Source: Qipengyuania xiapuensis
Lineage (GTDB): Bacteria > Pseudomonadota > Alphaproteobacteria > Sphingomonadales > Sphingomonadaceae
Assembly (NCBI RefSeq): GCF_019711395.1
Contig: NZ_JAIGNL010000001.1
Location: 310,001 to 374,000 of the forward strand
DNA length: 64,000 nucleotides
Direction: 5' to 3'
Below, in pieces: positions 1-64,000 of this stretch; position 1 is the first letter of the stretch; each line of letters begins with the position of its first letter. The notes beneath the pieces were generated by a model. It was given only the letters and a program-made list of their open reading frames with translations, was not told where the DNA came from and made no database searches. A program made the position numbers and the translations under genes.

Positions 1-523
1 GCGCGGTGTAGCCATCGGGCCGCACGATCTCGACCACGCTCCAGTTGGCGAGCAGGCTGGCGGACACCTGCGCTACGCGCGGGTCCTTCGCGCGGGCGAC
101 CGCGTCGATCTTTTCCAAGAGCGCGACCTTTTCCTCGAACGGAACGAGGTCGAGCGGGCAGGCGTCGGTGTAGAGGTGGCGGTTGGTCCGCTCGGGCGGT
201 GCGGCGAGCGGGCTTTGCGTCGCATCGAGCAGCTTCAGCGTCTCGCCCGCACGCTGGATAGCGGCGGCGCTGATCTCGTTGGCATGGGCAAAGCCGGTGG
301 TCTCGCCCGAAACACCGCGCAAGCCGAAACCCGAATCGCGCGAATAGTCGGCGGTCTTCAGCCGACCATCGTCGAATCCGAATGCTTCGGATGCGGTGAA
401 CTGGAGATAGAGCTCGCCGTCATCGCAGGGCGTCAGCAGCTTGCGGGTGAGCGCCTGTGCCTCTTCGGGGCTGAGCTTGTTGCCGTAAACGAGTGCGAGC
501 GGATCGGTGATCGGTGCGGTCAT
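1..523 (-). CDS. tldD: TldD metalloprotease, N-terminal part (gene runs off the window)
   Basis: The first 174 residues are visible; the rest lies left of the window. The N-terminal domain matches the TldD style: DGELYLQ near residue 30, then a segment with DDGRLK, GFGLRGVSGE and TGFAHAN. In this family TldD works with PmbA/TldE as a heterodimeric zinc protease that trims small peptides and unfolded substrates. The HExxH-type metal site would be in the unseen C-terminal half. The start ATG reads from base 523. A CHCC zinc-finger gene ends 52 bases upstream on the same strand and could be co-transcribed. PmbA is the alternative, but the DGELYLQ and SGETTGFA context fits TldD better. Confidence 0.85.
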   Translation of the reverse strand, partial: MTAPITDPLALVYGNKLSPEEAQALTRKLLTPCDDGELYLQFTASEAFGFDDGRLKTADYSRDSGFGLRGVSGETTGFAHANEISAAAIQRAGETLKLLDATQSPLAAPPERTNRHLYTDACPLDLVPFEEKVALLEKIDAVARAKDPRVAQVSASLLANWSVVEIVRPDGYTA

Positions 524-575
524 GCGCCCTATGTAGGAAGGCGCGGCCTGCTTGGCGAGGCCCTAGGGACCGCGC

Positions 576-836
576 TTACCGGTGGCCGGGATCGCCGCCT
601 TCGGAAATATCCATGAGCGTCGACTGGTCGACGCCGTCGGCCGGGCCGCCTTCGAGGACGAAGCGACGATCGCAATAGCCGCAATCGACATAGCCGTGCT
701 CGTCGATCTGCAGGTACACCTTGGGATGACCCAGGGCAGCAGCGCGATAATTCTTGCCGGTGCGGATATCGGTCGCACCGTCGCACCACACGCGGCGCGT
801 GGTGACCTTGGACACTTCGGGAGGAGGCAGACTCAT
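576..836 (-). CDS. CHCC-type zinc-finger domain protein
   Basis: This is an 86-residue protein. Near residues 37-60 it carries GHPKVYLQI followed by DCGYCDRRF, and an earlier Cys sits at about residue 18. This Cys...His...CxxC layout is typical of the zf-CHCC family related to the NDUFS6 subunit of complex I. In bacteria its exact role is unsettled; zinc binding is likely from the ligand spacing. It starts with ATG and lies just upstream of tldD on the same strand. The ABC ATPase gene starts 54 bases away on the other strand, so the short gap must hold both promoters. Confidence 0.8.
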   Translation of the reverse strand: MSLPPPEVSKVTTRRVWCDGATDIRTGKNYRAAALGHPKVYLQIDEHGYVDCGYCDRRFVLEGGPADGVDQSTLMDISEGGDPGHR

Positions 837-890
837 GGAGAGCGCCGATAATGGGTTTTGTCGAACCGCTCAAGCGCCTAGGGCACTCGC

Positions 891-1829
891 ATGAGCACTC
901 CGCCAGCAATCCGGATCGACAATCTCGTCAAACGCTATGCGCCCAACGGCAAGGGTGACGAGGGCAAGCTCGCATTGAAAGGCGTGAGCTTCGACGTGCC
1001 GCAGGGCGGCGTCTTCGGACTGCTCGGCCCCAATGGCGCGGGCAAGTCGACGCTGATCAACATCCTCGCCGGCCTCGTGCGCAAGACCAGTGGCAACGCG
1101 GAGATCTGGGGCTTCGACATCGACGAGCAGCCGCGCAATGCGAAGCGTTCGATCGGGATCGTCCCGCAGGAGATCGTCTTCGATCCCTTCTTCACGCCTT
1201 ACGAGGTGCTGGAGAATGTCGGCGGTTTCTACGGCATCGGCAAGGCCGACCGCCGCAGCGAGGAACTGCTCGCCGCAGTGCATCTTGCCGACAAGCGCGA
1301 TGCCTATGCCCGCACGCTGTCGGGCGGGATGAAACGCCGCCTGCTGATTGCCAAGGCCATGGTGCATTCACCGCCGATCCTCGTACTCGACGAGCCGACC
1401 GCCGGGGTCGACGTCGAATTGCGCCGGCAGCTGTGGGAGCTCGTGCAAGAACTCAATGCCGAGGGTGTGACGGTCGTTCTGACCACGCACTACCTCGAAG
1501 AGGCCGAGCAGCTGTGCGACCGGATCGCCATCATCAATCACGGTGAACTTATCGCCAACAAGCCGACCCGCGAACTCGTCGGCATGGCGCGCGAGAAGAT
1601 TGTTTCGGTGAGCGTCGACAAGGACCTGGGCGGTCCGATCATGGAGGAGGCCTTCCTCAAGGCCGAGGTCGTCGAGCCGCGCCGGCTCGACATCACCTAT
1701 GACCGCGACAAGGCGAGCGCCGGGCAGGTGCTTGCGCTCGTCCAAAGCCATGGATACGGGATCGAGGACGTCACGACGCGCGAGGCCGACCTCGAAGACG
1801 TTTTCGTGCAGTTGACCGGCGCAGGCTGA
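891..1829 (+). CDS. ABC transporter ATP-binding protein, ABC-2 exporter type
   Basis: This 312-residue ATPase has Walker A GPNGAGKST at residues 46-54, the signature LSGGMKRR near 142, Walker B ILVLDEP near 165 and the switch His in TTHYLEE near 200. A C-terminal extension of about 90 residues is typical of CcmA/NodI-like subunits that energise ABC-2 type exporters. No permease gene is adjacent: the next gene downstream is on the other strand, and upstream is the zinc-finger gene. Its membrane partner must therefore be encoded elsewhere, and the substrate cannot be predicted. ATG start. Confidence 0.88.
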   Translation: MSTPPAIRIDNLVKRYAPNGKGDEGKLALKGVSFDVPQGGVFGLLGPNGAGKSTLINILAGLVRKTSGNAEIWGFDIDEQPRNAKRSIGIVPQEIVFDPFFTPYEVLENVGGFYGIGKADRRSEELLAAVHLADKRDAYARTLSGGMKRRLLIAKAMVHSPPILVLDEPTAGVDVELRRQLWELVQELNAEGVTVVLTTHYLEEAEQLCDRIAIINHGELIANKPTRELVGMAREKIVSVSVDKDLGGPIMEEAFLKAEVVEPRRLDITYDRDKASAGQVLALVQSHGYGIEDVTTREADLEDVFVQLTGAG

Positions 1830-1852
1830 GCCGCGCCGGAACTGTCAATCGG

Positions 1853-2041
1853 TCAAACGAAAGTGCGCGGGCCGAGCCCTGCGTCCTTTACGCGCAGCAC
1901 TTCCCAGACATGCGGCTCGACCTCTTCCATCGGTGCCCTGCAGCACTTGCATTTGCCGACATGCATGCCGCCGGCCTTGCGCATATTGGTTGAATCGACC
2001 CGGTGATGCCCGAAAGCGCAGGCGAGAAGTCCCATCCTCAT
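1853..2041 (-). CDS. Small cysteine-containing conserved hypothetical protein
   Basis: This 62-residue protein has HVGKCKCCRAPME in the middle and a nearby GHHR, so four to six Cys/His residues could form a small zinc site. I do not recognise a named family. The gene is convergent with the ABC ATPase gene (23 bases between the stops) and divergent from nadB. ATG start with a weak purine-rich AGGGT upstream. The frame has no competing longer gene, and the clustered Cys pattern supports a real short protein. Confidence 0.6.
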   Translation of the reverse strand: MRMGLLACAFGHHRVDSTNMRKAGGMHVGKCKCCRAPMEEVEPHVWEVLRVKDAGLGPRTFV

Positions 2042-2174
2042 TTTATTTGCGACCCTTGTTTAGTCCCTGTCCCTGTCGAGTCGGGCGATAGCGCGCGTTA
2101 GGGCAGCGTTAACTGCAATTTCGGCGAATCGTTCTCTGCTTGCCGCGTGATGATTGGATCGGCATGACGCTGGC

Positions 2175-3761
2175 ATGACAGACCACGCACACGACGTCCT
2201 CGTCATCGGATCGGGGGCCGCAGGACTGACCGCGGCGCTCGAGCTTGCACAAAGCAAGAAGGTGCTCGTGCTCGCCAAGGGCAAACTGACGAGCGGCTCC
2301 ACTGCCTGGGCGCAGGGCGGGATCGCCGCCGTCCTCGATGCAGGCGACACCTTCGAGAACCACATCCGCGACACGATGGTGGCAGGCGCTGGCCTCAACG
2401 ATCTCGAAACGGTCGAATTCGTGATCGAGCGTGCGCCCAAGGCGATCGACCGGCTGTGCGAACTCGGCGTTCCGTTCAACCGCGAGGAGGGCGACCTGCA
2501 TCTCACGCGCGAGGGCGGGCATTCGCACCGCCGCATCGTGCATGTGAACGACGCGACCGGCTGGGCGGTGCAGGCCGCGCTGCTGAAGGCGGCAGAGGAA
2601 AACCCGAACATCACGCTGCTACCGCACCAGAGCTGCATCGACCTCATCACCGGACGCAACCAGAAGGAATATTCGGGCTCGGGCCGCGTGTGGGGCGCCT
2701 ATGCGCTCGACGAGGAATCGGGCGAGGTCGTCACCCATGTGGCGCGCGCCACCGTTCTGGCCGCTGGCGGAGCAGGCCGCGTCTACCTTTTCAGTACGGC
2801 GCCGCGCGGGGCGACGGGCGACGGGATCGCCATGGCCTGGCGTGCCGGCGCGCGCGTCTCGAACATGGAAATGATGCAGTTCCACCCGACCTGCCTCTAC
2901 AATCTCGAGGTCAAGAACTTCCTCATCACGGAGGCGGTTCGCGGCGAGGGCGGACGGCTTTTCAACCCGGTCACGGGCGAGCGCTACATGGAGCAATACG
3001 ACAAGGAACGCATGGAGCTTGCCCCGCGTGACATCGTGGCGCGCGCCAATGACGACCAGATCAAGCGCTACGGGCTCGACTTTGTCCATCTCGATATCAG
3101 TCACCAGCCGCCCGAGTTCGTGAAGCAGCACTTCCCCACGATCCACGAGAAGCTGATGGGCCTCGGGATCGACATGACCAAGGGACCGATCCCCGTCGTG
3201 CCCGCGCAGCATTACACCTGCGGCGGCGTGAAGATCGGCCTCGATGCGAAGACCGACCTGCCGGGCCTTTGGGCCGCGGGCGAATGCACAGAAAGCGGGC
3301 TTCACGGAGCCAACCGCCTCGCTTCGAACTCGCTGCTGGAGTGTTTCGTTTTCGGAGAGGCGGCAGCCGACGACATCCTCGAATGCTGGGACCAGCTCGA
3401 CGACCCGCCCGAAATCCTGCCCTGGGACGCGAGCCGCGTGACCGATTCCGACGAGGAAGTGGTCATCAAGCAGAACTGGACCGAGATCCGCCGCTTCATG
3501 TGGAACTATGTCGGCATCGTGCGCACGACCAAGCGGCTCGAGCGGGCAGGAAACCGGATCGAGATGATGCGGCAGGAGGTCGAGGACTATTACGGCAGCT
3601 TCCGCGTCACGACCGATCTGATCGAGCTGCGCAACCTGCTCGATTGCGCCGGGCTGATCGTGCGCAGTGCCCTCAAGCGCGAAGAGAGCCGCGGCCTGCA
3701 CTTCACGCTCGACTATCCCGAAACGGACAGCATCGCGCGCGATACCGTCCTCGTCCCCTAG
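2175..3761 (+). CDS. nadB: L-aspartate oxidase
   Basis: This 528-residue flavoprotein oxidises L-aspartate to iminoaspartate, the first step of de novo NAD synthesis, with NadA as the partner for quinolinate. The FAD-binding GSGAAGL is at residues 12-18, followed by SGSTAWAQGGIAA, the active-site stretch TEAVRGEGG, and the C-terminal flavin contact region HGANRLASNSLLE. Length is normal for NadB. The frame is open to a TTG at 2154, but the ATG at 2175 puts the Rossmann fold at the usual distance from the N-terminus. nadA and nadC are not next to it. Succinate dehydrogenase SdhA is a relative, but size and motifs favour NadB. Confidence 0.93.
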   Translation: MTDHAHDVLVIGSGAAGLTAALELAQSKKVLVLAKGKLTSGSTAWAQGGIAAVLDAGDTFENHIRDTMVAGAGLNDLETVEFVIERAPKAIDRLCELGVPFNREEGDLHLTREGGHSHRRIVHVNDATGWAVQAALLKAAEENPNITLLPHQSCIDLITGRNQKEYSGSGRVWGAYALDEESGEVVTHVARATVLAAGGAGRVYLFSTAPRGATGDGIAMAWRAGARVSNMEMMQFHPTCLYNLEVKNFLITEAVRGEGGRLFNPVTGERYMEQYDKERMELAPRDIVARANDDQIKRYGLDFVHLDISHQPPEFVKQHFPTIHEKLMGLGIDMTKGPIPVVPAQHYTCGGVKIGLDAKTDLPGLWAAGECTESGLHGANRLASNSLLECFVFGEAAADDILECWDQLDDPPEILPWDASRVTDSDEEVVIKQNWTEIRRFMWNYVGIVRTTKRLERAGNRIEMMRQEVEDYYGSFRVTTDLIELRNLLDCAGLIVRSALKREESRGLHFTLDYPETDSIARDTVLVP

Positions 3762-3792
3762 GGGCCGATCATGCGCGCGCAGGTCCTTTGAG

Positions 3793-4161
3793 CTAAGAGG
3801 CCTCGCGCTGGATTGCCTGGCTGAGAGGCGGAAGGCGACGTCCGAAGCCGTCGGTCGTCGAAATATCGCCCAGCGGCTTCATATCCGGCAGGGCGAAATA
3901 GAGCACTGCGGCTTGGCTGAGCGGCTCGCGAAACTCGATCCCCGCATGCTCGCCCGAAATCCACCGCACCGTACCTGCAATCTCGATGTCGCCCACAAGC
4001 GTCAGGCCGAGCGTGACACCTTCCGCGATCGCAGGGTCGGTGTGGGCAAGCTTGCACCCGTGCGGCGAGAGATCGCAGAGCTGCGTCTCGGACACATTGC
4101 CGGCCAGATCGCAGACGATGCTGCCTGCCACCGGCAGTCTTTCGCTTTGACGCTGTTCCAT
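3793..4161 (-). CDS. PilZ domain protein (second of a pair)
   Basis: This 122-residue protein is a single PilZ domain, which binds c-di-GMP. The arginine motif appears at the start (RQSERLPV) and the partner motif as DLSPHGCKL near residue 30, matching the RxxxR and (D/N)xSxxG consensus. The ATG at 4161 follows a strong ribosome binding site (GGAGGG, six bases upstream); the frame extends ten codons further upstream without such a site. The paralogous PilZ gene lies upstream on the same strand. No effector domain is attached, so it probably acts by binding another protein. Confidence 0.88.
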   Translation of the reverse strand: MEQRQSERLPVAGSIVCDLAGNVSETQLCDLSPHGCKLAHTDPAIAEGVTLGLTLVGDIEIAGTVRWISGEHAGIEFREPLSQAAVLYFALPDMKPLGDISTTDGFGRRLPPLSQAIQREAS

Positions 4162-4253
4162 GTGCAACCCTCCGCAATGGTCCCGCTGCATCTACCGAAC
4201 AAGATTGAAGATTTATTGCAAAAACCCGCCATAAGTTACTGAGACGTTAACCT

Positions 4254-4263
4254 TTTACTTGTT
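4254..4263 (-). promoter_or_regulatory. Ten-base motif shared by both pilZ upstream regions, copy 2
   Basis: The + strand reads TTTACTTGTT about 93 bases upstream of the start at 4161. The identical ten bases, in the same orientation and at nearly the same distance, lie upstream of the other PilZ gene. Both sit in AT-rich stretches. It could be part of a promoter or an activator site; I cannot name the regulator. Confidence 0.35.
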
Positions 4264-4321
4264 TCACACTCCAAGTTATTGGTTTGGACCGCTTTTAATT
4301 GGGTCGAATTCTCTTGCGAGG

Positions 4322-4630
4322 CTAGGCGCGCCTGAGGTGCCAGTCGTCCAGCGCGTATCCGCTCACTATGCCCTTGGGTACCGGCTGGTGGAACGAGATG
4401 CCCAGCGCCTCGCCCAGCTGCCATGCGACACGGCCGCTCGCAGGGAAGCCCGGATGCAGCTGGAGTTCGCAGATCTGCCCGACGGAAACCTCGATATCGC
4501 TGCATTCGACCATGCAGCCCGCCGTCGAGAGGTTGCGCATTGCGGCTTCCACCTCGACGCCGCCGATGATGATCCGCACGACATCGCGCGTCGGAAAACG
4601 CTCCGCCTGCCTGCGATCTTCCAACCCCAT
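4322..4630 (-). CDS. PilZ domain protein (first of a pair)
   Basis: This 102-residue protein consists of one PilZ domain. The N-terminus gives RRQAERFPTR (arginine motif) and residues 33-38 give NLSTAG, the second c-di-GMP contact. The ATG at 4630 is preceded by GGAGGAAGG about ten bases upstream. It lies 160 bases upstream of the second PilZ gene on the same strand, and each gene has its own AT-rich upstream region, so they may be separate transcription units. The two proteins are diverged paralogues rather than a recent duplication. The role is inferred as c-di-GMP reception, for example in motility or surface polysaccharide control. Confidence 0.88.
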   Translation of the reverse strand: MGLEDRRQAERFPTRDVVRIIIGGVEVEAAMRNLSTAGCMVECSDIEVSVGQICELQLHPGFPASGRVAWQLGEALGISFHQPVPKGIVSGYALDDWHLRRA

Positions 4631-4711
4631 TTCCTGGACCCTTCCTCCGACGAGATAGAGTATATCTGCCGGGTGTCCGATGAATTGGAGATTACCGACA
4701 ATAGAAAGTCG

Positions 4712-4733
4712 GTTGTTTACTTGTTGTTTACTT
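4712..4733. repeat. Perfect tandem 11-base repeat between pilZ and hydrolase genes
   Basis: GTTGTTTACTT occurs twice head to tail, at 4712-4722 and 4723-4733. The 11-base period is one helical turn. It lies 82 bases upstream of the PilZ start at 4630 and about 98 bases upstream of the hydrolase start at 4831, and it contains the TTTACTTGTT motif also found at 4254. A regulator binding phased half-sites, or a curved promoter element, is plausible. Confidence 0.6.
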
Positions 4734-4830
4734 TAATGACGGGCTCCGCGCCTGCGTCTGTCCGGAGTGGACAAGGCCTGCGAACTCGTGCCTATTGGAA
4801 ACGCACAGGGCAAACAGGGAGAGACGCGAA

Positions 4831-5721
4831 ATGCCGCAGGTGAAGGCCAACGGGATCGACATCCATTATGAAGAGCACGGCGACCCGGGTAATCCGGCCA
4901 TGCTGCTGATCATGGGTTTCGGCGCGCAGTTGACCCTCTGGCCCGACGAACTGGTCGAGGCGCTGGCCGGAGAGGGCTTCCGCGTCATCCGCTACGACAA
5001 TCGCGACATCGGCCTGAGCCACAAGTTCCACGGCGTGAAGGCGCCCGGCCTCGTCAAGATGACCTTGATGTCGAAGATCGGGCTTACCCCTAAGGTCCCC
5101 TACACGCTCGCCGACATGGCGGCGGACGGGATCGGCGTGCTCGACGCTCTGGAGATCGAGAAAGCACATATCGTCGGAGCCAGCATGGGCGGGATGATCG
5201 GCCAGCACGTTGCGGCGAGCTATCCCGACAGGTGCCTGAGCTACACCCAGATCTTCTCGACTACCGGCAATCCCAAGCTGCCGGCCGCGCGCAAGGAAGC
5301 GCTCCAGGCGCTGGTTACCCGCCCGCAGAGCGACGAGGAAGACGTGTTGGTAGATCATGGCGTGATGCTTGCGCGCACGATCGGTTCGCCGGGCTATCCC
5401 TCGGACGAGGAGCGCTTGCGCGAACGCACTCTCACCAGCGTACGGCGCAGCTTCTATCCCGAAGGGCCCACGCGCCACCTCTCGGCGATCGTTGCCGACG
5501 GCGACCGCCGCGAGATGCTACGCAAGGTCGAGGTGCCGACGCTCGTTCTGCACGGCGAGGACGATCCGCTCGTTCCCTGCGAAGGCGGGCGAGAAACGGC
5601 CGAATGTATTCCGGGTGCCAAGTTGAAAACGATCCCAGGCTGGGGTCACGACCTGCCGCTCGAACTGGTCGACACGCTGGCCTCCGATATTGCCGGGCAC
5701 GCCCGCATGGCGACGAACTGA
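4831..5721 (+). CDS. Alpha/beta hydrolase
   Basis: This 296-residue hydrolase has the nucleophile elbow GASMGG with Ser118, an acid residue in HGEDDPLVP near 243-250 and the His in GWGHDLP near 273, a complete catalytic triad. The N-terminal part has the oxyanion region MGFGAQLTLW and DNRDIGLS. It resembles esterases of the RdmC/aclacinomycin-methylesterase type common in actinobacteria and sphingomonads, but the substrate is unknown. The ATG at 4831 follows GGGAGAG; a TTG 36 bases upstream is in frame but less likely. A large inverted repeat begins 62 bases after the stop. Confidence 0.85.
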   Translation: MPQVKANGIDIHYEEHGDPGNPAMLLIMGFGAQLTLWPDELVEALAGEGFRVIRYDNRDIGLSHKFHGVKAPGLVKMTLMSKIGLTPKVPYTLADMAADGIGVLDALEIEKAHIVGASMGGMIGQHVAASYPDRCLSYTQIFSTTGNPKLPAARKEALQALVTRPQSDEEDVLVDHGVMLARTIGSPGYPSDEERLRERTLTSVRRSFYPEGPTRHLSAIVADGDRREMLRKVEVPTLVLHGEDDPLVPCEGGRETAECIPGAKLKTIPGWGHDLPLELVDTLASDIAGHARMATN

Positions 5722-6090
5722 CGACGCAAATCGACGAGCGTTTGTGTCACTCGACGAAGGGGACGAGCAACGATCGTTGCACGCTTTGAGTCGATTGCCG
5801 GCCGCGGAAATCTTGCTCCCTGCGCCGGCAATTCGCTCAAAGCCCCTCCGTACTTTTATTACAAGTTGGGGGCTGGGGATTTCAATATTGTAGGGTCGCG
5901 ACACATTTTCCTGCCTTATTTGACAACACCCTGTCGCAGGCGCATCAAAAATGCAGATCCTGGCGGACCCGCAGTCGGTAGGATCCGATCGACCAATGAG
6001 GTCATCGCTGAACGATCATAATGGACTGTCGCGTTTCTAAGCGAACTTTCTGCGGCCGATCATCTCTTTGTTTTGAAAAGGATGATCACA
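5722..6090. other. 369-base non-coding gap with inverted repeats
   Basis: No convincing gene lies here. The gap holds the perfect palindrome GCAACGATCGTTGC at 5767-5780, a long hairpin at 5784-5842, then an AT-richer stretch with a TTGACA hexamer at 5920 but no good -10 partner at the right spacing. The last 70 bases are the leader of the secreted TonB-C-like gene. Confidence 0.6.
5784..5842. repeat. Long inverted repeat (19-base arms)
   Basis: Arms at 5784-5802 and 5824-5842 are complementary except for three central bases: CTTTGAG...ATTGCCGGC pairs with GCCGGCAAT...CTCAAAG around a 21-base loop. No clean T-run follows (the next bases are CCCCTCCGTACTTTT), so it is not a standard intrinsic terminator. 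It may be a 3' stabilising hairpin of the hydrolase mRNA, part of a small RNA, or a small non-autonomous repeat. The perfect 14-base palindrome just before it adds to the structure. Confidence 0.7.
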
Positions 6091-6597
6091 ATGTCAAAAA
6101 TCTTAGCAATCTCGCTCGCTACCGCTGTCAGCGCAGCTGTCCTCGCGGTACCTGCAGCATCCCAGATCGTCGTTACCCCGGCGGCTGAAGTCGACAAGAT
6201 GGTCGAGAAGGTCTCTCGTGACCTCACTCGCCAGCTTGATCGCTCGGCCGACTTCCGCGGAGTTTCCGGCGGCAACGGCATCACCATCGTGCGTTTCCAG
6301 ACCGATGAAGAGGGCACTCCCGAGAACCTCCGCATCTACCGGGAATCGGGTGACGGACGGCTCGACCGCGTCGCCGTGCATGCCGTTCGCAACCTGCGCA
6401 CGCTCGACGAGGCACCTGCCAGCATTGCGGATGACCAGGTCTACCAGGCCAATATCATCTTCGCCGACAACACATGGTCGATGAAGAAGCTGAACCAACA
6501 GCTGGCTGAGGAGGAAGCCGCACGTATCGCCTCGAGCCCGGCTGAGCGTCTCATCCTTGCGCTTGGCAGCGTGCCTGCCGGCAAGCCCGGTTCCTGA
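6091..6597 (+). CDS. Secreted protein with TonB C-terminal-like domain
   Basis: This 168-residue protein begins with a signal peptide (MSKILAISLATAVSA, cleavage likely after AAS near residue 25). Residues 60-105 look like a TonB C-terminal fold: IVRFQTDEEGTP, then a ...SGDGRLDRVAVHAVRNLR stretch. There is no proline-rich linker and no retained membrane anchor, so it is not a classical energy transducer. The ATG at 6091 follows AAAAGGA; two upstream in-frame starts (6073 TTG, 6082 ATG) are less well placed. No ExbB/ExbD genes are near. The function is unknown; a periplasmic protein that uses the TonB fold for binding is the best guess. A strong terminator follows. Confidence 0.7.
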   Translation: MSKILAISLATAVSAAVLAVPAASQIVVTPAAEVDKMVEKVSRDLTRQLDRSADFRGVSGGNGITIVRFQTDEEGTPENLRIYRESGDGRLDRVAVHAVRNLRTLDEAPASIADDQVYQANIIFADNTWSMKKLNQQLAEEEAARIASSPAERLILALGSVPAGKPGS

Positions 6598-6634
6598 AGC
6601 CGCTGCCTATCCCGGCCTCCCCCGGTCGGGACCG

Positions 6635-6686
6635 CTCCGGCGTCGACCCTGATTCTCTGCGGGCAGGGTTCGGCGCCGGAGTTTTT
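6635..6686 (+). terminator. Intrinsic terminator after the TonB-C-like gene
   Basis: A long stem with arms CTCCGGCGTCGACCCTG and CAGGGTTCGGCGCCGGAG, one bulge, and a loop of about 12 bases is followed directly by TTTTT. It starts 38 bases after the stop at 6597. Confidence 0.85.
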
Positions 6687-6937
6687 GCGTCGCCTCTCCG
6701 CAAGCGGAACAGCGCGCGGGCAAGAAAATTTCCCGTCCCGATTCGATTGATTCACAAGTCTCGCGAGCCCGATTGTGCACGCAAAAATTTTTTCACTGAT
6801 TCATTTTTGGGCTTGCGATCTCGCAAAGCCAGCTTGGTCCACGCGTCGCTGCGTTGCATCATTATCATACACCCCCCGCTTCCGCTTCGCAGAGCAGTTA
6901 AAATCGCGTTGACCCTCTTGCGCAGATTCGACGTCTG

Positions 6938-6987
6938 ATTCAGTATCTAGTGGTCGGTTGCCTGGGGGTACCTACAAGACCTAGCGA
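6938..6987 (+). promoter_or_regulatory. Candidate tandem NrdR boxes upstream of nrdA
   Basis: Two 16-base sites resemble the degenerate NrdR consensus ACAC(A/T)A(T/G)AT(A/C)T(A/T)GTGT. The first, at 6938-6953, contains CAGTATCTAGTG; on the opposite strand it matches about 12 of 16 positions. The second, at 6972-6987, contains CTACAAGACCTAG and matches about 11 of 16. Tandem boxes about three helical turns apart are the usual NrdR arrangement; the spacing here is 34 bases. The match is imperfect, so this is tentative. Confidence 0.38.
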
Positions 6988-7037
6988 TTTCACCTTTCCT
7001 CCCCATATCGGGGTGAAGGCGGATTCGGCCCTAAGTC

Positions 7038-7056
7038 TGTGGAGAAAACTGGATAA
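7038..7056 (-). promoter_or_regulatory. Pair of DnaA-like boxes upstream of nrdA
   Basis: On the minus strand two nine-base sites start ten bases apart: TTATCCAGT and TTCTCCACA, against the DnaA consensus TTATNCACA (7 and 8 of 9 matches). They lie about 140 bases before the nrdA start. E. coli nrdAB is known to be regulated by DnaA. A similar pair with the same ten-base spacing lies upstream of nrdB at 10770. Confidence 0.35.
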
Positions 7057-7190
7057 GTTTTCGACCTCTCCCAAGGCTTTCGATGCTAGGCGGGGGGAGG
7101 TTCTCGCCGACTCGATACAGGCGGATTGGCGGGGGCGCAGACCTGCTCGTTCGGACGGAATTGGCGAACAAACAAACGGCGGGGCTAACG

Positions 7191-9227
7191 ATGGATTTCA
7201 AGAGCGGAGACGAAGCGGCGATGGGTCTGGATCTGGATACGCAGGACACTGTCGAAGATACCGCTCCCGCGAAGGCGAAAAAGAAGCCGGAAAAGGCAGT
7301 GGCCATGGAAAAGAACGACAAGGGCAGCGAAGAGCTCGTCGCCGAGAAGGCCGGCGAAGCGATGGCAGGTGCAATGGCGGAAGTCGCCAAGGCCGCCGCT
7401 GCCAAAGATGACAGCAAGAAGGTTCTCGATCGCCGCTTCGACGTGAAGACGGACGACAGCCGCAACGACCTGCTGACCGAGTTCGGCAAGGAAACGCTCG
7501 AAGACCGCTACCTGCTGCCCGGCGAAACCTATCAGGACCTGTTCGCGCGCGTCGCCGACTATTTCGCCGACGACGCCGAGCACGCGCAGCGCCTCTACGA
7601 CTACATCTCGAAGCTGTGGTTCATGCCCGCAACGCCCGTTCTTTCGAACGGCGGCACCACGCGCGGCCTGCCGATTTCGTGCTACCTCAACTCGGTCTCC
7701 GACAGCCTCGACGGCATCGTCGGCACATGGAACGAAAACGTGTGGCTTGCCTCGAAGGGCGGCGGCATCGGCACCTATTGGGGCAATGTCCGCGGCATCG
7801 GCGAGCCGGTCGGCCTCAACGGCAAGACCAGCGGCATCATTCCCTTCGTCCGCGTTATGGACTCGCTGACGCTCGCCATCTCGCAGGGTTCGCTGCGCCG
7901 CGGCTCGGCTGCCTGCTACATCGACATCACCCATCCGGAGATCGAGGAATTCCTCGAAATCCGTAAGCCCTCGGGCGACTTCAACCGCAAGGCGCTGAAC
8001 CTGCACCACGGCGTGCTTGTCACCGATGCCTTCATGGAAGCGGTCCGCAACGGTGAGGAATTCGACCTCGTCAGCCCGAAGGACGGCAGCGTCCGCAAGA
8101 CGGTGGACGCTCGCGGCCTCTTCCAGAAGCTGGTCGAAACGCGCCTCGCCACGGGCGAGCCCTACATCGTGTTCTCGGACACGGTGAACCGCATGATGCC
8201 CAAGCATCACCGCGACCTGGGCCTCAAGGTCTCGACTTCGAACCTGTGCGCGGAAATCACCCTGCCCACCGGCATCGACCACCTCGGCAACGACCGCACC
8301 GCGGTTTGCTGCCTGTCCTCGCTCAACATCGAGAAGTGGGACGAGTGGAACGAGGACAAGCAATTCATCGAGGACGTCATGCGCTTCCTCGACAACGTCC
8401 TGCAGGACTACATCGACCGTGCACCCGACGAGATGGCCCGCGCCAAGTACTCCGCATCGCGCGAGCGCAGCGTCGGCCTCGGCGTGATGGGCTTCCACTC
8501 CTTCCTCCAGCAGAAGGGTATCGGCTTCGAAAGCCCGATGGCCAAGGTCTGGAACCTGAAGATGTTCAAGCACATCCAGGGCAAGGCTTCGGAAGCATCG
8601 ATGATGCTCGCCAAGGAACGCGGCGCATGCCCCGACGCGGAAGAAATGGGCGCGATGGAGCGCTTCAGCTGCAAGATGGCGATCGCGCCGACCGCGTCGA
8701 TCTCGATCATCTGCGGCGGCACCAGCGCCTGCATCGAGCCGATCCCGGCGAACATCTACACCCACAAGACGCTCTCGGGCAGCTTCGTGGTGAAGAACCC
8801 GTACCTGGAAAAGCTGCTCGACAAGAAGAGCAAGAACTCGACCGCGATCTGGAACTCGATCCTCGAAAAGGGCGGCAGCGTCCAGCACCTCGACTTCCTG
8901 ACGCCGGAAGAGAAGGCGACCTTCAAGACCAGCTTCGAGATCGACCAGCGCTGGCTGCTCGAATTCGCCAGCGATCGCGCGCCCTATATCGACCAGGCGC
9001 AGTCGCTGAACCTCTTCATCCCGGCCGACGTCGACAAGTGGGACCTCATGATGCTGCACTTCCAGGCGTGGGAGAAGGGCATCAAGTCGCTCTACTACCT
9101 CCGCTCGAAGTCGGTGCAACGCGCCGGTTTCGCCGGCGGTGTCGAGGCAGACAACACGGCCGATGCAGCGAAGTACGAACTCGCTGCAGAGCAGACCGAT
9201 TACGAGGAATGCCTCGCCTGCCAGTAA
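7191..9227 (+). CDS. nrdA: Ribonucleoside-diphosphate reductase, class I, large subunit
   Basis: This 678-residue catalytic subunit has all core residues: Cys164 in PISCYLNS, the Asn351-Cys353-Glu355 set in SNLCAEI, the Cys pair near 373, the radical-relay Tyr635-Tyr636 in SLYYLRS and the redox-active tail ECLACQ (Cys674, Cys677). It reduces ribonucleotides with NrdB as radical source. The first 80 residues are an Ala/Lys/Glu-rich low-complexity segment where many NrdA proteins carry an ATP-cone; no cone is visible, so the usual dATP off-switch seems absent. The ATG at 7191 is chosen because upstream codons read like non-coding leader; the ribosome site (GGCGGGG) is modest. nrdB is not adjacent. 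Confidence 0.95.
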   Translation: MDFKSGDEAAMGLDLDTQDTVEDTAPAKAKKKPEKAVAMEKNDKGSEELVAEKAGEAMAGAMAEVAKAAAAKDDSKKVLDRRFDVKTDDSRNDLLTEFGKETLEDRYLLPGETYQDLFARVADYFADDAEHAQRLYDYISKLWFMPATPVLSNGGTTRGLPISCYLNSVSDSLDGIVGTWNENVWLASKGGGIGTYWGNVRGIGEPVGLNGKTSGIIPFVRVMDSLTLAISQGSLRRGSAACYIDITHPEIEEFLEIRKPSGDFNRKALNLHHGVLVTDAFMEAVRNGEEFDLVSPKDGSVRKTVDARGLFQKLVETRLATGEPYIVFSDTVNRMMPKHHRDLGLKVSTSNLCAEITLPTGIDHLGNDRTAVCCLSSLNIEKWDEWNEDKQFIEDVMRFLDNVLQDYIDRAPDEMARAKYSASRERSVGLGVMGFHSFLQQKGIGFESPMAKVWNLKMFKHIQGKASEASMMLAKERGACPDAEEMGAMERFSCKMAIAPTASISIICGGTSACIEPIPANIYTHKTLSGSFVVKNPYLEKLLDKKSKNSTAIWNSILEKGGSVQHLDFLTPEEKATFKTSFEIDQRWLLEFASDRAPYIDQAQSLNLFIPADVDKWDLMMLHFQAWEKGIKSLYYLRSKSVQRAGFAGGVEADNTADAAKYELAAEQTDYEECLACQ

Positions 9228-9245
9228 TCTGGCCGAGACAAAGCG

Positions 9246-9282
9246 AAAGCCCCGCCCTCCGATCTGGAGAGCGGGGCTTTTT
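9246..9282 (+). terminator. Intrinsic terminator after nrdA
   Basis: Stem AAAGCCCCGC with CCTCC, five-base loop GATCT, then GGAGAGCGGGGC and TTTTT. It lies 19 bases after the nrdA stop and ends the transcript before the opposing DUF2171 gene, so nrdB cannot be read from this transcript. Confidence 0.92.
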
Positions 9283-9312
9283 CGTGGCCGGAAGAATTCC
9301 GGCTAGACCGGC

Positions 9313-9558
9313 CTAGGCGTCTTCCATGACTGCCTTGTTGCCGAGACCTTCGGGAATGCGTGCGCCTTCCTTCAGGTAGATGCGGTTGTCGTCGATCTTC
9401 TCGACGTCATCCAGCGAAAGGAAATGGTGCATGTCGTCCGAACTGTCCGACTTGGTCAGCTTGATGGCGTCGTCCTTCACTTCGTCGACGGTCCCGACGT
9501 GGAGACCTTCACAGTTGGCGACTTCCATGTGTTCCTTGATGCGTAGCTTCTCAAACAT
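9313..9558 (-). CDS. DUF2171 domain protein
   Basis: This 81-residue acidic protein has MEVANCEGLHVGTVDEV near the N-terminus and then IKLTKSDS and HHFLSLDDV, the PRC-barrel-like pattern of DUF2171 proteins. The family is common in alphaproteobacteria, and its function is not established. The ATG at 9558 follows AAAGGG. The frame is open far upstream but the extra part is the shadow of the facing gene. It lies between nrdA and nrdB, on the opposite strand. Confidence 0.82.
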   Translation of the reverse strand: MFEKLRIKEHMEVANCEGLHVGTVDEVKDDAIKLTKSDSSDDMHHFLSLDDVEKIDDNRIYLKEGARIPEGLGNKAVMEDA

Positions 9559-9687
9559 GTAAAACCCTTTTGTTTTGCGTTGCTTATACCTTATCAACGG
9601 GCAATCGAGGGTATTGGTCCACGCTTCGTCGAAGCTCATGCACGGTCCTTCGTGCGGCTCTGAGCGGCGGCCAACTGGGGGAATCGG

Positions 9688-10188
9688 GTGGAACAGGTGC
9701 TGGACATTCTGGACGGTATTTCCGGCTGGAGCTGGGGGTGGCTTGTGGCCGCCTTCCTCGCCGCCCTGACCATCGAGAGCTGGCCTCACCTGACCTACCG
9801 GTTCTGGCAATGGCGCATCGATCGCGCCTTCCGCGACCGTGGCGAACTGCTCCAGGAAGAACTGCGCGAACTCGAATGGAAGCAGGGCGCCCGGCCCGAG
9901 CCATTCCAGATCGGGCGCGTCCTGTCGGTTTCGTTGCAGAGCGCGCTGCAGCTGTTCCTTCCCGTCGTGCTCGTCGATACCGTCGCCGAAAACGACCTTG
10001 TGCTCCTGCCGGCGGCGATCGCGGCCGCGATGTGGTTCGCCCAGTCGCGCGAGCCTGAGCAAGAAGGCGAAGAGGATTACTCGGGCCCGGGCGGCTACGA
10101 TGTCCCGCCCGAGGCGAAGGTCGGCTTCCTTGCGGCGATGGCCATGCTGTGCGTGATCGCGCTGGTGGTCTTCACATTCGGCTATTGA
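9688..10188 (+). CDS. Hypothetical membrane protein
   Basis: This 166-residue protein has hydrophobic segments near residues 16-32, 82-115 (probably two short helices) and 143-165, with a charged helical stretch (RAFRDRGELLQEELRELEW) after the first. It begins with GTG. I do not recognise a named family. It sits alone between the DUF2171 gene and an opposite-strand hydrophilic protein gene, inside the nrdA-nrdB interval; there is no sign that it takes part in nucleotide metabolism. Confidence 0.65.
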   Translation: MEQVLDILDGISGWSWGWLVAAFLAALTIESWPHLTYRFWQWRIDRAFRDRGELLQEELRELEWKQGARPEPFQIGRVLSVSLQSALQLFLPVVLVDTVAENDLVLLPAAIAAAMWFAQSREPEQEGEEDYSGPGGYDVPPEAKVGFLAAMAMLCVIALVVFTFGY

Positions 10189-10314
10189 TTTCGGGGCCCG
10201 AACAGATTGACGCCCCGCCTTTTTACGGACGGGGCGCCGGGGTTGCGAGACTTGCCCGCAAAAGGGGAAAACCGGACAAGTCCGCTTAGCCCCGTACTGT
10301 GAAACTCGTGTGGG

Positions 10315-10650
10315 TCAGCTCGAGCCTAGCGGCCTGTTGGCATCGGCCGCAGCGCGCTCGTCGGGACGCGAGGATATCTCGCCCGGCTGCGCGGTGTTCA
10401 TCGAGGCATCGCCCTGCGCAAGCGGCTGCTCTCCAAGGCTGGCGGTCGCGATGTCCTGTTCCATCTGGCCGTCTTCGTTGCGCGCGTTACCGTAACCGCG
10501 CTGGGCCTCGCCCTGCTGCGACTGCTCTTCCTGCTGCTCGTGCTGGCGCTGGCGTTCGCTCTTTTCGATTTCGTGCCAGTTGCTCATCGATTGCTCGGGC
10601 CCGGCATTCTTGTGGATCGTGCGCTGGTCTTCGGGTGCGTATTCGCCCAT
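10315..10650 (-). CDS. Hydrophilic Gln/Glu-rich hypothetical protein
   Basis: This 111-residue protein starts MGEYAPEDQRTIH and has a Gln/Glu-rich run (ERQRQHEQQEEQSQQ) in the middle that probably forms a helix or coil; the rest looks disordered. No signal peptide or membrane segment. The ATG at 10650 follows AAAGGAG; an upstream in-frame start would read through what looks like leader. I do not recognise the family. The opposite strand of its upstream region carries nrdB control elements. Confidence 0.6.
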   Translation of the reverse strand: MGEYAPEDQRTIHKNAGPEQSMSNWHEIEKSERQRQHEQQEEQSQQGEAQRGYGNARNEDGQMEQDIATASLGEQPLAQGDASMNTAQPGEISSRPDERAAADANRPLGSS

Positions 10651-10868
10651 TTTTTCAAACTCCTTTGCCAGATCAACGGGCCGGAGCGGGCTCGTGTTCC
10701 ACCGTTCGTCGCATGCTTCGGGCGGGTTCGGGAGATTCGCGTGCAGCCGCGCCACGCAGGCAAAAAAACTTATCCATTCTTATCCCCGCCGAATCATTAC
10801 CTCTTGCCTTCGATTCCGGCTTCTGATTCCCTATATGAGTCGCTGAACACAAACGCCGGAGACACAAG
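10651..10868. promoter_or_regulatory. Divergent control region between the Gln-rich protein gene and nrdB
   Basis: The gap holds two DnaA-like boxes on the + strand, TTATCCATT at 10770-10778 and TTATCCCCG at 10780-10788, each matching 7 of 9 positions and starting ten bases apart. They mirror the pair upstream of nrdA. A -10-like TATATG lies at 10832. nrdB must be transcribed from here because the nrdA transcript ends at 9282. Confidence 0.4.
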
Positions 10869-11927
10869 ATGTCGTTGCTCGAAGCCAGAAAGACCTACAA
10901 GCCCTTCGAATACCCGTGGGCCTATGAATTCTGGAAGCGCCAGCAACAGATCCACTGGATGCCGGAGGAAGTTCCCCTCGGCGAGGACTGCCGCGACTGG
11001 GCGCAGAAGCTCACCGAGCACGAGCGCAACCTGCTCACGCAGATCTTCCGCTTCTTCACCCAGGCCGACGTCGAGGTGCAGGATTGCTACCACGACAAGT
11101 ACGGCCGCGTGTTCAAGCCGACCGAGGTCAAGATGATGCTCACCGCCTTCTCCAACATGGAGACGGTGCACATCGCGGCATACAGCCACCTGCTCGACAC
11201 GATCGGCATGCCGGAAAGCGAATATTCCGCCTTCCTCGAGTACGAGGAAATGGCCGACAAGCACAATTACATGCAGCAGTTCGGCGTCGACAACGACGAG
11301 GACATCGCCCGCACGCTCGCCATGTTCGGTGCCTTCACCGAGGGCATGCAGCTCTTCGCCAGCTTCGCGATGCTGATGAACTTCCCGCGCTTCAACAAGA
11401 TGAAGGGCATGGGCCAGATCGTCAGCTGGTCGGTGCGCGACGAAAGCCTTCACTGCGAAGGCATCATCCGCATGTTCCACGAGTTCGTGCGCGAGCGTGA
11501 CTGCCTGACCAAGGCGGTCAAGGAAGACATCGTCGACATCTGCCAGAAGACGGTGCGTCTCGAAGACAACTTCATCGACCTCGCCTTCGAAATGGGCCCC
11601 GTGTCGGGCATGACGGCGAAGGACATCAAGAAATACATCCGTTACATCGCCGACTGGCGCCTCGGCCAGCTGGGCATGCAGCCGATCTACATGATCGACG
11701 ACCACCCGCTGCCCTGGCTCGCCCCGCTGCTGAACGGCGTGGAGCACGCCAACTTCTTCGAAACCCGCGCGACCGAATATTCGAAGGGCGCGACCAAGGG
11801 CGACTGGAACACCGTCTGGTCGAGCTTCGACAAGCGCCAGAAGGCCAAGGCCGCGAACGAGGAAGAAGCCGAGACCGACGGTCCGGGCCTGTTCGAAGAC
11901 GGCGAAGGGGCTGTCGCGGCGGAGTAA
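10869..11927 (+). CDS. nrdB: Ribonucleoside-diphosphate reductase, class I, small subunit
   Basis: This 352-residue radical-generating subunit has the di-iron ligands in TQADVEVQD (Asp67), NMETVHIAAYSH (Glu98, His101) with the radical Tyr105, FTEGM, and RDESLHCEG. The tyrosine is present, so this looks like a conventional class Ia protein. The acidic C-terminal tail (EEAETDGPGLFED) should dock on NrdA. No ATP-cone is fused to either end. ATG start with GGAG nine bases upstream. Three unrelated genes and a terminator separate it from nrdA, unlike the usual nrdAB operon. Confidence 0.95.
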   Translation: MSLLEARKTYKPFEYPWAYEFWKRQQQIHWMPEEVPLGEDCRDWAQKLTEHERNLLTQIFRFFTQADVEVQDCYHDKYGRVFKPTEVKMMLTAFSNMETVHIAAYSHLLDTIGMPESEYSAFLEYEEMADKHNYMQQFGVDNDEDIARTLAMFGAFTEGMQLFASFAMLMNFPRFNKMKGMGQIVSWSVRDESLHCEGIIRMFHEFVRERDCLTKAVKEDIVDICQKTVRLEDNFIDLAFEMGPVSGMTAKDIKKYIRYIADWRLGQLGMQPIYMIDDHPLPWLAPLLNGVEHANFFETRATEYSKGATKGDWNTVWSSFDKRQKAKAANEEEAETDGPGLFEDGEGAVAAE

Positions 11928-11951
11928 TTCCTCTGCCGCGAAGGCTTCGGT

Positions 11952-13442
11952 TCAGACCCGCAGGGACTCGAGCCAGCCAACGACATCCGTGTAGCCGGGA
12001 TCATCGATACGGTTGATCGATTCGTCGGGATCGATTTCCTTGTCGTAGAGCTCGCGGCTCAGGACCTTGCCAGTCTTGTCGGTCCAGACCGTATAGCGGA
12101 ATCGTGCGGTGTTGACCGCGTCGCCAAGCAGCGGGTTTTCCGGGACTGGCCGAACGGTAAAGGACCGCGCGACGTTCCTCCAGCCGGGCACGGCTCCTTC
12201 AAGCAACGGCTTTACGGACCTGCCTATGGCCGTCTCCGGAGGGGTCAGCCCCATCAGGTCGGCGATCGACGGGAAGAGATCGACCGTCTCCACCACCGCT
12301 TGCACCCTTCGCCCGGGCTTCGTGAGCGTGGGCACGCGCATGATCAGCGGCACGCGGGTGTCGAGCGTGTGCACAGACCATTTGCCCCAGCGACCATTGT
12401 CGCCGAGCCGGTAGCCATGATCGCTCCACAGGATGACGGCGGTGTTGTGGTCGAGCCCCGCCTCTCTGAGCCCTTCGAGTAGCCGGCCGACCATCCGATC
12501 CGCATGTGTCACCGACGCCATGTATCCATGGCGCAGGTTCACGGCGACGTCCTCGGGAATGTCATTGCCAAAGTCCCTTAGCTGCAGCTGGCCTTGGAAC
12601 TCGCTGTTGATCGGCATCGCGTATGGCGGAGCGCCGATTTGCCCCTCCGGGTTCACCACTCGCGGCAGCATGGTCGAGTTATAGGATGCCCAGTCCGTCT
12701 CCGTAGCGATCCAGTTGAGATGCGGCCGATGGATGCCCACGGCCATGAAAAGCCGCTCAGGTTGGGCCGCGAACTTGGCCATGGCATTTGTCGCAGCTGC
12801 TACGTTGATTTCGTCCGGTAAGGGGGAGCTTCCGTTCCAGACATGAGTGGGGGTGGTCATTTTCCCCTCTGCGTCGCGGAAGCCATGCTGCGTCAGGAAA
12901 GGGACCTCGGCTGAAGCAAAACGTTCGCTCCATGCATCGGCATCGTCTCGTTCGTAGTGATAGACCTTGCCGAAAGACAACGTCCTGAACCCTTGGGCCT
13001 TGAACAGATCCGGCAGCGTAACCCCATCGCTGAAGGTACGATTGACGGTAAAGCCATCACGCAGCGCGATATCGTCGGGGGTGGGGCGTCGCCCTGTCAG
13101 GAATGACATGCGCGAGGGGGTGCAGGCCGCGAACGAGACGTAGGCGTTGTCGAAGGTTGCGCCCTCTCTGGCGAGCTGGTCGATATGCGGAGTGCGGGCA
13201 ACCGGACTCCCGTAGGCGCCGACCTCCGTCCGCAAATCGTCAACCATGATGACCAGCACGTTTTGCAGGCCGCCAACCTGGTTGATCGCGAGCGGCCTTT
13301 GAGAAGGCGATGGCGTCGGGCTCGGCTCCGGCACGACTGACTGTACGGGAGGCGGAGCCGAGCCGCTCTCCTCTCCACCACACGAAGAAGTGAATGCCGC
13401 CAGCGCGAGTACGCTCGCGCAGCGCAAGATTTTGCGACCCAT
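11952..13442 (-). CDS. Sulfatase, iduronate-2-sulfatase-like, probable lipoprotein
   Basis: This protein is 496 residues long. The metal-binding DD is near residue 68 (MVDDLRTE) and the active-site motif ACTPSRMSFLTGRRP has Cys107 as the residue to be converted to formylglycine. Later motifs WSDHGYRLGD and KWSVHTLDTRVPL fit the type I sulfatase core; the iduronate-2-sulfatase-like branch is a family-level guess. The N-terminus (ALAAFTSSCGGEE) resembles a lipoprotein signal, followed by a Pro/Ser-rich linker. The ATG at 13442 is preferred; another at 13487 is in frame. The facing gene encodes an FGE, the activator this enzyme needs. Confidence 0.9.
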   Translation of the reverse strand: MGRKILRCASVLALAAFTSSCGGEESGSAPPPVQSVVPEPSPTPSPSQRPLAINQVGGLQNVLVIMVDDLRTEVGAYGSPVARTPHIDQLAREGATFDNAYVSFAACTPSRMSFLTGRRPTPDDIALRDGFTVNRTFSDGVTLPDLFKAQGFRTLSFGKVYHYERDDADAWSERFASAEVPFLTQHGFRDAEGKMTTPTHVWNGSSPLPDEINVAAATNAMAKFAAQPERLFMAVGIHRPHLNWIATETDWASYNSTMLPRVVNPEGQIGAPPYAMPINSEFQGQLQLRDFGNDIPEDVAVNLRHGYMASVTHADRMVGRLLEGLREAGLDHNTAVILWSDHGYRLGDNGRWGKWSVHTLDTRVPLIMRVPTLTKPGRRVQAVVETVDLFPSIADLMGLTPPETAIGRSVKPLLEGAVPGWRNVARSFTVRPVPENPLLGDAVNTARFRYTVWTDKTGKVLSRELYDKEIDPDESINRIDDPGYTDVVGWLESLRV

Positions 13443-13619
13443 AACCCCCGTCACCCCTGAACTTTCCCGTGCGATTGCACGAAGCATTTCTCAAGTAAAT
13501 ATCAAAAAAAGGCATATTGTCTTCTGAGGGATAGCCACTATTTAGGCGCAGCTGCACTTGCTCCATCAAGTCCTTGCTAGAATGAGCGAGTGCAATTTTT
13601 CAGCCCCGAAGGTATTATA
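13443..13619. promoter_or_regulatory. Divergent promoter region of the sulfatase and FGE genes
   Basis: A 177-base AT-rich gap between the two starts, containing a -10-like TAGAAT at 13578-13583 for the FGE gene, without a clear -35 at normal spacing. Shared control of enzyme and activator is plausible from the layout. Confidence 0.35.
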
Positions 13620-14579
13620 ATGCCCACGCACAAGCGATCTGCCGTCTCGAAGGAAGGCATGATCAGGCTAGGAGGTGGGGAATTTTCCATGGGGTCGGAC
13701 CGGTTCTATCCGGAAGAGGCGCCGGTTCGGCGCGTGCGCATTTCGCCCTTCTGGATAGACGAAACGCCGATAACCAACCGGCAATTCAAGGCCTTCGTGG
13801 ATGCGACCGGATATCGCACCGAGGCCGAGATTCCTCCCGATCCCAAGCTGTATCCCGGCATGCCGGCCGAGATGGCGCGGGCCGGATCGCTGGTATTTGC
13901 ACCCACCGAAGAGGGCGGCTCGCTCGCAGACCATCATTACTGGTGGCGATTTGAGTTCGGCGCTTTCTGGCGACAGCCATTCGGCCCCGGAGACAGTATC
14001 GAAGAGAGGATGGACCATCCGGTCGTGCACGTGTCGTACAAGGACGCTGCGGCTTACGCGAAATGGGCAGGAAAGTCCTTGCCGACCGAGGCGGAGTGGG
14101 AGTTCGCCGCACGCGGTGGGCACGAGCAGCGGGACTACCAGTGGGGCGAAGAACTGGCGCCAGCCGGTGTGATGCTGGCGAACTACTGGCAAGGCACCTT
14201 TCCCACGCAGAACACGCTCGAAGACGGCTTCTTCGGCACCAGTCCCGCAAGGCAGTTCCCGCCGAACGATTTCGGCCTCTACGACATGATCGGCAATGTC
14301 TGGGAATGGACCAAGGACTGGTACGGCCAACCGCGTTTGCCCATCAAGCGCGGGCAGGCATGTTGTACGATCGACAATCCGCGCGGCGCATTGAAGCACG
14401 AGAGTATCGACCGTCGCGATCCCGCAAACACCTTGCCGAGACGAGTGGTGAAGGGCGGCTCACACCTGTGTGCCGAGAACTACTGTCGCCGCTATCGCCC
14501 TGCTGCGCGCCAGGGCCAGGCCGTGGACAGCTCGACCACGCATATCGGTTTCAGATGCGTCGTGCGTGAGTCCCGGTAA
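13620..14579 (+). CDS. Formylglycine-generating enzyme (sulfatase activator)
   Basis: This 319-residue protein has the FGE-sulfatase fold: N-terminal MIRLGGGEFSMGSD, then FWIDETPITNRQFKAFV, LPTEAEWEFAARGG, GNVWEWTKDWY and C-terminal GFRCV. The catalytic pair Cys284 and Cys289 in GGSHLCAENYCRRYRPAAR matches the copper-binding cysteines of true aerobic FGE. Most other family members, such as EgtB-like proteins and PvdO, lack them. It should convert the Cys of the CTPSR motif in the facing sulfatase to formylglycine. The ATG at 13620 follows GAAGG; a GTG at 13590 is in frame. Confidence 0.92.
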   Translation: MPTHKRSAVSKEGMIRLGGGEFSMGSDRFYPEEAPVRRVRISPFWIDETPITNRQFKAFVDATGYRTEAEIPPDPKLYPGMPAEMARAGSLVFAPTEEGGSLADHHYWWRFEFGAFWRQPFGPGDSIEERMDHPVVHVSYKDAAAYAKWAGKSLPTEAEWEFAARGGHEQRDYQWGEELAPAGVMLANYWQGTFPTQNTLEDGFFGTSPARQFPPNDFGLYDMIGNVWEWTKDWYGQPRLPIKRGQACCTIDNPRGALKHESIDRRDPANTLPRRVVKGGSHLCAENYCRRYRPAARQGQAVDSSTTHIGFRCVVRESR

Positions 14580-14595
14580 GATCGGCGATCGCGCC

Positions 14596-15105
14596 TCAGC
14601 CCAATCGCCGCGCCGCTGCCTCCAGCAGGTGCCTCGCGTACCAGCGGTGGGCGCCTCTCAGGCGGCTGACGATCGGGCCCTCGAATTCGCGGACGGCGGT
14701 GCCGAACCAGATGTAGGTCCGGCCCGTCTCCGGCACCGGTAGCGGCCCGTCGAGCGCGCCGTCTGCCCCGCGCGAGGACACCGCCAACCAGCAGCAGGTC
14801 TTGTCGAGGAAATCGTGCATCAGGAGCTCGTCCTCCTCGCGCGCCTCGACCTGCCATGCGGCGAAACGCTCCGTCCGGCCCGCGGCGAGCGCGGCGATTT
14901 CCGCATGGCCTGCGCCGCGTCCGATCAGGTGCAGCGCCATGCGCTCGGTCAGGAATGTGCGGCTCGAGAAGAAGGCGGTGATCAATTCGCCCAGCGAGAC
15001 CTCTCCCGTCACGCTGGCGCGGAAGGCGTCGCGATAACACTCCGGCCCGCGCCGCCTTGCAAGCAGGCTCTCGGGCGGAAGCTGGGGCGCGGTGACCTGG
15101 ATCAT
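14596..15105 (-). CDS. Conserved hypothetical protein, DUF2867-like
   Basis: This 169-residue soluble protein has RASVTGEVSLGELITAFF early, DELLMHDFLDKTCCWLAV in the middle and TYIWFGTAVREF later. The middle stretch resembles the DUF2867 pattern in which a polar start is followed by a beta-strand ending in a hydrophobic residue run. The assignment is uncertain. ATG start at 15105; the frame runs 26 codons further upstream but with poor coding character. Its stop is close to the FGE stop (convergent). Confidence 0.55.
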   Translation of the reverse strand: MIQVTAPQLPPESLLARRRGPECYRDAFRASVTGEVSLGELITAFFSSRTFLTERMALHLIGRGAGHAEIAALAAGRTERFAAWQVEAREEDELLMHDFLDKTCCWLAVSSRGADGALDGPLPVPETGRTYIWFGTAVREFEGPIVSRLRGAHRWYARHLLEAAARRLG

Positions 15106-15157
15106 GCGGGGCTGTGTAGCATATTCCGCGCGTCTCCCCGCAAGGGTGCGGCAGGAC

Positions 15158-15790
15158 TCAACACCAGCTGCCCCGCCAGCCACCGAGATAGCGGCGAGCG
15201 CCGCCTTGCTCGATCATGTAATCCGCCAGCCAATCGGTACTGCCATCGGGCTGCGTGCGGCTGATGGTGCGCAGGTCGCGGCCGTATTTGTCGCGGTCCT
15301 CTCCGGCTTTCGCGCGCATGTCGAACGGGCCGCGGTTGAGCCAGGTCAGCAGCGCTTCGGTGGATCGGTTGGCGAGCATGGCTTCGGCCGGGCACCTTGC
15401 ATCTTTCTCCGCCGTGTCGATCCCCACCACGCGAATCCGACGCCCGGCGAGGCGAAAGGTGTCGCCGTCGCTCACGCAGGCTGTGCCGCCCGTCCAGTCG
15501 CCGCGTCCGCATTTCGCGAAGCCTGCAGTGACCCTCTCCGCATCGCCGAGCATGAAGCCGGGCGCCCCGAAACTTGCGGGGTCTTCGTAGAAAGCAGCGG
15601 CGAGCACCAGCCCCAGGGCCAACGCGGCCGTGAGCCAGCCACCACGAGTGGACCTGCCAGGGCTTTGCCCGTTCCGCTTGCCGAAGCGTGCCGGCCGCGG
15701 CGGTGTCTTGCGCCGGCGACGATAATCCGAACCGCTGCGCCATGCGCGTTTGCGCCGCCCTCCCGGTCCGAAGCGATTGCCCTTGGTCAT
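15158..15790 (-). CDS. Membrane-anchored thermonuclease-family protein
   Basis: This 210-residue protein has a very basic N-terminus, a transmembrane segment near residues 53-67 (LTAALALGLVLAAAF), then an SNase-like domain: VSDGDTFRLAGRRIRVVGIDT holds the calcium Asp pair and a catalytic Arg, and DKYGRDLR is a later conserved motif. Such proteins cut nucleic acids outside the cytoplasm, though many family members are uncharacterised. The expected catalytic Glu of the SNase set (E in AEK near 131) is near the right place. ATG start at 15790; the upstream ATG at 15826 is less likely. Confidence 0.8.
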   Translation of the reverse strand: MTKGNRFGPGGRRKRAWRSGSDYRRRRKTPPRPARFGKRNGQSPGRSTRGGWLTAALALGLVLAAAFYEDPASFGAPGFMLGDAERVTAGFAKCGRGDWTGGTACVSDGDTFRLAGRRIRVVGIDTAEKDARCPAEAMLANRSTEALLTWLNRGPFDMRAKAGEDRDKYGRDLRTISRTQPDGSTDWLADYMIEQGGARRYLGGWRGSWC

Positions 15791-15917
15791 CGCGGGAAAG
15801 AGTAGCCTGCGCTGCGATGCTCGCAAATTCGTTTCGCAAATTTGATCCAGCGCAATGAAGCATGCGCGCCCGCGTCCTATTCCTCCGGTGAAAGCTGAAG
15901 AGGAAAGGGCAAGTTAC

Positions 15918-16172
15918 ATGTCGCAGCACACGCCGAACGAACTGACGAAGATCTTTGCGCGCGATCGCGAGGTCGTCACGCGGCTCAAGGCATCCGATGC
16001 GCATTTCGCGCGGCTCGCCGACGAATATCATGAGGTGAACCGCCAGGTGCACCGGATCGAGGCCGAGACCGAAGCGGCGAGCGACGAGCGTTTCGAGACG
16101 CTCAAGAAGGAGCGCCTGAAGCTGCTCGACGAGCTGACCGCCATCGTGAGCCGCGCCCGCACCGCAGCCTGA
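15918..16172 (+). CDS. YdcH/DUF465 family protein
   Basis: This 84-residue all-helical protein has LKASDAHFARLADEYHEVNRQVH, the DUF465 signature of a helical hairpin, then LKKERLKLLDEL. The family is small and widespread, with no firm function. The ATG at 15918 follows AAAGGG; the frame starts 21 codons earlier but without a ribosome site. Confidence 0.85.
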   Translation: MSQHTPNELTKIFARDREVVTRLKASDAHFARLADEYHEVNRQVHRIEAETEAASDERFETLKKERLKLLDELTAIVSRARTAA

Positions 16173-16257
16173 GCGCGCCCCGCTTGCATCGCCTCACTGC
16201 AGGTGCAAACCTGCGCGTCCATCGGCGGGAGTCGCCTGCCTCACAGGAGAAGTGGTC

Positions 16258-16485
16258 ATGACCAAACTCGACACAATCGCCCGTTCCATCCTGCCGCTCG
16301 GTGCGGCACTCGCGCTGGCTGCCTGTGGCGGCGAGGCCGAGGAGCCGACCTATGAAGCCGATGCGGAAGACATGAGCGGCGGCGAGCTGATCGTTACCGA
16401 GGAAGATCCCGATGCGGTGCCGGTCGACACGCCCGACACGCCGATGACCCCGGTGCCGGAAGAAGGTGCCGAAGGCGCCGAATAG
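16258..16485 (+). CDS. Small acidic lipoprotein
   Basis: This is a 75-residue precursor. The lipobox LAAC (Cys at about residue 23) is followed by a short, very acidic mature part rich in Glu, Asp and Pro. No domain is recognised; it is one of several small lipoproteins in this window, all substrates for Lgt if exported. ATG at 16258 follows AGGAG. Confidence 0.7.
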   Translation: MTKLDTIARSILPLGAALALAACGGEAEEPTYEADAEDMSGGELIVTEEDPDAVPVDTPDTPMTPVPEEGAEGAE

Positions 16486-16567
16486 GGGCGCGCTTCCCTC
16501 CCGACCCCTGCCTTGCTAACACTGCGCGTGCAGGGTCGACGGGTCGCGCCACGTCCGGGAGGGACAT

Positions 16568-17485
16568 ATGGTGCTGGGAGTCGGCCGCCGCGCGCGGAAC
16601 CTTGAAGAATTCGGAGCGAACATGGGGGCGCTGGCCGGGCTGACCGAGCCCGCCCCGCGGCATGCGGTCACGCCGCAGGACGGCGATGTCTACATCACCA
16701 GCTGGGCCAAGAGCGGCACCACGATGACGCAGCAGATGTTCCACCAGCTGCGAATGGTCGCCGCCACCGGCAAGACCGACATGGACTTCGACGACATCAG
16801 CCGGATGACGCCGTGGGAGGATACGGCAACGATCCTCGACATGGACATGAACGCGTCCCAGCGGGCCCACCCGCGCGGCTTCAAGAGTCACCGCGAGTAC
16901 GAGCGGCTTCCGGCGGGATCGCGCTATATCGTGACGCTCCGCGACCCGCACGAGACCTTCGTCTCGATGCACCGGTTCTTCGATGGCTGGCACCTCGAAA
17001 GCGGGGCGATCCCGCTCGAAGAATTCATGCCCCTATGGCTCGGCGGAGGGCCGGGCGGATGCGACTATTTCACCCACCTGCTGAGCTGGTACGCGCGCCG
17101 CGACGAGGACGACACGCTGCTCGTCACCTATCGCTGGGCGGCGAAGAACCAGCCCGCGATGATCCGCAGGATGGCCGGTTTCCTGGGGCTGGACCTGAAC
17201 GAGGAGGATGTCGCCGCCGTCGCTGCGAGCACCTCGCGCGAGTTCATGCATGAGTACAAGGACCGGTTCGACGATGCGATGGTCTGCGCCGTGATGGACG
17301 AGAAGCTGGGCATTCCGGCCTCGAGCGATTCCACCAAGGTGCAGGCGGCCGGCAGCGACAAGAAGTCCGTGCCCGAGGCGATTGCCGCAGAGATCGACCG
17401 CATGTGGGCAGAGCGCGTCGAGCCGGTGACCGGCCACGCTGACTACGCTTCGCTGGCAGCGGAAATCGACGCGCGCGCGGGTTAG
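16568..17485 (+). CDS. Cytosolic-type sulfotransferase
   Basis: This 305-residue enzyme has the PAPS 5'-phosphosulfate loop as TSWAKSGTTM near residues 44-53 (usual form YPKSGTTW) and the 3'-phosphate motif VTLRDPHETFVSMHRF near 120-135. The late GxxGxxK-like region is not obvious, and the C-terminus is shorter in conserved content than animal enzymes. It should transfer sulfate from PAPS to a small-molecule acceptor that is not predictable. It lies 3 kb from the sulfatase. ATG start with GGGAGG nearby. Confidence 0.85.
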   Translation: MVLGVGRRARNLEEFGANMGALAGLTEPAPRHAVTPQDGDVYITSWAKSGTTMTQQMFHQLRMVAATGKTDMDFDDISRMTPWEDTATILDMDMNASQRAHPRGFKSHREYERLPAGSRYIVTLRDPHETFVSMHRFFDGWHLESGAIPLEEFMPLWLGGGPGGCDYFTHLLSWYARRDEDDTLLVTYRWAAKNQPAMIRRMAGFLGLDLNEEDVAAVAASTSREFMHEYKDRFDDAMVCAVMDEKLGIPASSDSTKVQAAGSDKKSVPEAIAAEIDRMWAERVEPVTGHADYASLAAEIDARAG

Positions 17486-17508
17486 CCGGGCACGCCTGCC
17501 GGGCTGTC

Positions 17509-17937
17509 CTAAAAGAGCAGGGTCTGGGGGTCGGGCATCGGCTCGCGCCGCTGGGCCTTCATCAGGCTCATCACGCTGCGCACGCCGAACCAGATCGCGA
17601 TGATCGGGAACATCAGCAGCCCGATGAACACGATGCTGAGCAGCGTCGCGACGATGCCTGCGAGGAATGCGTACCAGAATGTCCTGATCAGGTAGCTGTA
17701 GTGCGAGGCCATCCATTCCTCGTCGTTTTCGCCCTGCCATACGTGGGCGAGAACGATGCCGATGAGGCCGGTGATGCCGGTCACGAAGCTGGCGAGATAG
17801 AGGATCGAGACGATGGTCGGCCGGTTGGCATCGAAGCCTTGTGACGGCTGCGGTGGGCGGCGACGTTCCTCGACCGGCGGCGGCTGGGTACCCAGGCGTA
17901 CGCGGTCACCTTCGAGATTGCTTCTGTCGTCGGCCAT
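17509..17937 (-). CDS. DUF4870 family membrane protein
   Basis: This 142-residue protein has a Pro/Arg-rich N-terminal segment, then three hydrophobic helices near residues 42-62, 85-105 and 104-122, with IGLLMFPIIAIWFGVRSV in the last. The ordering and the motif HYSYLIRTFWYAFLAGI match DUF4870 proteins, whose function is unknown. ATG start. Its stop lies 23 bases from the sulfotransferase stop. Confidence 0.78.
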   Translation of the reverse strand: MADDRSNLEGDRVRLGTQPPPVEERRRPPQPSQGFDANRPTIVSILYLASFVTGITGLIGIVLAHVWQGENDEEWMASHYSYLIRTFWYAFLAGIVATLLSIVFIGLLMFPIIAIWFGVRSVMSLMKAQRREPMPDPQTLLF

Positions 17938-18019
17938 GCTGTCCCTCCCGGAAAATGCGGTGACGGCGAGTGTAAGTCATTTGGGAGCAAAGGTAAAACG
18001 CAGGGCTTGACCCGTGCGA

Positions 18020-18047
18020 TTGGTGTATTATTCAGACCATACACCAA
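18020..18047. promoter_or_regulatory. Perfect nine-base inverted repeat (operator-like)
   Basis: TTGGTGTAT at 18020-18028 and ATACACCAA at 18039-18047 are exact reverse complements with a ten-base spacer. The right arm ends 11 bases before the ATG at 18059 and just before its ribosome site. A TTGACC hexamer at 18007-18012 could be a -35, which would put the repeat over the -10 and start of transcription. A dimeric repressor site is the simplest reading; a short mRNA hairpin is the alternative. Confidence 0.6.
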
Positions 18048-18058
18048 GGGAGAGAGTG

Positions 18059-18598
18059 ATGTCCGCCTTAGCCGCAATCCTGCTTGCCCAGGCCGCGCCC
18101 GCAGTGGCCGAAGTGCCTCTACCCATGCCTGTCGGCGAAGAGATGACGGCGCGCATCGAGGCGAACGATGCAAAGCTGTTCTGGGGGTTCTTCGAAGCTT
18201 GCGATCCCGACATGGTCGCGCCGATGCTTCATCCCGACTTTCGCATGATCCACGATCTCGTCGGCTTGCCCGCATCGAGCGCGGAGGAGTTCATCGGGCA
18301 GGCTCGCAAGAATTGCGACAGTCGCAAACCGGGCCAGCCGAACGAGGGGTACAAGAACAGGCGCCTGCTCGTCCCCGGCAGCCGTACGATCGGCAAGCTC
18401 GGCGAATGGGGCGCGCTCGAGGAGGCGTATCACACCTTCCACGAATGGCGCGGCGAAGAGATCGGCTGGGTGCAGACCGGCGGCGCGCGCTACCTGCACA
18501 TCTGGCAATGGATGCCGGGTGAGGGGCGCTTCCGCCTGCTTGAAAGCCTGAGCCTCGATCACGGCCCCGCGCCGCGATATCCACCGGCCACCGAATAG
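18059..18598 (+). CDS. Exported NTF2-like (SnoaL/DUF4440-type) protein
   Basis: This 179-residue protein has a short hydrophobic N-terminus (MSALAAILLAQAAPAVA) that is probably a signal peptide. Then EANDAKLFWGFFEACDPDMVAPMLHPDF, the start of an NTF2-like cone fold, and YLHIWQWMPGEGRFRLLES, the last strands. Such proteins are enzymes or binding proteins of varied role. The ATG at 18059 follows GGGAGAG; an upstream frame start would read through the inverted repeat. The operator-like repeat suggests regulated expression. Confidence 0.72.
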   Translation: MSALAAILLAQAAPAVAEVPLPMPVGEEMTARIEANDAKLFWGFFEACDPDMVAPMLHPDFRMIHDLVGLPASSAEEFIGQARKNCDSRKPGQPNEGYKNRRLLVPGSRTIGKLGEWGALEEAYHTFHEWRGEEIGWVQTGGARYLHIWQWMPGEGRFRLLESLSLDHGPAPRYPPATE

Positions 18599-18676
18599 CG
18601 GCTCGTTCCCCTGTATCAAAAGCTCTGGCGGGCAGGCTTCCGACCCGTTAAGCCATTGGCAACAGGGAGGACTGTC

Positions 18677-19135
18677 ATGAAATTTCACCACGCGCTTGTC
18701 GCGTCGCTTTCGGCCATGGCGCTGGGCGGATGCGTCACCACCGTCGCGCCTCAGACCGATGCCAATACGGACTTCTATCTCGCCCGCATGCTCGCCGGGG
18801 AATCGGCTGTCAGCGGCGGCGAACTCGACAAGGCGCTGGCCGAGGCAGCGCAGCATCCGCTTGGCTCGAAGAAGAACCCCGTGCGCGCTTCGCGTCCGCA
18901 GGGCCAGCGCGCCTATCTCTCGCGCCTGCGCTGCGCCGATCTGTCGCGCCCGGAGTTCACCCGCGCGGGCAATGTCGGCATGGGACCCTTCGGCAACATC
19001 GTCGATGCCTATGTGGTGACCTGCGCCGATAGCGAACCGGCCGAACGCACGATCCACATGGACATGTACCACGCCGGCTACGTCGAGAACGAGGCCGTAG
19101 AAGGTTACGGCATCACCGGCGGGAAGCCCGAGTGA
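18677..19135 (+). CDS. Lipoprotein of unknown function
   Basis: This is a 152-residue precursor with lipobox ALGGC (Cys about residue 19). The mature part has RLRCADLSRPEFTRAGNVG and VVTCADSEP; the two Cys may form a disulfide. No family recognised. The ATG at 18677 follows GGGAGG. Its stop overlaps the start of the next gene, so the pair is probably translated together. Confidence 0.72.
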   Translation: MKFHHALVASLSAMALGGCVTTVAPQTDANTDFYLARMLAGESAVSGGELDKALAEAAQHPLGSKKNPVRASRPQGQRAYLSRLRCADLSRPEFTRAGNVGMGPFGNIVDAYVVTCADSEPAERTIHMDMYHAGYVENEAVEGYGITGGKPE

Positions 19136-19617
19136 TGCGGCCGCGTCTTGCAGCCGCCGCGCTGGCGCTAGCGCTGTCTCCCGTATCGCTTTCGGCGCAG
19201 GAACAGCGGCCCGAGGGCGATCCGGTCATCGCCGTGGAGACCACCGATGCGCGCATGAACGAGGCGACAGCCGAGGCGCGGGCGACCAGTGCAAAGTGGC
19301 TGGCCGTGGTCGAAAATCCGCCCGTCGGCGCAACGAACATCACCTTCAAGTTCCCGCTTGAAGGCTATGAGCACATCTGGGTTCTCGATGTCGCGCGCGA
19401 TGGTGAATACGTGACCGGACGGCTGGCGAACAATCCGCATGCCGAGGGATGGAGCTACGGCGATCCGGTCCGCGTCGCGCTCTCCGATATCAGCGACTGG
19501 GGCTATGTCGATGCAGTCGGCAAGGCGCACGGCTACTACACCGTGCGGGTCATGCTCGATTACATGTCGGATGAGCAGGCCGCCGAAGTGCGCCGGCAAT
19601 ACGGCTTCGACGACTAG
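19135..19617 (+). CDS. Exported DUF2314 domain protein
   Basis: This 160-residue protein has a signal peptide (cleavage near LSAQ at residue 22) and a DUF2314 domain: FPLEGYEHIWVLDV, then GRLANNPHAEGWSYGDPV and ISDWGYVDAVGKAHGYYTVRVML, all characteristic strands and the ISDW motif. The function of DUF2314 is unknown. The ATG shares a base with the stop of the preceding lipoprotein gene, indicating an operon. Confidence 0.82.
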   Translation: MRPRLAAAALALALSPVSLSAQEQRPEGDPVIAVETTDARMNEATAEARATSAKWLAVVENPPVGATNITFKFPLEGYEHIWVLDVARDGEYVTGRLANNPHAEGWSYGDPVRVALSDISDWGYVDAVGKAHGYYTVRVMLDYMSDEQAAEVRRQYGFDD

Positions 19618-19626
19618 GGGCTTCGC

Positions 19627-20256
19627 TCACCACCCCCAGGCAGGCGGCGGCGCAGCGGGCAATGGCCGTGACGCATCGAATTCGACGCGGAACAGCCGCG
19701 TCGGGTCGTTGCGGCGAGTAAGCTGGTAGGCGAATTTTGCGCCGCTTTCCCCGGCCGGGTCGACTTCGACGCGCCAGACGTTGGTCAGCGAGGCATCGAG
19801 CCCTTCACGCTCGAACAGCGCGATCGAGAATGCATCGGCGGGGAAATCCTGAACGCGCGCGGTGCCGGTCGAGAGCGTGTCGCCGCCATATTGCGTGACC
19901 GCGTCTTCTTCGCCGTCCTCGTGGCGGTGATCGTGCTTGAGGCGAAGTCCACCGCCGGTGCGCGAGATGAGCCAGGTACGCGAGCGGTCCCAGCCGCTGC
20001 CGTCTGCTGCCTCGACATGGAAGGCGATTGCCGTGCGCGTATCGCTGCATTCGGCCCAATGCGCGATCATCGCGCGGCCCTGCCAGTCGCTGTCGCGTGC
20101 GTCGCTGCTTGCAAGGCTGCCGCGATAGGCATTGCCGCAATGGCTTTGCAGCGCGTCCCAGAACGCCTCCTGTGAGGCGGGAAGCGCGGGCACTTCGGGC
20201 GTGGTGGAACAGGCTGCCAGTGGCAACGCGGCGAGGATGGCGAGGGCAGATCTCAT
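19627..20256 (-). CDS. Lipoprotein of unknown function
   Basis: This 209-residue precursor has lipobox LAAC (Cys at residue 16). The mature part has FWDALQSHCGNAYRG, MIAHWAEC and LRLKHDHRHEDGEED, then IALFEREGLDAS and ending FRVEFDASRPL. The overall pattern is a beta-rich domain with paired Cys and a His-rich loop (HDHRHED). This type is common in sphingomonads, with no known role. It converges with the DUF2314 gene. Confidence 0.72.
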   Translation of the reverse strand: MRSALAILAALPLAACSTTPEVPALPASQEAFWDALQSHCGNAYRGSLASSDARDSDWQGRAMIAHWAECSDTRTAIAFHVEAADGSGWDRSRTWLISRTGGGLRLKHDHRHEDGEEDAVTQYGGDTLSTGTARVQDFPADAFSIALFEREGLDASLTNVWRVEVDPAGESGAKFAYQLTRRNDPTRLFRVEFDASRPLPAAPPPAWGW

Positions 20257-20373
20257 GCCGGATCCCTAGCGCACCTATGCGGTGGCGAACAGATGTTTGG
20301 CTTTCCCGCAGGGCCACCGCGGGCTAACGCGCAGTTGGACCACCGCAGAGATTGAAAGGCGGATAGCGGGAAG

Positions 20374-21264
20374 ATGGATTTGAGCGACGTCAGCAACAAG
20401 GCGCAGACGCTGATCGAGGCCTTGCCCTATTTCCAGCGATATGCGGGCAAGAGCTTCGTGGTGAAATACGGCGGCAACGCGATGGGCGACGAGGATGCCG
20501 CGCGCGAGTTTGCCGAGGACGTCGTGCTGCTGAAGGCAGTCGGCATCAACCCGGTCGTCGTCCATGGCGGCGGTCCGCAGATCGGGGCCATGCTCGAGAA
20601 ATTGGGTGTCGAAACGAAGTTCATCGACGGCCTGCGCGTGACCGACAAGGCGACGGCAGAGGTCGCCGAGATGGTCCTTTCGGGTGCGATCAACAAGTCG
20701 ATCGTCGGCTCGATCGCGCGCGCCGGCGGCAAGGCAGTCGGCCTTTCGGGCAAGGACGGCGGGCTGGTGACGGCCCGCAAGGTCGAACGCACGACCAAGG
20801 ACCCTGAGAGCAATATCGAGAAGGCGCTCGACCTCGGCTTCGTGGGTGAGCCCAGCGCGGTCGACACGACCATCATCGAGACCGCGACGGCAGCCGGCAT
20901 GATCCCTGTGATCGCGCCGATCGGCAGCGATGCGGAGGGCCATACCTACAACATCAACGCCGACACCATGGCGGGCGCGCTCGCGGCGGCGCTGGGAGCT
21001 GCTCGCCTGTTGCTGCTCACCGACGTCAGCGGCGTCCTCGACAAGCAGGGTAAGCTTCTTACCGACCTCACGCCTGCCGACATCGCCAAGCTGCGCGAAG
21101 ACGGCACGATCAGCGGCGGGATGATCCCCAAGCTCGAGACTTGCGTGAATGCGGTCGAAGCAGGCTGCGAGGCGGCGGTCGTGCTCGACGGGCGCGTGCC
21201 GCATGCGATGCTGCTCGAATTCTTCACCCAGCGCGGCGCCGGTACACTGATAAGCGCGGCTTAG
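20374..21264 (+). CDS. argB: Acetylglutamate kinase
   Basis: This 296-residue enzyme phosphorylates N-acetyl-L-glutamate, the second step of arginine synthesis. [11 protein letters not shown] near residue 28 holds the phosphate-binding Lys, [11 protein letters not shown] near 60 the substrate loop, [10 protein letters not shown] the acetylglutamate contact and [17 protein letters not shown] the nucleotide site. The N-terminal helix ([17 protein letters not shown]) is the arginine-responsive hexamer type. ATG start. yggT and folD follow on the same strand. Confidence 0.95.
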
Positions 21265-21335
21265 GGGTGGCGGGAGGCGGCCTGCTCTAGTAGAGCCGCA
21301 CTTCACGGGACTGCCCCCTTAGAGAGACGGGATCA

Positions 21336-21629
21336 ATGCAAGCTCTAGCCACACTTTATGACATCATTTCGATGCTGGGCAGCGTGCTTATCATGCTGGT
21401 TATCATCCAATTTATTATTGGTCTGTTGTTCGCGTTCAACGTGGTCGGTCGCAACGAATTTCTGATGAGCTTCTACGAAGCCATTAACCGATTGCTGGAC
21501 CCGATATTTAAGCCAGTTCGGCGCTTCATGCCAAATACCGGGGCAATCGACTTCTCACCGCTTGTGGTGATAATTCTCATCAACATCATTCTCATTGTTC
21601 TGGATGGCATCATCAAGGGTGTAGCCTGA
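21336..21629 (+). CDS. YggT family membrane protein
   Basis: This 97-residue protein has two transmembrane segments, near residues 10-33 and 72-94, with [16 protein letters not shown] between, the conserved YggT loop. The family has been tied to cell-division or osmotic functions, without a settled role. The gene uses AT-richer codons than its neighbours. It ends two bases before folD, so the two are probably co-transcribed. Confidence 0.88.
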
Positions 21630-21631
21630 TC

Positions 21632-22525
21632 ATGACCGCAGAACGGATCGACGGGAAAGCCTTCGCCGCGCTGCTGCGCGAACGCGTCGGTGCGCTCGCT
21701 TCGCAGTTCGAAGGCAAGTCGGGCCGCAAGGCAGGCCTCGCCGTGGTGCTGGTGGGCGAAGATCCTGCAAGCCAGGTCTATGTGCGCAGCAAGCACAAGG
21801 CGACTGTCGCTGCGGGCATGGAAAGCTTCGAACACCGGCTGCCCGCCGACACTTCGGAGGCGGAGCTCCTCGCGCTGGTCGACCAGCTCAACAGGGACGA
21901 TGCGGTCGACGGTATCCTCGTCCAGCTGCCGCTGCCGGACCATCTCGACGAGCAGGCAGTCATCGCCAGCATCAGCCCCGACAAGGATGTCGACGGTTTC
22001 CACGTCACGAATGCTGGCCGCCTCGCCGTGGGCCAGAGCGGCTTCGTGCCCTGCACCCCGCTCGGCTGCATGATGCTGCTGACCGACCGGCTGGGCGATC
22101 TCTCGGGTCTCGAAGCCGTCGTGATCGGCCGTTCGAACATCGTCGGCAAGCCGATGGCGCAGCTGCTGCTCGACGCCAATGCGACTGTCACTATCGCCCA
22201 CAGCCGGACGAAGGACCTGCCCGCTGTGGTCAAGCGCGCCGATATCGTAGTTGCCGCCGTCGGCCGGGCCGAAATGGTCAAGGCCGAGTGGCTCAAGGAC
22301 GGTGCAACGGTCATCGACGTCGGCATCAACCGGCTTCCGCCCGCCGAGGGGGAAGAGAAGGGCCGCCTTGTCGGCGATGTCGACTATTCGGGTGCGCAGG
22401 GCGTGGCCGGAGCGATCACGCCCGTGCCCGGAGGCGTTGGCCCGATGACCATCGCGGTACTGCTCCGCAACACGCTGGTCGCCGCCTATCGCAATGCAGG
22501 CCTCGAGGTGCCTTCGAGCCTGTGA
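21632..22525 (+). CDS. folD: Methylenetetrahydrofolate dehydrogenase / cyclohydrolase
   Basis: This 297-residue bifunctional enzyme interconverts 5,10-methylene- and 10-formyl-tetrahydrofolate. YVRSKHKA near residue 50 has the catalytic Tyr and Lys, VQLPLP the substrate loop, [16 protein letters not shown] the NADP site and [19 protein letters not shown] the late conserved signature. Normal family length. ATG start two bases after yggT. The next gene starts with GTG inside the folD stop. Confidence 0.95.
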
Positions 22526-23214
22526 TCGCTCGCGCGCTCTCGATCGTGGCGGTCGCGGCGCTGCTCGCAGGCTGCGCCGAGCAAAGGTTCTCCCGCGATG
22601 CCTATGCGCGCGCGCTCTATTCCGCACCCGGTGCGGCCCAGCCCAGCCGGATCGTCGCCCGCGAGATCGAGAAGCTGCAGCGCGCCCGCGAGGTCGGCCG
22701 CAGTTCGGCACTTTCCTCATTCGCTTCGAGCGACGCGACACTCCTGCCGGGCGGCGAGCTGGCCGCAAGCTGGACGCCCAAGCTCGTCTGGATGAGCTGC
22801 GACGGGCGTTTCGCGGTCAGCGACGGCCGCTTCGAAACTGCCGATGGCAGGGTGGGTGAGTATGTCACAAGCTGGCGCCGCAATCTCTCGGGCGAATACG
22901 ACTGGCTGCAGACGATGGCCGCGCTCGACGATCCGCAGCCGCCCAAGCGCCCCGAACAGCCGGCACCGCAGCCGGGCGAGATCGTGGTCGACGGCCTCGT
23001 ATCGGCCGATGGCAGGGTGGCCCATTGCAAGACACCTCCCGCCGCGCTCCCGCCTGCTGCCGATGGTATGACGGAAATGCGCTCGCGCGACCGGACGCTC
23101 GCATGGCGCTGGACTGCCGACGGCGCCGGACGCAATTTCGAAGTCATGGCCTGGACCGCAGACGGCTGGGCCAAGGTGATGGACCATAGCTGGCCCGCGC
23201 AGGAGCAAGAATGA
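22522..23214 (+). CDS. Lipoprotein of unknown function
   Basis: This 230-residue precursor starts with GTG, overlapping the folD stop by four bases. Signal with lipobox LLAGC (Cys at 18). The mature part has [21 protein letters not shown], then [18 protein letters not shown] and VAHCKTP, suggesting a disulfide-stabilised beta domain, and ends with WKWT-like text ([27 protein letters not shown]). No named family. It also overlaps marC by four bases, so folD, this gene and marC form a tight operon. Confidence 0.75.
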
Positions 23215-23834
23215 CCCAGCTTTTCCTCTCAGCTTTCATTACCCTGTTCGTGGTGATCGACCCGCCGGGGTGCGCGCCGATCTACGCCGGGCTGACCAAG
23301 GGCGCGACCGGGGCGCAGCGGCGGAACATGGCGATCCGCGCATCTTTCATCGCGGGTATCATCCTGCTGATCTTCGCCCTCTTCGGCGAACAGTTGCTCG
23401 GCGCGCTCCATATCGACCTCGACAGCTTCCGCATCGCGGGCGGGCTCATGCTGTTCTGGATCGCCTTCGAGATGGTCTTCGAAAAGCGCACCCAGCGCCG
23501 CGAGGAGCGTGCAGAGAAGGTCGCTGCCACGCCTGAAGTCGAAGACGTCTCGATCTTCCCCATGGCAATCCCGATGCTTGCCGGTCCCGGCGCGATTGCC
23601 GCGATCATGCTGCTGATGAACGAGGCGGACGATCTCACCGAGACCCTGACGGTTCTTGGTGCATTGGGGGCAGTGCTCTTCATCACCATGCTCGCGCTGA
23701 TTGCAGCCGGCCCGCTCTTGCGGCTGCTCGGCGACAAGGTCGAAGCCGCGATCACCCGCGTCCTCGGCGTGCTGCTGGCAGCGCTGGCGGCGCAATATGT
23801 CATCGACGGGCTGCGCGGCTCTTTCGGGATCTAG
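23211..23834 (+). CDS. MarC family membrane protein
   Basis: This 207-residue protein has six predicted transmembrane segments, starting ITLFVVIDPPGCAPIYAGLT with the conserved DPxG, and later PMAIPMLAGPGAIAAIM and AAQYVIDGLRG. MarC was once linked to multiple antibiotic resistance but is not part of that regulon's efflux; its function is unknown. ATG overlapping the previous stop (ATGA). Confidence 0.9.
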   Translation: MTQLFLSAFITLFVVIDPPGCAPIYAGLTKGATGAQRRNMAIRASFIAGIILLIFALFGEQLLGALHIDLDSFRIAGGLMLFWIAFEMVFEKRTQRREERAEKVAATPEVEDVSIFPMAIPMLAGPGAIAAIMLLMNEADDLTETLTVLGALGAVLFITMLALIAAGPLLRLLGDKVEAAITRVLGVLLAALAAQYVIDGLRGSFGI

Positions 23835-23878
23835 CGCCATTCGCGCCCGGTTCACCTCGGGGCGATAGAGTGCCGGCG

Positions 23879-24916
23879 ATGCGATTCCTCCCGGCTCTTG
23901 TCGCGCTCGCCTTTGCCGTGCCTTCGGCCGCCCAGCCGCTGCCGAACTACGACATGGAGGAGCTGCGCGGCGCCATTGCGCAGAAGGACCTCGGCAAGAT
24001 CGCGGTCCTCGCGGCGGAACAGGGCGGGGAACAGATCTTGCTCGAACGGTTCGACGGCAAGGATGCGGGAACGCCGATCGACATAAGATCCGCAGGAAAA
24101 TCGATAACCGCTCTCGCGGTCGGCGCGGCAATTGCCGATGGCGCGCTCGCCGATACGCAAGTGAAGGTCTGGCCCTATCTCGGGCGACCGCGCGGCGAAC
24201 CCTGGGATTCGATAACGGTGGGCGACCTGCTCGGAATGTCCTCGGCGCTCGACTGCAACGACTGGGACCGCAAGTCCCCGGGGCAGGAAGAGCGCATGTA
24301 CCGCACGCGCGTCTGGCGAGACTTCGCCCTCAACTTGCCGGCACGCGAATACGAACGCGACGCGCAGGGTGAAGGCCCGTTCTCCTATTGCACTGCGGGC
24401 GTGTTCGTCTTGGGGCAGGTCGTCGAGAAGGCGACCGGGCAGCGCTTCGACACCTATGTCCAGCAGCGCATCTTCGACCCGCTCGGCATCGAGGGCGTCG
24501 TCTGGCGAACTTCGCGCAGCGGTGAGATCCAGTCGGGCGGCCAGCTGACCATCGGCGCCGAGGCGCTGCTGAAGATCGGCCGTCTCGTGCTCGACAAGGG
24601 TCGCTGGGAAGGCGAACAGCTCGTTCCCGAAAGCTGGATCAGGGAGATGGCCGCGCCGCGCCACCAGCTGGGCCAGCATGTGCATTATGGAAGCCTGTGG
24701 TGGTCGACGCCGCTACGCTCGCCGCGCGGTTACGAAGGCGCGGTGATGATGAAGGGCAATGGCGGGAATATCGTCGCGCTGGTTCCGACCTATGACGCGG
24801 TGCTTGTCGTGCAGGCGGAAAACTACAACCGCGAGGATGCCGAACGGCATGCCTTCACTGCGCTCACAGCCATGCTCGGTGCGCTCGAGGCGCCCGAAGG
24901 GATCACTGCAGAGTAA
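23879..24916 (+). CDS. Serine hydrolase, class C beta-lactamase fold
   Basis: This 345-residue exported protein has a signal peptide (MRFLPALVALAFAVPSAAQ). SAGKSIT near residue 75 is the SxxK nucleophile motif; SYCTAGV near 178 is in the YxN position with Thr instead of Asn; KGNGG near 302 replaces KTG. This pattern fits esterases and peptidases of the family rather than antibiotic-degrading enzymes. ATG at 23879; a GTG at 23870 is also well placed. It overlaps the end of the opposing Lon-N gene by 14 bases. Confidence 0.85.
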   Translation: MRFLPALVALAFAVPSAAQPLPNYDMEELRGAIAQKDLGKIAVLAAEQGGEQILLERFDGKDAGTPIDIRSAGKSITALAVGAAIADGALADTQVKVWPYLGRPRGEPWDSITVGDLLGMSSALDCNDWDRKSPGQEERMYRTRVWRDFALNLPAREYERDAQGEGPFSYCTAGVFVLGQVVEKATGQRFDTYVQQRIFDPLGIEGVVWRTSRSGEIQSGGQLTIGAEALLKIGRLVLDKGRWEGEQLVPESWIREMAAPRHQLGQHVHYGSLWWSTPLRSPRGYEGAVMMKGNGGNIVALVPTYDAVLVVQAENYNREDAERHAFTALTAMLGALEAPEGITAE

Positions 24917-25514
24917 CGATCTCGTCGCCGTCGTCGCGCAGGGCGAAGAACTGCATCAGCTGGATCATCAGTTCACAGCGTTCCGATAGGGTCGCGGCCT
25001 CGAGCAGGGCCTGCTTGGCGGCCGGATCGAAGGGCGCGATCTGGGCAACGCCGTTGATGAGCGTTTCGTCGTCCAGTCGTTCGACCGAATCCCAGTCGAC
25101 CGAATAGCCCTGCATGGCGGCAAAGCGCTTGGCCTCGAATTCGAAGCCGGCGCGTTCGACACTGGCAAGGATTTGGTCTTCAGGATCCTCGATCAGCTCG
25201 GCCTCGACCTGGCGGAAGGCGGTGGTCACATCGAGCTCGCGCAGCACGCGGAAACGTGCCTCGCCTTCGAGCACGATATTGTAGCGACCGTCCTCCAGCG
25301 CCTCGACATCGCCGATACGCCCGACGCAGCCGATCTCGTAGAGCGGCGAACCCTCGCCGCCCCGTTGCGGCTGTATCATCCCGATCAGCCGGTCCTTGGC
25401 CAGCGCGCTGCCGACGAGCTCGCGGTAGCGCGGCTCGAAAATGTGCAGCGGCAACTGCAGGCCCGGAAACAGGATTGCGCCGGGCAGGGGGAATATGGAG
25501 AGGCGCCGCGTCAA
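24903..25514 (-). CDS. LON peptidase N-terminal domain protein
   Basis: This 203-residue protein is a free-standing Lon substrate-recognition domain: LSIFPLPGAILFPG, LPLHIFEPRYRELVGSAL, then a beta-rich part with RYNIVLEGEARFRVL and a helical C-terminus ending LMQFFALRDDGDEI. No ATPase or protease domain follows. The start is TTG at 25514, seven bases after the stop of the thioredoxin-like gene; the closest ATG upstream (25580) would add 22 unlike residues. Gene order trx-lonN on one transcript is common in alphaproteobacteria. Confidence 0.85.
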   Translation of the reverse strand: MTRRLSIFPLPGAILFPGLQLPLHIFEPRYRELVGSALAKDRLIGMIQPQRGGEGSPLYEIGCVGRIGDVEALEDGRYNIVLEGEARFRVLRELDVTTAFRQVEAELIEDPEDQILASVERAGFEFEAKRFAAMQGYSVDWDSVERLDDETLINGVAQIAPFDPAAKQALLEAATLSERCELMIQLMQFFALRDDGDEIVTLQ

Positions 25515-25521
25515 GCCGGGC

Positions 25522-26454
25522 TTATCCGAAGAGCAGCTTCGACAGACGGCGCCGCGTCGCCACGACCCAGGGATCTTCAAGGCCGATGGCGTTGAAGATG
25601 TCGAGCAGCTTGGTGCGCGCTGCGCCCTCGTTCCACTCGCGATCGGCTTCGATCATGGCGAGCAGTTCGTCTGCGGCGGCATCGCGGTCGCCTGCGGCAA
25701 AGGCGGCTTCGGCATAGGCCAGCCGCACATCCATATCGGCGGGGTTTGCCTGGGCCTTCTCGCGCAGGGCGGCGAGCTCGCCGTCATCGACCTTGTTGCC
25801 GGCCAGTTCGAGCGCGGCCTTGGCGTTTTCGATCTGCGGGTCGCTGGCTAGCGCCGGATTGGCTTCGGCTGCTGCCAAGACGCCTTTCGCTTCCTCTACC
25901 TGCTCAGCCTGCGTCAGAGCGCGGATCAGGCCGGCGTGGGCGGCGGCATTGTCGGGCGCCATTTCGGTCACCTGCGCGAACACGCCGGCAGCGCGCGCCG
26001 CGTCGCCCTCGGCAAGGATCTGTTCCCCCATCGCAACATATTGTTCGACCTGCTGCGCCATTTGCGCTTCTGCACCGCCCGCATCGCCGCCCTGGATGGG
26101 CAGCTGCGAAAGGATCTGGTCGAGCGTCTGCTTCAATTGCGATTCGCTGCGGGCATTGGTCAGGTCGGCGACCGGCTGGCCCTGGAACATGGCGTAGATC
26201 GTCGGGATCGACTGCACCTGGAACTGCGCGGCGATGAACTTCTCCTGGTCGACATCGACCTTCACCAGCACCACGCCCTTGTCGGCATATTCGGCGGCGA
26301 CCTTTTCCAGCAGCGGGGCGATCGCCTTGCAGGGTCCGCACCAGTCGGCATAGAAATCGAGGATGACGAGCTTGTTCATCGAGGGCTCGACGACATCCTG
26401 CTTGAATTTCTCGACTGCCTTCTGCTCGTCGATGCTCAGCCCCATGCTTGCCAC
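25522..26454 (-). CDS. YbbN/CnoX-like thioredoxin-domain co-chaperone
   Basis: This 310-residue protein has a thioredoxin domain with active site DFYADWCGPCKAIAP near residues 33-47 and the cis-Pro in SIPTIYAM, then an Ala-rich helical TPR region from about 125 to 300. E. coli CnoX protects proteins from oxidation and hands them to GroEL; its active site differs, while a complete CGPC is kept here, so redox activity is possible. GTG start at 26454 fits the AAAGGCG site; ATG at 26445 is the alternative. Confidence 0.85.
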   Translation of the reverse strand: MASMGLSIDEQKAVEKFKQDVVEPSMNKLVILDFYADWCGPCKAIAPLLEKVAAEYADKGVVLVKVDVDQEKFIAAQFQVQSIPTIYAMFQGQPVADLTNARSESQLKQTLDQILSQLPIQGGDAGGAEAQMAQQVEQYVAMGEQILAEGDAARAAGVFAQVTEMAPDNAAAHAGLIRALTQAEQVEEAKGVLAAAEANPALASDPQIENAKAALELAGNKVDDGELAALREKAQANPADMDVRLAYAEAAFAAGDRDAAADELLAMIEADREWNEGAARTKLLDIFNAIGLEDPWVVATRRRLSKLLFG

Positions 26455-26639
26455 GTAATATCGCCTTTCATGCGTTGGATTGTTCGCTGCCCATGTGGGC
26501 CTTCACGCGCGAATGTGAAGGGCCGGAGGCGCGCCTGCAAGGCTTGCGAAAATTTGCGCATTTTTTTGCTTGCGGGACTCACGAGGCGTTGCTAACTGCG
26601 CGCCTCCCCACCGGGCCACGCCCGGTAGAGCGCCAGTGA

Positions 26640-26714
26640 GCGGGCGTAGCTCAGGGGTAGAGCACAACCTTGCCAAGGTTGGGGTCGGGCGTTCGAATCG
26701 CCTCGCCCGCTCCA
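26640..26714 (+). tRNA. tRNA-Gly (anticodon GCC)
   Basis: Acceptor arms GCGGGCG and CGCCCGC pair fully; then T as discriminator and an encoded CCA. The anticodon stem CAACC/GGTTG encloses TTGCCAA with anticodon GCC (glycine). D-arm TAGCTCAGGGGTAGAGCA and T-loop TTCGAAT are standard. It is not next to other tRNA genes. Confidence 0.97.
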
Positions 26715-26732
26715 TTTTCTCCATATCGAGAA

Positions 26733-26763
26733 CGAACACCACACGGCCCTGCCGTGCGGTTCG
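26733..26763 (+). terminator. Hairpin after the tRNA gene, possible terminator
   Basis: CGAACACCACACGGC pairs with GCCGTGCGGTTCG, with two bulged bases and a three-base loop. No T-run follows, so it may instead guide 3' end processing of the tRNA transcript. Confidence 0.35.
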
Positions 26764-26805
26764 TCGTGCGTATATGCAATTCGTCGCGAAATGCATTGCA
26801 GTTGC

Positions 26806-26820
26806 ATAATGAAACGTTAT
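26806..26820. promoter_or_regulatory. Candidate Zur-type operator upstream of the metal receptor
   Basis: ATAATGAAACGTTAT is an imperfect AT-rich dyad 11 bases before the receptor's start. AT-rich dyads near ATAAC/GTTAT are typical of zinc-repressor sites in front of ZnuD-like genes. The match was judged by eye and no second site supports it. Confidence 0.3.
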
Positions 26821-26831
26821 TACGCGCCGAT

Positions 26832-29012
26832 ATGTTGTATCACACCGCATCGCTTCGCCGCAGCCTCGCTGCATCGTTGTCACTGATTGCCGTGGCCGCA
26901 GCCACCCCGGCACTGGCGCAGGATCAGTCCGCCGAGGAAGAGGTCGAAACGACCGCTGCCGAGGACGACCTGCACAATCGCCGGATCGATACCGACGGCA
27001 CTATCATCGTCAGCGCCGAGGGCTTGCGCCAGTTCGACCTGCTTGCCGGCACCAGCGTGATCGACGGCGAAGAGCTCGACCAGAACATGGACGGCCAACT
27101 CGGCGAAGTGCTGACCAGCCTGCCCGGCGTGACTGCAACCGGCTTTGCACCGGGTGCCTCGCGCCCGATCCTGCGCGGCTTCTCCGGCGAGCGCGTGAAG
27201 GTACTGGTCGACGGCATCGGCGCCATCGACGTGTCGAACACCTCGGCCGACCACGCTGTCTCGATCGACCCGCTGACCGCCGAGAGCATCGAGGTCCTGC
27301 GTGGCCCTGCAGTCCTCCTCTACGGTAGCCAGGCTATCGGCGGCGCCGTCAATGTCATCGACAAGCGCATCCCGCGGCGCGTTCCGGCAGAGGACTTCCA
27401 TATCGACGCACTCGTGCGTGCCGACACCGTCTCCGACCTGCGCGAAGGCGGTGCATCGCTCGATGTGCCGATCGGGGGTGGCTTCGTCTTCCATGTCGAC
27501 GGCGTCTATCGCGAGACCGACGACCTCGATGTGCCCGGCTTCCTCCTTTCCGACGACCTGCGTGCCGACCTTCTCGCCGATGCAGCGGAAGAAGAGGCCG
27601 AGGGTGAATTCGAGGAAGCCGAAGAGCTGCGCGAGGCAGCCAATGCGGAAGGCACGATCTTCAACAGCGGCACCGAAACCTGGGCCGCCAATGGCGGCTT
27701 TGCCTTCTTCAAGAACGGCTCCAGCCTCGGCGTATCGGTGGGCGTTTACGACACGTTCTACGGTGTCCCCATCCTTCCGGGTGCCCATCACCACGAGGAA
27801 GATGGCGACGATGCTGATCTGGGTGCCGAGGAAGAAGGCCCCGAGACCGTGAGCATCGGCCTGCGCCAGTATCGCGCGGACATGCGCGGCGATATCCTGC
27901 TCGGCGATGGTTTCTTCGAGCGCCTGAAGATCCGCGCCGGCTATTCCGACTACACCCACACCGAATTCGAGGGTGACGAGGTCGGCACCGTTTTCGATGT
28001 CCAGGGCATCGAGGCCCGTGCCGAGCTGGTGCAGAATACGGGCGGCGTGCTTCGCGGCTCTGTCGGCACTCAGATATATATCCGCGATTTCCAGGCAGAG
28101 GGCGCAGAGGCCTATGTCGCGCCGAACAGCACCCAGCAGCTCTCGTTCTTCACCCTGCAGGAATACGGCAATGGCCCGCTCCAGCTCGAAGGCTCGCTGC
28201 GTTTCGAGAACACCGACGTGAAATCCACGCCGCTGGGCATCGAGCGCGATTTCAGCGCGTTCTCCGGCGCGGCCGGTCTGGTCTACGAACTGACCCCGAG
28301 CTTCCGCACCGGCATCAACCTCTCGCGCGTGGCGCGTGCGCCCAGCGCCGAGGAGCTGTTCTCCGAAGGACCTCACATTGCCACCCAGCAGTTCGAGATC
28401 GGCGATCCCGACCTCACCCTTGAAAAGGCATGGGGCGTCGAGGTGTTCGCGCGTGGCAGCCTTGGCCCGGTGGACCTATCGGTCGCCGCTTACCGCCAGT
28501 GGTTCGACGACTTCATCTACCTCAGTGGAACCGGCGCCGAAGAGGACGATCTTCCCGTGTTCGTCTACCTGCAGGAAGACGCGACCTACACCGGTTTCGA
28601 GGGCCAGCTCGCCTGGAACTTCATCGACACCGACGGACTGGACGTGACCGCCGACCTGCGCGCATCCTATATCGATGCAGAGCTCGACAATGGTTTCAAC
28701 GTGCCGCGAATCCCGCCGCTCAGCCTGCTGGGTGCGCTGGAGGCCGACACCGGCAACCTGACACTGCGCGGCGAGGTCGAATGGTTCGACGACCAGACCG
28801 AAATCTCGCCCTTCGAGACGGAGACCGACGGGTTCACCTTCGTCAACGCCTCGGCAACCTGGCGTCCGCTGGCCGACGATCCGACGCTGGCCGTGATCCT
28901 CAAGGCGGAGAACATTTTCGACGAGACCGGTCGTCGCCACTCGAGCTTCACGAAAGAATTCGTGCCTCTCCCGGGCCGCAATGTGAGCGTCTCGGTGCGC
29001 CTGAGCATCTGA
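26832..29012 (+). CDS. TonB-dependent receptor, ZnuD-like (probable zinc uptake)
   Basis: This 726-residue outer-membrane receptor has a signal peptide (cleavage after ATPALAQ near residue 32), a plug domain with VLVDGIGAIDVSNTSADHA and VEVLRGPAVLLYGSQAIGGAVNV, and a barrel ending in VSVRLSI with the terminal hydrophobic residue. An acidic insert near residues 250-275 (EEEAEGEFEEAEELREAAN) and a His/Asp-rich insert near 318-330 (HHHEEDGDDAD) match the metal-catching loops of neisserial ZnuD. Zinc is the likely cargo; nickel or copper are possible. ATG chosen at 26832, since the upstream frame crosses the tRNA. A terminator follows. Confidence 0.88.
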   Translation: MLYHTASLRRSLAASLSLIAVAAATPALAQDQSAEEEVETTAAEDDLHNRRIDTDGTIIVSAEGLRQFDLLAGTSVIDGEELDQNMDGQLGEVLTSLPGVTATGFAPGASRPILRGFSGERVKVLVDGIGAIDVSNTSADHAVSIDPLTAESIEVLRGPAVLLYGSQAIGGAVNVIDKRIPRRVPAEDFHIDALVRADTVSDLREGGASLDVPIGGGFVFHVDGVYRETDDLDVPGFLLSDDLRADLLADAAEEEAEGEFEEAEELREAANAEGTIFNSGTETWAANGGFAFFKNGSSLGVSVGVYDTFYGVPILPGAHHHEEDGDDADLGAEEEGPETVSIGLRQYRADMRGDILLGDGFFERLKIRAGYSDYTHTEFEGDEVGTVFDVQGIEARAELVQNTGGVLRGSVGTQIYIRDFQAEGAEAYVAPNSTQQLSFFTLQEYGNGPLQLEGSLRFENTDVKSTPLGIERDFSAFSGAAGLVYELTPSFRTGINLSRVARAPSAEELFSEGPHIATQQFEIGDPDLTLEKAWGVEVFARGSLGPVDLSVAAYRQWFDDFIYLSGTGAEEDDLPVFVYLQEDATYTGFEGQLAWNFIDTDGLDVTADLRASYIDAELDNGFNVPRIPPLSLLGALEADTGNLTLRGEVEWFDDQTEISPFETETDGFTFVNASATWRPLADDPTLAVILKAENIFDETGRRHSSFTKEFVPLPGRNVSVSVRLSI

Positions 29013-29039
29013 TCGGAACGATCAGTCCGGAAGATCGAG

Positions 29040-29065
29040 GGGGAGCGCCGGGCGCTCCCCTTTTT
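29040..29065 (+). terminator. Intrinsic terminator after the ZnuD-like receptor gene
   Basis: Perfect nine-base stem GGGGAGCGC/GCGCTCCCC with loop CGG, followed by TTTTT. It lies between convergent genes and may serve only the + strand. Confidence 0.92.
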
Positions 29066-29071
29066 CTTTGG

Positions 29072-30247
29072 TCAGTCCTCGACCGCGAAGGTGAGGTGCG
29101 CATGGTCGCGCAGGCGCTCGACCAGCGCTTCGCCGAGGAAGGAACCGGGCGTACCAACGCCGCCCTCCGCATCGCTTTCCAGCAGCGCCATACCGGTTTC
29201 GCCGATCATGCGGCTGGTTGAACCGTAACCCGGATCGAACTTGCCCTTCACGCCATACTTGATGGTCTTACCGTCGGGCCATTCGCCCGTGAACAGGACG
29301 TCGTAGAAGCCGTTCTCGCGTTCTTCCTTCGTCGGGCCTTCGCCCGGCTTGGGCGGCTTCGCGCCAAAAGGGTTCTTCATCATCTCGACCATGGCATTGG
29401 CCGCCGCCTTGCCCGCATCGCCGGGGCTGGTGAGGACCATTTCGTCATAGCGGAAGTCCTCGCCATAGGGATGGCCGCGCAGGAAGTTGGTGCGATGGAC
29501 GTTCTTCGTGTTGATCGGCGCCATGACGAAAGGCGCGGCCCATTTGCCGAGCTCGTCCTCGTAGTGCGGCACCATGCCCGAGGGCTGTTCGGGACCTTCG
29601 AAGCCCGGCGTCAGCGCAAAGGGATCGCGCAGCATGCCGATGATCTTCGGGTTCTTCATCGCCGCCTTCATGGTGGCGCCGAGGCTGGCGGCCGTACCGC
29701 CCGAGAACGTCCCCTGCATCGCGCGCACGCGGCCTTTCACGCGCGGCGCGGGCGATCCCTCACGCGCGACGGCTTCCTTCTGAAGCATCAGGACGCCCAG
29801 ATCGAAGGGGATCGAATCGAAGCCGGAGGAGAAGCAGATGCGCGCGCCGCTCGCCTTGGCGGCTTCGTGGTGCTGCTGGATCTTCTCGGCCATCCAGGCC
29901 GGCTCGCCGCACAGGTCGGCATAGTCGGTGCCGGTCTTCACGCAGGCCTCGACCAGCGCATCGCCGTAAAGCTGGTAGGGGCCGACCGTCGTGAGGACGA
30001 CCTTCGTGCGCTTGCACATGGCCTCGAGGCTCGCCGGATCTTCGGCATCGGCCACGATCATGGGAGTGGTCGAAGGTGCGCCGATCTCGTCGCGCACCGC
30101 GGTCAGCTTGTCTTCGCTGCGGCCTGCCATCGCCCATTTCGGGCCATTTCCGGCATTGCCGTACTCGCGAACGAAATGCTCTGCGACGAGGCGGCCGGTG
30201 TAACCGGTTGCGCCATAGACGATGATGTCGAATTCACGATCTGCCAT
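29072..30247 (-). CDS. Saccharopine dehydrogenase-like reductase
   Basis: This 391-residue protein has an NAD(P) site IIVYGATGYTGRLVAEHF at residues 7-24, then VVLTTVGPYQLYGDALVEAC and FSSGFDSIPFDLGV. These features place it with the trans-acting enoyl reductase/saccharopine-dehydrogenase-like family rather than true lysine-pathway enzymes. In mycobacteria relatives act in lipid modification; no such context is seen here. The ATG at 30247 follows GGGAGA. It lies downstream of dcd on the same strand. Confidence 0.82.
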   Translation of the reverse strand: MADREFDIIVYGATGYTGRLVAEHFVREYGNAGNGPKWAMAGRSEDKLTAVRDEIGAPSTTPMIVADAEDPASLEAMCKRTKVVLTTVGPYQLYGDALVEACVKTGTDYADLCGEPAWMAEKIQQHHEAAKASGARICFSSGFDSIPFDLGVLMLQKEAVAREGSPAPRVKGRVRAMQGTFSGGTAASLGATMKAAMKNPKIIGMLRDPFALTPGFEGPEQPSGMVPHYEDELGKWAAPFVMAPINTKNVHRTNFLRGHPYGEDFRYDEMVLTSPGDAGKAAANAMVEMMKNPFGAKPPKPGEGPTKEERENGFYDVLFTGEWPDGKTIKYGVKGKFDPGYGSTSRMIGETGMALLESDAEGGVGTPGSFLGEALVERLRDHAHLTFAVED

Positions 30248-30329
30248 GATTGCATCTCCCACTTTCACGGGACGATGTGCGCCGAGCAGATGCGAGAGTC
30301 AAAGACGCAGCGTCACCGCCGCATACGGA

Positions 30330-30884
30330 TCAGAGCCGCGGTAGCGTGACGCCGCGCTGGCCCATGTATTTGCCGGCACGGTCGGCATAGGTCACTTCGG
30401 GTCGCTCGTTGCCCTGCAGGAACAGGAACTGGCAGGCGCCTTCATTGGCGTAGATCTTGGCCGGAAGCGGGGTGGTGTTCGAGAACTCGAGCGTAACGTG
30501 GCCTTCCCATCCGGGCTCGAGCGGGGTGACGTTCACGATGATCCCGCAGCGCGCATAGGTGCTCTTGCCGAGGCAGATCACCAGTACGTCGTCCGGAATC
30601 CGGAAGTATTCGACCGTGCGCGCCAGCGCGAAGCTGTTGGGCGGGATGATGCAGACATCGGTCTGCTTGTCGACGAAGCTGTTGCTGGCGAAGTCCTTCG
30701 GGTCGACCACTGCGCTGTCGATGTTGGTGAAGATCTTGAACTCGTCCGCCACGCGCGCGTCGTAGCCGAAGCTCGACAGGCCGTAGGAGATGTTTCCCTC
30801 GCGGCGCTGGGCCTCGGTGAAGGGTTCGATCATGCCGCGGGTCGTTGCCGCCTCGCGGATCCATTTGTCGGAGAGAATCGCCAT
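30330..30884 (-). CDS. dcd: dCTP deaminase
   Basis: This 184-residue enzyme, exactly the usual length, deaminates dCTP to dUTP for thymidylate synthesis. [14 protein letters not shown] near residue 31, [21 protein letters not shown] near 111 (catalytic Glu in LEPGWEG) and CQFLFLQG near 160 are the family motifs. The ATG at 30884 is chosen over two upstream in-frame starts because it gives the standard N-terminus MAILSDKWI. It complements the ribonucleotide reductase genes of this window in dNTP supply. Confidence 0.95.
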
Positions 30885-30956
30885 GCTTGATTGATTCCGC
30901 ATGGGCGGCCTCGCGGCAAGCGGGAGGGGCATTTAATCCCCTCCCGTGTGCGGGCA

Positions 30957-32909
30957 TCAGGCGTCGGAGAAGAAGGCTTCCTCTTCCCAGCGCTGCCAGT
31001 CGCGGTTGTAGCTGAACTCGATCCAGTCATAAGCGTTGTCGAGCACGCGCGTCTCGCGCACGCCGAATGAGTTCGACGCACCTTTCACGAAGCGGATCGC
31101 GCCGGTTGCCCCGTCCTTCACGAAACGTATGCGCTGGCCGTCGACATAGCCGTGATCGGCCCCGCCCAGCGGCGTGCGGGCAAGCGTCATGTCGGCGATG
31201 ATGCCGCTGGTCATTTCCACCGTCATGAGCGGGGCGCAGGGCAGCAGTTCGCCCGGACCCGAGACCTGCGGCAGCTTGTACCAGCCGCGCGGCCAGAAAT
31301 TGCTGGTCGGCTCGGAGGAGGCATAGGTCACGCACGGCATGGAAACCGGCGTGGCTCCGCCATGGGGCACGCCGCCACCTGCACTCGCACCGGCGACATG
31401 CAGTTCGCAGGAACGATCGATGTAGCCGGTCCAGAAACAGCCGAGCCACTGGTGGCCCTGCTCCTGCGCATAGCGGGTGCGATGATGCGCGATCCTGATC
31501 CGCGCGTTCGAGGGTGGCAGTTTGTAGATGCCTGCAGGCGCTCCCGGCACGGGTTCGGTGAGGCTGTCGACCCCGTAAAATTCCAGTGCGTGGATGCCTG
31601 TCTTGCGGTCGAGCCAGGATTCGATCGCGAGGTCGGTGTCGCGCAGCGCAAGTGCCTCTCCGCCGTTCAGCGAGATGCCGCAGTCGATCGTCCGGATGCT
31701 GCCACGCACCCAGCTGGCGAAGCGTAGCGAGCGGATGTCGCGGAATTCGCAATTCTCGAGCAGCGTGAGCGGCGGAGCAATGGTTTCGTCACGCGTGGGA
31801 TAGGCCTGCGCGTAATAGACGCCATTGGCCGAACCGCTGCCGAGCCCCATGGCGTCGCAATCGTGCCAGGTGCAATTGCGATAGATCGCACGGTTCTTGG
31901 CGACGTCTTCCTGCGCTTGGAAACAGTCGCCGAAGCTGCAGTCGACCGCGAGGATCTCTGCATCGACACCGGGATTGAGCGCGCTGCCATTGCTGGTGGC
32001 GAAGCGGCAGCGTTTGAGCTCTATCCGTTCGACCGCGTCGGCCTCGCCTGCGGTGAAGAAGATCTCGCCCTTCCAGCCGATCATGTCGGTGTCGCGGCAG
32101 ACGATCTCGCCGGCAAAGCAGTCCTGCAGCCACAGCGCCTTGTCGGTGATGTCCCAGCCGTCACCGGTCTGGGCATCGGCGGGCCACTCGTATGCGCCGG
32201 TGTGCTGGCGATTGCCCTGCAAGACCAGCCGGTCGAGTTCGAGGCGGCCGATGGAGCGGCTGCCCGCGCCGGGATCGCTGACGTCGCCCTGGAGCAGGAG
32301 GCCGCCGCCGCGCCAGACAGCGAGCGTGGGGTCGCTGCCCGATGTGGCAACCAGCTGGTAGTCGCTCTCCGGGTTCCCGCCATAGAGAGCACGAAAATCC
32401 AGCACAGTCCGTTCCGCCGCGCAGCCGCGAAGCGCAATCGAGGCGCGCACGACGAGCGGATGCCCGTCCTCGGCGCGCTTGTCCTCGGCGGGCGAGAGGC
32501 GCGGCGTGCAATGGAGACGGTAGAGATGCGCTTCGAAGCGTATCTCGCTTGCGCCGACGGCATGGGCGTGATCGATCGCGGCCTGGATCGCAGGCTGGTC
32601 GTTGACCGCACCGTCGCCAGCAGCGCCGCCTTGTTCGACCGCGAATGCACCTGCCTCGGGCAGGAGGCGGAAGATGCGCCCGTTCTCGGTTTGGAAGACG
32701 AAGCGCTGGTGACCGGCCAAAAGGGCAGCATCACATAGTGCATCGCTGATGTATCGCGCCGCGCCCTTGCCGGGCACCGCATATCCTGTCGATTCGAGGA
32801 GCGAGATATCTGCTGGCGGAGAGCGACGGGCGAGGTCGGGGAAAAGCGCGGGAAGTCCCTGCGTCGCGCGGGTGGCGAGTCCCATTGCGGGGAGGGCGAG
32901 CGCGCTCAT
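30957..32909 (-). CDS. Right-handed beta-helix protein, phage tail-spike-like
   Basis: This 650-residue protein has a pectate-lyase-type N-terminal opening (GAVNDQPAIQAAIDHAHAVG near residue 98) followed by repeating short strands with regularly spaced Cys and Asn, as in parallel beta-helices (for example IYRNCTWHDCDAMGLGSGS). The last 40 residues (DWIEFSYNRDWQRWEEEAF) look like a separate cap. Sequence style is closest to phage tail spikes and polysaccharide lyases. No signal peptide is evident, which argues against ordinary secretion. The ATG at 32909 overlaps the stop of the preceding gene by four bases. No catalytic residues can be assigned by eye. Confidence 0.72.
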   Translation of the reverse strand: MSALALPAMGLATRATQGLPALFPDLARRSPPADISLLESTGYAVPGKGAARYISDALCDAALLAGHQRFVFQTENGRIFRLLPEAGAFAVEQGGAAGDGAVNDQPAIQAAIDHAHAVGASEIRFEAHLYRLHCTPRLSPAEDKRAEDGHPLVVRASIALRGCAAERTVLDFRALYGGNPESDYQLVATSGSDPTLAVWRGGGLLLQGDVSDPGAGSRSIGRLELDRLVLQGNRQHTGAYEWPADAQTGDGWDITDKALWLQDCFAGEIVCRDTDMIGWKGEIFFTAGEADAVERIELKRCRFATSNGSALNPGVDAEILAVDCSFGDCFQAQEDVAKNRAIYRNCTWHDCDAMGLGSGSANGVYYAQAYPTRDETIAPPLTLLENCEFRDIRSLRFASWVRGSIRTIDCGISLNGGEALALRDTDLAIESWLDRKTGIHALEFYGVDSLTEPVPGAPAGIYKLPPSNARIRIAHHRTRYAQEQGHQWLGCFWTGYIDRSCELHVAGASAGGGVPHGGATPVSMPCVTYASSEPTSNFWPRGWYKLPQVSGPGELLPCAPLMTVEMTSGIIADMTLARTPLGGADHGYVDGQRIRFVKDGATGAIRFVKGASNSFGVRETRVLDNAYDWIEFSYNRDWQRWEEEAFFSDA

Positions 32910-33337
32910 TGCGAAATCCTGTAGCCAAGCGTGCCCGAAGAAATTCGGCAGTCGAGCCATAGCGTGGCGTCGCTTTCGCTTTCCTCCCAAACCGGCTCGC
33001 AGGCATTGGCGGTGAAACTGCCCCAGGGCGCTCCCGCAAGCGTGAGCGGCTGGAGGGTCGCGCCGCCGTCGATCGAGCGCTTGAGCGTGACGCTGCCCTC
33101 CCAGTCGCCCGTGAGGCTGCAATAGACCGGGGTCATTGCGGCCGGGGCAAAGGGTCCGGCGACCACGTCAGCCGTGCTCTGACCCTCGAGCGGGGCGGGC
33201 ACGCTCGGCGGAGATGCGTGGACGGGAAGCGGGCGCGCATCGGCGACGAGGGCGAGATTGCCAGTGCCATCGTCGAGGCCGAGCGCGAAGGCAGGCGCGA
33301 AGCCGCCGGGGGTCTGCAGGGGAACAGGCTCGCTCAT
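32906..33337 (-). CDS. Small beta-rich phage-tail-like protein
   Basis: This 143-residue protein has two parts: an N-terminal region (LGLDDGTGNLALVADARPLPVH) and a C-terminal beta-sandwich-like domain with GDWEGSVTLKRSIDGGATLQ, NACEPVWEESESDATLWLDC and final GTLGYRISQ. This WxGSVTxxRSxDGGAT to VWEESE pattern is familiar from phage and gene-transfer-agent structural proteins of sphingomonads, which is my recollection rather than a search result. ATG at 33337 follows AAGGA. Co-translated with the beta-helix gene. No other phage genes are near. Confidence 0.6.
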   Translation of the reverse strand: MSEPVPLQTPGGFAPAFALGLDDGTGNLALVADARPLPVHASPPSVPAPLEGQSTADVVAGPFAPAAMTPVYCSLTGDWEGSVTLKRSIDGGATLQPLTLAGAPWGSFTANACEPVWEESESDATLWLDCRISSGTLGYRISQ

Positions 33338-33446
33338 ATTTTTGGTTCCTTGATCTGATCGAACGAGCCACACCGGTTAATCACGTGCCTGCGAGTAGGA
33401 AAATGCTTTTTGGACTTCGCCTGCAACGCCGCTAGAGCGTGGTGCG

Positions 33447-34688
33447 ATGCAGGTGGCTGTCTTCCATCCCGGTACCCAGCACAGCCGCCAGACGGCTTTG
33501 GCCCTGCAGGAGCTTGGCCGGCTGGCCTTCCTCGCGACCGGACTGTTCGATCACCCCGATGAGGCTCTGCGACAGCTCGCACAGCGCCTCCCGCAAGGTC
33601 TGGCGCGGCAGGTCCAGGGGGAGCTTGCGCGCTTTGCCTTTGCCCGGTTGGACGCTGACAAGGTTCGCGCGATGCCGGCCTACGAACTGCCTGAACGAAT
33701 TGCCGCGCGACTGGGTGCTCGCCGGCTGGCAGGAATGCTGGACACGGGATTGAACCGGGCGTTCGGTCGGAAGGTCGCTGCGATGGCAGGGGCGGAGGGG
33801 CCGCTGGCGCTTTGGGGCTACGACGGCTCTTCCGCCTCGGCCTTCACCGACAGACGAACGCGCGATTGCTACAAGATCCTCGACCGGACGACAGCCGATA
33901 GCCGGTCATGGAACCTGGAGCGCGAGCGGATCGCGGAAACCCATGGCGACTGGCTTGGTGGAGGCTCGCCCGCCTGGAGCAAGCACCGCATCGAGCGGGA
34001 CGATATCGAATTCGATGCCGCCGACACCATCGTGTGCGGCAGCCCCTTCGTGATGCAGACGATCCGCGAACATTCGCCGGTGCCTGGAGTGGCCGGCAAG
34101 CTCGAACTGCTGCCTTACTGCTTCGATGCGGACCTGTTCGCGAGCGAGGAACCGATTTTGCCCGCAGCGAAAGGGGAACCGGTCCGCTTCCTGTTTGCCG
34201 GACAAGTGTCCGCGCGCAAGGGCGCGCAACACCTGCTCGAGGCCATCGAATGCCTGCCTTCCGCCGATGCGCGCCTGACCCTGCTCGGTCCTGTCGCCGT
34301 GCCGGACAAGATCCTCGCGCGGTATCGTGACCGCGTCGATATCGTCGGCCCGGTCTCGCGCAGCGAAGTCCCCGCGATCATGCGGCAACATCACGCGCTG
34401 GTGTTCCCGAGCCATAACGAGGGCTCTGCGGTCGTGCTCCTCGAGGCCATGGCTTCCGGGCTCGCCGTCATCCAGACCGCGGCTTCGGGGATGGGTGCCA
34501 GCGCAAGGAGCGGCTTCGTCCTCGAGCGTCCCTCTGCCGGACTTGTAGAGCAGGCCATGCGCAGGTTGATCGACGATCGCGAGATGCTGCAGGCGATGCG
34601 CGAAGCCGCAAAGGCAGAGGCCGCCGCGCGCGATTTCGGCGCCTATCGTGCGAGCATTGCTTCCCTGCTGGAGCGCAAGGGCATCTAG
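33447..34688 (+). CDS. Glycosyltransferase, family 4 type
   Basis: This 413-residue enzyme has a GT-B fold. The C-terminal half is canonical: VRFLFAGQVSARKGAQHLLEAI near residue 247, LTLLGPV, and HHALVFPSHNEGSAVVLLEAMASGLAVI near 316-343 with the ExxxxxxxE-type donor site. The N-terminal acceptor domain is variable. It probably adds a sugar during surface polysaccharide synthesis. ATG start, divergent from the tail-spike-like pair; its last four bases overlap the end of the next, opposing glycosyltransferase gene. Confidence 0.88.
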   Translation: MQVAVFHPGTQHSRQTALALQELGRLAFLATGLFDHPDEALRQLAQRLPQGLARQVQGELARFAFARLDADKVRAMPAYELPERIAARLGARRLAGMLDTGLNRAFGRKVAAMAGAEGPLALWGYDGSSASAFTDRRTRDCYKILDRTTADSRSWNLERERIAETHGDWLGGGSPAWSKHRIERDDIEFDAADTIVCGSPFVMQTIREHSPVPGVAGKLELLPYCFDADLFASEEPILPAAKGEPVRFLFAGQVSARKGAQHLLEAIECLPSADARLTLLGPVAVPDKILARYRDRVDIVGPVSRSEVPAIMRQHHALVFPSHNEGSAVVLLEAMASGLAVIQTAASGMGASARSGFVLERPSAGLVEQAMRRLIDDREMLQAMREAAKAEAAARDFGAYRASIASLLERKGI

Positions 34689-35914
34689 CCCAGCAGCCGC
34701 TCCAATCCTTCCTCGAAGCAATCGACCACCGACTCCTTCGACCATGCCGTGCGGGCACGCTCGCGCGCGGCATCGCCCATCGTCTTGCGATAGTCCGGAT
34801 GGGCTGTCAGCGCTTCAATGGCGGTGACGATCGCTGCAGGCGTTTCGGGCGGCACGACGATCCCGCTGCCGACGAGCTCGCGGGCAATGCCGGTCCCCGG
34901 CCTCACCGTCGCGACTACCGGCCTGCCCGAGGCGAGCATGTTGCCGAGCTTCGAGGGGAGAACGAGATCTGCAGCGTCGTGCAACTGCGGCAGCAGGTGG
35001 ATGTCGGCCATGGTCAAGAGGTCGCCCATGCGCTCTTCCGGCTGGAGGTCGTGGAAGGTCACGTTGGGCAGCCCTTGGGCAAGTGCCTCGAGGTTCTCGC
35101 GATTGGGGCCTTCGCCGCAAATGACGAAAAGCACGTCCTTGCGATCCGCCATCAATCGCGCAGCCTCGATCACCACATCGAGACCCTGCTTGTTGGCGAT
35201 ATTGCCAGAATAAAGCGCGACCGTCCTGTCGCCGACACCCCAGGCCTCGCGGTAATGCCGTCGGTCGCCACTGGCGATCGAACCCGAGTGATTGGCCCAG
35301 TTGCGCATTTCGAGGATGCGTTCTTCGGCTACGCCTTTCTCGCGAAGCAGATCGCACATCGGCTGGCTGATGGTCGAGACGATGTCTGCCGAATGCAGCA
35401 TGCGGTCCTCGAAGCGCGCGGCCGCATCCGCCGTACGGCTTCCGCGATCGATGAGCCCGGTGGCGAGCGCAGCGCCGACCTCGAAATCCTGTACGTGCAG
35501 CCACAGCGGCACGCCGGCCCGGCGCGCCATGCGCATGGCGACGGGAGCGGCGATCATGGCCGGCGCCACAGTGAACACGAGGTCCGGTTTCATCTCGCGG
35601 CGGGCCCTGCGTGCGGCCGGATAGGCGCTGCTGGCAAAGCTCGCGTGATGGGCGATGCGCCGCGAACCGGTCGGGTTGGCGGGGATGTAATGCGGGCAAC
35701 GGGTGATGTTTACGCCCGCCTCGACCGAGGATTTCCACCTTCGCTTGAAGCGCGGATAGAGTTTCCATTCGGGATAGTAGGGCTGGCCCACGATGGCGCG
35801 CACCTCGTGACCGCGCTCGACCAGCGCTTCTGCGAGACCGGCACTGTACGGCCCGATGCCGATCGGCTCGGGAGCGTAGTTCAGTCCGATGAATAGGATG
35901 CGCCGGCCCGCCAT
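34685..35914 (-). CDS. WcaI-like glycosyltransferase
   Basis: This 409-residue protein has the WcaI/GT4 N-terminus RILFIGLNYAPEPIGIGPYSAGLAE-type signature, then YYPEWKLYPRF and SGNIANKQGLDVVIEAARLM near 242 and DLVLPSKLGNMLASGRPVVAT near 330. Related proteins add fucose or similar sugars in colanic-acid-type polysaccharides. The ATG at 35914 is used; the frame extends 28 codons upstream without family similarity. Together with the facing glycosyltransferase it suggests a small polysaccharide locus. Confidence 0.88.
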   Translation of the reverse strand: MAGRRILFIGLNYAPEPIGIGPYSAGLAEALVERGHEVRAIVGQPYYPEWKLYPRFKRRWKSSVEAGVNITRCPHYIPANPTGSRRIAHHASFASSAYPAARRARREMKPDLVFTVAPAMIAAPVAMRMARRAGVPLWLHVQDFEVGAALATGLIDRGSRTADAAARFEDRMLHSADIVSTISQPMCDLLREKGVAEERILEMRNWANHSGSIASGDRRHYREAWGVGDRTVALYSGNIANKQGLDVVIEAARLMADRKDVLFVICGEGPNRENLEALAQGLPNVTFHDLQPEERMGDLLTMADIHLLPQLHDAADLVLPSKLGNMLASGRPVVATVRPGTGIARELVGSGIVVPPETPAAIVTAIEALTAHPDYRKTMGDAARERARTAWSKESVVDCFEEGLERLLG

Positions 35915-35921
35915 AGAGCCG

Positions 35922-36548
35922 TCACGCCGCGTGCAGACCCTTGGTCGATTTTGCCCCGCCGTCCGCTGCCACGAGGCCATCGAAGATCGCATCAACAATA
36001 TGCGCGAGCTTGTCTTCGGTAAGCCGGTCCCCGAGCATGGCGATGCTGTAGGGCTGGAGATAGGTCGAAACGATCTGGTTGATCACCGATCGCGCGAAAT
36101 CGACGTCGAGGCCCTCGAGATGGCCTTCGGCCTGGGCCTCCGCGATGATCTCGCACAGGTAGTGGTCGCCGAGGTCGATGTAGCTTTGCGCATATTCGAA
36201 ATAGCGCTCGCCCATTTCGATATAGAGGCGGAAGGAAGTCGGGTCCTCCTGGAAGCTCTGCTGCAGGCGGACAAATCGCCGGGCGACGAACTCGTACATC
36301 TTGCGGCGCGGGGGAAGCTCGCTCCCCATCACGTCGTCCATGATCGCGATATAGGGCGCGAACCACTCGCCGGTGATCGCATCGAGAAGGTCGCTTTCCT
36401 CGGGGAAGACGGCATCGAGCCGCGAGCGCGCGATCTTGAGCTCGGCAGCGAGCCGCATCCGGGTCACTTCCTCGCCGGTGCGCTCCATCAACGCCATCGC
36501 CTCGCGGGCGAAGCGGCTGCGCATCTGATCGATTTCGTCTTCGCTCAC
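35922..36548 (-). CDS. TetR/AcrR family regulator
   Basis: This 208-residue protein has an N-terminal helix-turn-helix (AMALMERTGEEVTRMRLAAELKIARSRLD, with recognition helix near residues 38-46) and an all-helical ligand domain. It begins with GTG after GAGGGG. A perfect inverted repeat centred 31 bases upstream of the start is a likely self-operator. It lies 3' of the DUF1295 gene, on the same strand. Target genes may include that membrane protein and the acyltransferase, or the glycosyltransferase. Confidence 0.82.
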   Translation of the reverse strand: MSEDEIDQMRSRFAREAMALMERTGEEVTRMRLAAELKIARSRLDAVFPEESDLLDAITGEWFAPYIAIMDDVMGSELPPRRKMYEFVARRFVRLQQSFQEDPTSFRLYIEMGERYFEYAQSYIDLGDHYLCEIIAEAQAEGHLEGLDVDFARSVINQIVSTYLQPYSIAMLGDRLTEDKLAHIVDAIFDGLVAADGGAKSTKGLHAA

Positions 36549-36567
36549 TGGCGTCGGTTCCCCTCAA

Positions 36568-36590
36568 GAATGGCGCCAATGTAGCCATTC
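36568..36590. promoter_or_regulatory. Perfect operator-like palindrome upstream of the TetR gene
   Basis: GAATGGC at 36568-36574 and GCCATTC at 36584-36590 are exact reverse complements with a nine-base spacer (23 bases in all). This is the size and place of a TetR-family self-operator, 20 bases before the GTG start at 36548. Confidence 0.6.
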
Positions 36591-36622
36591 GAGCGCAGGG
36601 TTAAACCCCCGAGAGGCCCCGA

Positions 36623-37420
36623 TTACGCGCTTTTCTTGGGCGGCATGGGAATGAAGGCCGAGGTGCGCTTCTTGTATTGCTCGTATCCGGGGCGCGAATA
36701 CTTCATGCCCTTTTCGAGCAATGCCGCGCCCGACCACTTCACTAGCGTGAAGGTCAGGAAGAGCGGACCGGCCACGGTCCAGAGGGCAATGTCCCAGCTG
36801 ACGCTCGCCGCGACCAGCCAGATCCCCCACCATGCACAGGCGTCGCCGAAATAGTTCGGGTGACGGGTATAGCGCCACAGGCCCTTGTCCATGACCTCGC
36901 CCTTGTTCGAAGGGTCTTTCTTGAACTGCGACAGCTGCCAGTCGCCTACCCACTCGAAGAAGATGCCCACGAGGTAGAGCGCAAGACCGGCGATCGTCAG
37001 CGTGGTCACCTGCTGCGCGGGATCGCTCGACAGGATGCCGACCTGTGCGGGCGAGGAGACGAGGAACAGCAACACCGCCTGCCCGAGCCAGATCTTGGTC
37101 AGTGCGGCAAAGGCGAAACGGCCTTTCTCGCGGTCCTTCCTCAGCATGCGTTCGTAGCGCTTGTCTTCGCCTTCTTCGCGCCAACGTCGCAGGAGGTAGA
37201 TGCCGAGCCTGAGGCCCCAGGCCGCGGTCATCGCCAGCAGCAGGTGGGCAAGTATCCCGCGCTCTTCCAATTGCAGCCAGCTGGTGAAAGCCATCAGCGC
37301 CATGCCCGCGCCCCAGAAGCTGTCGATGAAGGACACATCGTCGATCTTCACCGAGATTGCCCAAAGGACCAGCACGACCGCCACCAGTACGGCGGCATTC
37401 ACAAGCAGCATCTCAACCAT
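36623..37420 (-). CDS. DUF1295 membrane protein (steroid 5-alpha-reductase fold)
   Basis: This 265-residue protein has about six transmembrane helices and the late motif GLWRYTRHPNYFGDACAWWG near residues 181-200, the NADPH-binding signature of the DUF1295/ICMT-like superfamily. It also has LGIYLLRRWREEGEDKRYE. The substrate is unknown; lipids or sterol-like compounds are typical guesses. ATG start; its start overlaps the end of the acyltransferase gene by eight bases, so both are probably one transcript. Confidence 0.87.
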   Translation of the reverse strand: MVEMLLVNAAVLVAVVLVLWAISVKIDDVSFIDSFWGAGMALMAFTSWLQLEERGILAHLLLAMTAAWGLRLGIYLLRRWREEGEDKRYERMLRKDREKGRFAFAALTKIWLGQAVLLFLVSSPAQVGILSSDPAQQVTTLTIAGLALYLVGIFFEWVGDWQLSQFKKDPSNKGEVMDKGLWRYTRHPNYFGDACAWWGIWLVAASVSWDIALWTVAGPLFLTFTLVKWSGAALLEKGMKYSRPGYEQYKKRTSAFIPMPPKKSA

Positions 37421-38042
37421 CGGCGCGTTCCTCCTCGATCAGCTTTTGGGCCTGCGCTTCGAGAACGTCGAAGCGATGGTAGCCCGGGAGCTTGGACTGC
37501 ATGAAGCGGGCGATTTCGGCGAGCGTTTCGCCGTAGCTTTCGGTCGGTACGATGGGTGGGCCGAAGCCCAGCGTCATCGTGTCGTTGTTCACATAGGCGG
37601 GCACGATCGGCACGTTCGCCGCGCGGGCGATATGATAGAAGCCGGATTTCCAGCTGCCGTCGGTCGAACGGGTGCCTTCCGCCGCGATCACGAGCGCCAG
37701 CCGCTCACGCTTCCTGAATTCCTCTGCGACCTGCTCGACATAGTTGGCCCGCTTGGTACGGTCGACGGGGATGCCGCCCATGTCGAACATGAAGTTGCGC
37801 ATCATGCCCTGGAAGAGCGTGTGCTTGCCCATGAAATTCGGCTGCACGCCTTCCTCGGCCGTGGCGCCGATGAAGAACACGAAATCCCAGTTCGATGTGT
37901 GCGGTGCGCCCGCGATGACGAACTTGTCGATGTCGGGCAGGCGACCGTCGAGCTTCCAGCCCTTCCAGCGATACAGCACCATGATGATGCGCCGCACGAT
38001 CCGGCTCAGCAGCGACGGCTTTCGAAAATTGGCTCTGGGCAT
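37413..38042 (-). CDS. Lysophospholipid acyltransferase-family protein
   Basis: This 209-residue protein has the acyltransferase boxes GAPHTSNWDFVFF near residue 45 (HX4D catalytic motif), MGGIPVDRT near 91 and AAEGTRSTDGSWKSGFYHIA near 118. It should acylate a lysophospholipid or ornithine/glycolipid precursor at the membrane. It differs from housekeeping PlsC in its N-terminus. ATG start. It is the first gene of a pair with the DUF1295 membrane protein, which hints at a shared lipid role. Confidence 0.87.
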   Translation of the reverse strand: MPRANFRKPSLLSRIVRRIIMVLYRWKGWKLDGRLPDIDKFVIAGAPHTSNWDFVFFIGATAEEGVQPNFMGKHTLFQGMMRNFMFDMGGIPVDRTKRANYVEQVAEEFRKRERLALVIAAEGTRSTDGSWKSGFYHIARAANVPIVPAYVNNDTMTLGFGPPIVPTESYGETLAEIARFMQSKLPGYHRFDVLEAQAQKLIEEERADG

Positions 38043-38112
38043 TCTCTCTCCTGCCTGCGAGGCCTAGCAGCTACGTAGCGGAATGCGAGAGGGATGCGCG
38101 GTTTTCCGCCAA

Positions 38113-39723
38113 TTACATCCGGAACACGCCGAACTGCGGCTTCTCCGGAATCGGCGCCTCGAGCGTTGCCGAGAAGGCCAGGCCGAGCACGTCGCGGGTC
38201 TGGACCGGATCGATCACGCCGTCGTCCCACAGCCTCGCGGTAGCGTAGTAGGGATTGCCTTCGTCCTCGTATTTCTGGCGGATCGGGGCCTTGAATGCCT
38301 CGGCCTCTTCCTCGCTCCAGCTGTCGGCATCGCGGTGGACGGTGGCGAGGACCGATGCGGCCTGTTCGCCGCCCATCACGGAAATGCGCGCATTGGGCCA
38401 GGTAAAGAGGAAGCGCGGGCTGTAGGCGCGGCCGCACATGCCGTAATTGCCCGCACCGAAGCTGCCGCCGATCACCACGGTGACCTTGGGCACGGTGGCC
38501 GTTGCGACTGCGGTGACCAGCTTCGCGCCGTGCTTGGCGATGCCTTCGGCCTCGTACTTCCCGCCGACCATGAAGCCGGAGATGTTCTGGAGGAACAGGA
38601 GCGGGATGCGGCGTTGCTGCGCGAGCTCGATGAAGTGTGCGCCCTTGCGCGCGCTCTCGGAGAACAGCACGCCGTTGTTGGCGAGGATCGCGACCGGCAT
38701 GCCCCAGATATGCGCAAAGCCGCAGACCAGCGTGCTGCCGTAATGCTGCTTGAACTCGTGGAATTCGCTGCCGTCGACGAGGCGGGCGATGATTTCCTTC
38801 ACGTCATAGGGCGCGCGGACGTCTTCGGGCACGATGGCATAGAGGTCTTCCGCGTCGAACTTGGGCGGGCGCGGCTCCTTGAGCGCTACGTCCTTCGCCG
38901 CGCCGGTGTTCGCGCCCAGCTGGCTGACGATGTCGCGCACGATGGTGAGCGCATGCTCGTCGTTCTCGGCCAGGTGATCGACCACGCCCGATTTCTTGGC
39001 GTGGAGGTCGCCGCCGCCAAGGTCCTCGGCGCTGATTTCCTCGCCCGTCGCGGCTTTCACCAGCGGTGGGCCTGCAAGGAAGATCGTGCCCTGGTTGCGC
39101 ACGATGATCGTCTCGTCCGACATGGCGGGCACGTAGGCGCCGCCCGCGGTGCAGCTGCCCATGACGCAGGCGATCTGCGGGATGCCCAGCGCGCTCATGT
39201 TGGCCTGGTTGAAGAAGATGCGGCCGAAGTGATCGCGATCGGGGAAGACCTCTGCCTGGTGTGGCAGGTTCGCGCCGCCGCTGTCGACGAGATAGATGCA
39301 CGGCAGGCGGTTTTCCTGCGCGATTTCCTGTGCGCGCAGGTGCTTCTTGACCGTCATCGGGTAATAGGTGCCGCCCTTCACGGTGGCATCGTTGCACACG
39401 ATCATCACCTGCCGCCCCGAAACGCGGCCGATCCCGGCAATCATTCCCGCGCCGTTGATCTCGTCCTTGCCGTACATGCCGTTGGCGGCGAGCTGGCCGA
39501 TCTCGAGGAAAGGGCTGCCCGGATCGAGCAGGCGCTCGACCCGCTCGCGCGGCAAAAGCTTGCCCCGCCCGACATGCCGTTCGCGGCTGCCTTCCGAGCC
39601 GCCGAGTGCGGCTGCGGCAACGGTGGAGCGCAGGTCTGCTGCGAGCGAGGTGTTGTGCTCGAAGCGCGCCTTGGCATCGGGTGCCTCGCGGTCGAGCGTG
39701 GAAGTGAGAACGGGTGCGGTCAT
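38113..39723 (-). CDS. 3-methylcrotonyl-CoA carboxylase, carboxyltransferase subunit
   Basis: This 536-residue protein has the biotin-dependent carboxyltransferase fold twice: residues 90-270 with [36 protein letters not shown]; and residues 320-510 with [18 protein letters not shown] and [20 protein letters not shown]. The closeness to isovaleryl-CoA dehydrogenase favours methylcrotonyl-CoA over propionyl- or geranyl-CoA as substrate. The reaction is step three or four of leucine breakdown. The biotin-carrying alpha subunit is not in this window. ATG start, 11 bases after the PhnA-like stop. Confidence 0.9.
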
Positions 39724-39734
39724 GGTGTCGGGCC

Positions 39735-40040
39735 CTAGCGTTTCTTCACGAATTCGGCACGCAGGACGAGGCCCTTGATGCCGGGATATTTGCAGTCGAT
39801 TTCCTGGGCGTCGCCGGTCAGCCGGATCGACTTGATCAGCGTCCCCTGCTTGAGCGTCTGGCCCGCGCCCTTGACCTCGAGGTCCTTGATCAGCGTGACC
39901 TGGTCACCGTCCTCCAGCAGGTTGCCGACCGCATCGCGAACTTTGACGCGTTCGGCCGCTGCCTGTTTGGCCGCCAATTCGGATGCGGGCATCCACTCGC
40001 CGCTTTCCTCGTCGTAGACGTAGTCCTCGTCGCCGCTCAT
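39735..40040 (-). CDS. PhnA-like domain protein (shortened)
   Basis: This 101-residue protein has [21 protein letters not shown] and [22 protein letters not shown], the C-terminal PhnA (YjdM) domain. The usual N-terminal zinc ribbon with CxxC pairs is missing, so it is a C-terminal-domain-only form. The name comes from an old link with phosphonate use, but the true role is unknown. It sits between ivd and mccB, overlapping ivd's stop by four bases. Confidence 0.85.
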
Positions 40041-41206
40041 CCGGCAGCGCCGATCAGCTCGCGACCGATCAGCATGCGGCGGATTTCGTTCGTGCCGGCA
40101 CCGATGTCGAGCAGCTTGGCATCGCGCATGTAGCGTTCGACCGGCCAGTCGAGCGTGTAGCCTGCACCGCCCAGCGCCTGAACGCTTTCGGCGGCCACGC
40201 GGAAGGCGTTTTCCGAGGCCAGCAGGATCGCGCCTGCCGCGTCGAAGCGGGTGGTCTTATTCGCATCGCAGCTCTTGGCGACTGCATAGGTGTAGGCGCG
40301 GGCCGATTGCAGCGCGACATACATGTCGGCGACCTTGGCCTGCATCAGCTGGAAGCTGCCGATGGGCTTTCCAAACTGCTTGCGCTCGCGAAGATAGGGG
40401 ATGACCGTGTCGAGGCACGCCTGCATCACGCCGAGCTGGAGCCCGGCGAGCACCACGCGCTCGTAATCGAGGCCGCTCATCAGAACGCCGACGCCGCCGT
40501 TTTCGGGGCCCATCACGTTCTCTTCGGGAACGAAGCAATCGTCGAACACCAGCTCTGCCGTGGGCGAGCCGCGCATGCCGACCTTCTCGATCTTCTGGCC
40601 GATCGAGAAGCCTTCGAAATCCTTCTCGATGAGGAAGGTGGTGATGCCGCGGCTGGCGGCCTCGGGTGCGGTCTTGGCATAGACTACCAGCGTGTCCGCA
40701 TAAGGCGCGTTGGTGATCCAGAACTTGGTGCCGTTGAGCAGGTATCCGCCCTGGACCGCTTCGGCCTTGGTGCGCATCGAGACGACGTCCGAACCGGCGC
40801 TCGCCTCGCTCATGGCAAGGCTGCCGACATGTTCGCCGCTGATCAGCTTGGGCAGGTATTTCGCCTTCTGCTCTTCATTGCCCCAGCGGGCGATCTGGTT
40901 GACGCAAAGGTTGGAGTGCGCGCCGTAGGAAAGGCCAATCGAAGCGCTCGCGCGGCTGACTTCCTCGACCGCGATGACATGTTCGAGATAGCCGAGGCCG
41001 AGGCCGCCGTCCTCTTCGGGGACGGTGATGCCGTGCAGGCCCAGCTCGCCCATTGCGGGCCACAGCTTGGCCTTGGGGAACCAGTCTTCACGGTCGACCT
41101 TCTCGGCGAGCGGGGCAATCTGTTCGTCGGCGAAGCGCGAAACGCTTTCGCGGATCATGTCGGCACTTTCGCCGAGCTGGAAATCGAAATCGGGGGTGGC
41201 GCGCAA
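40037..41206 (-). CDS. Isovaleryl-CoA dehydrogenase
   Basis: This 389-residue acyl-CoA dehydrogenase oxidises isovaleryl-CoA to 3-methylcrotonyl-CoA in leucine breakdown. AMSEASAGSDVVSM near residue 131 and NGTKFWITNAPYADT near 153 are FAD/substrate regions; catalytic Glu sits in SGLDYERVVLAG near 248, the position characteristic of isovaleryl-CoA enzymes, and AGTNEIRR near 376 closes the fold. The start is TTG after AAGGAGAG, since no ATG fits. A stable GC hairpin (41220-41236) lies just before the ribosome site. Confidence 0.93.
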   Translation of the reverse strand: MRATPDFDFQLGESADMIRESVSRFADEQIAPLAEKVDREDWFPKAKLWPAMGELGLHGITVPEEDGGLGLGYLEHVIAVEEVSRASASIGLSYGAHSNLCVNQIARWGNEEQKAKYLPKLISGEHVGSLAMSEASAGSDVVSMRTKAEAVQGGYLLNGTKFWITNAPYADTLVVYAKTAPEAASRGITTFLIEKDFEGFSIGQKIEKVGMRGSPTAELVFDDCFVPEENVMGPENGGVGVLMSGLDYERVVLAGLQLGVMQACLDTVIPYLRERKQFGKPIGSFQLMQAKVADMYVALQSARAYTYAVAKSCDANKTTRFDAAGAILLASENAFRVAAESVQALGGAGYTLDWPVERYMRDAKLLDIGAGTNEIRRMLIGRELIGAAG

Positions 41207-41219
41207 TTCTCTCTCCTTG

Positions 41220-41236
41220 GGCGGGTGCGGCCCGCC
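41220..41236 (-). promoter_or_regulatory. GC hairpin in the ivd leader
   Basis: GGCGGG/CCCGCC with a five-base loop, ending about four bases before the ribosome binding site of the TTG start at 41206. It could slow translation start or stabilise the mRNA; simple GC-rich chance is possible. Confidence 0.4.
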
Positions 41237-41349
41237 AGCAAATTCTTCGCCGCGCGATAGCCGAGGTGAACGACGCGTGCAAACCTATGAAAGCGCGCAG
41301 AGAATTGAGCTTTTGCGCGAAAGTGAAAGCCGTTGAAACTCCGTGGTTT

Positions 41350-42906
41350 ATGGCTAAAGTGCCGCCGCAAATTATGGATATGGTAAAATCCAAGGGGTCC
41401 ACTTGGCCGATCGGCGAAGGGCCCTCGCAGCAATTCTGCGGCGAGGAAGAGCGCCTCTCCGTGCTCGCGAGCTACGGCGGTACCGAGCTGGTCGGTGACG
41501 CGGAATTGCGGGGAATCGCCGAATTCGCCGCGAAACTTTGTGCAACGCCCATGGCCATGGTGACCTTCGTCGAGAAGGATCACCAGCGCTTCCTCGCACG
41601 CACCGGACTCGAGGCCGAGACGACGCCGCGCCGCACCAGCTTCTGTGCCCATGCCATGCTCGGCAGCGAGCCGATGGTCATACCCGATGCGCGCGAGGAC
41701 GAGCGTTTCGCGAACAACCCGCTGGTTACCGGCGAGCCCAATATCTGCTTCTATGCCGGCCACCCGCTCATCTCTGCGGAAGGCGCACCGCTCGGTGCGC
41801 TGTGCGTAATCGATAGCGAGCCGCGCAGCGAAGGCTTGAGCGATCTCCAGCAGGAGGGCCTTGCGGTGCTTGCGCAGGCCGTGATGCGGCGGCTGGGCCA
41901 GCGGCGCCTGGGCCGACATGTCAATGCGACGCTCCGGCAACAGGAACAAGAACTGCGCCAGATGATCGACAGCGTGCCCGGCATTGCCTGGCGGTCGGAC
42001 GACAAGGGCAATTTCTCCCACGTCAATGCACGCTGGCAGGAACTCACCGGCCTCGAGCCTCCGAAAACGACGGAGGACTGGCGCCCGGTGATTCATCCTG
42101 AAGACTGGGAGCAGACGCTGAGCCTTTTCCTGCAGGCGCTCGAGCAGGGCACCCTCTTCGAGGCCGAGTGGCGGCTGAAGCACACCGACGGGTCCTACCG
42201 CTGGGTCCAGGCGCGCGCAGTGCCGATCGTCGAGGAAGGCCAGCCTGTCAGCTGGTTCGGCACGGTCACCGATGTCGACAAGGCGCACCGTATCTCCGAG
42301 TCTCGCGACCTTCTGGCGCGCGAACTCTCGCACCGGATCAAGAACATCTTCGCGGTCGTCTCCGGCCTGATCGCGATCCGCTCGCGCGGACGCGAGGAAG
42401 TGGAAGGCTTCGCGAAGGAGCTGACCGACACGATCCGCGCGTTGGGCACAGCGCATGATTACGTGCGCCCGATGAGCGAGCGCCGCGGCGAAACGCTGTC
42501 GGGCCTGCTCACCGACCTCCTCGCGCCCTACGACCCCAAGGGCGGCGAACGCTTCACGATTACCGGCCCCGGGGTGAAGATCGGCGCACGCGCGGCCACG
42601 CCGCTGGCACTCATTTTCCACGAGCTTGCGACCAATTCGGCAAAGTACGGCGCCTTGTCCTGCGCAGAAGGTCATGTCGCGGTTACGGTCACCGACGACG
42701 GCGAAGCCGACGGCAGGATCCGTGTGACCTGGGAAGAGCGCGCATCGCCATGTGGGCCCGGTGCCCAGCAGGAAACCGAAGGGTTCGGCTCGCGGCTGTT
42801 GCGGATGGCGGTCGAGAGCCAGCTCAACGGCAGCTTCGAGCGCAGCTATTCGGACGACGGCCTCGATGTTCGTATCGTGTTGCCGCACAAGAGCATTGCC
42901 GACTGA
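41350..42906 (+). CDS. HWE-family sensor histidine kinase with GAF and PAS domains
   Basis: This is about 518 residues from the ATG at 41350. A GAF domain (about 30-175; FCAHAMLGSEPMVIPDAREDERF) is followed by a PAS/PAC domain (about 195-300; SVPGIAWRSDDKGNFSHVNARW, then FEAEWRLKHTDGSYRWVQARAV). The kinase has the phosphoacceptor in LSHRIKNIFAVVSGLI near 325, FHELATNSAKYGAL near 421 with the HWE-typical His, and VTWEER near 460. No response regulator is adjacent. No transmembrane segment, so it senses inside the cell. The start is uncertain: several in-frame ATGs lack ribosome sites. Confidence 0.87.
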   Translation: MAKVPPQIMDMVKSKGSTWPIGEGPSQQFCGEEERLSVLASYGGTELVGDAELRGIAEFAAKLCATPMAMVTFVEKDHQRFLARTGLEAETTPRRTSFCAHAMLGSEPMVIPDAREDERFANNPLVTGEPNICFYAGHPLISAEGAPLGALCVIDSEPRSEGLSDLQQEGLAVLAQAVMRRLGQRRLGRHVNATLRQQEQELRQMIDSVPGIAWRSDDKGNFSHVNARWQELTGLEPPKTTEDWRPVIHPEDWEQTLSLFLQALEQGTLFEAEWRLKHTDGSYRWVQARAVPIVEEGQPVSWFGTVTDVDKAHRISESRDLLARELSHRIKNIFAVVSGLIAIRSRGREEVEGFAKELTDTIRALGTAHDYVRPMSERRGETLSGLLTDLLAPYDPKGGERFTITGPGVKIGARAATPLALIFHELATNSAKYGALSCAEGHVAVTVTDDGEADGRIRVTWEERASPCGPGAQQETEGFGSRLLRMAVESQLNGSFERSYSDDGLDVRIVLPHKSIAD

Positions 42907-42978
42907 CGGGCCGCCGCATTGCCCCGCGGCAAATGACTGCCTAGGGTCGCTGCGAAACTTGCGGGAGGGCCCATCGCG

Positions 42979-43449
42979 ATGCGACCTACATCCATACTGA
43001 TCCTCGCCAGCCTCCTTGTTATCGGCTGTGCCCCGGCTGCGGAGGATGAGGCGCCGCAGGAGACCTCCGAGACGCCCGACGGTAGCGGCACGGCGACTGC
43101 ATCACCCGCCCCTCCCGACAGTCTTTCGGGCACCGCATGGCGGGCCGATGCCGAGGATGGCGCGCGTTTCGTAACCTATCTCGACGAGGACGGAAGCTAC
43201 CGGGACCTGCGCAACGGCGATCCCTACCAGCAGGGCGAATGGACCTATGCCGAAGGCGCACGCGGCAAGATGCTGTGCTTCCTTCCCGAAGACGAGGCAG
43301 GAATCGAGACCTGCTGGGAGCCGGGCAAGCGCGAGGATGACACGATGATCGTTACCGGTCCCGAAGGGCGGCGCGTCGAATTGACCAGCGTTGCTTATGA
43401 GCCGCCCGCAGAAGACGCCGAGGCCGAAGAGGAGGCTGGCGAGCAATAA
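42979..43449 (+). CDS. Lipoprotein of unknown function
   Basis: This is a 156-residue precursor with lipobox VIGC (Cys17), a disordered Glu/Thr/Pro-rich linker, then a compact domain with GTAWRADAEDGARFVTYLDEDG and GEWTYAEG and two Cys (CFLPEDEAGIETCW) near 115-125. Similar to small META/lipocalin-like domains only in outline. The ABC transporter gene begins five bases after its stop, so co-transcription is likely. ATG start after GGGAGGG. Confidence 0.72.
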   Translation: MRPTSILILASLLVIGCAPAAEDEAPQETSETPDGSGTATASPAPPDSLSGTAWRADAEDGARFVTYLDEDGSYRDLRNGDPYQQGEWTYAEGARGKMLCFLPEDEAGIETCWEPGKREDDTMIVTGPEGRRVELTSVAYEPPAEDAEAEEEAGEQ

Positions 43450-43454
43450 GCGCC

Positions 43455-44213
43455 ATGCCCGATCCGATCCTGTCATTTCGCGGCGTGTCGAAAGCCTATG
43501 GCACGACCCGCGCCATCGATACGCTGGACCTCGACATCGAGGCCGGGAGCTTCGTTGCGCTGGTCGGCGCCTCGGGCTCGGGCAAGTCGACACTGCTGAA
43601 GACGGTCAACCGGCTGGTCGAACCCACTATAGGCGAGGTGCTTTTCGAAGGCGAGAATGTGGCCGGCCTTCCGCAACCCGCGCTCCGGCGGCGGATTGGC
43701 TATGTCTTCCAGTCAATCGGCCTGTTTCCGCACATGAGCGTTGCGGAAAATATCGCGATCGGCCCCCGGCTCGGCGCGGAGCGCCTTCCCGCCTCGCGCA
43801 TCGCCGAACTGCTTGCATGGGTCGAGCTGGAAGAGAGCATGGCAGACCGCATGCCGGACGAGCTTTCGGGTGGCCAGCGCCAGCGCGTCGGGGTCGCACG
43901 CGCGCTTGCCGCGGAGCCGCACCTGCTGCTGATGGACGAGCCCTTCGGCGCGCTCGATCCCGTCACCCGCGACGCGCTGGGCGAACGCGTCCGCAAGCTG
44001 CATGACGAGCTCGGCCTGACCACGGTCATGGTCACACACGACATGGCCGAAGCCCTGCTCCTCGCCGACCGGGTGCTGGTGATGGATGCCGGGCGGATCG
44101 TTGCCGACGAAGTGCCGGCGGCACTGCTGGCAGGCAATGGCGGCGAGATTGCACAGGCGCTGGTCGCGGTCCCGCGCCACCAGGCCGAGCGGTTGGCGGA
44201 GCTTTCGCAGTGA
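43455..44213 (+). CDS. ABC transporter ATP-binding protein, osmolyte (OpuCA-like) type
   Basis: This 252-residue ATPase has Walker A GASGSGKST near residue 38, signature LSGGQRQR near 136, Walker B LLLMDEPFGALDP near 155 and the switch His in VTHDMAEA. The order and size match ProV/OpuCA without the C-terminal CBS domains, so the ionic-strength sensor of OpuA-type systems seems absent. The next gene, overlapping by four bases, encodes a fused permease and binding protein. Likely cargo: betaine, choline or a related compound. Confidence 0.9.
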   Translation: MPDPILSFRGVSKAYGTTRAIDTLDLDIEAGSFVALVGASGSGKSTLLKTVNRLVEPTIGEVLFEGENVAGLPQPALRRRIGYVFQSIGLFPHMSVAENIAIGPRLGAERLPASRIAELLAWVELEESMADRMPDELSGGQRQRVGVARALAAEPHLLLMDEPFGALDPVTRDALGERVRKLHDELGLTTVMVTHDMAEALLLADRVLVMDAGRIVADEVPAALLAGNGGEIAQALVAVPRHQAERLAELSQ

Positions 44214-45748
44214 ACGGGCTCTGGGATGCACTCGCGGGCCTCGGCGACCAGCTTGCCGCGCATGTGCTGCTCTCGGCGGCCGCACTGGCGCTCGGCATCG
44301 TGGTCGCGCTTCCGCTGGCCGTCTGGGCAAGCCGGTCGGAAAGGGTCGCGCGCGCCTCGCTCGCCTTTGCCAGCCTCGTCCAGACAATCCCGGCGCTGGC
44401 ACTGCTGGCGCTCTTCTTCCCGATCCTTCTGAGCCTTCGCGCCGTGTTCGGCGAAGGGCTGCCGACGCTCGGCTTCCTGCCCGCCTTGCTGGCACTTGCA
44501 CTCTATGCGCTGCTCCCGATCCTGAGGAACGCGGTGACCGCGCAGGCCAATCTCGATCCCGGCGTGATCGAGGCGGCCGAAGGGGTGGGAATGAACTTCC
44601 GCCAGCGGCTGATGCTGGTCGAGGCACCGCTCGCTGCGCCCTATATCATGGCGGGCATCCGCACCGCGGCGGTCTGGACGATCGGTGCGGCGACGCTGGC
44701 GACCACGATCGGACAGAAGAGCCTCGGCGATCCGATCTTTGCCGGACTGCAGACGCAGAACTGGGTGCTGGTGCTTGCCGGTTGCATCGCGAGCGCGGGG
44801 CTGGCCTTGCTGGCCGATACGCTGCTCGGCGCGATCGAGCGGGGTTTCCGCGAGCGGCGCAGAGGGCTCTGGCTGGGAGGTTTTGTGGCGGTCGCGCTGG
44901 GCGTCGGCGCAGCTTTGTTCGCGCAATTCGGCGGCGGGGACGATGAAGACCGCGTGGTCATCGGCGCCAAGGGTTTCTCCGAGCAATATGTCCTAGCGCG
45001 CCTGATCGGCCAGCGACTCGAGGCAGAAGGTTTCGCGGTCGAATATCGCGACGGGCTCGGCTCGGCAGTGGCGCACAGCGCGGCGGCGAGCGGTGAGGTC
45101 GATGTCTATGTCGATTACACCGGCACGATCTGGACCAACCAGATGAAGCGCGAGGACAATCCGCCGCGCGATACGATGTATGACGAGATCGTCAGCTGGG
45201 AGACCGAAAACACCGGCATCCGCGTGCTAGGGCGGCTGGGGTTCGAGAATGCATACGGCTTTGCCGTTCCTGCCGATGTCTCGCGGATGCGCGGGATCGA
45301 GAGCATCGAGGATCTCGCCAATGTCGCGCCAGAACTGACCGTGGGCGGCGATCCCGAATTTTTCGAGCGGCCCGAATGGATCGCGGTGCGCGACGCCTAT
45401 GGCCTGCGCTTTGCCGAACAGCGCAATTTCTCGCCCACCTTCATGTACAACGCGCTGCAGTCAGGCGAGGCGGACGTGATCGGCGCCTATACTTCCGACG
45501 GACGGATCGAAGCGGACAACCTGTTCATCCTCGCCGACCCGCGCGGGGCATTTCCCAATTACGATGCGGTCCTCTTGTTGAGCCCGGAAGCTTCGCGTGA
45601 CGAGGCGCTGGTGTCGGCGCTCCTGCCGCTGGTCGATGCGATCGATGTGGAGGCGATGCGCGAGGCCAACTACGCGGTCGACCGTGAAGAAGAGAAGCTG
45701 TCCTTCGACGAGGCTGCACGGCTCCTCGCAGAGCGTGCGGGGCTCTAG
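44210..45748 (+). CDS. Fused permease and substrate-binding protein, osmolyte ABC transporter
   Basis: This 512-residue protein carries a permease domain (about 1-235) with six hydrophobic segments and the EAA loop (EAAEGVGMNFRQRLMLVEAPLA near 123-144), then a glycine-betaine-type binding domain (about 245-512) starting VVIGAKGFSEQYVLARLIG, with VYVDYTGTIWTNQM and SGEADVIGAYTSDGRI. The binding domain is thus tethered to the outer face of the membrane. GTG start inside the stop of the ATPase gene. Known relatives of this fused form transport betaine, carnitine, choline or ergothioneine; the cargo cannot be settled here. Confidence 0.9.
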   Translation: MNGLWDALAGLGDQLAAHVLLSAAALALGIVVALPLAVWASRSERVARASLAFASLVQTIPALALLALFFPILLSLRAVFGEGLPTLGFLPALLALALYALLPILRNAVTAQANLDPGVIEAAEGVGMNFRQRLMLVEAPLAAPYIMAGIRTAAVWTIGAATLATTIGQKSLGDPIFAGLQTQNWVLVLAGCIASAGLALLADTLLGAIERGFRERRRGLWLGGFVAVALGVGAALFAQFGGGDDEDRVVIGAKGFSEQYVLARLIGQRLEAEGFAVEYRDGLGSAVAHSAAASGEVDVYVDYTGTIWTNQMKREDNPPRDTMYDEIVSWETENTGIRVLGRLGFENAYGFAVPADVSRMRGIESIEDLANVAPELTVGGDPEFFERPEWIAVRDAYGLRFAEQRNFSPTFMYNALQSGEADVIGAYTSDGRIEADNLFILADPRGAFPNYDAVLLLSPEASRDEALVSALLPLVDAIDVEAMREANYAVDREEEKLSFDEAARLLAERAGL

Positions 45749-45749
45749 C

Positions 45750-46163
45750 TCAGCGGGCGCGTTTCCAGGTCTGGGTCTGGCAGAAGGGCCCGATGCAGCC
45801 CTTCACTTCGAGCGTCGTCGCGTTGATCCGGCGGATCACAGACCGGTATGTTTTGCCGCTCTTGGGGTCGTAGATCCGGCCACGCCAGAGATCGTCTTCT
45901 TCGACGAAGCCGGTCAGCACCGGCATGCCGAGCAGTTTGCGTGTCCGCAGCTGCGGATCGCGGTTGTTGATGTCGCGCTGGTCGGCGCCCTGCGGAGGCG
46001 GGACGAGGAAGCGGCTGATCCGACCGCACACGGTCCTGCCGCAGTCGCCAATGGTGATGACCGCGTCCTTTTCCGCGGTAACCCAGCGTCCCTCGACCGG
46101 TGCCGCTGCAGCCAGCGGGGCGGCCATGAAGACGGCAGCAAGGGTGATCAGGCGTTTCATCAT
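45750..46163 (-). CDS. Exported DUF2147 protein
   Basis: This 137-residue precursor has a signal peptide (cleavage after AAAA, about residue 20). The mature part matches DUF2147: VEGRWVTAEKDAVITIGDCG, CGRISRFLVP, RIYDPKSGKTYRSVI and VKGCIGPFCQTQTWKR, with paired Cys. Function is unknown; it is frequently found near stress genes. The ATG at 46163 follows AAGGAAGG. Its stop is one base past that of the transporter gene, in the opposite direction. Confidence 0.88.
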   Translation of the reverse strand: MMKRLITLAAVFMAAPLAAAAPVEGRWVTAEKDAVITIGDCGRTVCGRISRFLVPPPQGADQRDINNRDPQLRTRKLLGMPVLTGFVEEDDLWRGRIYDPKSGKTYRSVIRRINATTLEVKGCIGPFCQTQTWKRAR

Positions 46164-46226
46164 CACTAACCTTCCTTCGTGCCGCAGCCATGCGGAGTTA
46201 CAGCTGTGCCCCGACTTTCCTGAACC

Positions 46227-47282
46227 TCAGCCGAAGCCGGCGCCGCGCGCTGCGTGGCGCGGCGTGATCGCCATGACCTTGAACAGGGCGCCCATGGCAT
46301 CGACGCCGATGAGCCGGTCATGCGCCGTCTTGAGTTCAGCAGCACGTTCGGGGCTGCGCTGTGCGAGTGCCTGCATTCTCAGGCCGAGGCCCATGGCGGT
46401 CAGCCAGTCGCCTTGCGTGGCGGTATCTACCGCGAGGCCGGCACGCGCTGCGATCTGCGCAAGGATGCCGAAATCGACCAGCGCGGTGAGGTCCATCTCG
46501 CCGGGCGCATCGAACACACCCACCTTCTCGTGCGCGCGCACCGCCTGCAGCGTTTCGCCCGGCCTGCTTTCGAGATAGCCGTAGTCGATGAACAGCGCTG
46601 CGCCGCCCTGCACGTCGATCCGGCGGGCGATCTCCTCGATCGTGGCGGCTGCACCCGGGCACGTCTCGATGACCGTGCCGACGGCTTGCGCGCGAAGCTC
46701 CTCCGGGACCGCGTCGTCCATCGCGTTGGGGCCGGCACCGAAAACGAAATCCTCCCCGTCGAGAGCAACCAGCCGCTCGCGCCAACCGCGTGTCGTCATG
46801 ACCAGCTGGCGGATCGGCAGAGCATCGAGGAACTCGTTGGCGACGAGGTAGAGCGGCTGGTCCTCGGGCAGGGTCGCGATGGAATCGTGGAACTGCGCTT
46901 CGCCGAGGGCGGAGCCCTGCGCCTCGCGCAGCGCCTGCGACCCCTCGACGAGATGGACCGGCGGGCGCAGGCCCTGGCTCGACATCGCCCGCAGCGCATC
47001 GCGCGCCAGTGTGCCGCGTCCCGGACCGAGCTCGACATAGGCGGCATCCGGCTTGGCCGAGCGCGTCCAGATATCGGCGAACCACAGGCCGATCATCTCG
47101 CCGAACATCTGGCTGATCTCGGGCGCAGTGGTGAAATCGCCCGCCTGCCCCAGCGGGTCGCGGCTGTCGTAATAGAGCGCGTTGCTTTCGCCCATGTAGC
47201 GCGACACGGGCATCGGCCCGTGCCGCTGGATCAGGCGCCGGAAACGGCTGGCGAGGTCGCTGGCGGCCTCGTCTTCGCTCAT
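46227..47282 (-). CDS. NDUFAF7/MidA-like SAM-dependent methyltransferase
   Basis: This 351-residue enzyme has GDFTTAPEISQMFGEMIGLW near residue 48, VELGPGRGTLARDAL near 83 (SAM motif I), ANEFLDALPIRQ near 149 and ALFIDYGYLESR near 237. Mitochondrial relatives dimethylate an arginine of a complex I subunit; the bacterial target is not known. ATG at 47282 overlaps the lgt stop by four bases, an order seen often in alphaproteobacteria. Confidence 0.88.
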   Translation of the reverse strand: MSEDEAASDLASRFRRLIQRHGPMPVSRYMGESNALYYDSRDPLGQAGDFTTAPEISQMFGEMIGLWFADIWTRSAKPDAAYVELGPGRGTLARDALRAMSSQGLRPPVHLVEGSQALREAQGSALGEAQFHDSIATLPEDQPLYLVANEFLDALPIRQLVMTTRGWRERLVALDGEDFVFGAGPNAMDDAVPEELRAQAVGTVIETCPGAAATIEEIARRIDVQGGAALFIDYGYLESRPGETLQAVRAHEKVGVFDAPGEMDLTALVDFGILAQIAARAGLAVDTATQGDWLTAMGLGLRMQALAQRSPERAAELKTAHDRLIGVDAMGALFKVMAITPRHAARGAGFG

Positions 47283-48157
47283 GCCGCTTGCGGCTTGGGT
47301 GCGGTTTTGCCGCCGCCCACGGGCGGGCGGAGCAGCGAATAGATCACCACGATCACGCCGACCGCGATCATCGGGATCGAAAGCCACTGGCCCTGGCTGA
47401 GGCCGGTCTCGACCACGCGGTGCGCCAGATGCGCATCTGGCTCGCGGAAGAACTCGTTGACGAAGCGGCCGACGCCCATGCCCACGGTGAACAGCCCGAC
47501 CAGCAGTCCGGCGCGGTAGCGCGCACGCGTCTGCCAGAAGAGTGCGATCAGGAGCACGCCGAGCAGCAGGCCCTCGAGGCCGGCCTGGTAGAGCTGGCTC
47601 GGGTGGCGGGCGATATCGCCGCCGCCGGGGAAGACCATCGCCCATGCCACGTCGCTCTCGACCGGGCGGCCATAAAGCTCGCCGTTGATGAAGTTGGCGA
47701 TGCGGCCGAGCATGTAGGCAAGCGGCACGTTGACCGCGATGTAGTCACACACGCGCAGCCAGTTGAGATTGCCGCGCCAGGCGACCCAGCTGATGGCGAT
47801 CAAGACGCCGATCACCCCGCCGTGGAAGCTCATCCCCCCATTCCAGAGCTGGAACAGTTCGATCCCGCCGAAGAGTTCGGGCTGGTAGAATGCCGCATAG
47901 CCGAGCCGGCCGCCGAGGATGACGCCGAGCGTGCAGTAGAAGAACAGGTCGTCGGCATGGCGCTGGGCCATCGGCGCGCCGGGCGCCTTGATCATCTTGG
48001 AGAGGTGCCAATAGGCAAGCAGGATGCCGAGCAGGTAGGCGAGCGAATAATAGCGCAGCTGGAAGCTGCCGATCTCGAACAGATAGGGCCTGAGGCCCAG
48101 TTCCGCCCACTGGATCGGGTCCGAAGCAGCCGCGGTCGCAGCCAGTAGTGACAGCAA
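47279..48157 (-). CDS. lgt: Prolipoprotein diacylglyceryl transferase
   Basis: This 292-residue integral membrane enzyme attaches diacylglycerol to the lipobox Cys of lipoproteins. Seven transmembrane segments; the core motifs are RLGYAAFYQPELF near residue 84, GGMSFHGGVIG near 107 (catalytic His), YMLGRIANFINGELYGRP near 148 (active-site Arg, Asn) and HPSQLYQAG near 185. It starts with TTG at 48157, preceded by AGGGG; no ATG is available for a full-length N-terminus. The window encodes at least six likely substrates. Confidence 0.94.
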   Translation of the reverse strand: MLSLLAATAAASDPIQWAELGLRPYLFEIGSFQLRYYSLAYLLGILLAYWHLSKMIKAPGAPMAQRHADDLFFYCTLGVILGGRLGYAAFYQPELFGGIELFQLWNGGMSFHGGVIGVLIAISWVAWRGNLNWLRVCDYIAVNVPLAYMLGRIANFINGELYGRPVESDVAWAMVFPGGGDIARHPSQLYQAGLEGLLLGVLLIALFWQTRARYRAGLLVGLFTVGMGVGRFVNEFFREPDAHLAHRVVETGLSQGQWLSIPMIAVGVIVVIYSLLRPPVGGGKTAPKPQAA

Positions 48158-48335
48158 GGTTTTATCCCCTTAGAGAAAGCGCGAAGGCCGCCATGCGCGA
48201 CCCGTTTCGGGGCGGCTTTTGGCATAGCAGGCGTTTTGGGGAAAGCCTGTGTCGCAAATCGCTCGCGGCGATCCATCGCCGGTGCGGACTGCGGCATTTG
48301 CCCGCGCGAGACTATGGAGAGGACAAGACAAGACC

Positions 48336-50026
<1,691 letters not shown>

Positions 50027-50030
<4 letters not shown>

Positions 50031-52786
50031 GCCACGCACATATCCCTGACCAGCGCGCGATCATCGACAGGCGCAAGCTCGCCTCCGCTATCGAGGCGCT
50101 CGTCGGGGAGCATGGCGACAAGTCGCGACCGCATGTCGTTGCGGCGCTGAAGGAGGCGCTGGGCGCGGGCCGGGCCGAGATGGAGCGGCGGCTCGAGGCG
50201 CGGCCTTCCGCCGGCCACGCGGTGGCGGGGGGCTATTCCTTCCTCGTCGACCAGCTGGTCCGGGTCATTCACGAATATGTTACGCAGCACGTCTATCCCG
50301 CGGCCAACCGAAGCAGCGGAGAACGGCTCGCGGTCATGGCCGTGGGTGGATACGGGCGCAGCGAAATGGCGCCGCATTCGGATGTCGACATCGCCTTCCT
50401 CGTCGGCGAACGCCGCAACGCCTGGTGCGAACAGGTGGTGGAGGCGATGCTCTACCTGCTGTGGGACCTCGGCCTGAAGGTCGGCCATTCCACCCGCACG
50501 CTCGACGAGGCGATCCGGCTGGCGAAGGACGACCTCACGATCCGCACCGCTCTGCTAGAGGGGCGCTATGTCTGGGGCGACCGCGATCTCTACGACGAGG
50601 GCGAGCGGCGCTATACGCGTGAGGTCGTGCACGGCAACGAGCGCGCATTCCTCACGCAGAAGCTGGAAGAGCGCAACGCGCGGCACAAGCGGATGGGCGA
50701 CAGCCGCTACGTGGTCGAACCCAATGTGAAGGACGGCAAGGGGGGCTTGCGCGATCTCCAGACGCTCTACTGGATCGGCAAGTTCATCCACCGCGTGTCG
50801 AGCGCCGCAGAGCTGGTCGACACCGGCCTCATGACGCATGTCGAATACCGCAGCTTCCGCCGCGCAGAACGCTTCCTGCTCGCGGTGCGCTGCCACATGC
50901 ACATCATTACGGGCCGCGCCGAGGACCGGCTGACCTTCGATCTGCAGCGCCAGATCGCCGAGCGGATGAATTTCGCCGACCGCCCGGGCAAGAGCGCGGT
51001 CGAGCGGTTCATGCAGTTCTATTTCCTGCAGGCGAAGCGCGTGGGCAGCCTGACCGGTGTCTTCCTCGCACATATCGAAGATGACCTTGCCAAGAATGCC
51101 GCACGACGCGGTTTCTTTGCCGGTTTCCGCCCGCGGCCGCGGGACGTGAAAGGCTATCGCGTGTTCGGCGGCCGGATCGCCGCGCCTTCCGACGAATGGT
51201 TCCGGAAGGACCCGGTCCGGCTCGTCGAGATCTTCCAGGTGGCCGAGGCCGAGGAGCTGGAAATCCACCCCGAAACCATGCGTCAGGCCGATCGCGACGC
51301 GAAGCTGATCGACCAGGAGGTGCGCGAGGATCCGCGTGCCAATGCACTCTTCCTCGACCTGCTGTGCGGGCGCAACGATCCCGAAATGGTGCTGCGCTGG
51401 ATGAACGAGGCGGGCGTCTTCGGCCGCTTCGTGCCCGATTTCGGCAAGGTCAATGCGCAGATGCAGTTCGACATGTACCACCACTACACGGTGGACGAGC
51501 ACACGATCCGCGCGATCGGCTTGCTGAACAAGATCGAGAAGGGCGAACTGAAGGCCGACCACCCGCGCGCGACGCGGCTGATCCACAAGGTCAATTCGCG
51601 CCGCGTCGCCTATGTCGCGGCGCTGCTCCACGATATCGCCAAGGGCCGCGGCGGCGATCATTCGGTGCTCGGTGCGGAAGTCGCGGAAGAGCTTTGCCCT
51701 CGCTTCGGTCTGAGCGAGAGCGAGACTGAGCTGGTCTCTTGGCTTGTGCTCAACCACCTGTTGATGAGCCATACTGCGCAGAAGCGCGATCTCACCGATC
51801 CCAAGACGATCGAGGATTACGTCGCGCAGGTGCAGAGCGTCGAGCGCCTGCGCCATCTCGCGATCCTGACCGCAGTCGATATCCGCGCCGTAGGCCCCGG
51901 CACTTGGAACAGCTGGAAGGGCCAGCTGCTCGGCGAGCTATACGACAGTGCATCCGAACGCATGCGCCTCGGGCACATGCGTCACGGACGGGAAGAGAAA
52001 GTTGCCGCAAAGCGGGCCGAAGTCGCCGAACTGCTCGGCGAGAAAGCCGACCTCGTCGAACAGCTCGGCAAGACCTTCGGCGATGCCTACTGGATCGCCG
52101 AGCCGGTCGACATCATCGCGCTCAACCTCGTCCACTACGCCGCCGCGCGAGAGCTCGAACATGAGCTGTCCGTGCACTGCGAATATTACGAGGCGCGCGG
52201 TGCGACGCTTGTCACGGTGATCGCCGCCGACCACCCAGGTCTGTTTTACCGTATCGCAGGCGGAATCCATCTTGCGGGCGGCAACATCATCGATGCGCGC
52301 ATCCATACCTCGCGCACCGGCTGGGCGATGGACAATTTCCTCGTCCAGGACCCCCACGGTGCCCCGTTCCGCGAGGAACAGCAGCTGCGCCGGATCGAGC
52401 AGAGCATCGCCGATGCGCTCGCCAACCGGATCGATCTCACGCCCAAACTCGCGCAGCGCCCGCTGCCTCACAGCCGCTCGAAAGCCTTCGACGTCTCGCC
52501 CCGCGTGGAGTTCGACAACAAGGCATCGAACCGTTTTACAGTGATCGAAGTCAACGCGCGTGACCGACCTGCACTCCTGAACCGGCTTGCAAGGGTACTT
52601 TTCGAAAATCGGCTCGTGGTCCACTCGGCGCATATTACCAACTATGGCGAGCGTGCGGTCGACACCTTCTATGTCACTGATCTGACAGGCGGAAAGATCG
52701 CCGAGGGTGAGCGTCTGAACCTGCTGGGTGCGCGCCTGGTCGAGGCCGCAGGTGATGCATTGCAGGCACGGTTGGAAGACGCCTGA
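50027..52786 (+). CDS. glnD: Bifunctional uridylyltransferase/uridylyl-removing enzyme
   Basis: This 919-residue sensor modifies PII proteins according to glutamine level. Nucleotidyltransferase motif VGGYGRSEMAPHSDVDIAFL near 106-124, the HD domain with LLHDIAKGRGGDHSVLG near 530-545, and two ACT domains at about 724-805 (AADHPGLFYRIAGGI) and 840-919 (VNARDRPALLNRLA). The start is TTG at 50027, overlapping the acyl-CoA ligase stop by four bases; the first ATG lies inside the conserved region. Coupling to the ligase is by position only. A short leader with AGGAGAG for the next gene follows. Confidence 0.94.
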
Positions 52787-52871
52787 CAGCAGTTCGTGGT
52801 TTGAATGTTGCAGTTAGGTTGCAAATCGGCCACTGATTCTTGCGAGAGATTACCAACAGGAGAGAGTTCCC

Positions 52872-55202
52872 ATGAGGACCACTACGCTATCGTTGCGCAC
52901 GCTTGCCCTGCTCGGGGCAGGTTTCACGTTGCTCCCCCAGGCAGCGCTGGCACAGGATGCGGATGAAGACACCACGGTTCAGGCCGAGGAAGAGGCGCCC
53001 GAACAGCGCCGCGGAATCGATGCACTGAACGTGATCGTCGTCACCGGTACCAAGACGCAGAACCCCGAAGACGTGCAGGACGTGCCGCTCGCCGTCACCG
53101 CATTCAACTCGGAAAGCCTCGACGCGCTCAAGGTTCGTGAAATCCAGTCGCTGACCTATTCGGCACCGAACGTCTCGCTCGACCAGATCGGCACCAGCCG
53201 CGGTACGGCGAACTTCTCGATCCGCGGTCTCGGCATCAACTCCTCGATCCCCTCGATCGACCCGACCGTCGGCGTCTTCGTCGATGGCGTGTATCTCGGC
53301 TTCAACGGCGGCGTCGTGTTCGACGTCTTCGACCTCGACAGCGTGGAAATCCTGCGCGGTCCGCAGGGCGTGCTGTTCGGTCGCAACGTGACCGGCGGTG
53401 CCGTGCTGATCAACACCGGCAACCCGACCGAGGAATTCAGCGGCAAGGTCCGCGCTTCGGTCGACGGCCCGTGGCTCGACGGCGGTCGCGGCGGTTCGAA
53501 CTACACCGTCAGCGGTGTCGTTTCGGGCCCGCTCGTTGAAGATACGCTGCTGTTCAAGCTCGGCGGCTACTACAACAAGGACGATGGCTACTTCACCAAC
53601 CTCTTCGACGGTTCGAACCACGGCGAGGCTGAAACGAAGATCCTTCGCGGCGCGCTCGAAGGTCGTTTCGGCGACCTGATGATCCGCGGTAAGCTCGATT
53701 ACTTCACCTCGGAAGGTGACGGTCCCTCGGGCCAGAACCGCGGCCTCTTCCGCCGTGACACTTTCGATTTCTCGATCGACTTCCCCGGCTTTTACGACAA
53801 CGAGATCTGGACCGGTTCGGTCACCGCAGAACTCGACGTGGGCCCGGGTACGCTGACCAACATCTTCGGCTATCGTTCCTACGATGCCGTGACGGGCGGC
53901 GACATCGACTCGCTTCCCTTCTTCGGCTTCCATTCGGACACGCAGACCGAACAGGACCAGATTTCGAACGAGCTGCGCTATGCGGTTTCGGGCGACGGTT
54001 TCGACCTGACTGTCGGCGGCTTCTTCTTCGACCAGTCGATCGCCTACACCGAAATCCGCGACCTGCCGCCGCTCTCGCCGCTGACCTTCTACGGTGGCGG
54101 TTACCAGGACCACCAGGTTCTCGGCGCATTTGCCAACGGCCAGTTCTACCTGTCGGACGATTTTTCGATCATCGCAGGTCTCCGCTGGAGCCGCGAGGAA
54201 AAGGATGCTGGCGTAACCTACATCCGTCCGCGTCCCGAATGTTCGGTCGTCGACGGCACTTGCCCGACCTCGGGCACCAACCCCTTCATCCCGACCGAGA
54301 ACAACGGCTTCACGGATGACAACAGCTGGTCCAACTGGTCGCCCAAGCTCGGCGTCCAGTACGAATTCAGCACCGGCCAGCTCTACGCTCACTGGACGCG
54401 TGGCTATCGTTCGGGTGGCTACAACTTCCGTATCACCAACGCGAACGTGTTCGAGAACGTCGTGGTCCCGGCAACGGGCGGCAACTTCTCGTTCGACGAA
54501 GAGAAGGTCGACAACTACGAGCTCGGCGGGAAATTCCAGTCGGTCGATGGCGACTTCACGCTCAATGCCGCGGTCTACCTGACCGACATTTCGGACATGC
54601 AGCGCGAAGTGAACCAGTCGAGCCCGACTGCCGGCGTCTCGCAGTTCATCCTCAACACGGCGGATGCCACGATCCTCGGCTTCGAGGCCGAAGGTCGCAT
54701 GCGCGTGTCGGACGGCCTGCTGTTCACGGCCAACATCGGCATCATCGATGCCGAATACGACGATGTCGCGTTCGACATCTCGGGTGACGGCGTCATCAAC
54801 GATGCCGATCTCGCCCTGTCGCTTCCGCGCGTTCCCCCGATCACATGGGGTGTCGGTGTAATCCACGAACTGCTGCTCGGCTCGGGCGCGATCACGACCC
54901 GCGTGAACTACCAGTTCCGCGACGAGTTCGCCTACACCGACAACAACTTCGGTTACATCCAGGACGCGCAGAACCTCGACGCCAACATCACCTGGGATAC
55001 CCCGATGGAAGGCCTCAGCTTCTCGCTCTACGGCAAGAACCTGCTCGACCAGGTCCAGGCCGGCGGCGACACGCAGCTGCCCTTCGGCGGCCCGCTGAGC
55101 AACGGCGTGAACCGTCCGTTCGACTTCTTCCCCGCAGGCGGCACGCTGTCGCCGCTGTCGAAGGGTCGCCAGGTCGGCGTCGAAGCGATGTTCGAATTCT
55201 GA
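52872..55202 (+). CDS. TonB-dependent receptor (large, second in window)
   Basis: This 776-residue outer-membrane receptor has a signal peptide (cleavage after ALAQ near 28), a TonB-box-like VIVVTGTKT near 54-62, plug motif NFSIRGLGINSSIPSIDPTV-type and VEILRGPQGVLFGRNVTGGAV near 158-178, and a barrel with ordered aromatic pairs ending FEF. It resembles the IPR of sphingomonad receptors for complex organic substrates; the ligand is not predictable. ATG after AGGAGAG. A strong terminator follows. Confidence 0.88.
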   Translation: MRTTTLSLRTLALLGAGFTLLPQAALAQDADEDTTVQAEEEAPEQRRGIDALNVIVVTGTKTQNPEDVQDVPLAVTAFNSESLDALKVREIQSLTYSAPNVSLDQIGTSRGTANFSIRGLGINSSIPSIDPTVGVFVDGVYLGFNGGVVFDVFDLDSVEILRGPQGVLFGRNVTGGAVLINTGNPTEEFSGKVRASVDGPWLDGGRGGSNYTVSGVVSGPLVEDTLLFKLGGYYNKDDGYFTNLFDGSNHGEAETKILRGALEGRFGDLMIRGKLDYFTSEGDGPSGQNRGLFRRDTFDFSIDFPGFYDNEIWTGSVTAELDVGPGTLTNIFGYRSYDAVTGGDIDSLPFFGFHSDTQTEQDQISNELRYAVSGDGFDLTVGGFFFDQSIAYTEIRDLPPLSPLTFYGGGYQDHQVLGAFANGQFYLSDDFSIIAGLRWSREEKDAGVTYIRPRPECSVVDGTCPTSGTNPFIPTENNGFTDDNSWSNWSPKLGVQYEFSTGQLYAHWTRGYRSGGYNFRITNANVFENVVVPATGGNFSFDEEKVDNYELGGKFQSVDGDFTLNAAVYLTDISDMQREVNQSSPTAGVSQFILNTADATILGFEAEGRMRVSDGLLFTANIGIIDAEYDDVAFDISGDGVINDADLALSLPRVPPITWGVGVIHELLLGSGAITTRVNYQFRDEFAYTDNNFGYIQDAQNLDANITWDTPMEGLSFSLYGKNLLDQVQAGGDTQLPFGGPLSNGVNRPFDFFPAGGTLSPLSKGRQVGVEAMFEF

Positions 55203-55229
55203 TCGGACACGCTTGACCGGAAAAGAGAA

Positions 55230-55254
55230 GGGGCGCCGCGAGGCGCCCCTTTTT
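55230..55254 (+). terminator. Intrinsic terminator after the second TonB receptor gene
   Basis: Perfect eight-base stem GGGGCGCC/GGCGCCCC with loop GCGA and TTTTT. 27 bases after the stop. Confidence 0.93.
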
Positions 55255-55304
55255 GTTTGCGCTATCGCTGCGCTGCCTCAGCGCCCGGAGGCGCCCCCTT
55301 TTCG

Positions 55305-55970
55305 TTACGAGGGACGTTCGCCGAACAATGCAGTGCCGACACGGACATGTGTCGCGCCGAGCATGATCGCGGTCTCGTAGTCGCCGCTCATACCCATGCT
55401 GCGTCCTTCCAGCCCGTGGTCGCGGGCAAGCTTGTCGAGCAATGCGAAGAACGGTGCAGGCTCGATATCGGCGGGAGGCAGGCACATGAGGCCGGCGAGC
55501 GGGATATCGGCATCGCGCGCCTGCTCGATCAGCGCGGGCACCTCCTTGACCGGGCAGCCGCCCTTCTGCGGCTCGTCGCCGACATCGACCTGGATGAAGC
55601 AGGGCACGCGCCTGCCGGTCTTGTCATAGGCCTTGGCCAGAGCCTTCACGAGGCTGGGGCGGTCGAGCGAATGGATGAAGTCGAACAACTGCGCGGCATC
55701 TTCCGCCTTGTTCGACTGGAGCTGTCCGACGAGGTGCAATTGCACGCCTGGATGGCGCTCGCGCAATTCGGGCCATTTCTCCTGCGCTTCCTGCACGCGG
55801 TTCTCGCCGAAATGGCGGTGGCCCTGGATCAGCAAGGGCTCGATCGTCTCCGCGCTATGCCGCTTGCTCACGGCAACAAGCGTGACATCGCCCGGATCGC
55901 GGCGGGCGCGCTTGCACGCCAATGCGATATTGCTGCGGACCTGTTCGAGCGGGGTATCTGCCTTTTCCAT
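55305..55970 (-). CDS. yggS: YggS/PLPBP family pyridoxal phosphate-binding protein
   Basis: This 221-residue protein has TLVAVSKRHSAETIEPLLIQGHRHFGENRVQEAQEK-type N-terminus with the PLP lysine in AVSKRHS near residue 32, and MGMSGDYETAIMLGATHVRVGTALFG near 188-214. It manages free PLP and amino acid homeostasis and has no known enzyme activity. ATG start; the thiamine-phosphate synthase-like gene starts 23 bases away on the other strand. Confidence 0.93.
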   Translation of the reverse strand: MEKADTPLEQVRSNIALACKRARRDPGDVTLVAVSKRHSAETIEPLLIQGHRHFGENRVQEAQEKWPELRERHPGVQLHLVGQLQSNKAEDAAQLFDFIHSLDRPSLVKALAKAYDKTGRRVPCFIQVDVGDEPQKGGCPVKEVPALIEQARDADIPLAGLMCLPPADIEPAPFFALLDKLARDHGLEGRSMGMSGDYETAIMLGATHVRVGTALFGERPS

Positions 55971-55992
55971 CGTGGCGCGCTATAGCGTAGCT

Positions 55993-56520
55993 GTGACAAC
56001 GCGCCAGACCCTTCCCCTCCTGTGGCTGCTCTCGGACGAGCGTAATGACGCGCAGCTCGAAGCGGCGCTGGCTGGCCTGCCGCGCGGGTCGGGCTTCGTG
56101 TTCCGGCATTACCATCTCGCACCGGAAGAACGCCGCGCGCGTTTCGACCGGCTGGCAGTCATCGCTCGCGATCACGGGCACCTCGTCATCCTCTCGCGCG
56201 CCAGCGGGTGGGGAGAGGACGGCACCTACGGTCCGCCCGAATGTTTCGGCGAAGGGCTGAGGCTCGCCACGGCACATGACGGCGACGAGATCCGCCAAGC
56301 TGTGGAGGCAGGTGCCGACGGTATCTTCCTCTCGCCCGTCTTCCCGACCGCCTCGCACCCGGGCGGTGCGACGCTCGGCGCCTTCGGTTTCCACGTACTT
56401 GCACAGCAGTCCCCCGTGCCCGTCATCGCGCTCGGCGGCATGGATGCGCAGCGCGCTGCCGAGCTCGGCTGGCCGCGCTGGGGCGCGATCGACGGACTCG
56501 CTTCGACGAAGGTTGCTTGA
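55993..56520 (+). CDS. Thiamine-phosphate-synthase/TenI-like protein
   Basis: This 175-residue TIM-barrel fold protein starts GTG ACA at 55993 (another GTG at 55972 is possible). It has LPLLWLLSDERN at the start, then AVEAGADGIFLSPVFPTASHPGG near residue 100-122 and IALGGMDAQRAAELG near 143. These are the late ThiE features; the pyrophosphate-binding DGVHLGQ-like motif is not clear, so it may be a TenI-type non-synthase. It lies directly before ftsK. Confidence 0.75.
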   Translation: MTTRQTLPLLWLLSDERNDAQLEAALAGLPRGSGFVFRHYHLAPEERRARFDRLAVIARDHGHLVILSRASGWGEDGTYGPPECFGEGLRLATAHDGDEIRQAVEAGADGIFLSPVFPTASHPGGATLGAFGFHVLAQQSPVPVIALGGMDAQRAAELGWPRWGAIDGLASTKVA

Positions 56521-56577
56521 CGGCGGAGTCGTCGAGGATTCATACTGCGCGCCAAGACGGTAGAAGGGAAAATTCCA

Positions 56578-58911
56578 ATGGCTACGCGCGCAGGCGCCAA
56601 ACCCGACTGGCGGGCGGCTTTTCGCCGTTCGCTTCGCCGCGCGACGCATATGGCGGGTGCGGGCATTCTCTTCGTGCTGTTGCTGTTCCTTGCGCTGGCG
56701 CTCGTCAGCTACACGCAGACCGATCCGAGCCCCTCGACAGCGGCCGACGGCACCCGGATTTCCAACTGGATGGGCGCGAGCGGGGCCTGGGCTTCCGAGA
56801 GGGCCTATTTCCTGTTCGGCCTGCCTGCGTTGCTGCTCCTGCCGCTGCTCTGGATTTCCGCCCGCCGCCTGTGGACCGGTGTCGAGGACCCCGACGAAGA
56901 GGAAATGCCCGGCAAGTGGTGGAGCCCTTTCGCGCTTCTCATGCTGGCCATGCTGCTGCTCGGCACGGTCATCGCGCTGCTGTTCGAGGGTAGCCCCGGA
57001 CCTTTCCCGGCAGGCGCTGGCGGCCTTGCAGGTTTGCTCGGCGCAGGCGGTGTAGAGGCGGTCGCGACGCGCTTCGGCGGGGACTTCTCCGGCTGGATCA
57101 TCGGTGCGCTCGGGCTGGTTGCGCTAGGCGGAGGGCTGGGCCTCGTCACCAAGGTCTTCGCCATCGACTGGGCGCAGTTCTTCACGCTTCCCGACATGCT
57201 GCGGCGTAGCACGGAGAAATCCGAGATCGACCTGCCGCTACCGCCGAAGAAGCAGAAGCGCGCGAAAGCCGTGGTCGAGGATGATGACGATGAGTCCGTG
57301 CCTGCCCGCGAGCCGCGCCGGGCCCCTGAAATCGCCGATCCGGTCGCAGCGCCTGCACGCTCGCGCCCGGCCAAGGCCAAGCAGCGCGACATGTTCGCCA
57401 GCTACCAGCTGCCGAGCCACGAATTGCTGACCGACCAGCCCGAGAGCAATGCCCCGAAGCTCGACAAGATCGCGCTCGAACGCAATGCGCGCCTGCTCGA
57501 GAACGTGCTCGACGATTTCAACGTGAAGGGCGAGATCACCGCGGTACGCGCCGGCCCGGTCGTGACCATGTACGAACTCGAGCCCGCACCCGGCATCAAG
57601 GCGAGCCGCGTCGTGGGCCTTGCCGAAGACATCGCCCGCAACATGAGCGCGATCAGCGCGCGCGTCTCGCCGATCCCCGGCAAGACCGTGATCGGCATCG
57701 AGCTGCCCAATGCCGACCGCCAGATGGTCAGCTACAAGGAACTCGCGACTTCCGCGGCCTTCGTAGATCACAGGGGCAGCCTGCCGATGATACTCGGCAA
57801 GGATATCGCGGGCGAGCCGATCATCGCCGACCTTGCCGCCATGCCTCACCTGCTGGTGGCAGGTACCACCGGTTCGGGTAAGTCGGTGGGCCTCAACGCG
57901 ATCCTGTTGTCGCTGCTCTACCGCTTCACGCCCGACGAGTGCCGCCTGATCCTGATCGATCCCAAGGTGCTCGAGCTCAAGACCTACGACGATATCCCAC
58001 ATCTCCTCAGCCCGGTGGTCACCGAACCTGCCAAGTCGGTCCGCGCATTGAAATGGGCGGTCGAGGAGATGGAAAAGCGCTACCGGATGATGAGCAGCGT
58101 GAATTCGCGCAACATCGCGGGCTTCAACGAGAAGGTTCGCAAGGCCGCGGAGAAGGGCAAGCCGCTCGGCCGCCGCGTGCAGACCGGTTTCGATCCGGAG
58201 ACGGGCGAGGAGCTCTACGAGGAAGAGCAGCTCGACTACGAACCGCTGCCGCTGATCGTACTGATCGTGGACGAGCTTGCCGACCTCATGGTCACGGTCG
58301 GCAAGGAAATCGAGGTGCTGATCCAGCGCCTGTCGCAGAAATCGCGTGCCGCCGGCATCCACCTGATCATGGCGACGCAGCGCCCCTCTGTCGACGTCAT
58401 CACGGGCGTCATCAAAGCGAACCTGCCGACCCGCATCAGCTTCAAGGTAACGAGCCGCATCGACAGCCGCACCATCCTCGGCGAGCAGGGCGCAGAGCAG
58501 CTCCTGGGCAAGGGCGACATGCTCTACAAGCCCAACACGGGCGCGATGGTGCGCGTGCACGGTCCCTTCGTGGGCGACGACGAGGTCGAACGCGTGGCCG
58601 ATCACTGGCGCGCTCAGGGCAAGCCCGATTATGTCGATGCGGTCACCGAGGAGCCCGAGGACGGCGGCTTCAATTTCGAGGACGAGTTTACCGCCTCGGA
58701 CAACCCTGACGAACGTAAATATCGCCAGGCCTGCCAGATCGTGATCGAGAACCAGAAGGCTTCGGGTTCGTGGCTCCAGCGCCAGATGGGCGTGGGCTAC
58801 AACACCGCCGCTAAGTGGATCGAGCGGATGGAGGCCGAGGGGCTGGTCGGCCCTGCCAACCATGTCGGCCGCCGCGAAATTTTCCGCGACCAGGACGGAA
58901 ATCCCATTTAG
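56578..58911 (+). CDS. ftsK: DNA translocase FtsK
   Basis: This 777-residue protein couples chromosome dimer resolution with division. Four transmembrane segments lie in residues 25-200, then a short, charged linker (about 210-290), the alpha/beta motor with Walker A VAGTTGSGKSVGLN near 429-440 and Walker B VLIVDELADLMV near 560, and the C-terminal gamma winged helix (about 710-777, GSWLQRQMGVGYNTAAKWIE). The linker is short compared with E. coli. ATG after AAGGGAAA. Confidence 0.95.
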   Translation: MATRAGAKPDWRAAFRRSLRRATHMAGAGILFVLLLFLALALVSYTQTDPSPSTAADGTRISNWMGASGAWASERAYFLFGLPALLLLPLLWISARRLWTGVEDPDEEEMPGKWWSPFALLMLAMLLLGTVIALLFEGSPGPFPAGAGGLAGLLGAGGVEAVATRFGGDFSGWIIGALGLVALGGGLGLVTKVFAIDWAQFFTLPDMLRRSTEKSEIDLPLPPKKQKRAKAVVEDDDDESVPAREPRRAPEIADPVAAPARSRPAKAKQRDMFASYQLPSHELLTDQPESNAPKLDKIALERNARLLENVLDDFNVKGEITAVRAGPVVTMYELEPAPGIKASRVVGLAEDIARNMSAISARVSPIPGKTVIGIELPNADRQMVSYKELATSAAFVDHRGSLPMILGKDIAGEPIIADLAAMPHLLVAGTTGSGKSVGLNAILLSLLYRFTPDECRLILIDPKVLELKTYDDIPHLLSPVVTEPAKSVRALKWAVEEMEKRYRMMSSVNSRNIAGFNEKVRKAAEKGKPLGRRVQTGFDPETGEELYEEEQLDYEPLPLIVLIVDELADLMVTVGKEIEVLIQRLSQKSRAAGIHLIMATQRPSVDVITGVIKANLPTRISFKVTSRIDSRTILGEQGAEQLLGKGDMLYKPNTGAMVRVHGPFVGDDEVERVADHWRAQGKPDYVDAVTEEPEDGGFNFEDEFTASDNPDERKYRQACQIVIENQKASGSWLQRQMGVGYNTAAKWIERMEAEGLVGPANHVGRREIFRDQDGNPI

Positions 58912-58920
58912 GGGAAACCG

Positions 58921-60468
58921 ATGAATACGACGCCCGCAAGCGCCTCCGCCGACGAACAGCCCGAACGCGTGGCCCGCTGGGTCTATTCGCCCATCGGGCG
59001 CTCAATCGCTCCACTGCGCAGCTATTGGCGCAAGAATGTCGTGAGCGGTGTCGACCATCAGGCGGTGGTCGCCAAGGTGGCGCTCGAATGCCCTGCGACC
59101 GCGCGCTATTTCCTCATGGTGATGATGTCGGCCGGGATCGCGATCCTCGGCCTTCTCCTGTCCTCCGGCGCGGTGGTGATCGGCGCCATGCTCCTGTCGC
59201 CGCTGATGAGCCCGATCCTGGGCGTCGGTTTCGCGCTCGCGACGGGAAAACAGAAGTGGCTGAAAATCAGCGCGAGGTCGCTTGCGCTCGGGAGCGTTGC
59301 CGCAATCCTATTCGCAGCGCTCATCGTGCTGGTCTCGCCATTGCAGACCGTGACCGAGGAAATCGCCGCGCGTACGCGCCCCAACCTGCTCGACCTCATG
59401 GTCGCGCTGTTCTCCTCGATCGCCGGTTCCTACGCCATGATCCGCGGGCGCGAGGGCACCATCGTCGGCGTCGCCATCGCGACCGCCTTGATGCCGCCGC
59501 TGGCCGTGGTCGGCTTCGGTCTCGCGACGCTCAACTGGACGGTCTTCTTCGGCGCGCTCGGCCTGTTCATCACCAACTTCCTGACGATCGCGCTGACCGC
59601 CACGCTGATGGCGCGCCTCTACGGCTTCCGCACCTCGCTCTCGACGCGGCAGGGCTGGTTCCAGAACGTCGGCATCTTCGTGATCTTCGTCGCCATGGCG
59701 ATCCCGCTCGGCCTGTCGCTGCGCTCGATCGCCTTCGAAGCCGGCGCGCAGCGTATCGTCACCACCGAAATCTCCAATGCCTTCCCCGAGGACGCGGAGA
59801 TCGGCGAGACGAGCATCAACTGGGAAAGCGAACCCGTTCAGATCGGGGCGAACGTGTTCACGCCCGAATTCCGCACCGGGGCCGAGGCCGACCTCACGAA
59901 GCGTCTCACCCAGCGGCTCGGCCGCGAGGTGACGGTCTCGCTCGACCAGCTTCGCGTCAGCACCGATCCGGGCGCTGCGCAGCAGGCCGAACTGGCGCAG
60001 GCGCGCGTGGCCGAGCAGGCCGCGGCAACCGAACGGCAGGTGACGGCGATGATCGAACGCATGGCAGCTGCCGGCGGTGTCGCGCGCTCCGATGTCATGC
60101 TCGATCGCGACATGCGGCGCATTTCGGCGACCGCGAAGCCGCTGCCCGAACTGACCCTGCAGGGGTATCGCGAACTCGAGCGACGGGTTGCCGCCGCGAC
60201 GCCGGGCTGGACCGCCGAGCTGCGTCCTCCGCTCCTGCAACTCCCCCGCGTAGCTACCAACGACGAGGGCGAGCCCACCGCTGAAGGGCTTGCGAGCATC
60301 GACCTCGCCATCTGGGCGGCAAGCCGGACCGGGGTCGAAGTGATGGTGATCGGCAATGCCGAGGAGGCCGCTGCGGTCGCAAGGGCGCTCGATGATGCGG
60401 ACATCATAACGAGCATTACCACGGTTCCGGGTGCCGACGGCGTCGAGCTGGCCTGGAGCACGCTCTAG
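58921..60468 (+). CDS. DUF389 (TIGR00341-type) membrane protein
   Basis: This 515-residue protein has six to seven transmembrane segments in residues 60-270: SAGIAILGLLLSSGAVVIGAMLLSPLMSPILG near 64-98 holds the family core motif, then LMVALFSSIAGSYAMIRG and GVAIATALMPPLAVVGFGLA. A soluble C-terminal part of about 240 residues follows. Function unknown; some members are cytoplasmic-domain transporter-like. ATG nine bases after the ftsK stop. Confidence 0.9.
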   Translation: MNTTPASASADEQPERVARWVYSPIGRSIAPLRSYWRKNVVSGVDHQAVVAKVALECPATARYFLMVMMSAGIAILGLLLSSGAVVIGAMLLSPLMSPILGVGFALATGKQKWLKISARSLALGSVAAILFAALIVLVSPLQTVTEEIAARTRPNLLDLMVALFSSIAGSYAMIRGREGTIVGVAIATALMPPLAVVGFGLATLNWTVFFGALGLFITNFLTIALTATLMARLYGFRTSLSTRQGWFQNVGIFVIFVAMAIPLGLSLRSIAFEAGAQRIVTTEISNAFPEDAEIGETSINWESEPVQIGANVFTPEFRTGAEADLTKRLTQRLGREVTVSLDQLRVSTDPGAAQQAELAQARVAEQAAATERQVTAMIERMAAAGGVARSDVMLDRDMRRISATAKPLPELTLQGYRELERRVAAATPGWTAELRPPLLQLPRVATNDEGEPTAEGLASIDLAIWAASRTGVEVMVIGNAEEAAAVARALDDADIITSITTVPGADGVELAWSTL

Positions 60469-60574
60469 GCCGGCACGCCACACAATACCGGGAAATCGGA
60501 CCTGCGGAGCTGCGACAAGCCTTGCGGGACGATGGTTGCAGATGTAACGGGTTCGCCAAATCAAGGAGTCCCCC

Positions 60575-61693
60575 ATGCGCATCGGTTGCCCCAAGGAAAT
60601 CAAGAATCACGAGTACCGCGTCGGCCTTACGCCGGAGAGCGCGAAAGAGCTGATCGTGCAGGGCAACGAGGTCTGGATCGAAACGCAGGCCGGTTGCGGC
60701 ATCGATGCGACCGACGAGCAGTATATCGAAGCCGGCGCGAAGATCGTCGACACGCCCGACGAGATTTTCGCCGAGTGCGAAATGGTGGTGAAGGTCAAGG
60801 AACCGCAGGCGGTCGAGCGCGCCAAGCTGCGCGAGGGCCAGATCCTCTACACCTACCTGCACCTGGCCCCCGACGCGCCGCAGACCAAGGACCTTGTCGA
60901 AAGCGGCGTGACCGCGATCGCCTATGAAACGGTTACCGGTCCCGGCGGCCAGCTGCCGCTGCTGAAGCCGATGAGCCAGGTCGCAGGCCGCATGAGCGTT
61001 CAGGCCGGCGCGACTGCCCTTGAAAAGGCCCATGGCGGCCGCGGCGTGCTGCTCGGCGGCGTGCCGGGCGTGATGCCGGGCAAGGTCGTCGTCATCGGCG
61101 GTGGCGTGGTCGGTTTCAACGCGGCGCAGATGGCCGCCGGCCTCGGTGCGGACGTCACCATTCTCGACCGCGATCCCGACGTGCTCGAAAAAGTCGGCAC
61201 CCATTTCGAAAGCCGTGCCAGCACGCGTTTCTCCAACGCTGCCAACCTCTATGACGCGGTGTGCGGCGCGGACCTCGTGATCGGCGCGGTGCTGATCCCG
61301 GGCGCAGCGGCACCCAAGCTCGTCACGCGCGAGATGCTCAAGGACATGCAGAAGGGCGCGGTGCTCGTCGACGTCGCGATCGACCAGGGCGGCTGCTTCG
61401 AAACCTCGAAGCCGACCACGCACGCCGATCCGACCTATGTCGTTGACGACATTGTCCATTATTGCGTTGCCAACATGCCCGGCGCAGTGGCGCGTACCAG
61501 CACCTATGCGCTCAACAACGTGACGCTGCCGCATGCCCTGCGCATTGCCCGCATGGGCTGGAAGAAGGCACTCGCCGCCGACCCGCACCTTGCCGAAGGT
61601 CTTAATGTCCACAAGGGCGAAGTGACCTACAAGGCGGTGGCCGACGAGCTCGGTTACGACTACCGGCCGGTCGCAGACGTCCTAACCGGATAA
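60575..61693 (+). CDS. ald: Alanine dehydrogenase
   Basis: This 372-residue NAD-dependent enzyme interconverts alanine and pyruvate plus ammonia. [20 protein letters not shown] start, [10 protein letters not shown] near residue 72 (catalytic Lys), YTYLHLAPD near 92 (catalytic His), [21 protein letters not shown] near 169 and [19 protein letters not shown] near 266 (catalytic Asp). Normal length. ATG after AAGGAG. Upstream gap of 106 bases holds its own promoter. Confidence 0.95.
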
Positions 61694-61744
61694 GGTTAAG
61701 GAAACCTCGGTTTTCGTAACCTGTCCTTAAGTCGGCACCCCTAA

Positions 61745-63526
61745 ATGGCACGGATGGAGAGATTCCATCCGCCAATTTTCCAGCGCGTGCTGCGCCTGGT
61801 CCTGCTCGCCCTTTTGGCGCTGCAGATGGCTGTGCCTGCGCGGGTGGCGGCTCAGGAAGCACAATTCTCTTCAGGATCGGTCTGCCACACTTCGGCCAAG
61901 CCGGGCGAGACCTATGCGGACTTGGTTGCCGATGCGTCGCGCTGGAAGTGCGACGGTACGACATTCGACTGGGACCTGACCCGTCATGTCGTGCGCCACG
62001 ATCTTACCAATCGGTCTGACAATGCACCGGCTCCACGCTTCGCCGAGTTCGAGCGCAACGAATACGAGAAGCTGACCCTGATCGCCCTCGAGGCCGACGG
62101 CTCGCAAACCTCGGCCAGCTACAGCTTCGCAGACACCCAGCTGGGCTCCTCGAGCCTCAAGTCGATTACCGAGCTGCCGAAGACCGAAACACCGCCGGTC
62201 GCCTTGGTCATGGTCCTCGAGGGGGGCTGGTGGCCCGAAATGCTGGTGAAGGCAAAGCTGGTAACACAGCCCAGCGTCGAGGCGAATGCGGGTTACATCC
62301 ACCTGCTCGCAGCATTGATGTGCGGCCTGTTCCTTGCACCGATCATCTTCGATTTCGGCTTCTATCGCGCGCTACGTCGACCCTTCCCGCTGTTCCATGC
62401 GGTGTTCTGTGTCATGGCCGCGATCCAGACCGCTGCAGTCTCGGGCCTCATCGCGCTGCTGCTTCCCCTGTCGTATCAGACCGAGCTCGCGGTGACCTAT
62501 TTCAGCCTCGACCTGATGATCGTGGCGACCTTCCTGTTCGCTTACAATTTCATCGAGCGCGAGTTCATGCAGAGGCGCCACAAGCGAATCCTCGGCACGA
62601 TTGCGGCAGTGAGTTTCTCGAGCGCGGTGGCAACGACCTTCTTCCCCGACGTGTTCGACGTATGGATCGACCATGCCTATTTCGGCGTGCTGTGCAGCCT
62701 GCTGGTGGGCTATTTCTACGTGCTCTTCTCGGTTCGCGCCGCGGGCAGCCGGATGGCGCCTTACCTCATCCTCGGCTTCACGCCGCTCGCATTCATCATC
62801 CTGATCCAGGCCACCACGGTTTTCGTGGCAGCACCGGGAGATGTGACGGCTTTCACCTTCGACGAGACCTGGCCGCAGAACTTCGCCCTGCTGTTCGAGG
62901 TGGTTGCGACCGCGCTCGCCGTGGCCGACCGCTTCATCTCGATCCGCCGCGAGCGTGACCGTGCGGTCGACGCCGCGCGTGCGATGGAGGAACTGAGCGA
63001 GCATGACGAGCTCACCGGCCTGCTCAACCGCCGCGCACTCAAGTCGCGCTTCAAGGAACTTATCGCCGAAGGCTTCACGACGATGGCCATCGTCGACATC
63101 GACCGCTTCAAGGCCGTCAATGACATCCACGGTCATCCCGTGGGTGACGAAGTGCTCAGGCAGGCTGGCGCAGCGCTCGACTCCGGCGCGGACGAAAATC
63201 TCGTCGCCTTCCGCATCGGCGGCGAGGAATTCCTTCTCATGCTGCGCGGTGACGAGGCTTCGAAGCGGGCCGAGGCGCGCCGCAGAGCGATAAGCGCGCG
63301 CACGCTCAGCCATGTCGAGGGACTGGAGGAACCGATCACGGCGAGCATGGGCCTGCTCGATTTCACGGCCGTCTCGAAGGAAATGGAAATGCGTTTCGGC
63401 CCGCTCTACTCGCGCGCCGACCAGCTTCTTTACGAAGCGAAGAATGCAGGCCGCAACAGGACGGTCGAAGACACGATGGCATTCTTCGTTCCCGAGGCGC
63501 AAAACGCACGGAACGCGGCTGCCTAG
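61745..63526 (+). CDS. Membrane diguanylate cyclase with 7TM-DISM sensor region
   Basis: This 593-residue protein has a signal peptide (first 36 residues), a periplasmic beta-rich domain to about 180, seven transmembrane helices at about 185-400, and a GGDEF domain at 420-570 with RIGGEEFLLM near 490. The GGEEF form is active in known enzymes. The RxxD inhibitory site that precedes the motif by five residues is replaced (SGAD), so feedback control by c-di-GMP is probably lost. It likely makes c-di-GMP for receivers such as the PilZ proteins of this window. Confidence 0.9.
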   Translation: MARMERFHPPIFQRVLRLVLLALLALQMAVPARVAAQEAQFSSGSVCHTSAKPGETYADLVADASRWKCDGTTFDWDLTRHVVRHDLTNRSDNAPAPRFAEFERNEYEKLTLIALEADGSQTSASYSFADTQLGSSSLKSITELPKTETPPVALVMVLEGGWWPEMLVKAKLVTQPSVEANAGYIHLLAALMCGLFLAPIIFDFGFYRALRRPFPLFHAVFCVMAAIQTAAVSGLIALLLPLSYQTELAVTYFSLDLMIVATFLFAYNFIEREFMQRRHKRILGTIAAVSFSSAVATTFFPDVFDVWIDHAYFGVLCSLLVGYFYVLFSVRAAGSRMAPYLILGFTPLAFIILIQATTVFVAAPGDVTAFTFDETWPQNFALLFEVVATALAVADRFISIRRERDRAVDAARAMEELSEHDELTGLLNRRALKSRFKELIAEGFTTMAIVDIDRFKAVNDIHGHPVGDEVLRQAGAALDSGADENLVAFRIGGEEFLLMLRGDEASKRAEARRRAISARTLSHVEGLEEPITASMGLLDFTAVSKEMEMRFGPLYSRADQLLYEAKNAGRNRTVEDTMAFFVPEAQNARNAAA

Positions 63527-63921
63527 GCTTCCCTGAATGGGGCGAGAACCTCCGGGCGAACGCGCACGAGCCGCTGGCTTTCGCGGTCGAGCATCGCCCA
63601 TGTCGTGGCCGCCGAAACGATCACCTTGCCTGCGTCATTGCGGAAATCGACCCGCCTGATCGATGTCGCGCCGCGTGGCTCGCCCTCGATCCAGGTCTGA
63701 CCCGTAACGCTCTCGCCTTGCGCGACATTGCCGCGGTAATCGATTTCGTGGCGGGTCACGACCCAGAAGAACTGCTCTGCGTCTTCGGGTCGTGCGGTGT
63801 CGTTCCAGTGAGCCGTCGCCATGTCCTGGATCCAGCGGACCCAGACCGTATTGTTGACATGCCCGAGCTCGTCGATGTGCTCGGGCTTCGCCGTGAACGT
63901 CTGCTCGAACCTGTGGCTCAC
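63523..63921 (-). CDS. Hotdog-fold acyl-CoA thioesterase
   Basis: This 132-residue protein has HIDELGHVNNTVWVRWIQDM near residues 15-34, the 4HBT active-site pattern (Asp and HVNN), then FFWVVTRHEIDYRG and TSIRRVDFRNDAGKVIVSA strands. Length is typical. GTG at 63921 overlaps the stop of the upstream oligopeptidase gene by four bases (GTGA). Substrate not known. Confidence 0.85.
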   Translation of the reverse strand: MSHRFEQTFTAKPEHIDELGHVNNTVWVRWIQDMATAHWNDTARPEDAEQFFWVVTRHEIDYRGNVAQGESVTGQTWIEGEPRGATSIRRVDFRNDAGKVIVSAATTWAMLDRESQRLVRVRPEVLAPFREA

Positions 63922-64000
63922 TCTGTCATGCCCATCTGCCACAGGATGAAGGCGTACTCCTCCGCGACCTCGTAGATCGAGGCGAAGCGGCCCGACTTGC
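63918..64000 (-). CDS. ptrB: Oligopeptidase B, C-terminal end (gene runs off the window)
   Basis: Only 26 residues are in the window: the reading frame gives KSGRFASIYEVAEEYAFILW and ends with a TGA at 63918. This matches the tail of PtrB-type S9A prolyl oligopeptidase family enzymes, where GGKSGRF follows the catalytic His and EYAFL closes the protein. PtrB cuts small peptides after basic residues. The main body lies right of the window. The assignment rests on this short stretch. Confidence 0.72.
   Translation of the reverse strand, partial: KSGRFASIYEVAEEYAFILWQMGMTE

Follow-up and report, generated by a model that had tools for sequence, protein, structure and literature searches.

A 64,000-nucleotide stretch of the Qipengyuania xiapuensis genome (the window) carries two overlapping genes that we interpret, with a probability of roughly 0.7, as an unlinked spike module in the regulon of a gene transfer agent (GTA), a domesticated virus particle with which marine bacteria exchange DNA; the module can be compared with Rhodobacter capsulatus ghsAB and TspA and is present here as an intact orphan. 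The base gene (32906..33337, minus strand; 143 codons, ATG at 33337) is followed by the fibre gene (30957..32909, minus strand; 650 codons, ATG at 32909, stop at 30957), and bases 32906-32909, an ATGA, are common to both frames, the four-base overlap that the initial annotation had described. Both frames are intact in the window. The pair offers candidate recognition proteins for the GTAs of Sphingomonadaceae. Within the open-access literature we found no description of cell recognition by these GTAs, no prior description of the pair or its operator, and no paper that brings together gene transfer agents, Sphingomonadales and capsule; the main texts of PMC9765227 and PMC9836097 do not contain the term 'head spike'.

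Both products had been read from sequence as phage- or GTA-type tail parts, the longer a beta-helix and the shorter its beta-rich partner, and structure prediction agrees, pointing to spike proteins with a polysaccharide-active fold. The AlphaFold model of the fibre (mean pLDDT 87.9, pTM 0.87) is a right-handed beta-helix that best matches mannuronan epimerases and phage tailspikes (5lw3, Z 30.6, 3.4 A over 352 residues), and family libraries gave only sub-threshold pectate-lyase and tail-spike matches. The fold is that of the phage tailspike depolymerases Sf6, HK620, Fri1 gp49 and K5 lyase, yet these are phage-encoded and align with the fibre at about 9-13% identity, a likeness of fold only. 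The fibres compared have similar N-termini and diverse C-termini. We propose that a short conserved N-terminal stretch, MSALALPAMGLA, docks on the base; the conserved N-terminus MSALALPAMGL is of low confidence in the model and resembles the ghsAB peptide, whose alternating (iso)leucines sit in pockets of its base, in style only. The base model (pLDDT 83.7, pTM 0.66) has a jellyroll in residues 40-143, with the N-terminal 45 residues poorly predicted, and in structure it comes closest to YomS, a protein of a prophage (Z 10.6, 4.1 A over 102 residues). The fold is shared with SPBc2 YomS, the KHP40 cement protein and the HFTV1 turret, but none of these has a profile sequence match with the base, and to our knowledge none has a fibre pair. 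The base had no usable match in family libraries, its profile had no sequence match among PDB chains, and Foldseek returned nothing at E <= 0.001, with no RcGTA base named among the matches listed.

The initial annotation had suggested that a phage-derived tool recognising or trimming the host's own polysaccharide would be a new system, a view that looks mistaken or incomplete: R. capsulatus already has a ghsAB fibre gene whose number adjoins those of capsule genes (PMC10218006) and an unlinked TspA (PMC13420450). The head spike of the R. capsulatus GTA (RcGTA) comprises a jellyroll base, ghsA (Rcc01079), and a fibre, ghsB (Rcc01080), whose attachment through a short hydrophobic peptide at its N-terminus has been shown; capsule genes rcc01081-01086 are next in number to the fibre gene (PMC7296036, PMC10218006), and ghsA/ghsB are late GTA genes (PMC9638019). 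In the present pair, too, a base gene and a fibre gene lie side by side away from the main GTA cluster, the base is modelled as a jellyroll and sugar genes are nearby; the N-terminal anchoring shown there is proposed here. It differs in that no sequence similarity was detected (by the base profile against PDB chains), in that the fibre is a 650-residue beta-helix whereas ghsB has 325 residues, and in that the window's genome has no particle. TspA (Rcc02623) is described as an unlinked, GTA-regulated, detachable beta-helix tailspike and biofilm depolymerase, found in Rhodobacterales, reported to be lacking in other Alphaproteobacteria, and unknown from phages except for a short cap region (PMC13420450). 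Both systems have a right-handed beta-helix outside the GTA cluster, not found in phages apart from the cap region of TspA, and a beta-sandwich partner, but TspA carries this beta-sandwich at the N-terminus of a single chain, whereas here the base and the beta-helix are encoded by two separate, overlapping genes.

The pair had been thought to have no other phage gene near it, which holds for the open reading frames from 24 to 42 kb of the window but not for the genome, since a truncated GTA cluster lies elsewhere. This distant cluster, whose presence the initial annotation had suggested checking, is on the second contig (C2:832-835 kb; the pair is at C1:341-343 kb). It consists of YqaA, a small-terminase remnant, the large terminase and a partial portal gene with an in-frame stop, after which comes the gene usually located just beyond the cluster; the operator at the remnant is decayed too. 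No PF05065 capsid and no match to the GTA tail gene g15 were found in this genome, so that a whole RcGTA-like GTA, judged by capsid and g15, is missing. With the cluster ending inside the portal gene, the pair is left as an intact orphan, and it looks as though it has outlived its particle. Neither a DUF6456 gene nor a holin gene was found in the approximately one tenth of the genome that was covered, and the region in which synteny predicted them proved wrong.

The description 'stand-alone' likewise looks mistaken or incomplete, because an inverted repeat, AACC-N5-GG[T/C]T, stands in the promoter of the pair, and the window's version is a relaxed variant of AACC-N5-GGTT, which in relatives occurs at the GTA cluster and at the DUF6456 and holin genes. 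In the window it is the imperfect, operator-like repeat TAACC-GGTGT-GGCT (33366..33379, minus strand), 28 bases before the base start, which differs from the strict operator in its spacer and in its right arm; many of the close relatives of this copy have the GGCT arm as well. AACC-N5-GGTT stands upstream of the GTA cluster in all five GTA loci scanned (L057, L059-L062), and a search of the 60 Qipengyuania genomes for the strict form, AACCNATTTGGTT, gave 75 sites, spread over 48 genomes, versus 1 for a reversed-pattern control. Seventy sites were inspected: a GTA cluster, whether intact or decayed, accounts for 26, a position before a DUF6456 (GafA-like) gene for 23, before the GTA holin gene (GTA_holin_3TM) for 7 and before the pair for 1; of the rest, 5 have a gene for Fe-S assembly some 0.7 kb away and 8 lie elsewhere. 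By coordinates, GTA g15 lies 11-14 kb downstream of four of the other five, and the fifth is at the G014 pair; the strict operator precedes the pair in two genomes only (G030 and G014). Of 33 named loci, 24 have the relaxed repeat within 160 bases before the base, and in the other nine it was not found; loose operator patterns also match four places away from GTA promoters (L058, L060, L061 and L062, among six capsid loci scanned). Judged by its sequence context, AACC-N5-GGTT is a candidate operator that would tie the GTA cluster, the GafA-like gene, the holin and the spike into one regulon; the identity of its regulator is something we infer.

A second promoter element, TTTTCCTAC-N15-TAACC (33375..33403, minus strand), overlaps the operator-like repeat. 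It occurs once in the window and in none of 100 shuffles, and it is kept in 22 of the 24 genus genomes with a base; none of the six capsid loci scanned contains the TTTTCCTAC part. As a regulon motif, TTTCCTAC-N15-TAACC was rejected, with 22 pair sites and 7 others versus 2 for the reversed control and no common target seen. Two of the sites away from the pair, L159 and L177, have one neighbour in common.

The neighbouring surface-sugar genes were confirmed in the neighbourhoods read, where most pairs adjoin a glycosyltransferase gene. Two such genes had been said to begin 110 bases from the pair. This is true of GT1, a GT4-type glycosyltransferase (33447..34688, plus strand) divergent from the base, but GT2, of the WcaI family (34685..35911, minus strand), converges on GT1 and therefore starts about 2.6 kb from the pair. 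Across the genus, close relatives of GT1 (>400 bits) are present in 14 of the 24 genomes with a base and in none of the 36 without, counts that exclude three weaker matches (294-300 bits) away from the pair in G010 and G012 (with base) and G016 (without); when these are included, the figures are 16 of 24 and 1 of 36. The fibre tree tracks GT1 and not the presence of a particle.

We infer the following mode of action. The jellyroll base would dock on the Sphingomonadaceae GTA particle, and the beta-helix fibre would be held on it via the N-terminal peptide. The fibre would bind, and probably cut or remodel, the surface polysaccharide of the producer species. In GTA-intact relatives the pair would switch on with the GTA via the AACC-N5-GGTT operator and be released by the same lysis, and the spike would aid attachment of the particle to, or its passage through, the polysaccharide made by the neighbouring glycosyltransferases. 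The glycosyltransferase tie makes it genetically testable which cells receive GTA DNA. A bolder version, which we consider rather unlikely, is a lock-and-key cassette: the spike, by which the cells that GTA DNA enters would be determined, would be inherited together with the glycosyltransferase giving its target polysaccharide its form, so that GTA exchange would be steered to kin (greenbeard-like); where the GTA is gone, the spike would persist as an enzyme acting on polysaccharide without a particle.

The expected co-occurrence of pair and GTA was not seen beyond chance. In the genus, g15 is present in 14 of 24 genomes with a base and 22 of 36 without (P = 1.0; counts including fragments in G041, G054 and G056), and in the family in 32 of 43 and 189 of 255 (P = 1.0; base matches >100 bits, weak g15 matches included); PF05065 capsids gave 12 of 24 and 25 of 36 in the genus (P = 0.18). 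The presence of g15 is thus independent of the base, which counts against a GTA spike, since a tightly coupled part of the particle should co-occur with it. We read the non-association as repeated recent loss of the GTA. Ten genus genomes have a base and no g15, although for G037 this is uncertain because the assembly is fragmented (290 contigs); the seven of them that were inspected for this (G000, G003, G010, G012, G014, G019 and G037) all have a GTA site where the small terminase is matched. On the fibre tree, built from 21 of 24 copies (G012, G011 and G052 excluded), full-length g15 requires 7 changes, 6 of them forced; G054 and G056, with g15 fragments only, were scored as GTA-less and G031, with no PF05065 match, as GTA-bearing. 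Two other GTA markers were discarded: GTA_TIM matches none of the 60 genomes although GTA clusters are present, and PF05065 alone is poor, some genomes with matches having no g15. Instead of GTA_TIM, the g15 of L060 matches Rcc01698_C and Phage-tail_3.

The same data bear on the strongest alternative, that the pair is a domesticated, particle-free polysaccharide tool: set free at lysis, it would be a soluble depolymerase or an adhesin, trimming the product of the glycosyltransferases beside which it is kept. The lack of association with g15, the link to GT1 and the low pairwise dN/dS of the fibres agree with it, as does the intactness of the pair in 8 of the 10 genus genomes without g15 (13 of 14 with g15 or a fragment), and TspA is reported to come off particles, the purified protein degrading biofilm (PMC13420450). 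Because the GTA losses look recent and scattered, however, intactness may reflect a time lag, and broken copies are appearing, a stop within the G003 base and a truncated fibre in G011, both without g15. The pair also shares its operator with GTA genes, a soluble enzyme seems not to need a base, and no secretion signal was seen when the sequence was read by eye. We consider this alternative improbable. Genomes with intact, decaying and lost GTAs form a natural series on the role of the spike without its particle.

A pure relic of an ancestral prophage, drifting beside unrelated glycosyltransferases, is less probable again. The decay of the GTA cluster in the window's genome, a remnant of the pair left by deletion in G117 (L039) and 3 broken copies among the 24 of the genus, the third a truncated G052 fibre, would fit such a relic, but they are set against the two intact frames of the window, the conserved promoter element and the values of dN/dS. 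For the genome pairs with base identity >= 0.66 (33 of 276), these are far under 1, with the fibre at 0.06-0.32 and the truncated G052 copy excepted. Alignment A1 comprises 23 of the 24 genus copies, the broken G003 copy being excluded. A search of related genomes bore out the pairing proposed initially, which is family-wide and, in the neighbourhoods read, outside prophage: base relatives are found in 24 of the 60 Qipengyuania genomes, all 24 keeping the four-base overlap, and in 50 of 298 family genomes (43 exceeding 100 bits), an occurrence that is more than chance.

The least likely alternative, that the pair is the spike of another particle (a prophage or tailocin) using the locus in trans, would suit the genomes without g15 and the phage relatives of the base, which lie in both head and tail modules, but the window's genome has no PF05065 capsid, the fibre tree follows GT1, the base had one weak partial match (E 0.6) in 50,697 phage records and none in 72,556 plasmid records, and the fibre had none in the phage records. 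In IMG/VR, a first scan with the base gave no loci and a second, with a wider alignment, gave 21. The distant relatives on phage contigs (profile match 99.4%, E 5.3e-21) are downstream of the major head protein in L120 and L115, near a head-tail adaptor in L116 and beside tail genes in L106 and L114. One of the 21 loci, L103, looks like host chromosome.

The base gene, encoding a 143-residue jellyroll protein (33337-32906, minus strand, 143 codons), and the fibre gene, encoding a 650-residue beta-helix protein (32909-30957, minus strand, 650 codons), share an ATGA in the window sequence, which confirms the four-base overlap described in the initial annotation. Two glycosyltransferase genes had also been described as starting 110 bases away. 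This is correct for GT1, a GT4-type gene (33447..34688, plus strand) that starts on the opposite strand 110 bases from the base start, but not for GT2, assigned to the WcaI family by family search (34685..35911, minus strand); because GT2 converges on GT1, only one of the two begins near the pair. The source genome comprises two contigs (2.71 Mb).

The fibre model, built from a 24-row alignment (mean pLDDT 87.9, pTM 0.87), is a predicted right-handed beta-helix with an uncertain N-terminus. In structure comparison (Foldseek was also run), its top matches were the mannuronan epimerases AlgE6 and AlgE4 (Z 30.6 and 30.4), and the suggested comparison with tailspikes and polysaccharide lyases returned model-based matches to both, including the lyase RbmB (Z 27.9) and, among phage tailspikes, Sf6 (Z 26.2) and K5 lyase (Z 25.0). 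The base model, built from 23 rows (pLDDT 83.7, pTM 0.66), is a predicted jellyroll over residues 40-143, with prophage YomS as its top structural match (Z 10.6). At Z 7-9, phage baseplate, cement and turret proteins are intermixed with unrelated jellyrolls, and the role of the base is therefore not fixed by its fold alone.

By sequence, the base gave a single weak partial match in 50,697 phage records, no match in 72,556 plasmid records and 21 distant relatives in IMG/VR, ten of which yielded a profile with a 99.4% match to the base family. In L120 and L115, a few small genes separate the jellyroll gene from the major head protein upstream of it; in L116 a head-tail adaptor follows after about 1 kb, in L106 the gene comes after tail protein J, and in L114 it is downstream of a tail sheath gene; relatives of the base therefore occur in both head and tail modules. 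In one 'viral' contig (L103, IMGVR_UViG_3300012856_000041), base and fibre are accompanied by dTDP-sugar genes and further host-like genes; the contig is probably host chromosome.

Base relatives were found in 24 of 60 Qipengyuania genomes and 50 of 298 Sphingomonadaceae genomes (>100 bits in 43 of the 50). When named genomes were scanned with a pattern, 33 base loci were found in Qipengyuania/Erythrobacter, Novosphingobium, Croceicoccus, Allopontixanthobacter, Actirhodobacter and other Sphingomonadaceae/Sphingomonadales, the one labelled Actinobacteria being probably a mislabel. The four-base overlap is present in all 24 base-bearing genus genomes and in 24 of the 33 named loci (L082 included); the fibre starts 4-6 bases further downstream in five, and a scripted search found no ORF >150 codons at the fibre position in four (L083, L086, L087, L088). 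The fibres found have similar N-termini (M-S-x-x-D-x-x-A-R-G-L-A style; MSALALPALGLA in Qipengyuania), followed by a variable part that reads as beta-helix, SGNH-like or short modules. Similar N-termini with a changing remainder would be expected of a putative docking peptide that carries interchangeable parts for receptor binding. The window type accounts for 23 of the 24 genus fibres, two of them truncated, and G012 has a 443-residue protein of a different type in its place. In G117, a deletion remnant (L039:1440-1692) joins the first base codons directly to the fibre C-terminal end, with a stop between.

In the proposed search of related genomes for the pair together with the glycosyltransferases, neighbourhood reading showed that in 22 of the 24 base-bearing genus genomes the gene immediately upstream of the base is GT1 or GT2, with a different glycosyltransferase-like gene there in G012 and no glycosyltransferase gene in G031. 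GT1 scored >400 bits in 14/24 base-bearing versus 0/36 other genus genomes (P = 1.1e-7, uncorrected for kinship; 16 and 1 when three weaker matches elsewhere are counted). It also follows the fibre tree, which covers 21 of 24 rows, with 3 changes against a shuffled mean of 6.1 (1/500 shuffles as low). GT1-like and GT2-like clusters, named by reading, each occur in 22 of the 33 named loci, and at 18 loci outside the genus the surroundings of the pair gave 92 ORFs, some of them spurious, of which 27 match Glycos_transf_1, 7 LptA/LptD_N, 7 epimerase families and 2 the bacterial sugar transferase family. R. capsulatus has a like neighbourhood by gene number, with rcc01080 listed as head spike fibre and rcc01081-01086 as capsule synthesis (PMC10218006). 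The linkage could be functional or simply reflect common ancestry of the locus.

Base and g15, a gene transfer agent (GTA) tail gene used as marker, co-occur at chance level (INDEPENDENCE from GTA), with P = 1.0 in genus (14/24 base-bearing versus 22/36 other genomes) and family (32/43 versus 189/255). On the fibre tree, full-length g15 requires 7 changes against a shuffled mean of 7.1 (297/500 shuffles equally low), six of them forced by well-supported branches, and, among the 10 genus genomes with base and without g15, 7 have a GTA site at which both YqaA and a match to the small terminase occur. Our reading is that GTAs have often been lost in recent times, with the pair left behind. Among the 33 of 276 pairs printed, pairwise dN/dS was 0.10-0.31 for the base and 0.06-0.32 for the fibre, and 0.50 and 0.67 for the truncated G052 fibre; because the average spans time before and after GTA loss, these values do not prove function without a GTA. 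Broken copies are the G003 base and G011 fibre (both without g15) and the G052 fibre (with g15).

The check for a distant GTA cluster in the window's own genome, in stretches chosen by gene order in relatives, located a truncated one on the second contig at about 832-835 kb (L285:12109-14887, L285 being C2:820000-839999). In order, L285 contains YqaA, a decayed operator (TAACCTATTTGGCA), what is left of a small terminase, the large terminase (489 residues aligned with the G013 enzyme at 65% identity) and a partial portal gene, which is interrupted by an in-frame stop after 95 codons and aligns over only 169 of 384 residues, directly followed by the gene that usually follows the cluster. Neither a PF05065 capsid nor g15 was matched in this genome, and we infer that its remaining genes cannot build a GTA particle; the base-fibre pair is intact.

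The base promoter element TTTTCCTAC-N15-TAACC has one match in the window and none in 100 shuffles, and a slightly shorter form precedes the base gene in 22 of the 24 genus genomes that carry it. The inverted repeat AACC-N5-GG[T/C]T occurs in the base promoter of the window and of 24 of the 33 named loci, and AACC-N5-GGTT lies upstream of all five GTA clusters scanned (L057, L059, L060, L061, L062); L058, a sixth capsid locus without g15, is taken for another element, and loose patterns gave four further matches elsewhere in the six loci. Across the 60 genus genomes, the strict operator AACCNATTTGGTT has 75 sites in 48 genomes versus 1 for the reversed pattern. Among the 70 sites inspected, 26 are at the GTA cluster position (YqaA and/or small terminase; intact or decayed), 23 precede a DUF6456 gene by 57-83 bases (PF20057, 1.3e-40, one gene tested), 7 precede GTA_holin_3TM by 25-34 bases (PF11351, 7.5e-27, one gene tested) and one precedes the base by 28 bases. 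Five, in five genomes, have an Fe-S assembly (PF01883) gene ~0.7 kb away and no gene recognised directly downstream (L221, L255, L268, L271, L272), and 8 are elsewhere, at least 4 within coding sequence. Annotations of GafA homologues read DUF6456 or helix-turn-helix protein (PMC9638019; PMC9765227), the late-stage GTA genes of R. capsulatus outside the cluster include those for the head spike, the tail fibre and lysis (PMC9638019), and in Caulobacter GafY acts with IHF to switch on gafYZ, the GTA cluster and some 18 accessory promoters (PMC11150451). Through these targets (GTA cluster, DUF6456, holin, base), the candidate operator would define a GTA regulon with the expected composition and with the pair as a member.

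From sequence, models and linkage, it is most likely that a regulator binds the operator, that base and fibre would be produced together with the GTA, that the base would be mounted on the particle, and that the fibre would bind, and perhaps cut, the polysaccharide of kin. The pair had been put forward as a possible new system; we judge it instead to be a Sphingomonadaceae counterpart of the already known unlinked GTA spikes, orphaned in its own genome and with an operator common to GTA genes. Its architecture, its operator and its linkage to sugar genes are its own.

In two relatives (L159, L177), TTTCCTAC-N15-TAACC is found where two genes converge, in both cases close to one and the same acyl-CoA-dehydrogenase-like gene; this may be chance or point to a transcript that has escaped recognition. 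Of the 23 operator loci with the GafA-like DUF6456 gene, 21 have a GT4-type glycosyltransferase flanking that gene (e.g. L237, L235).
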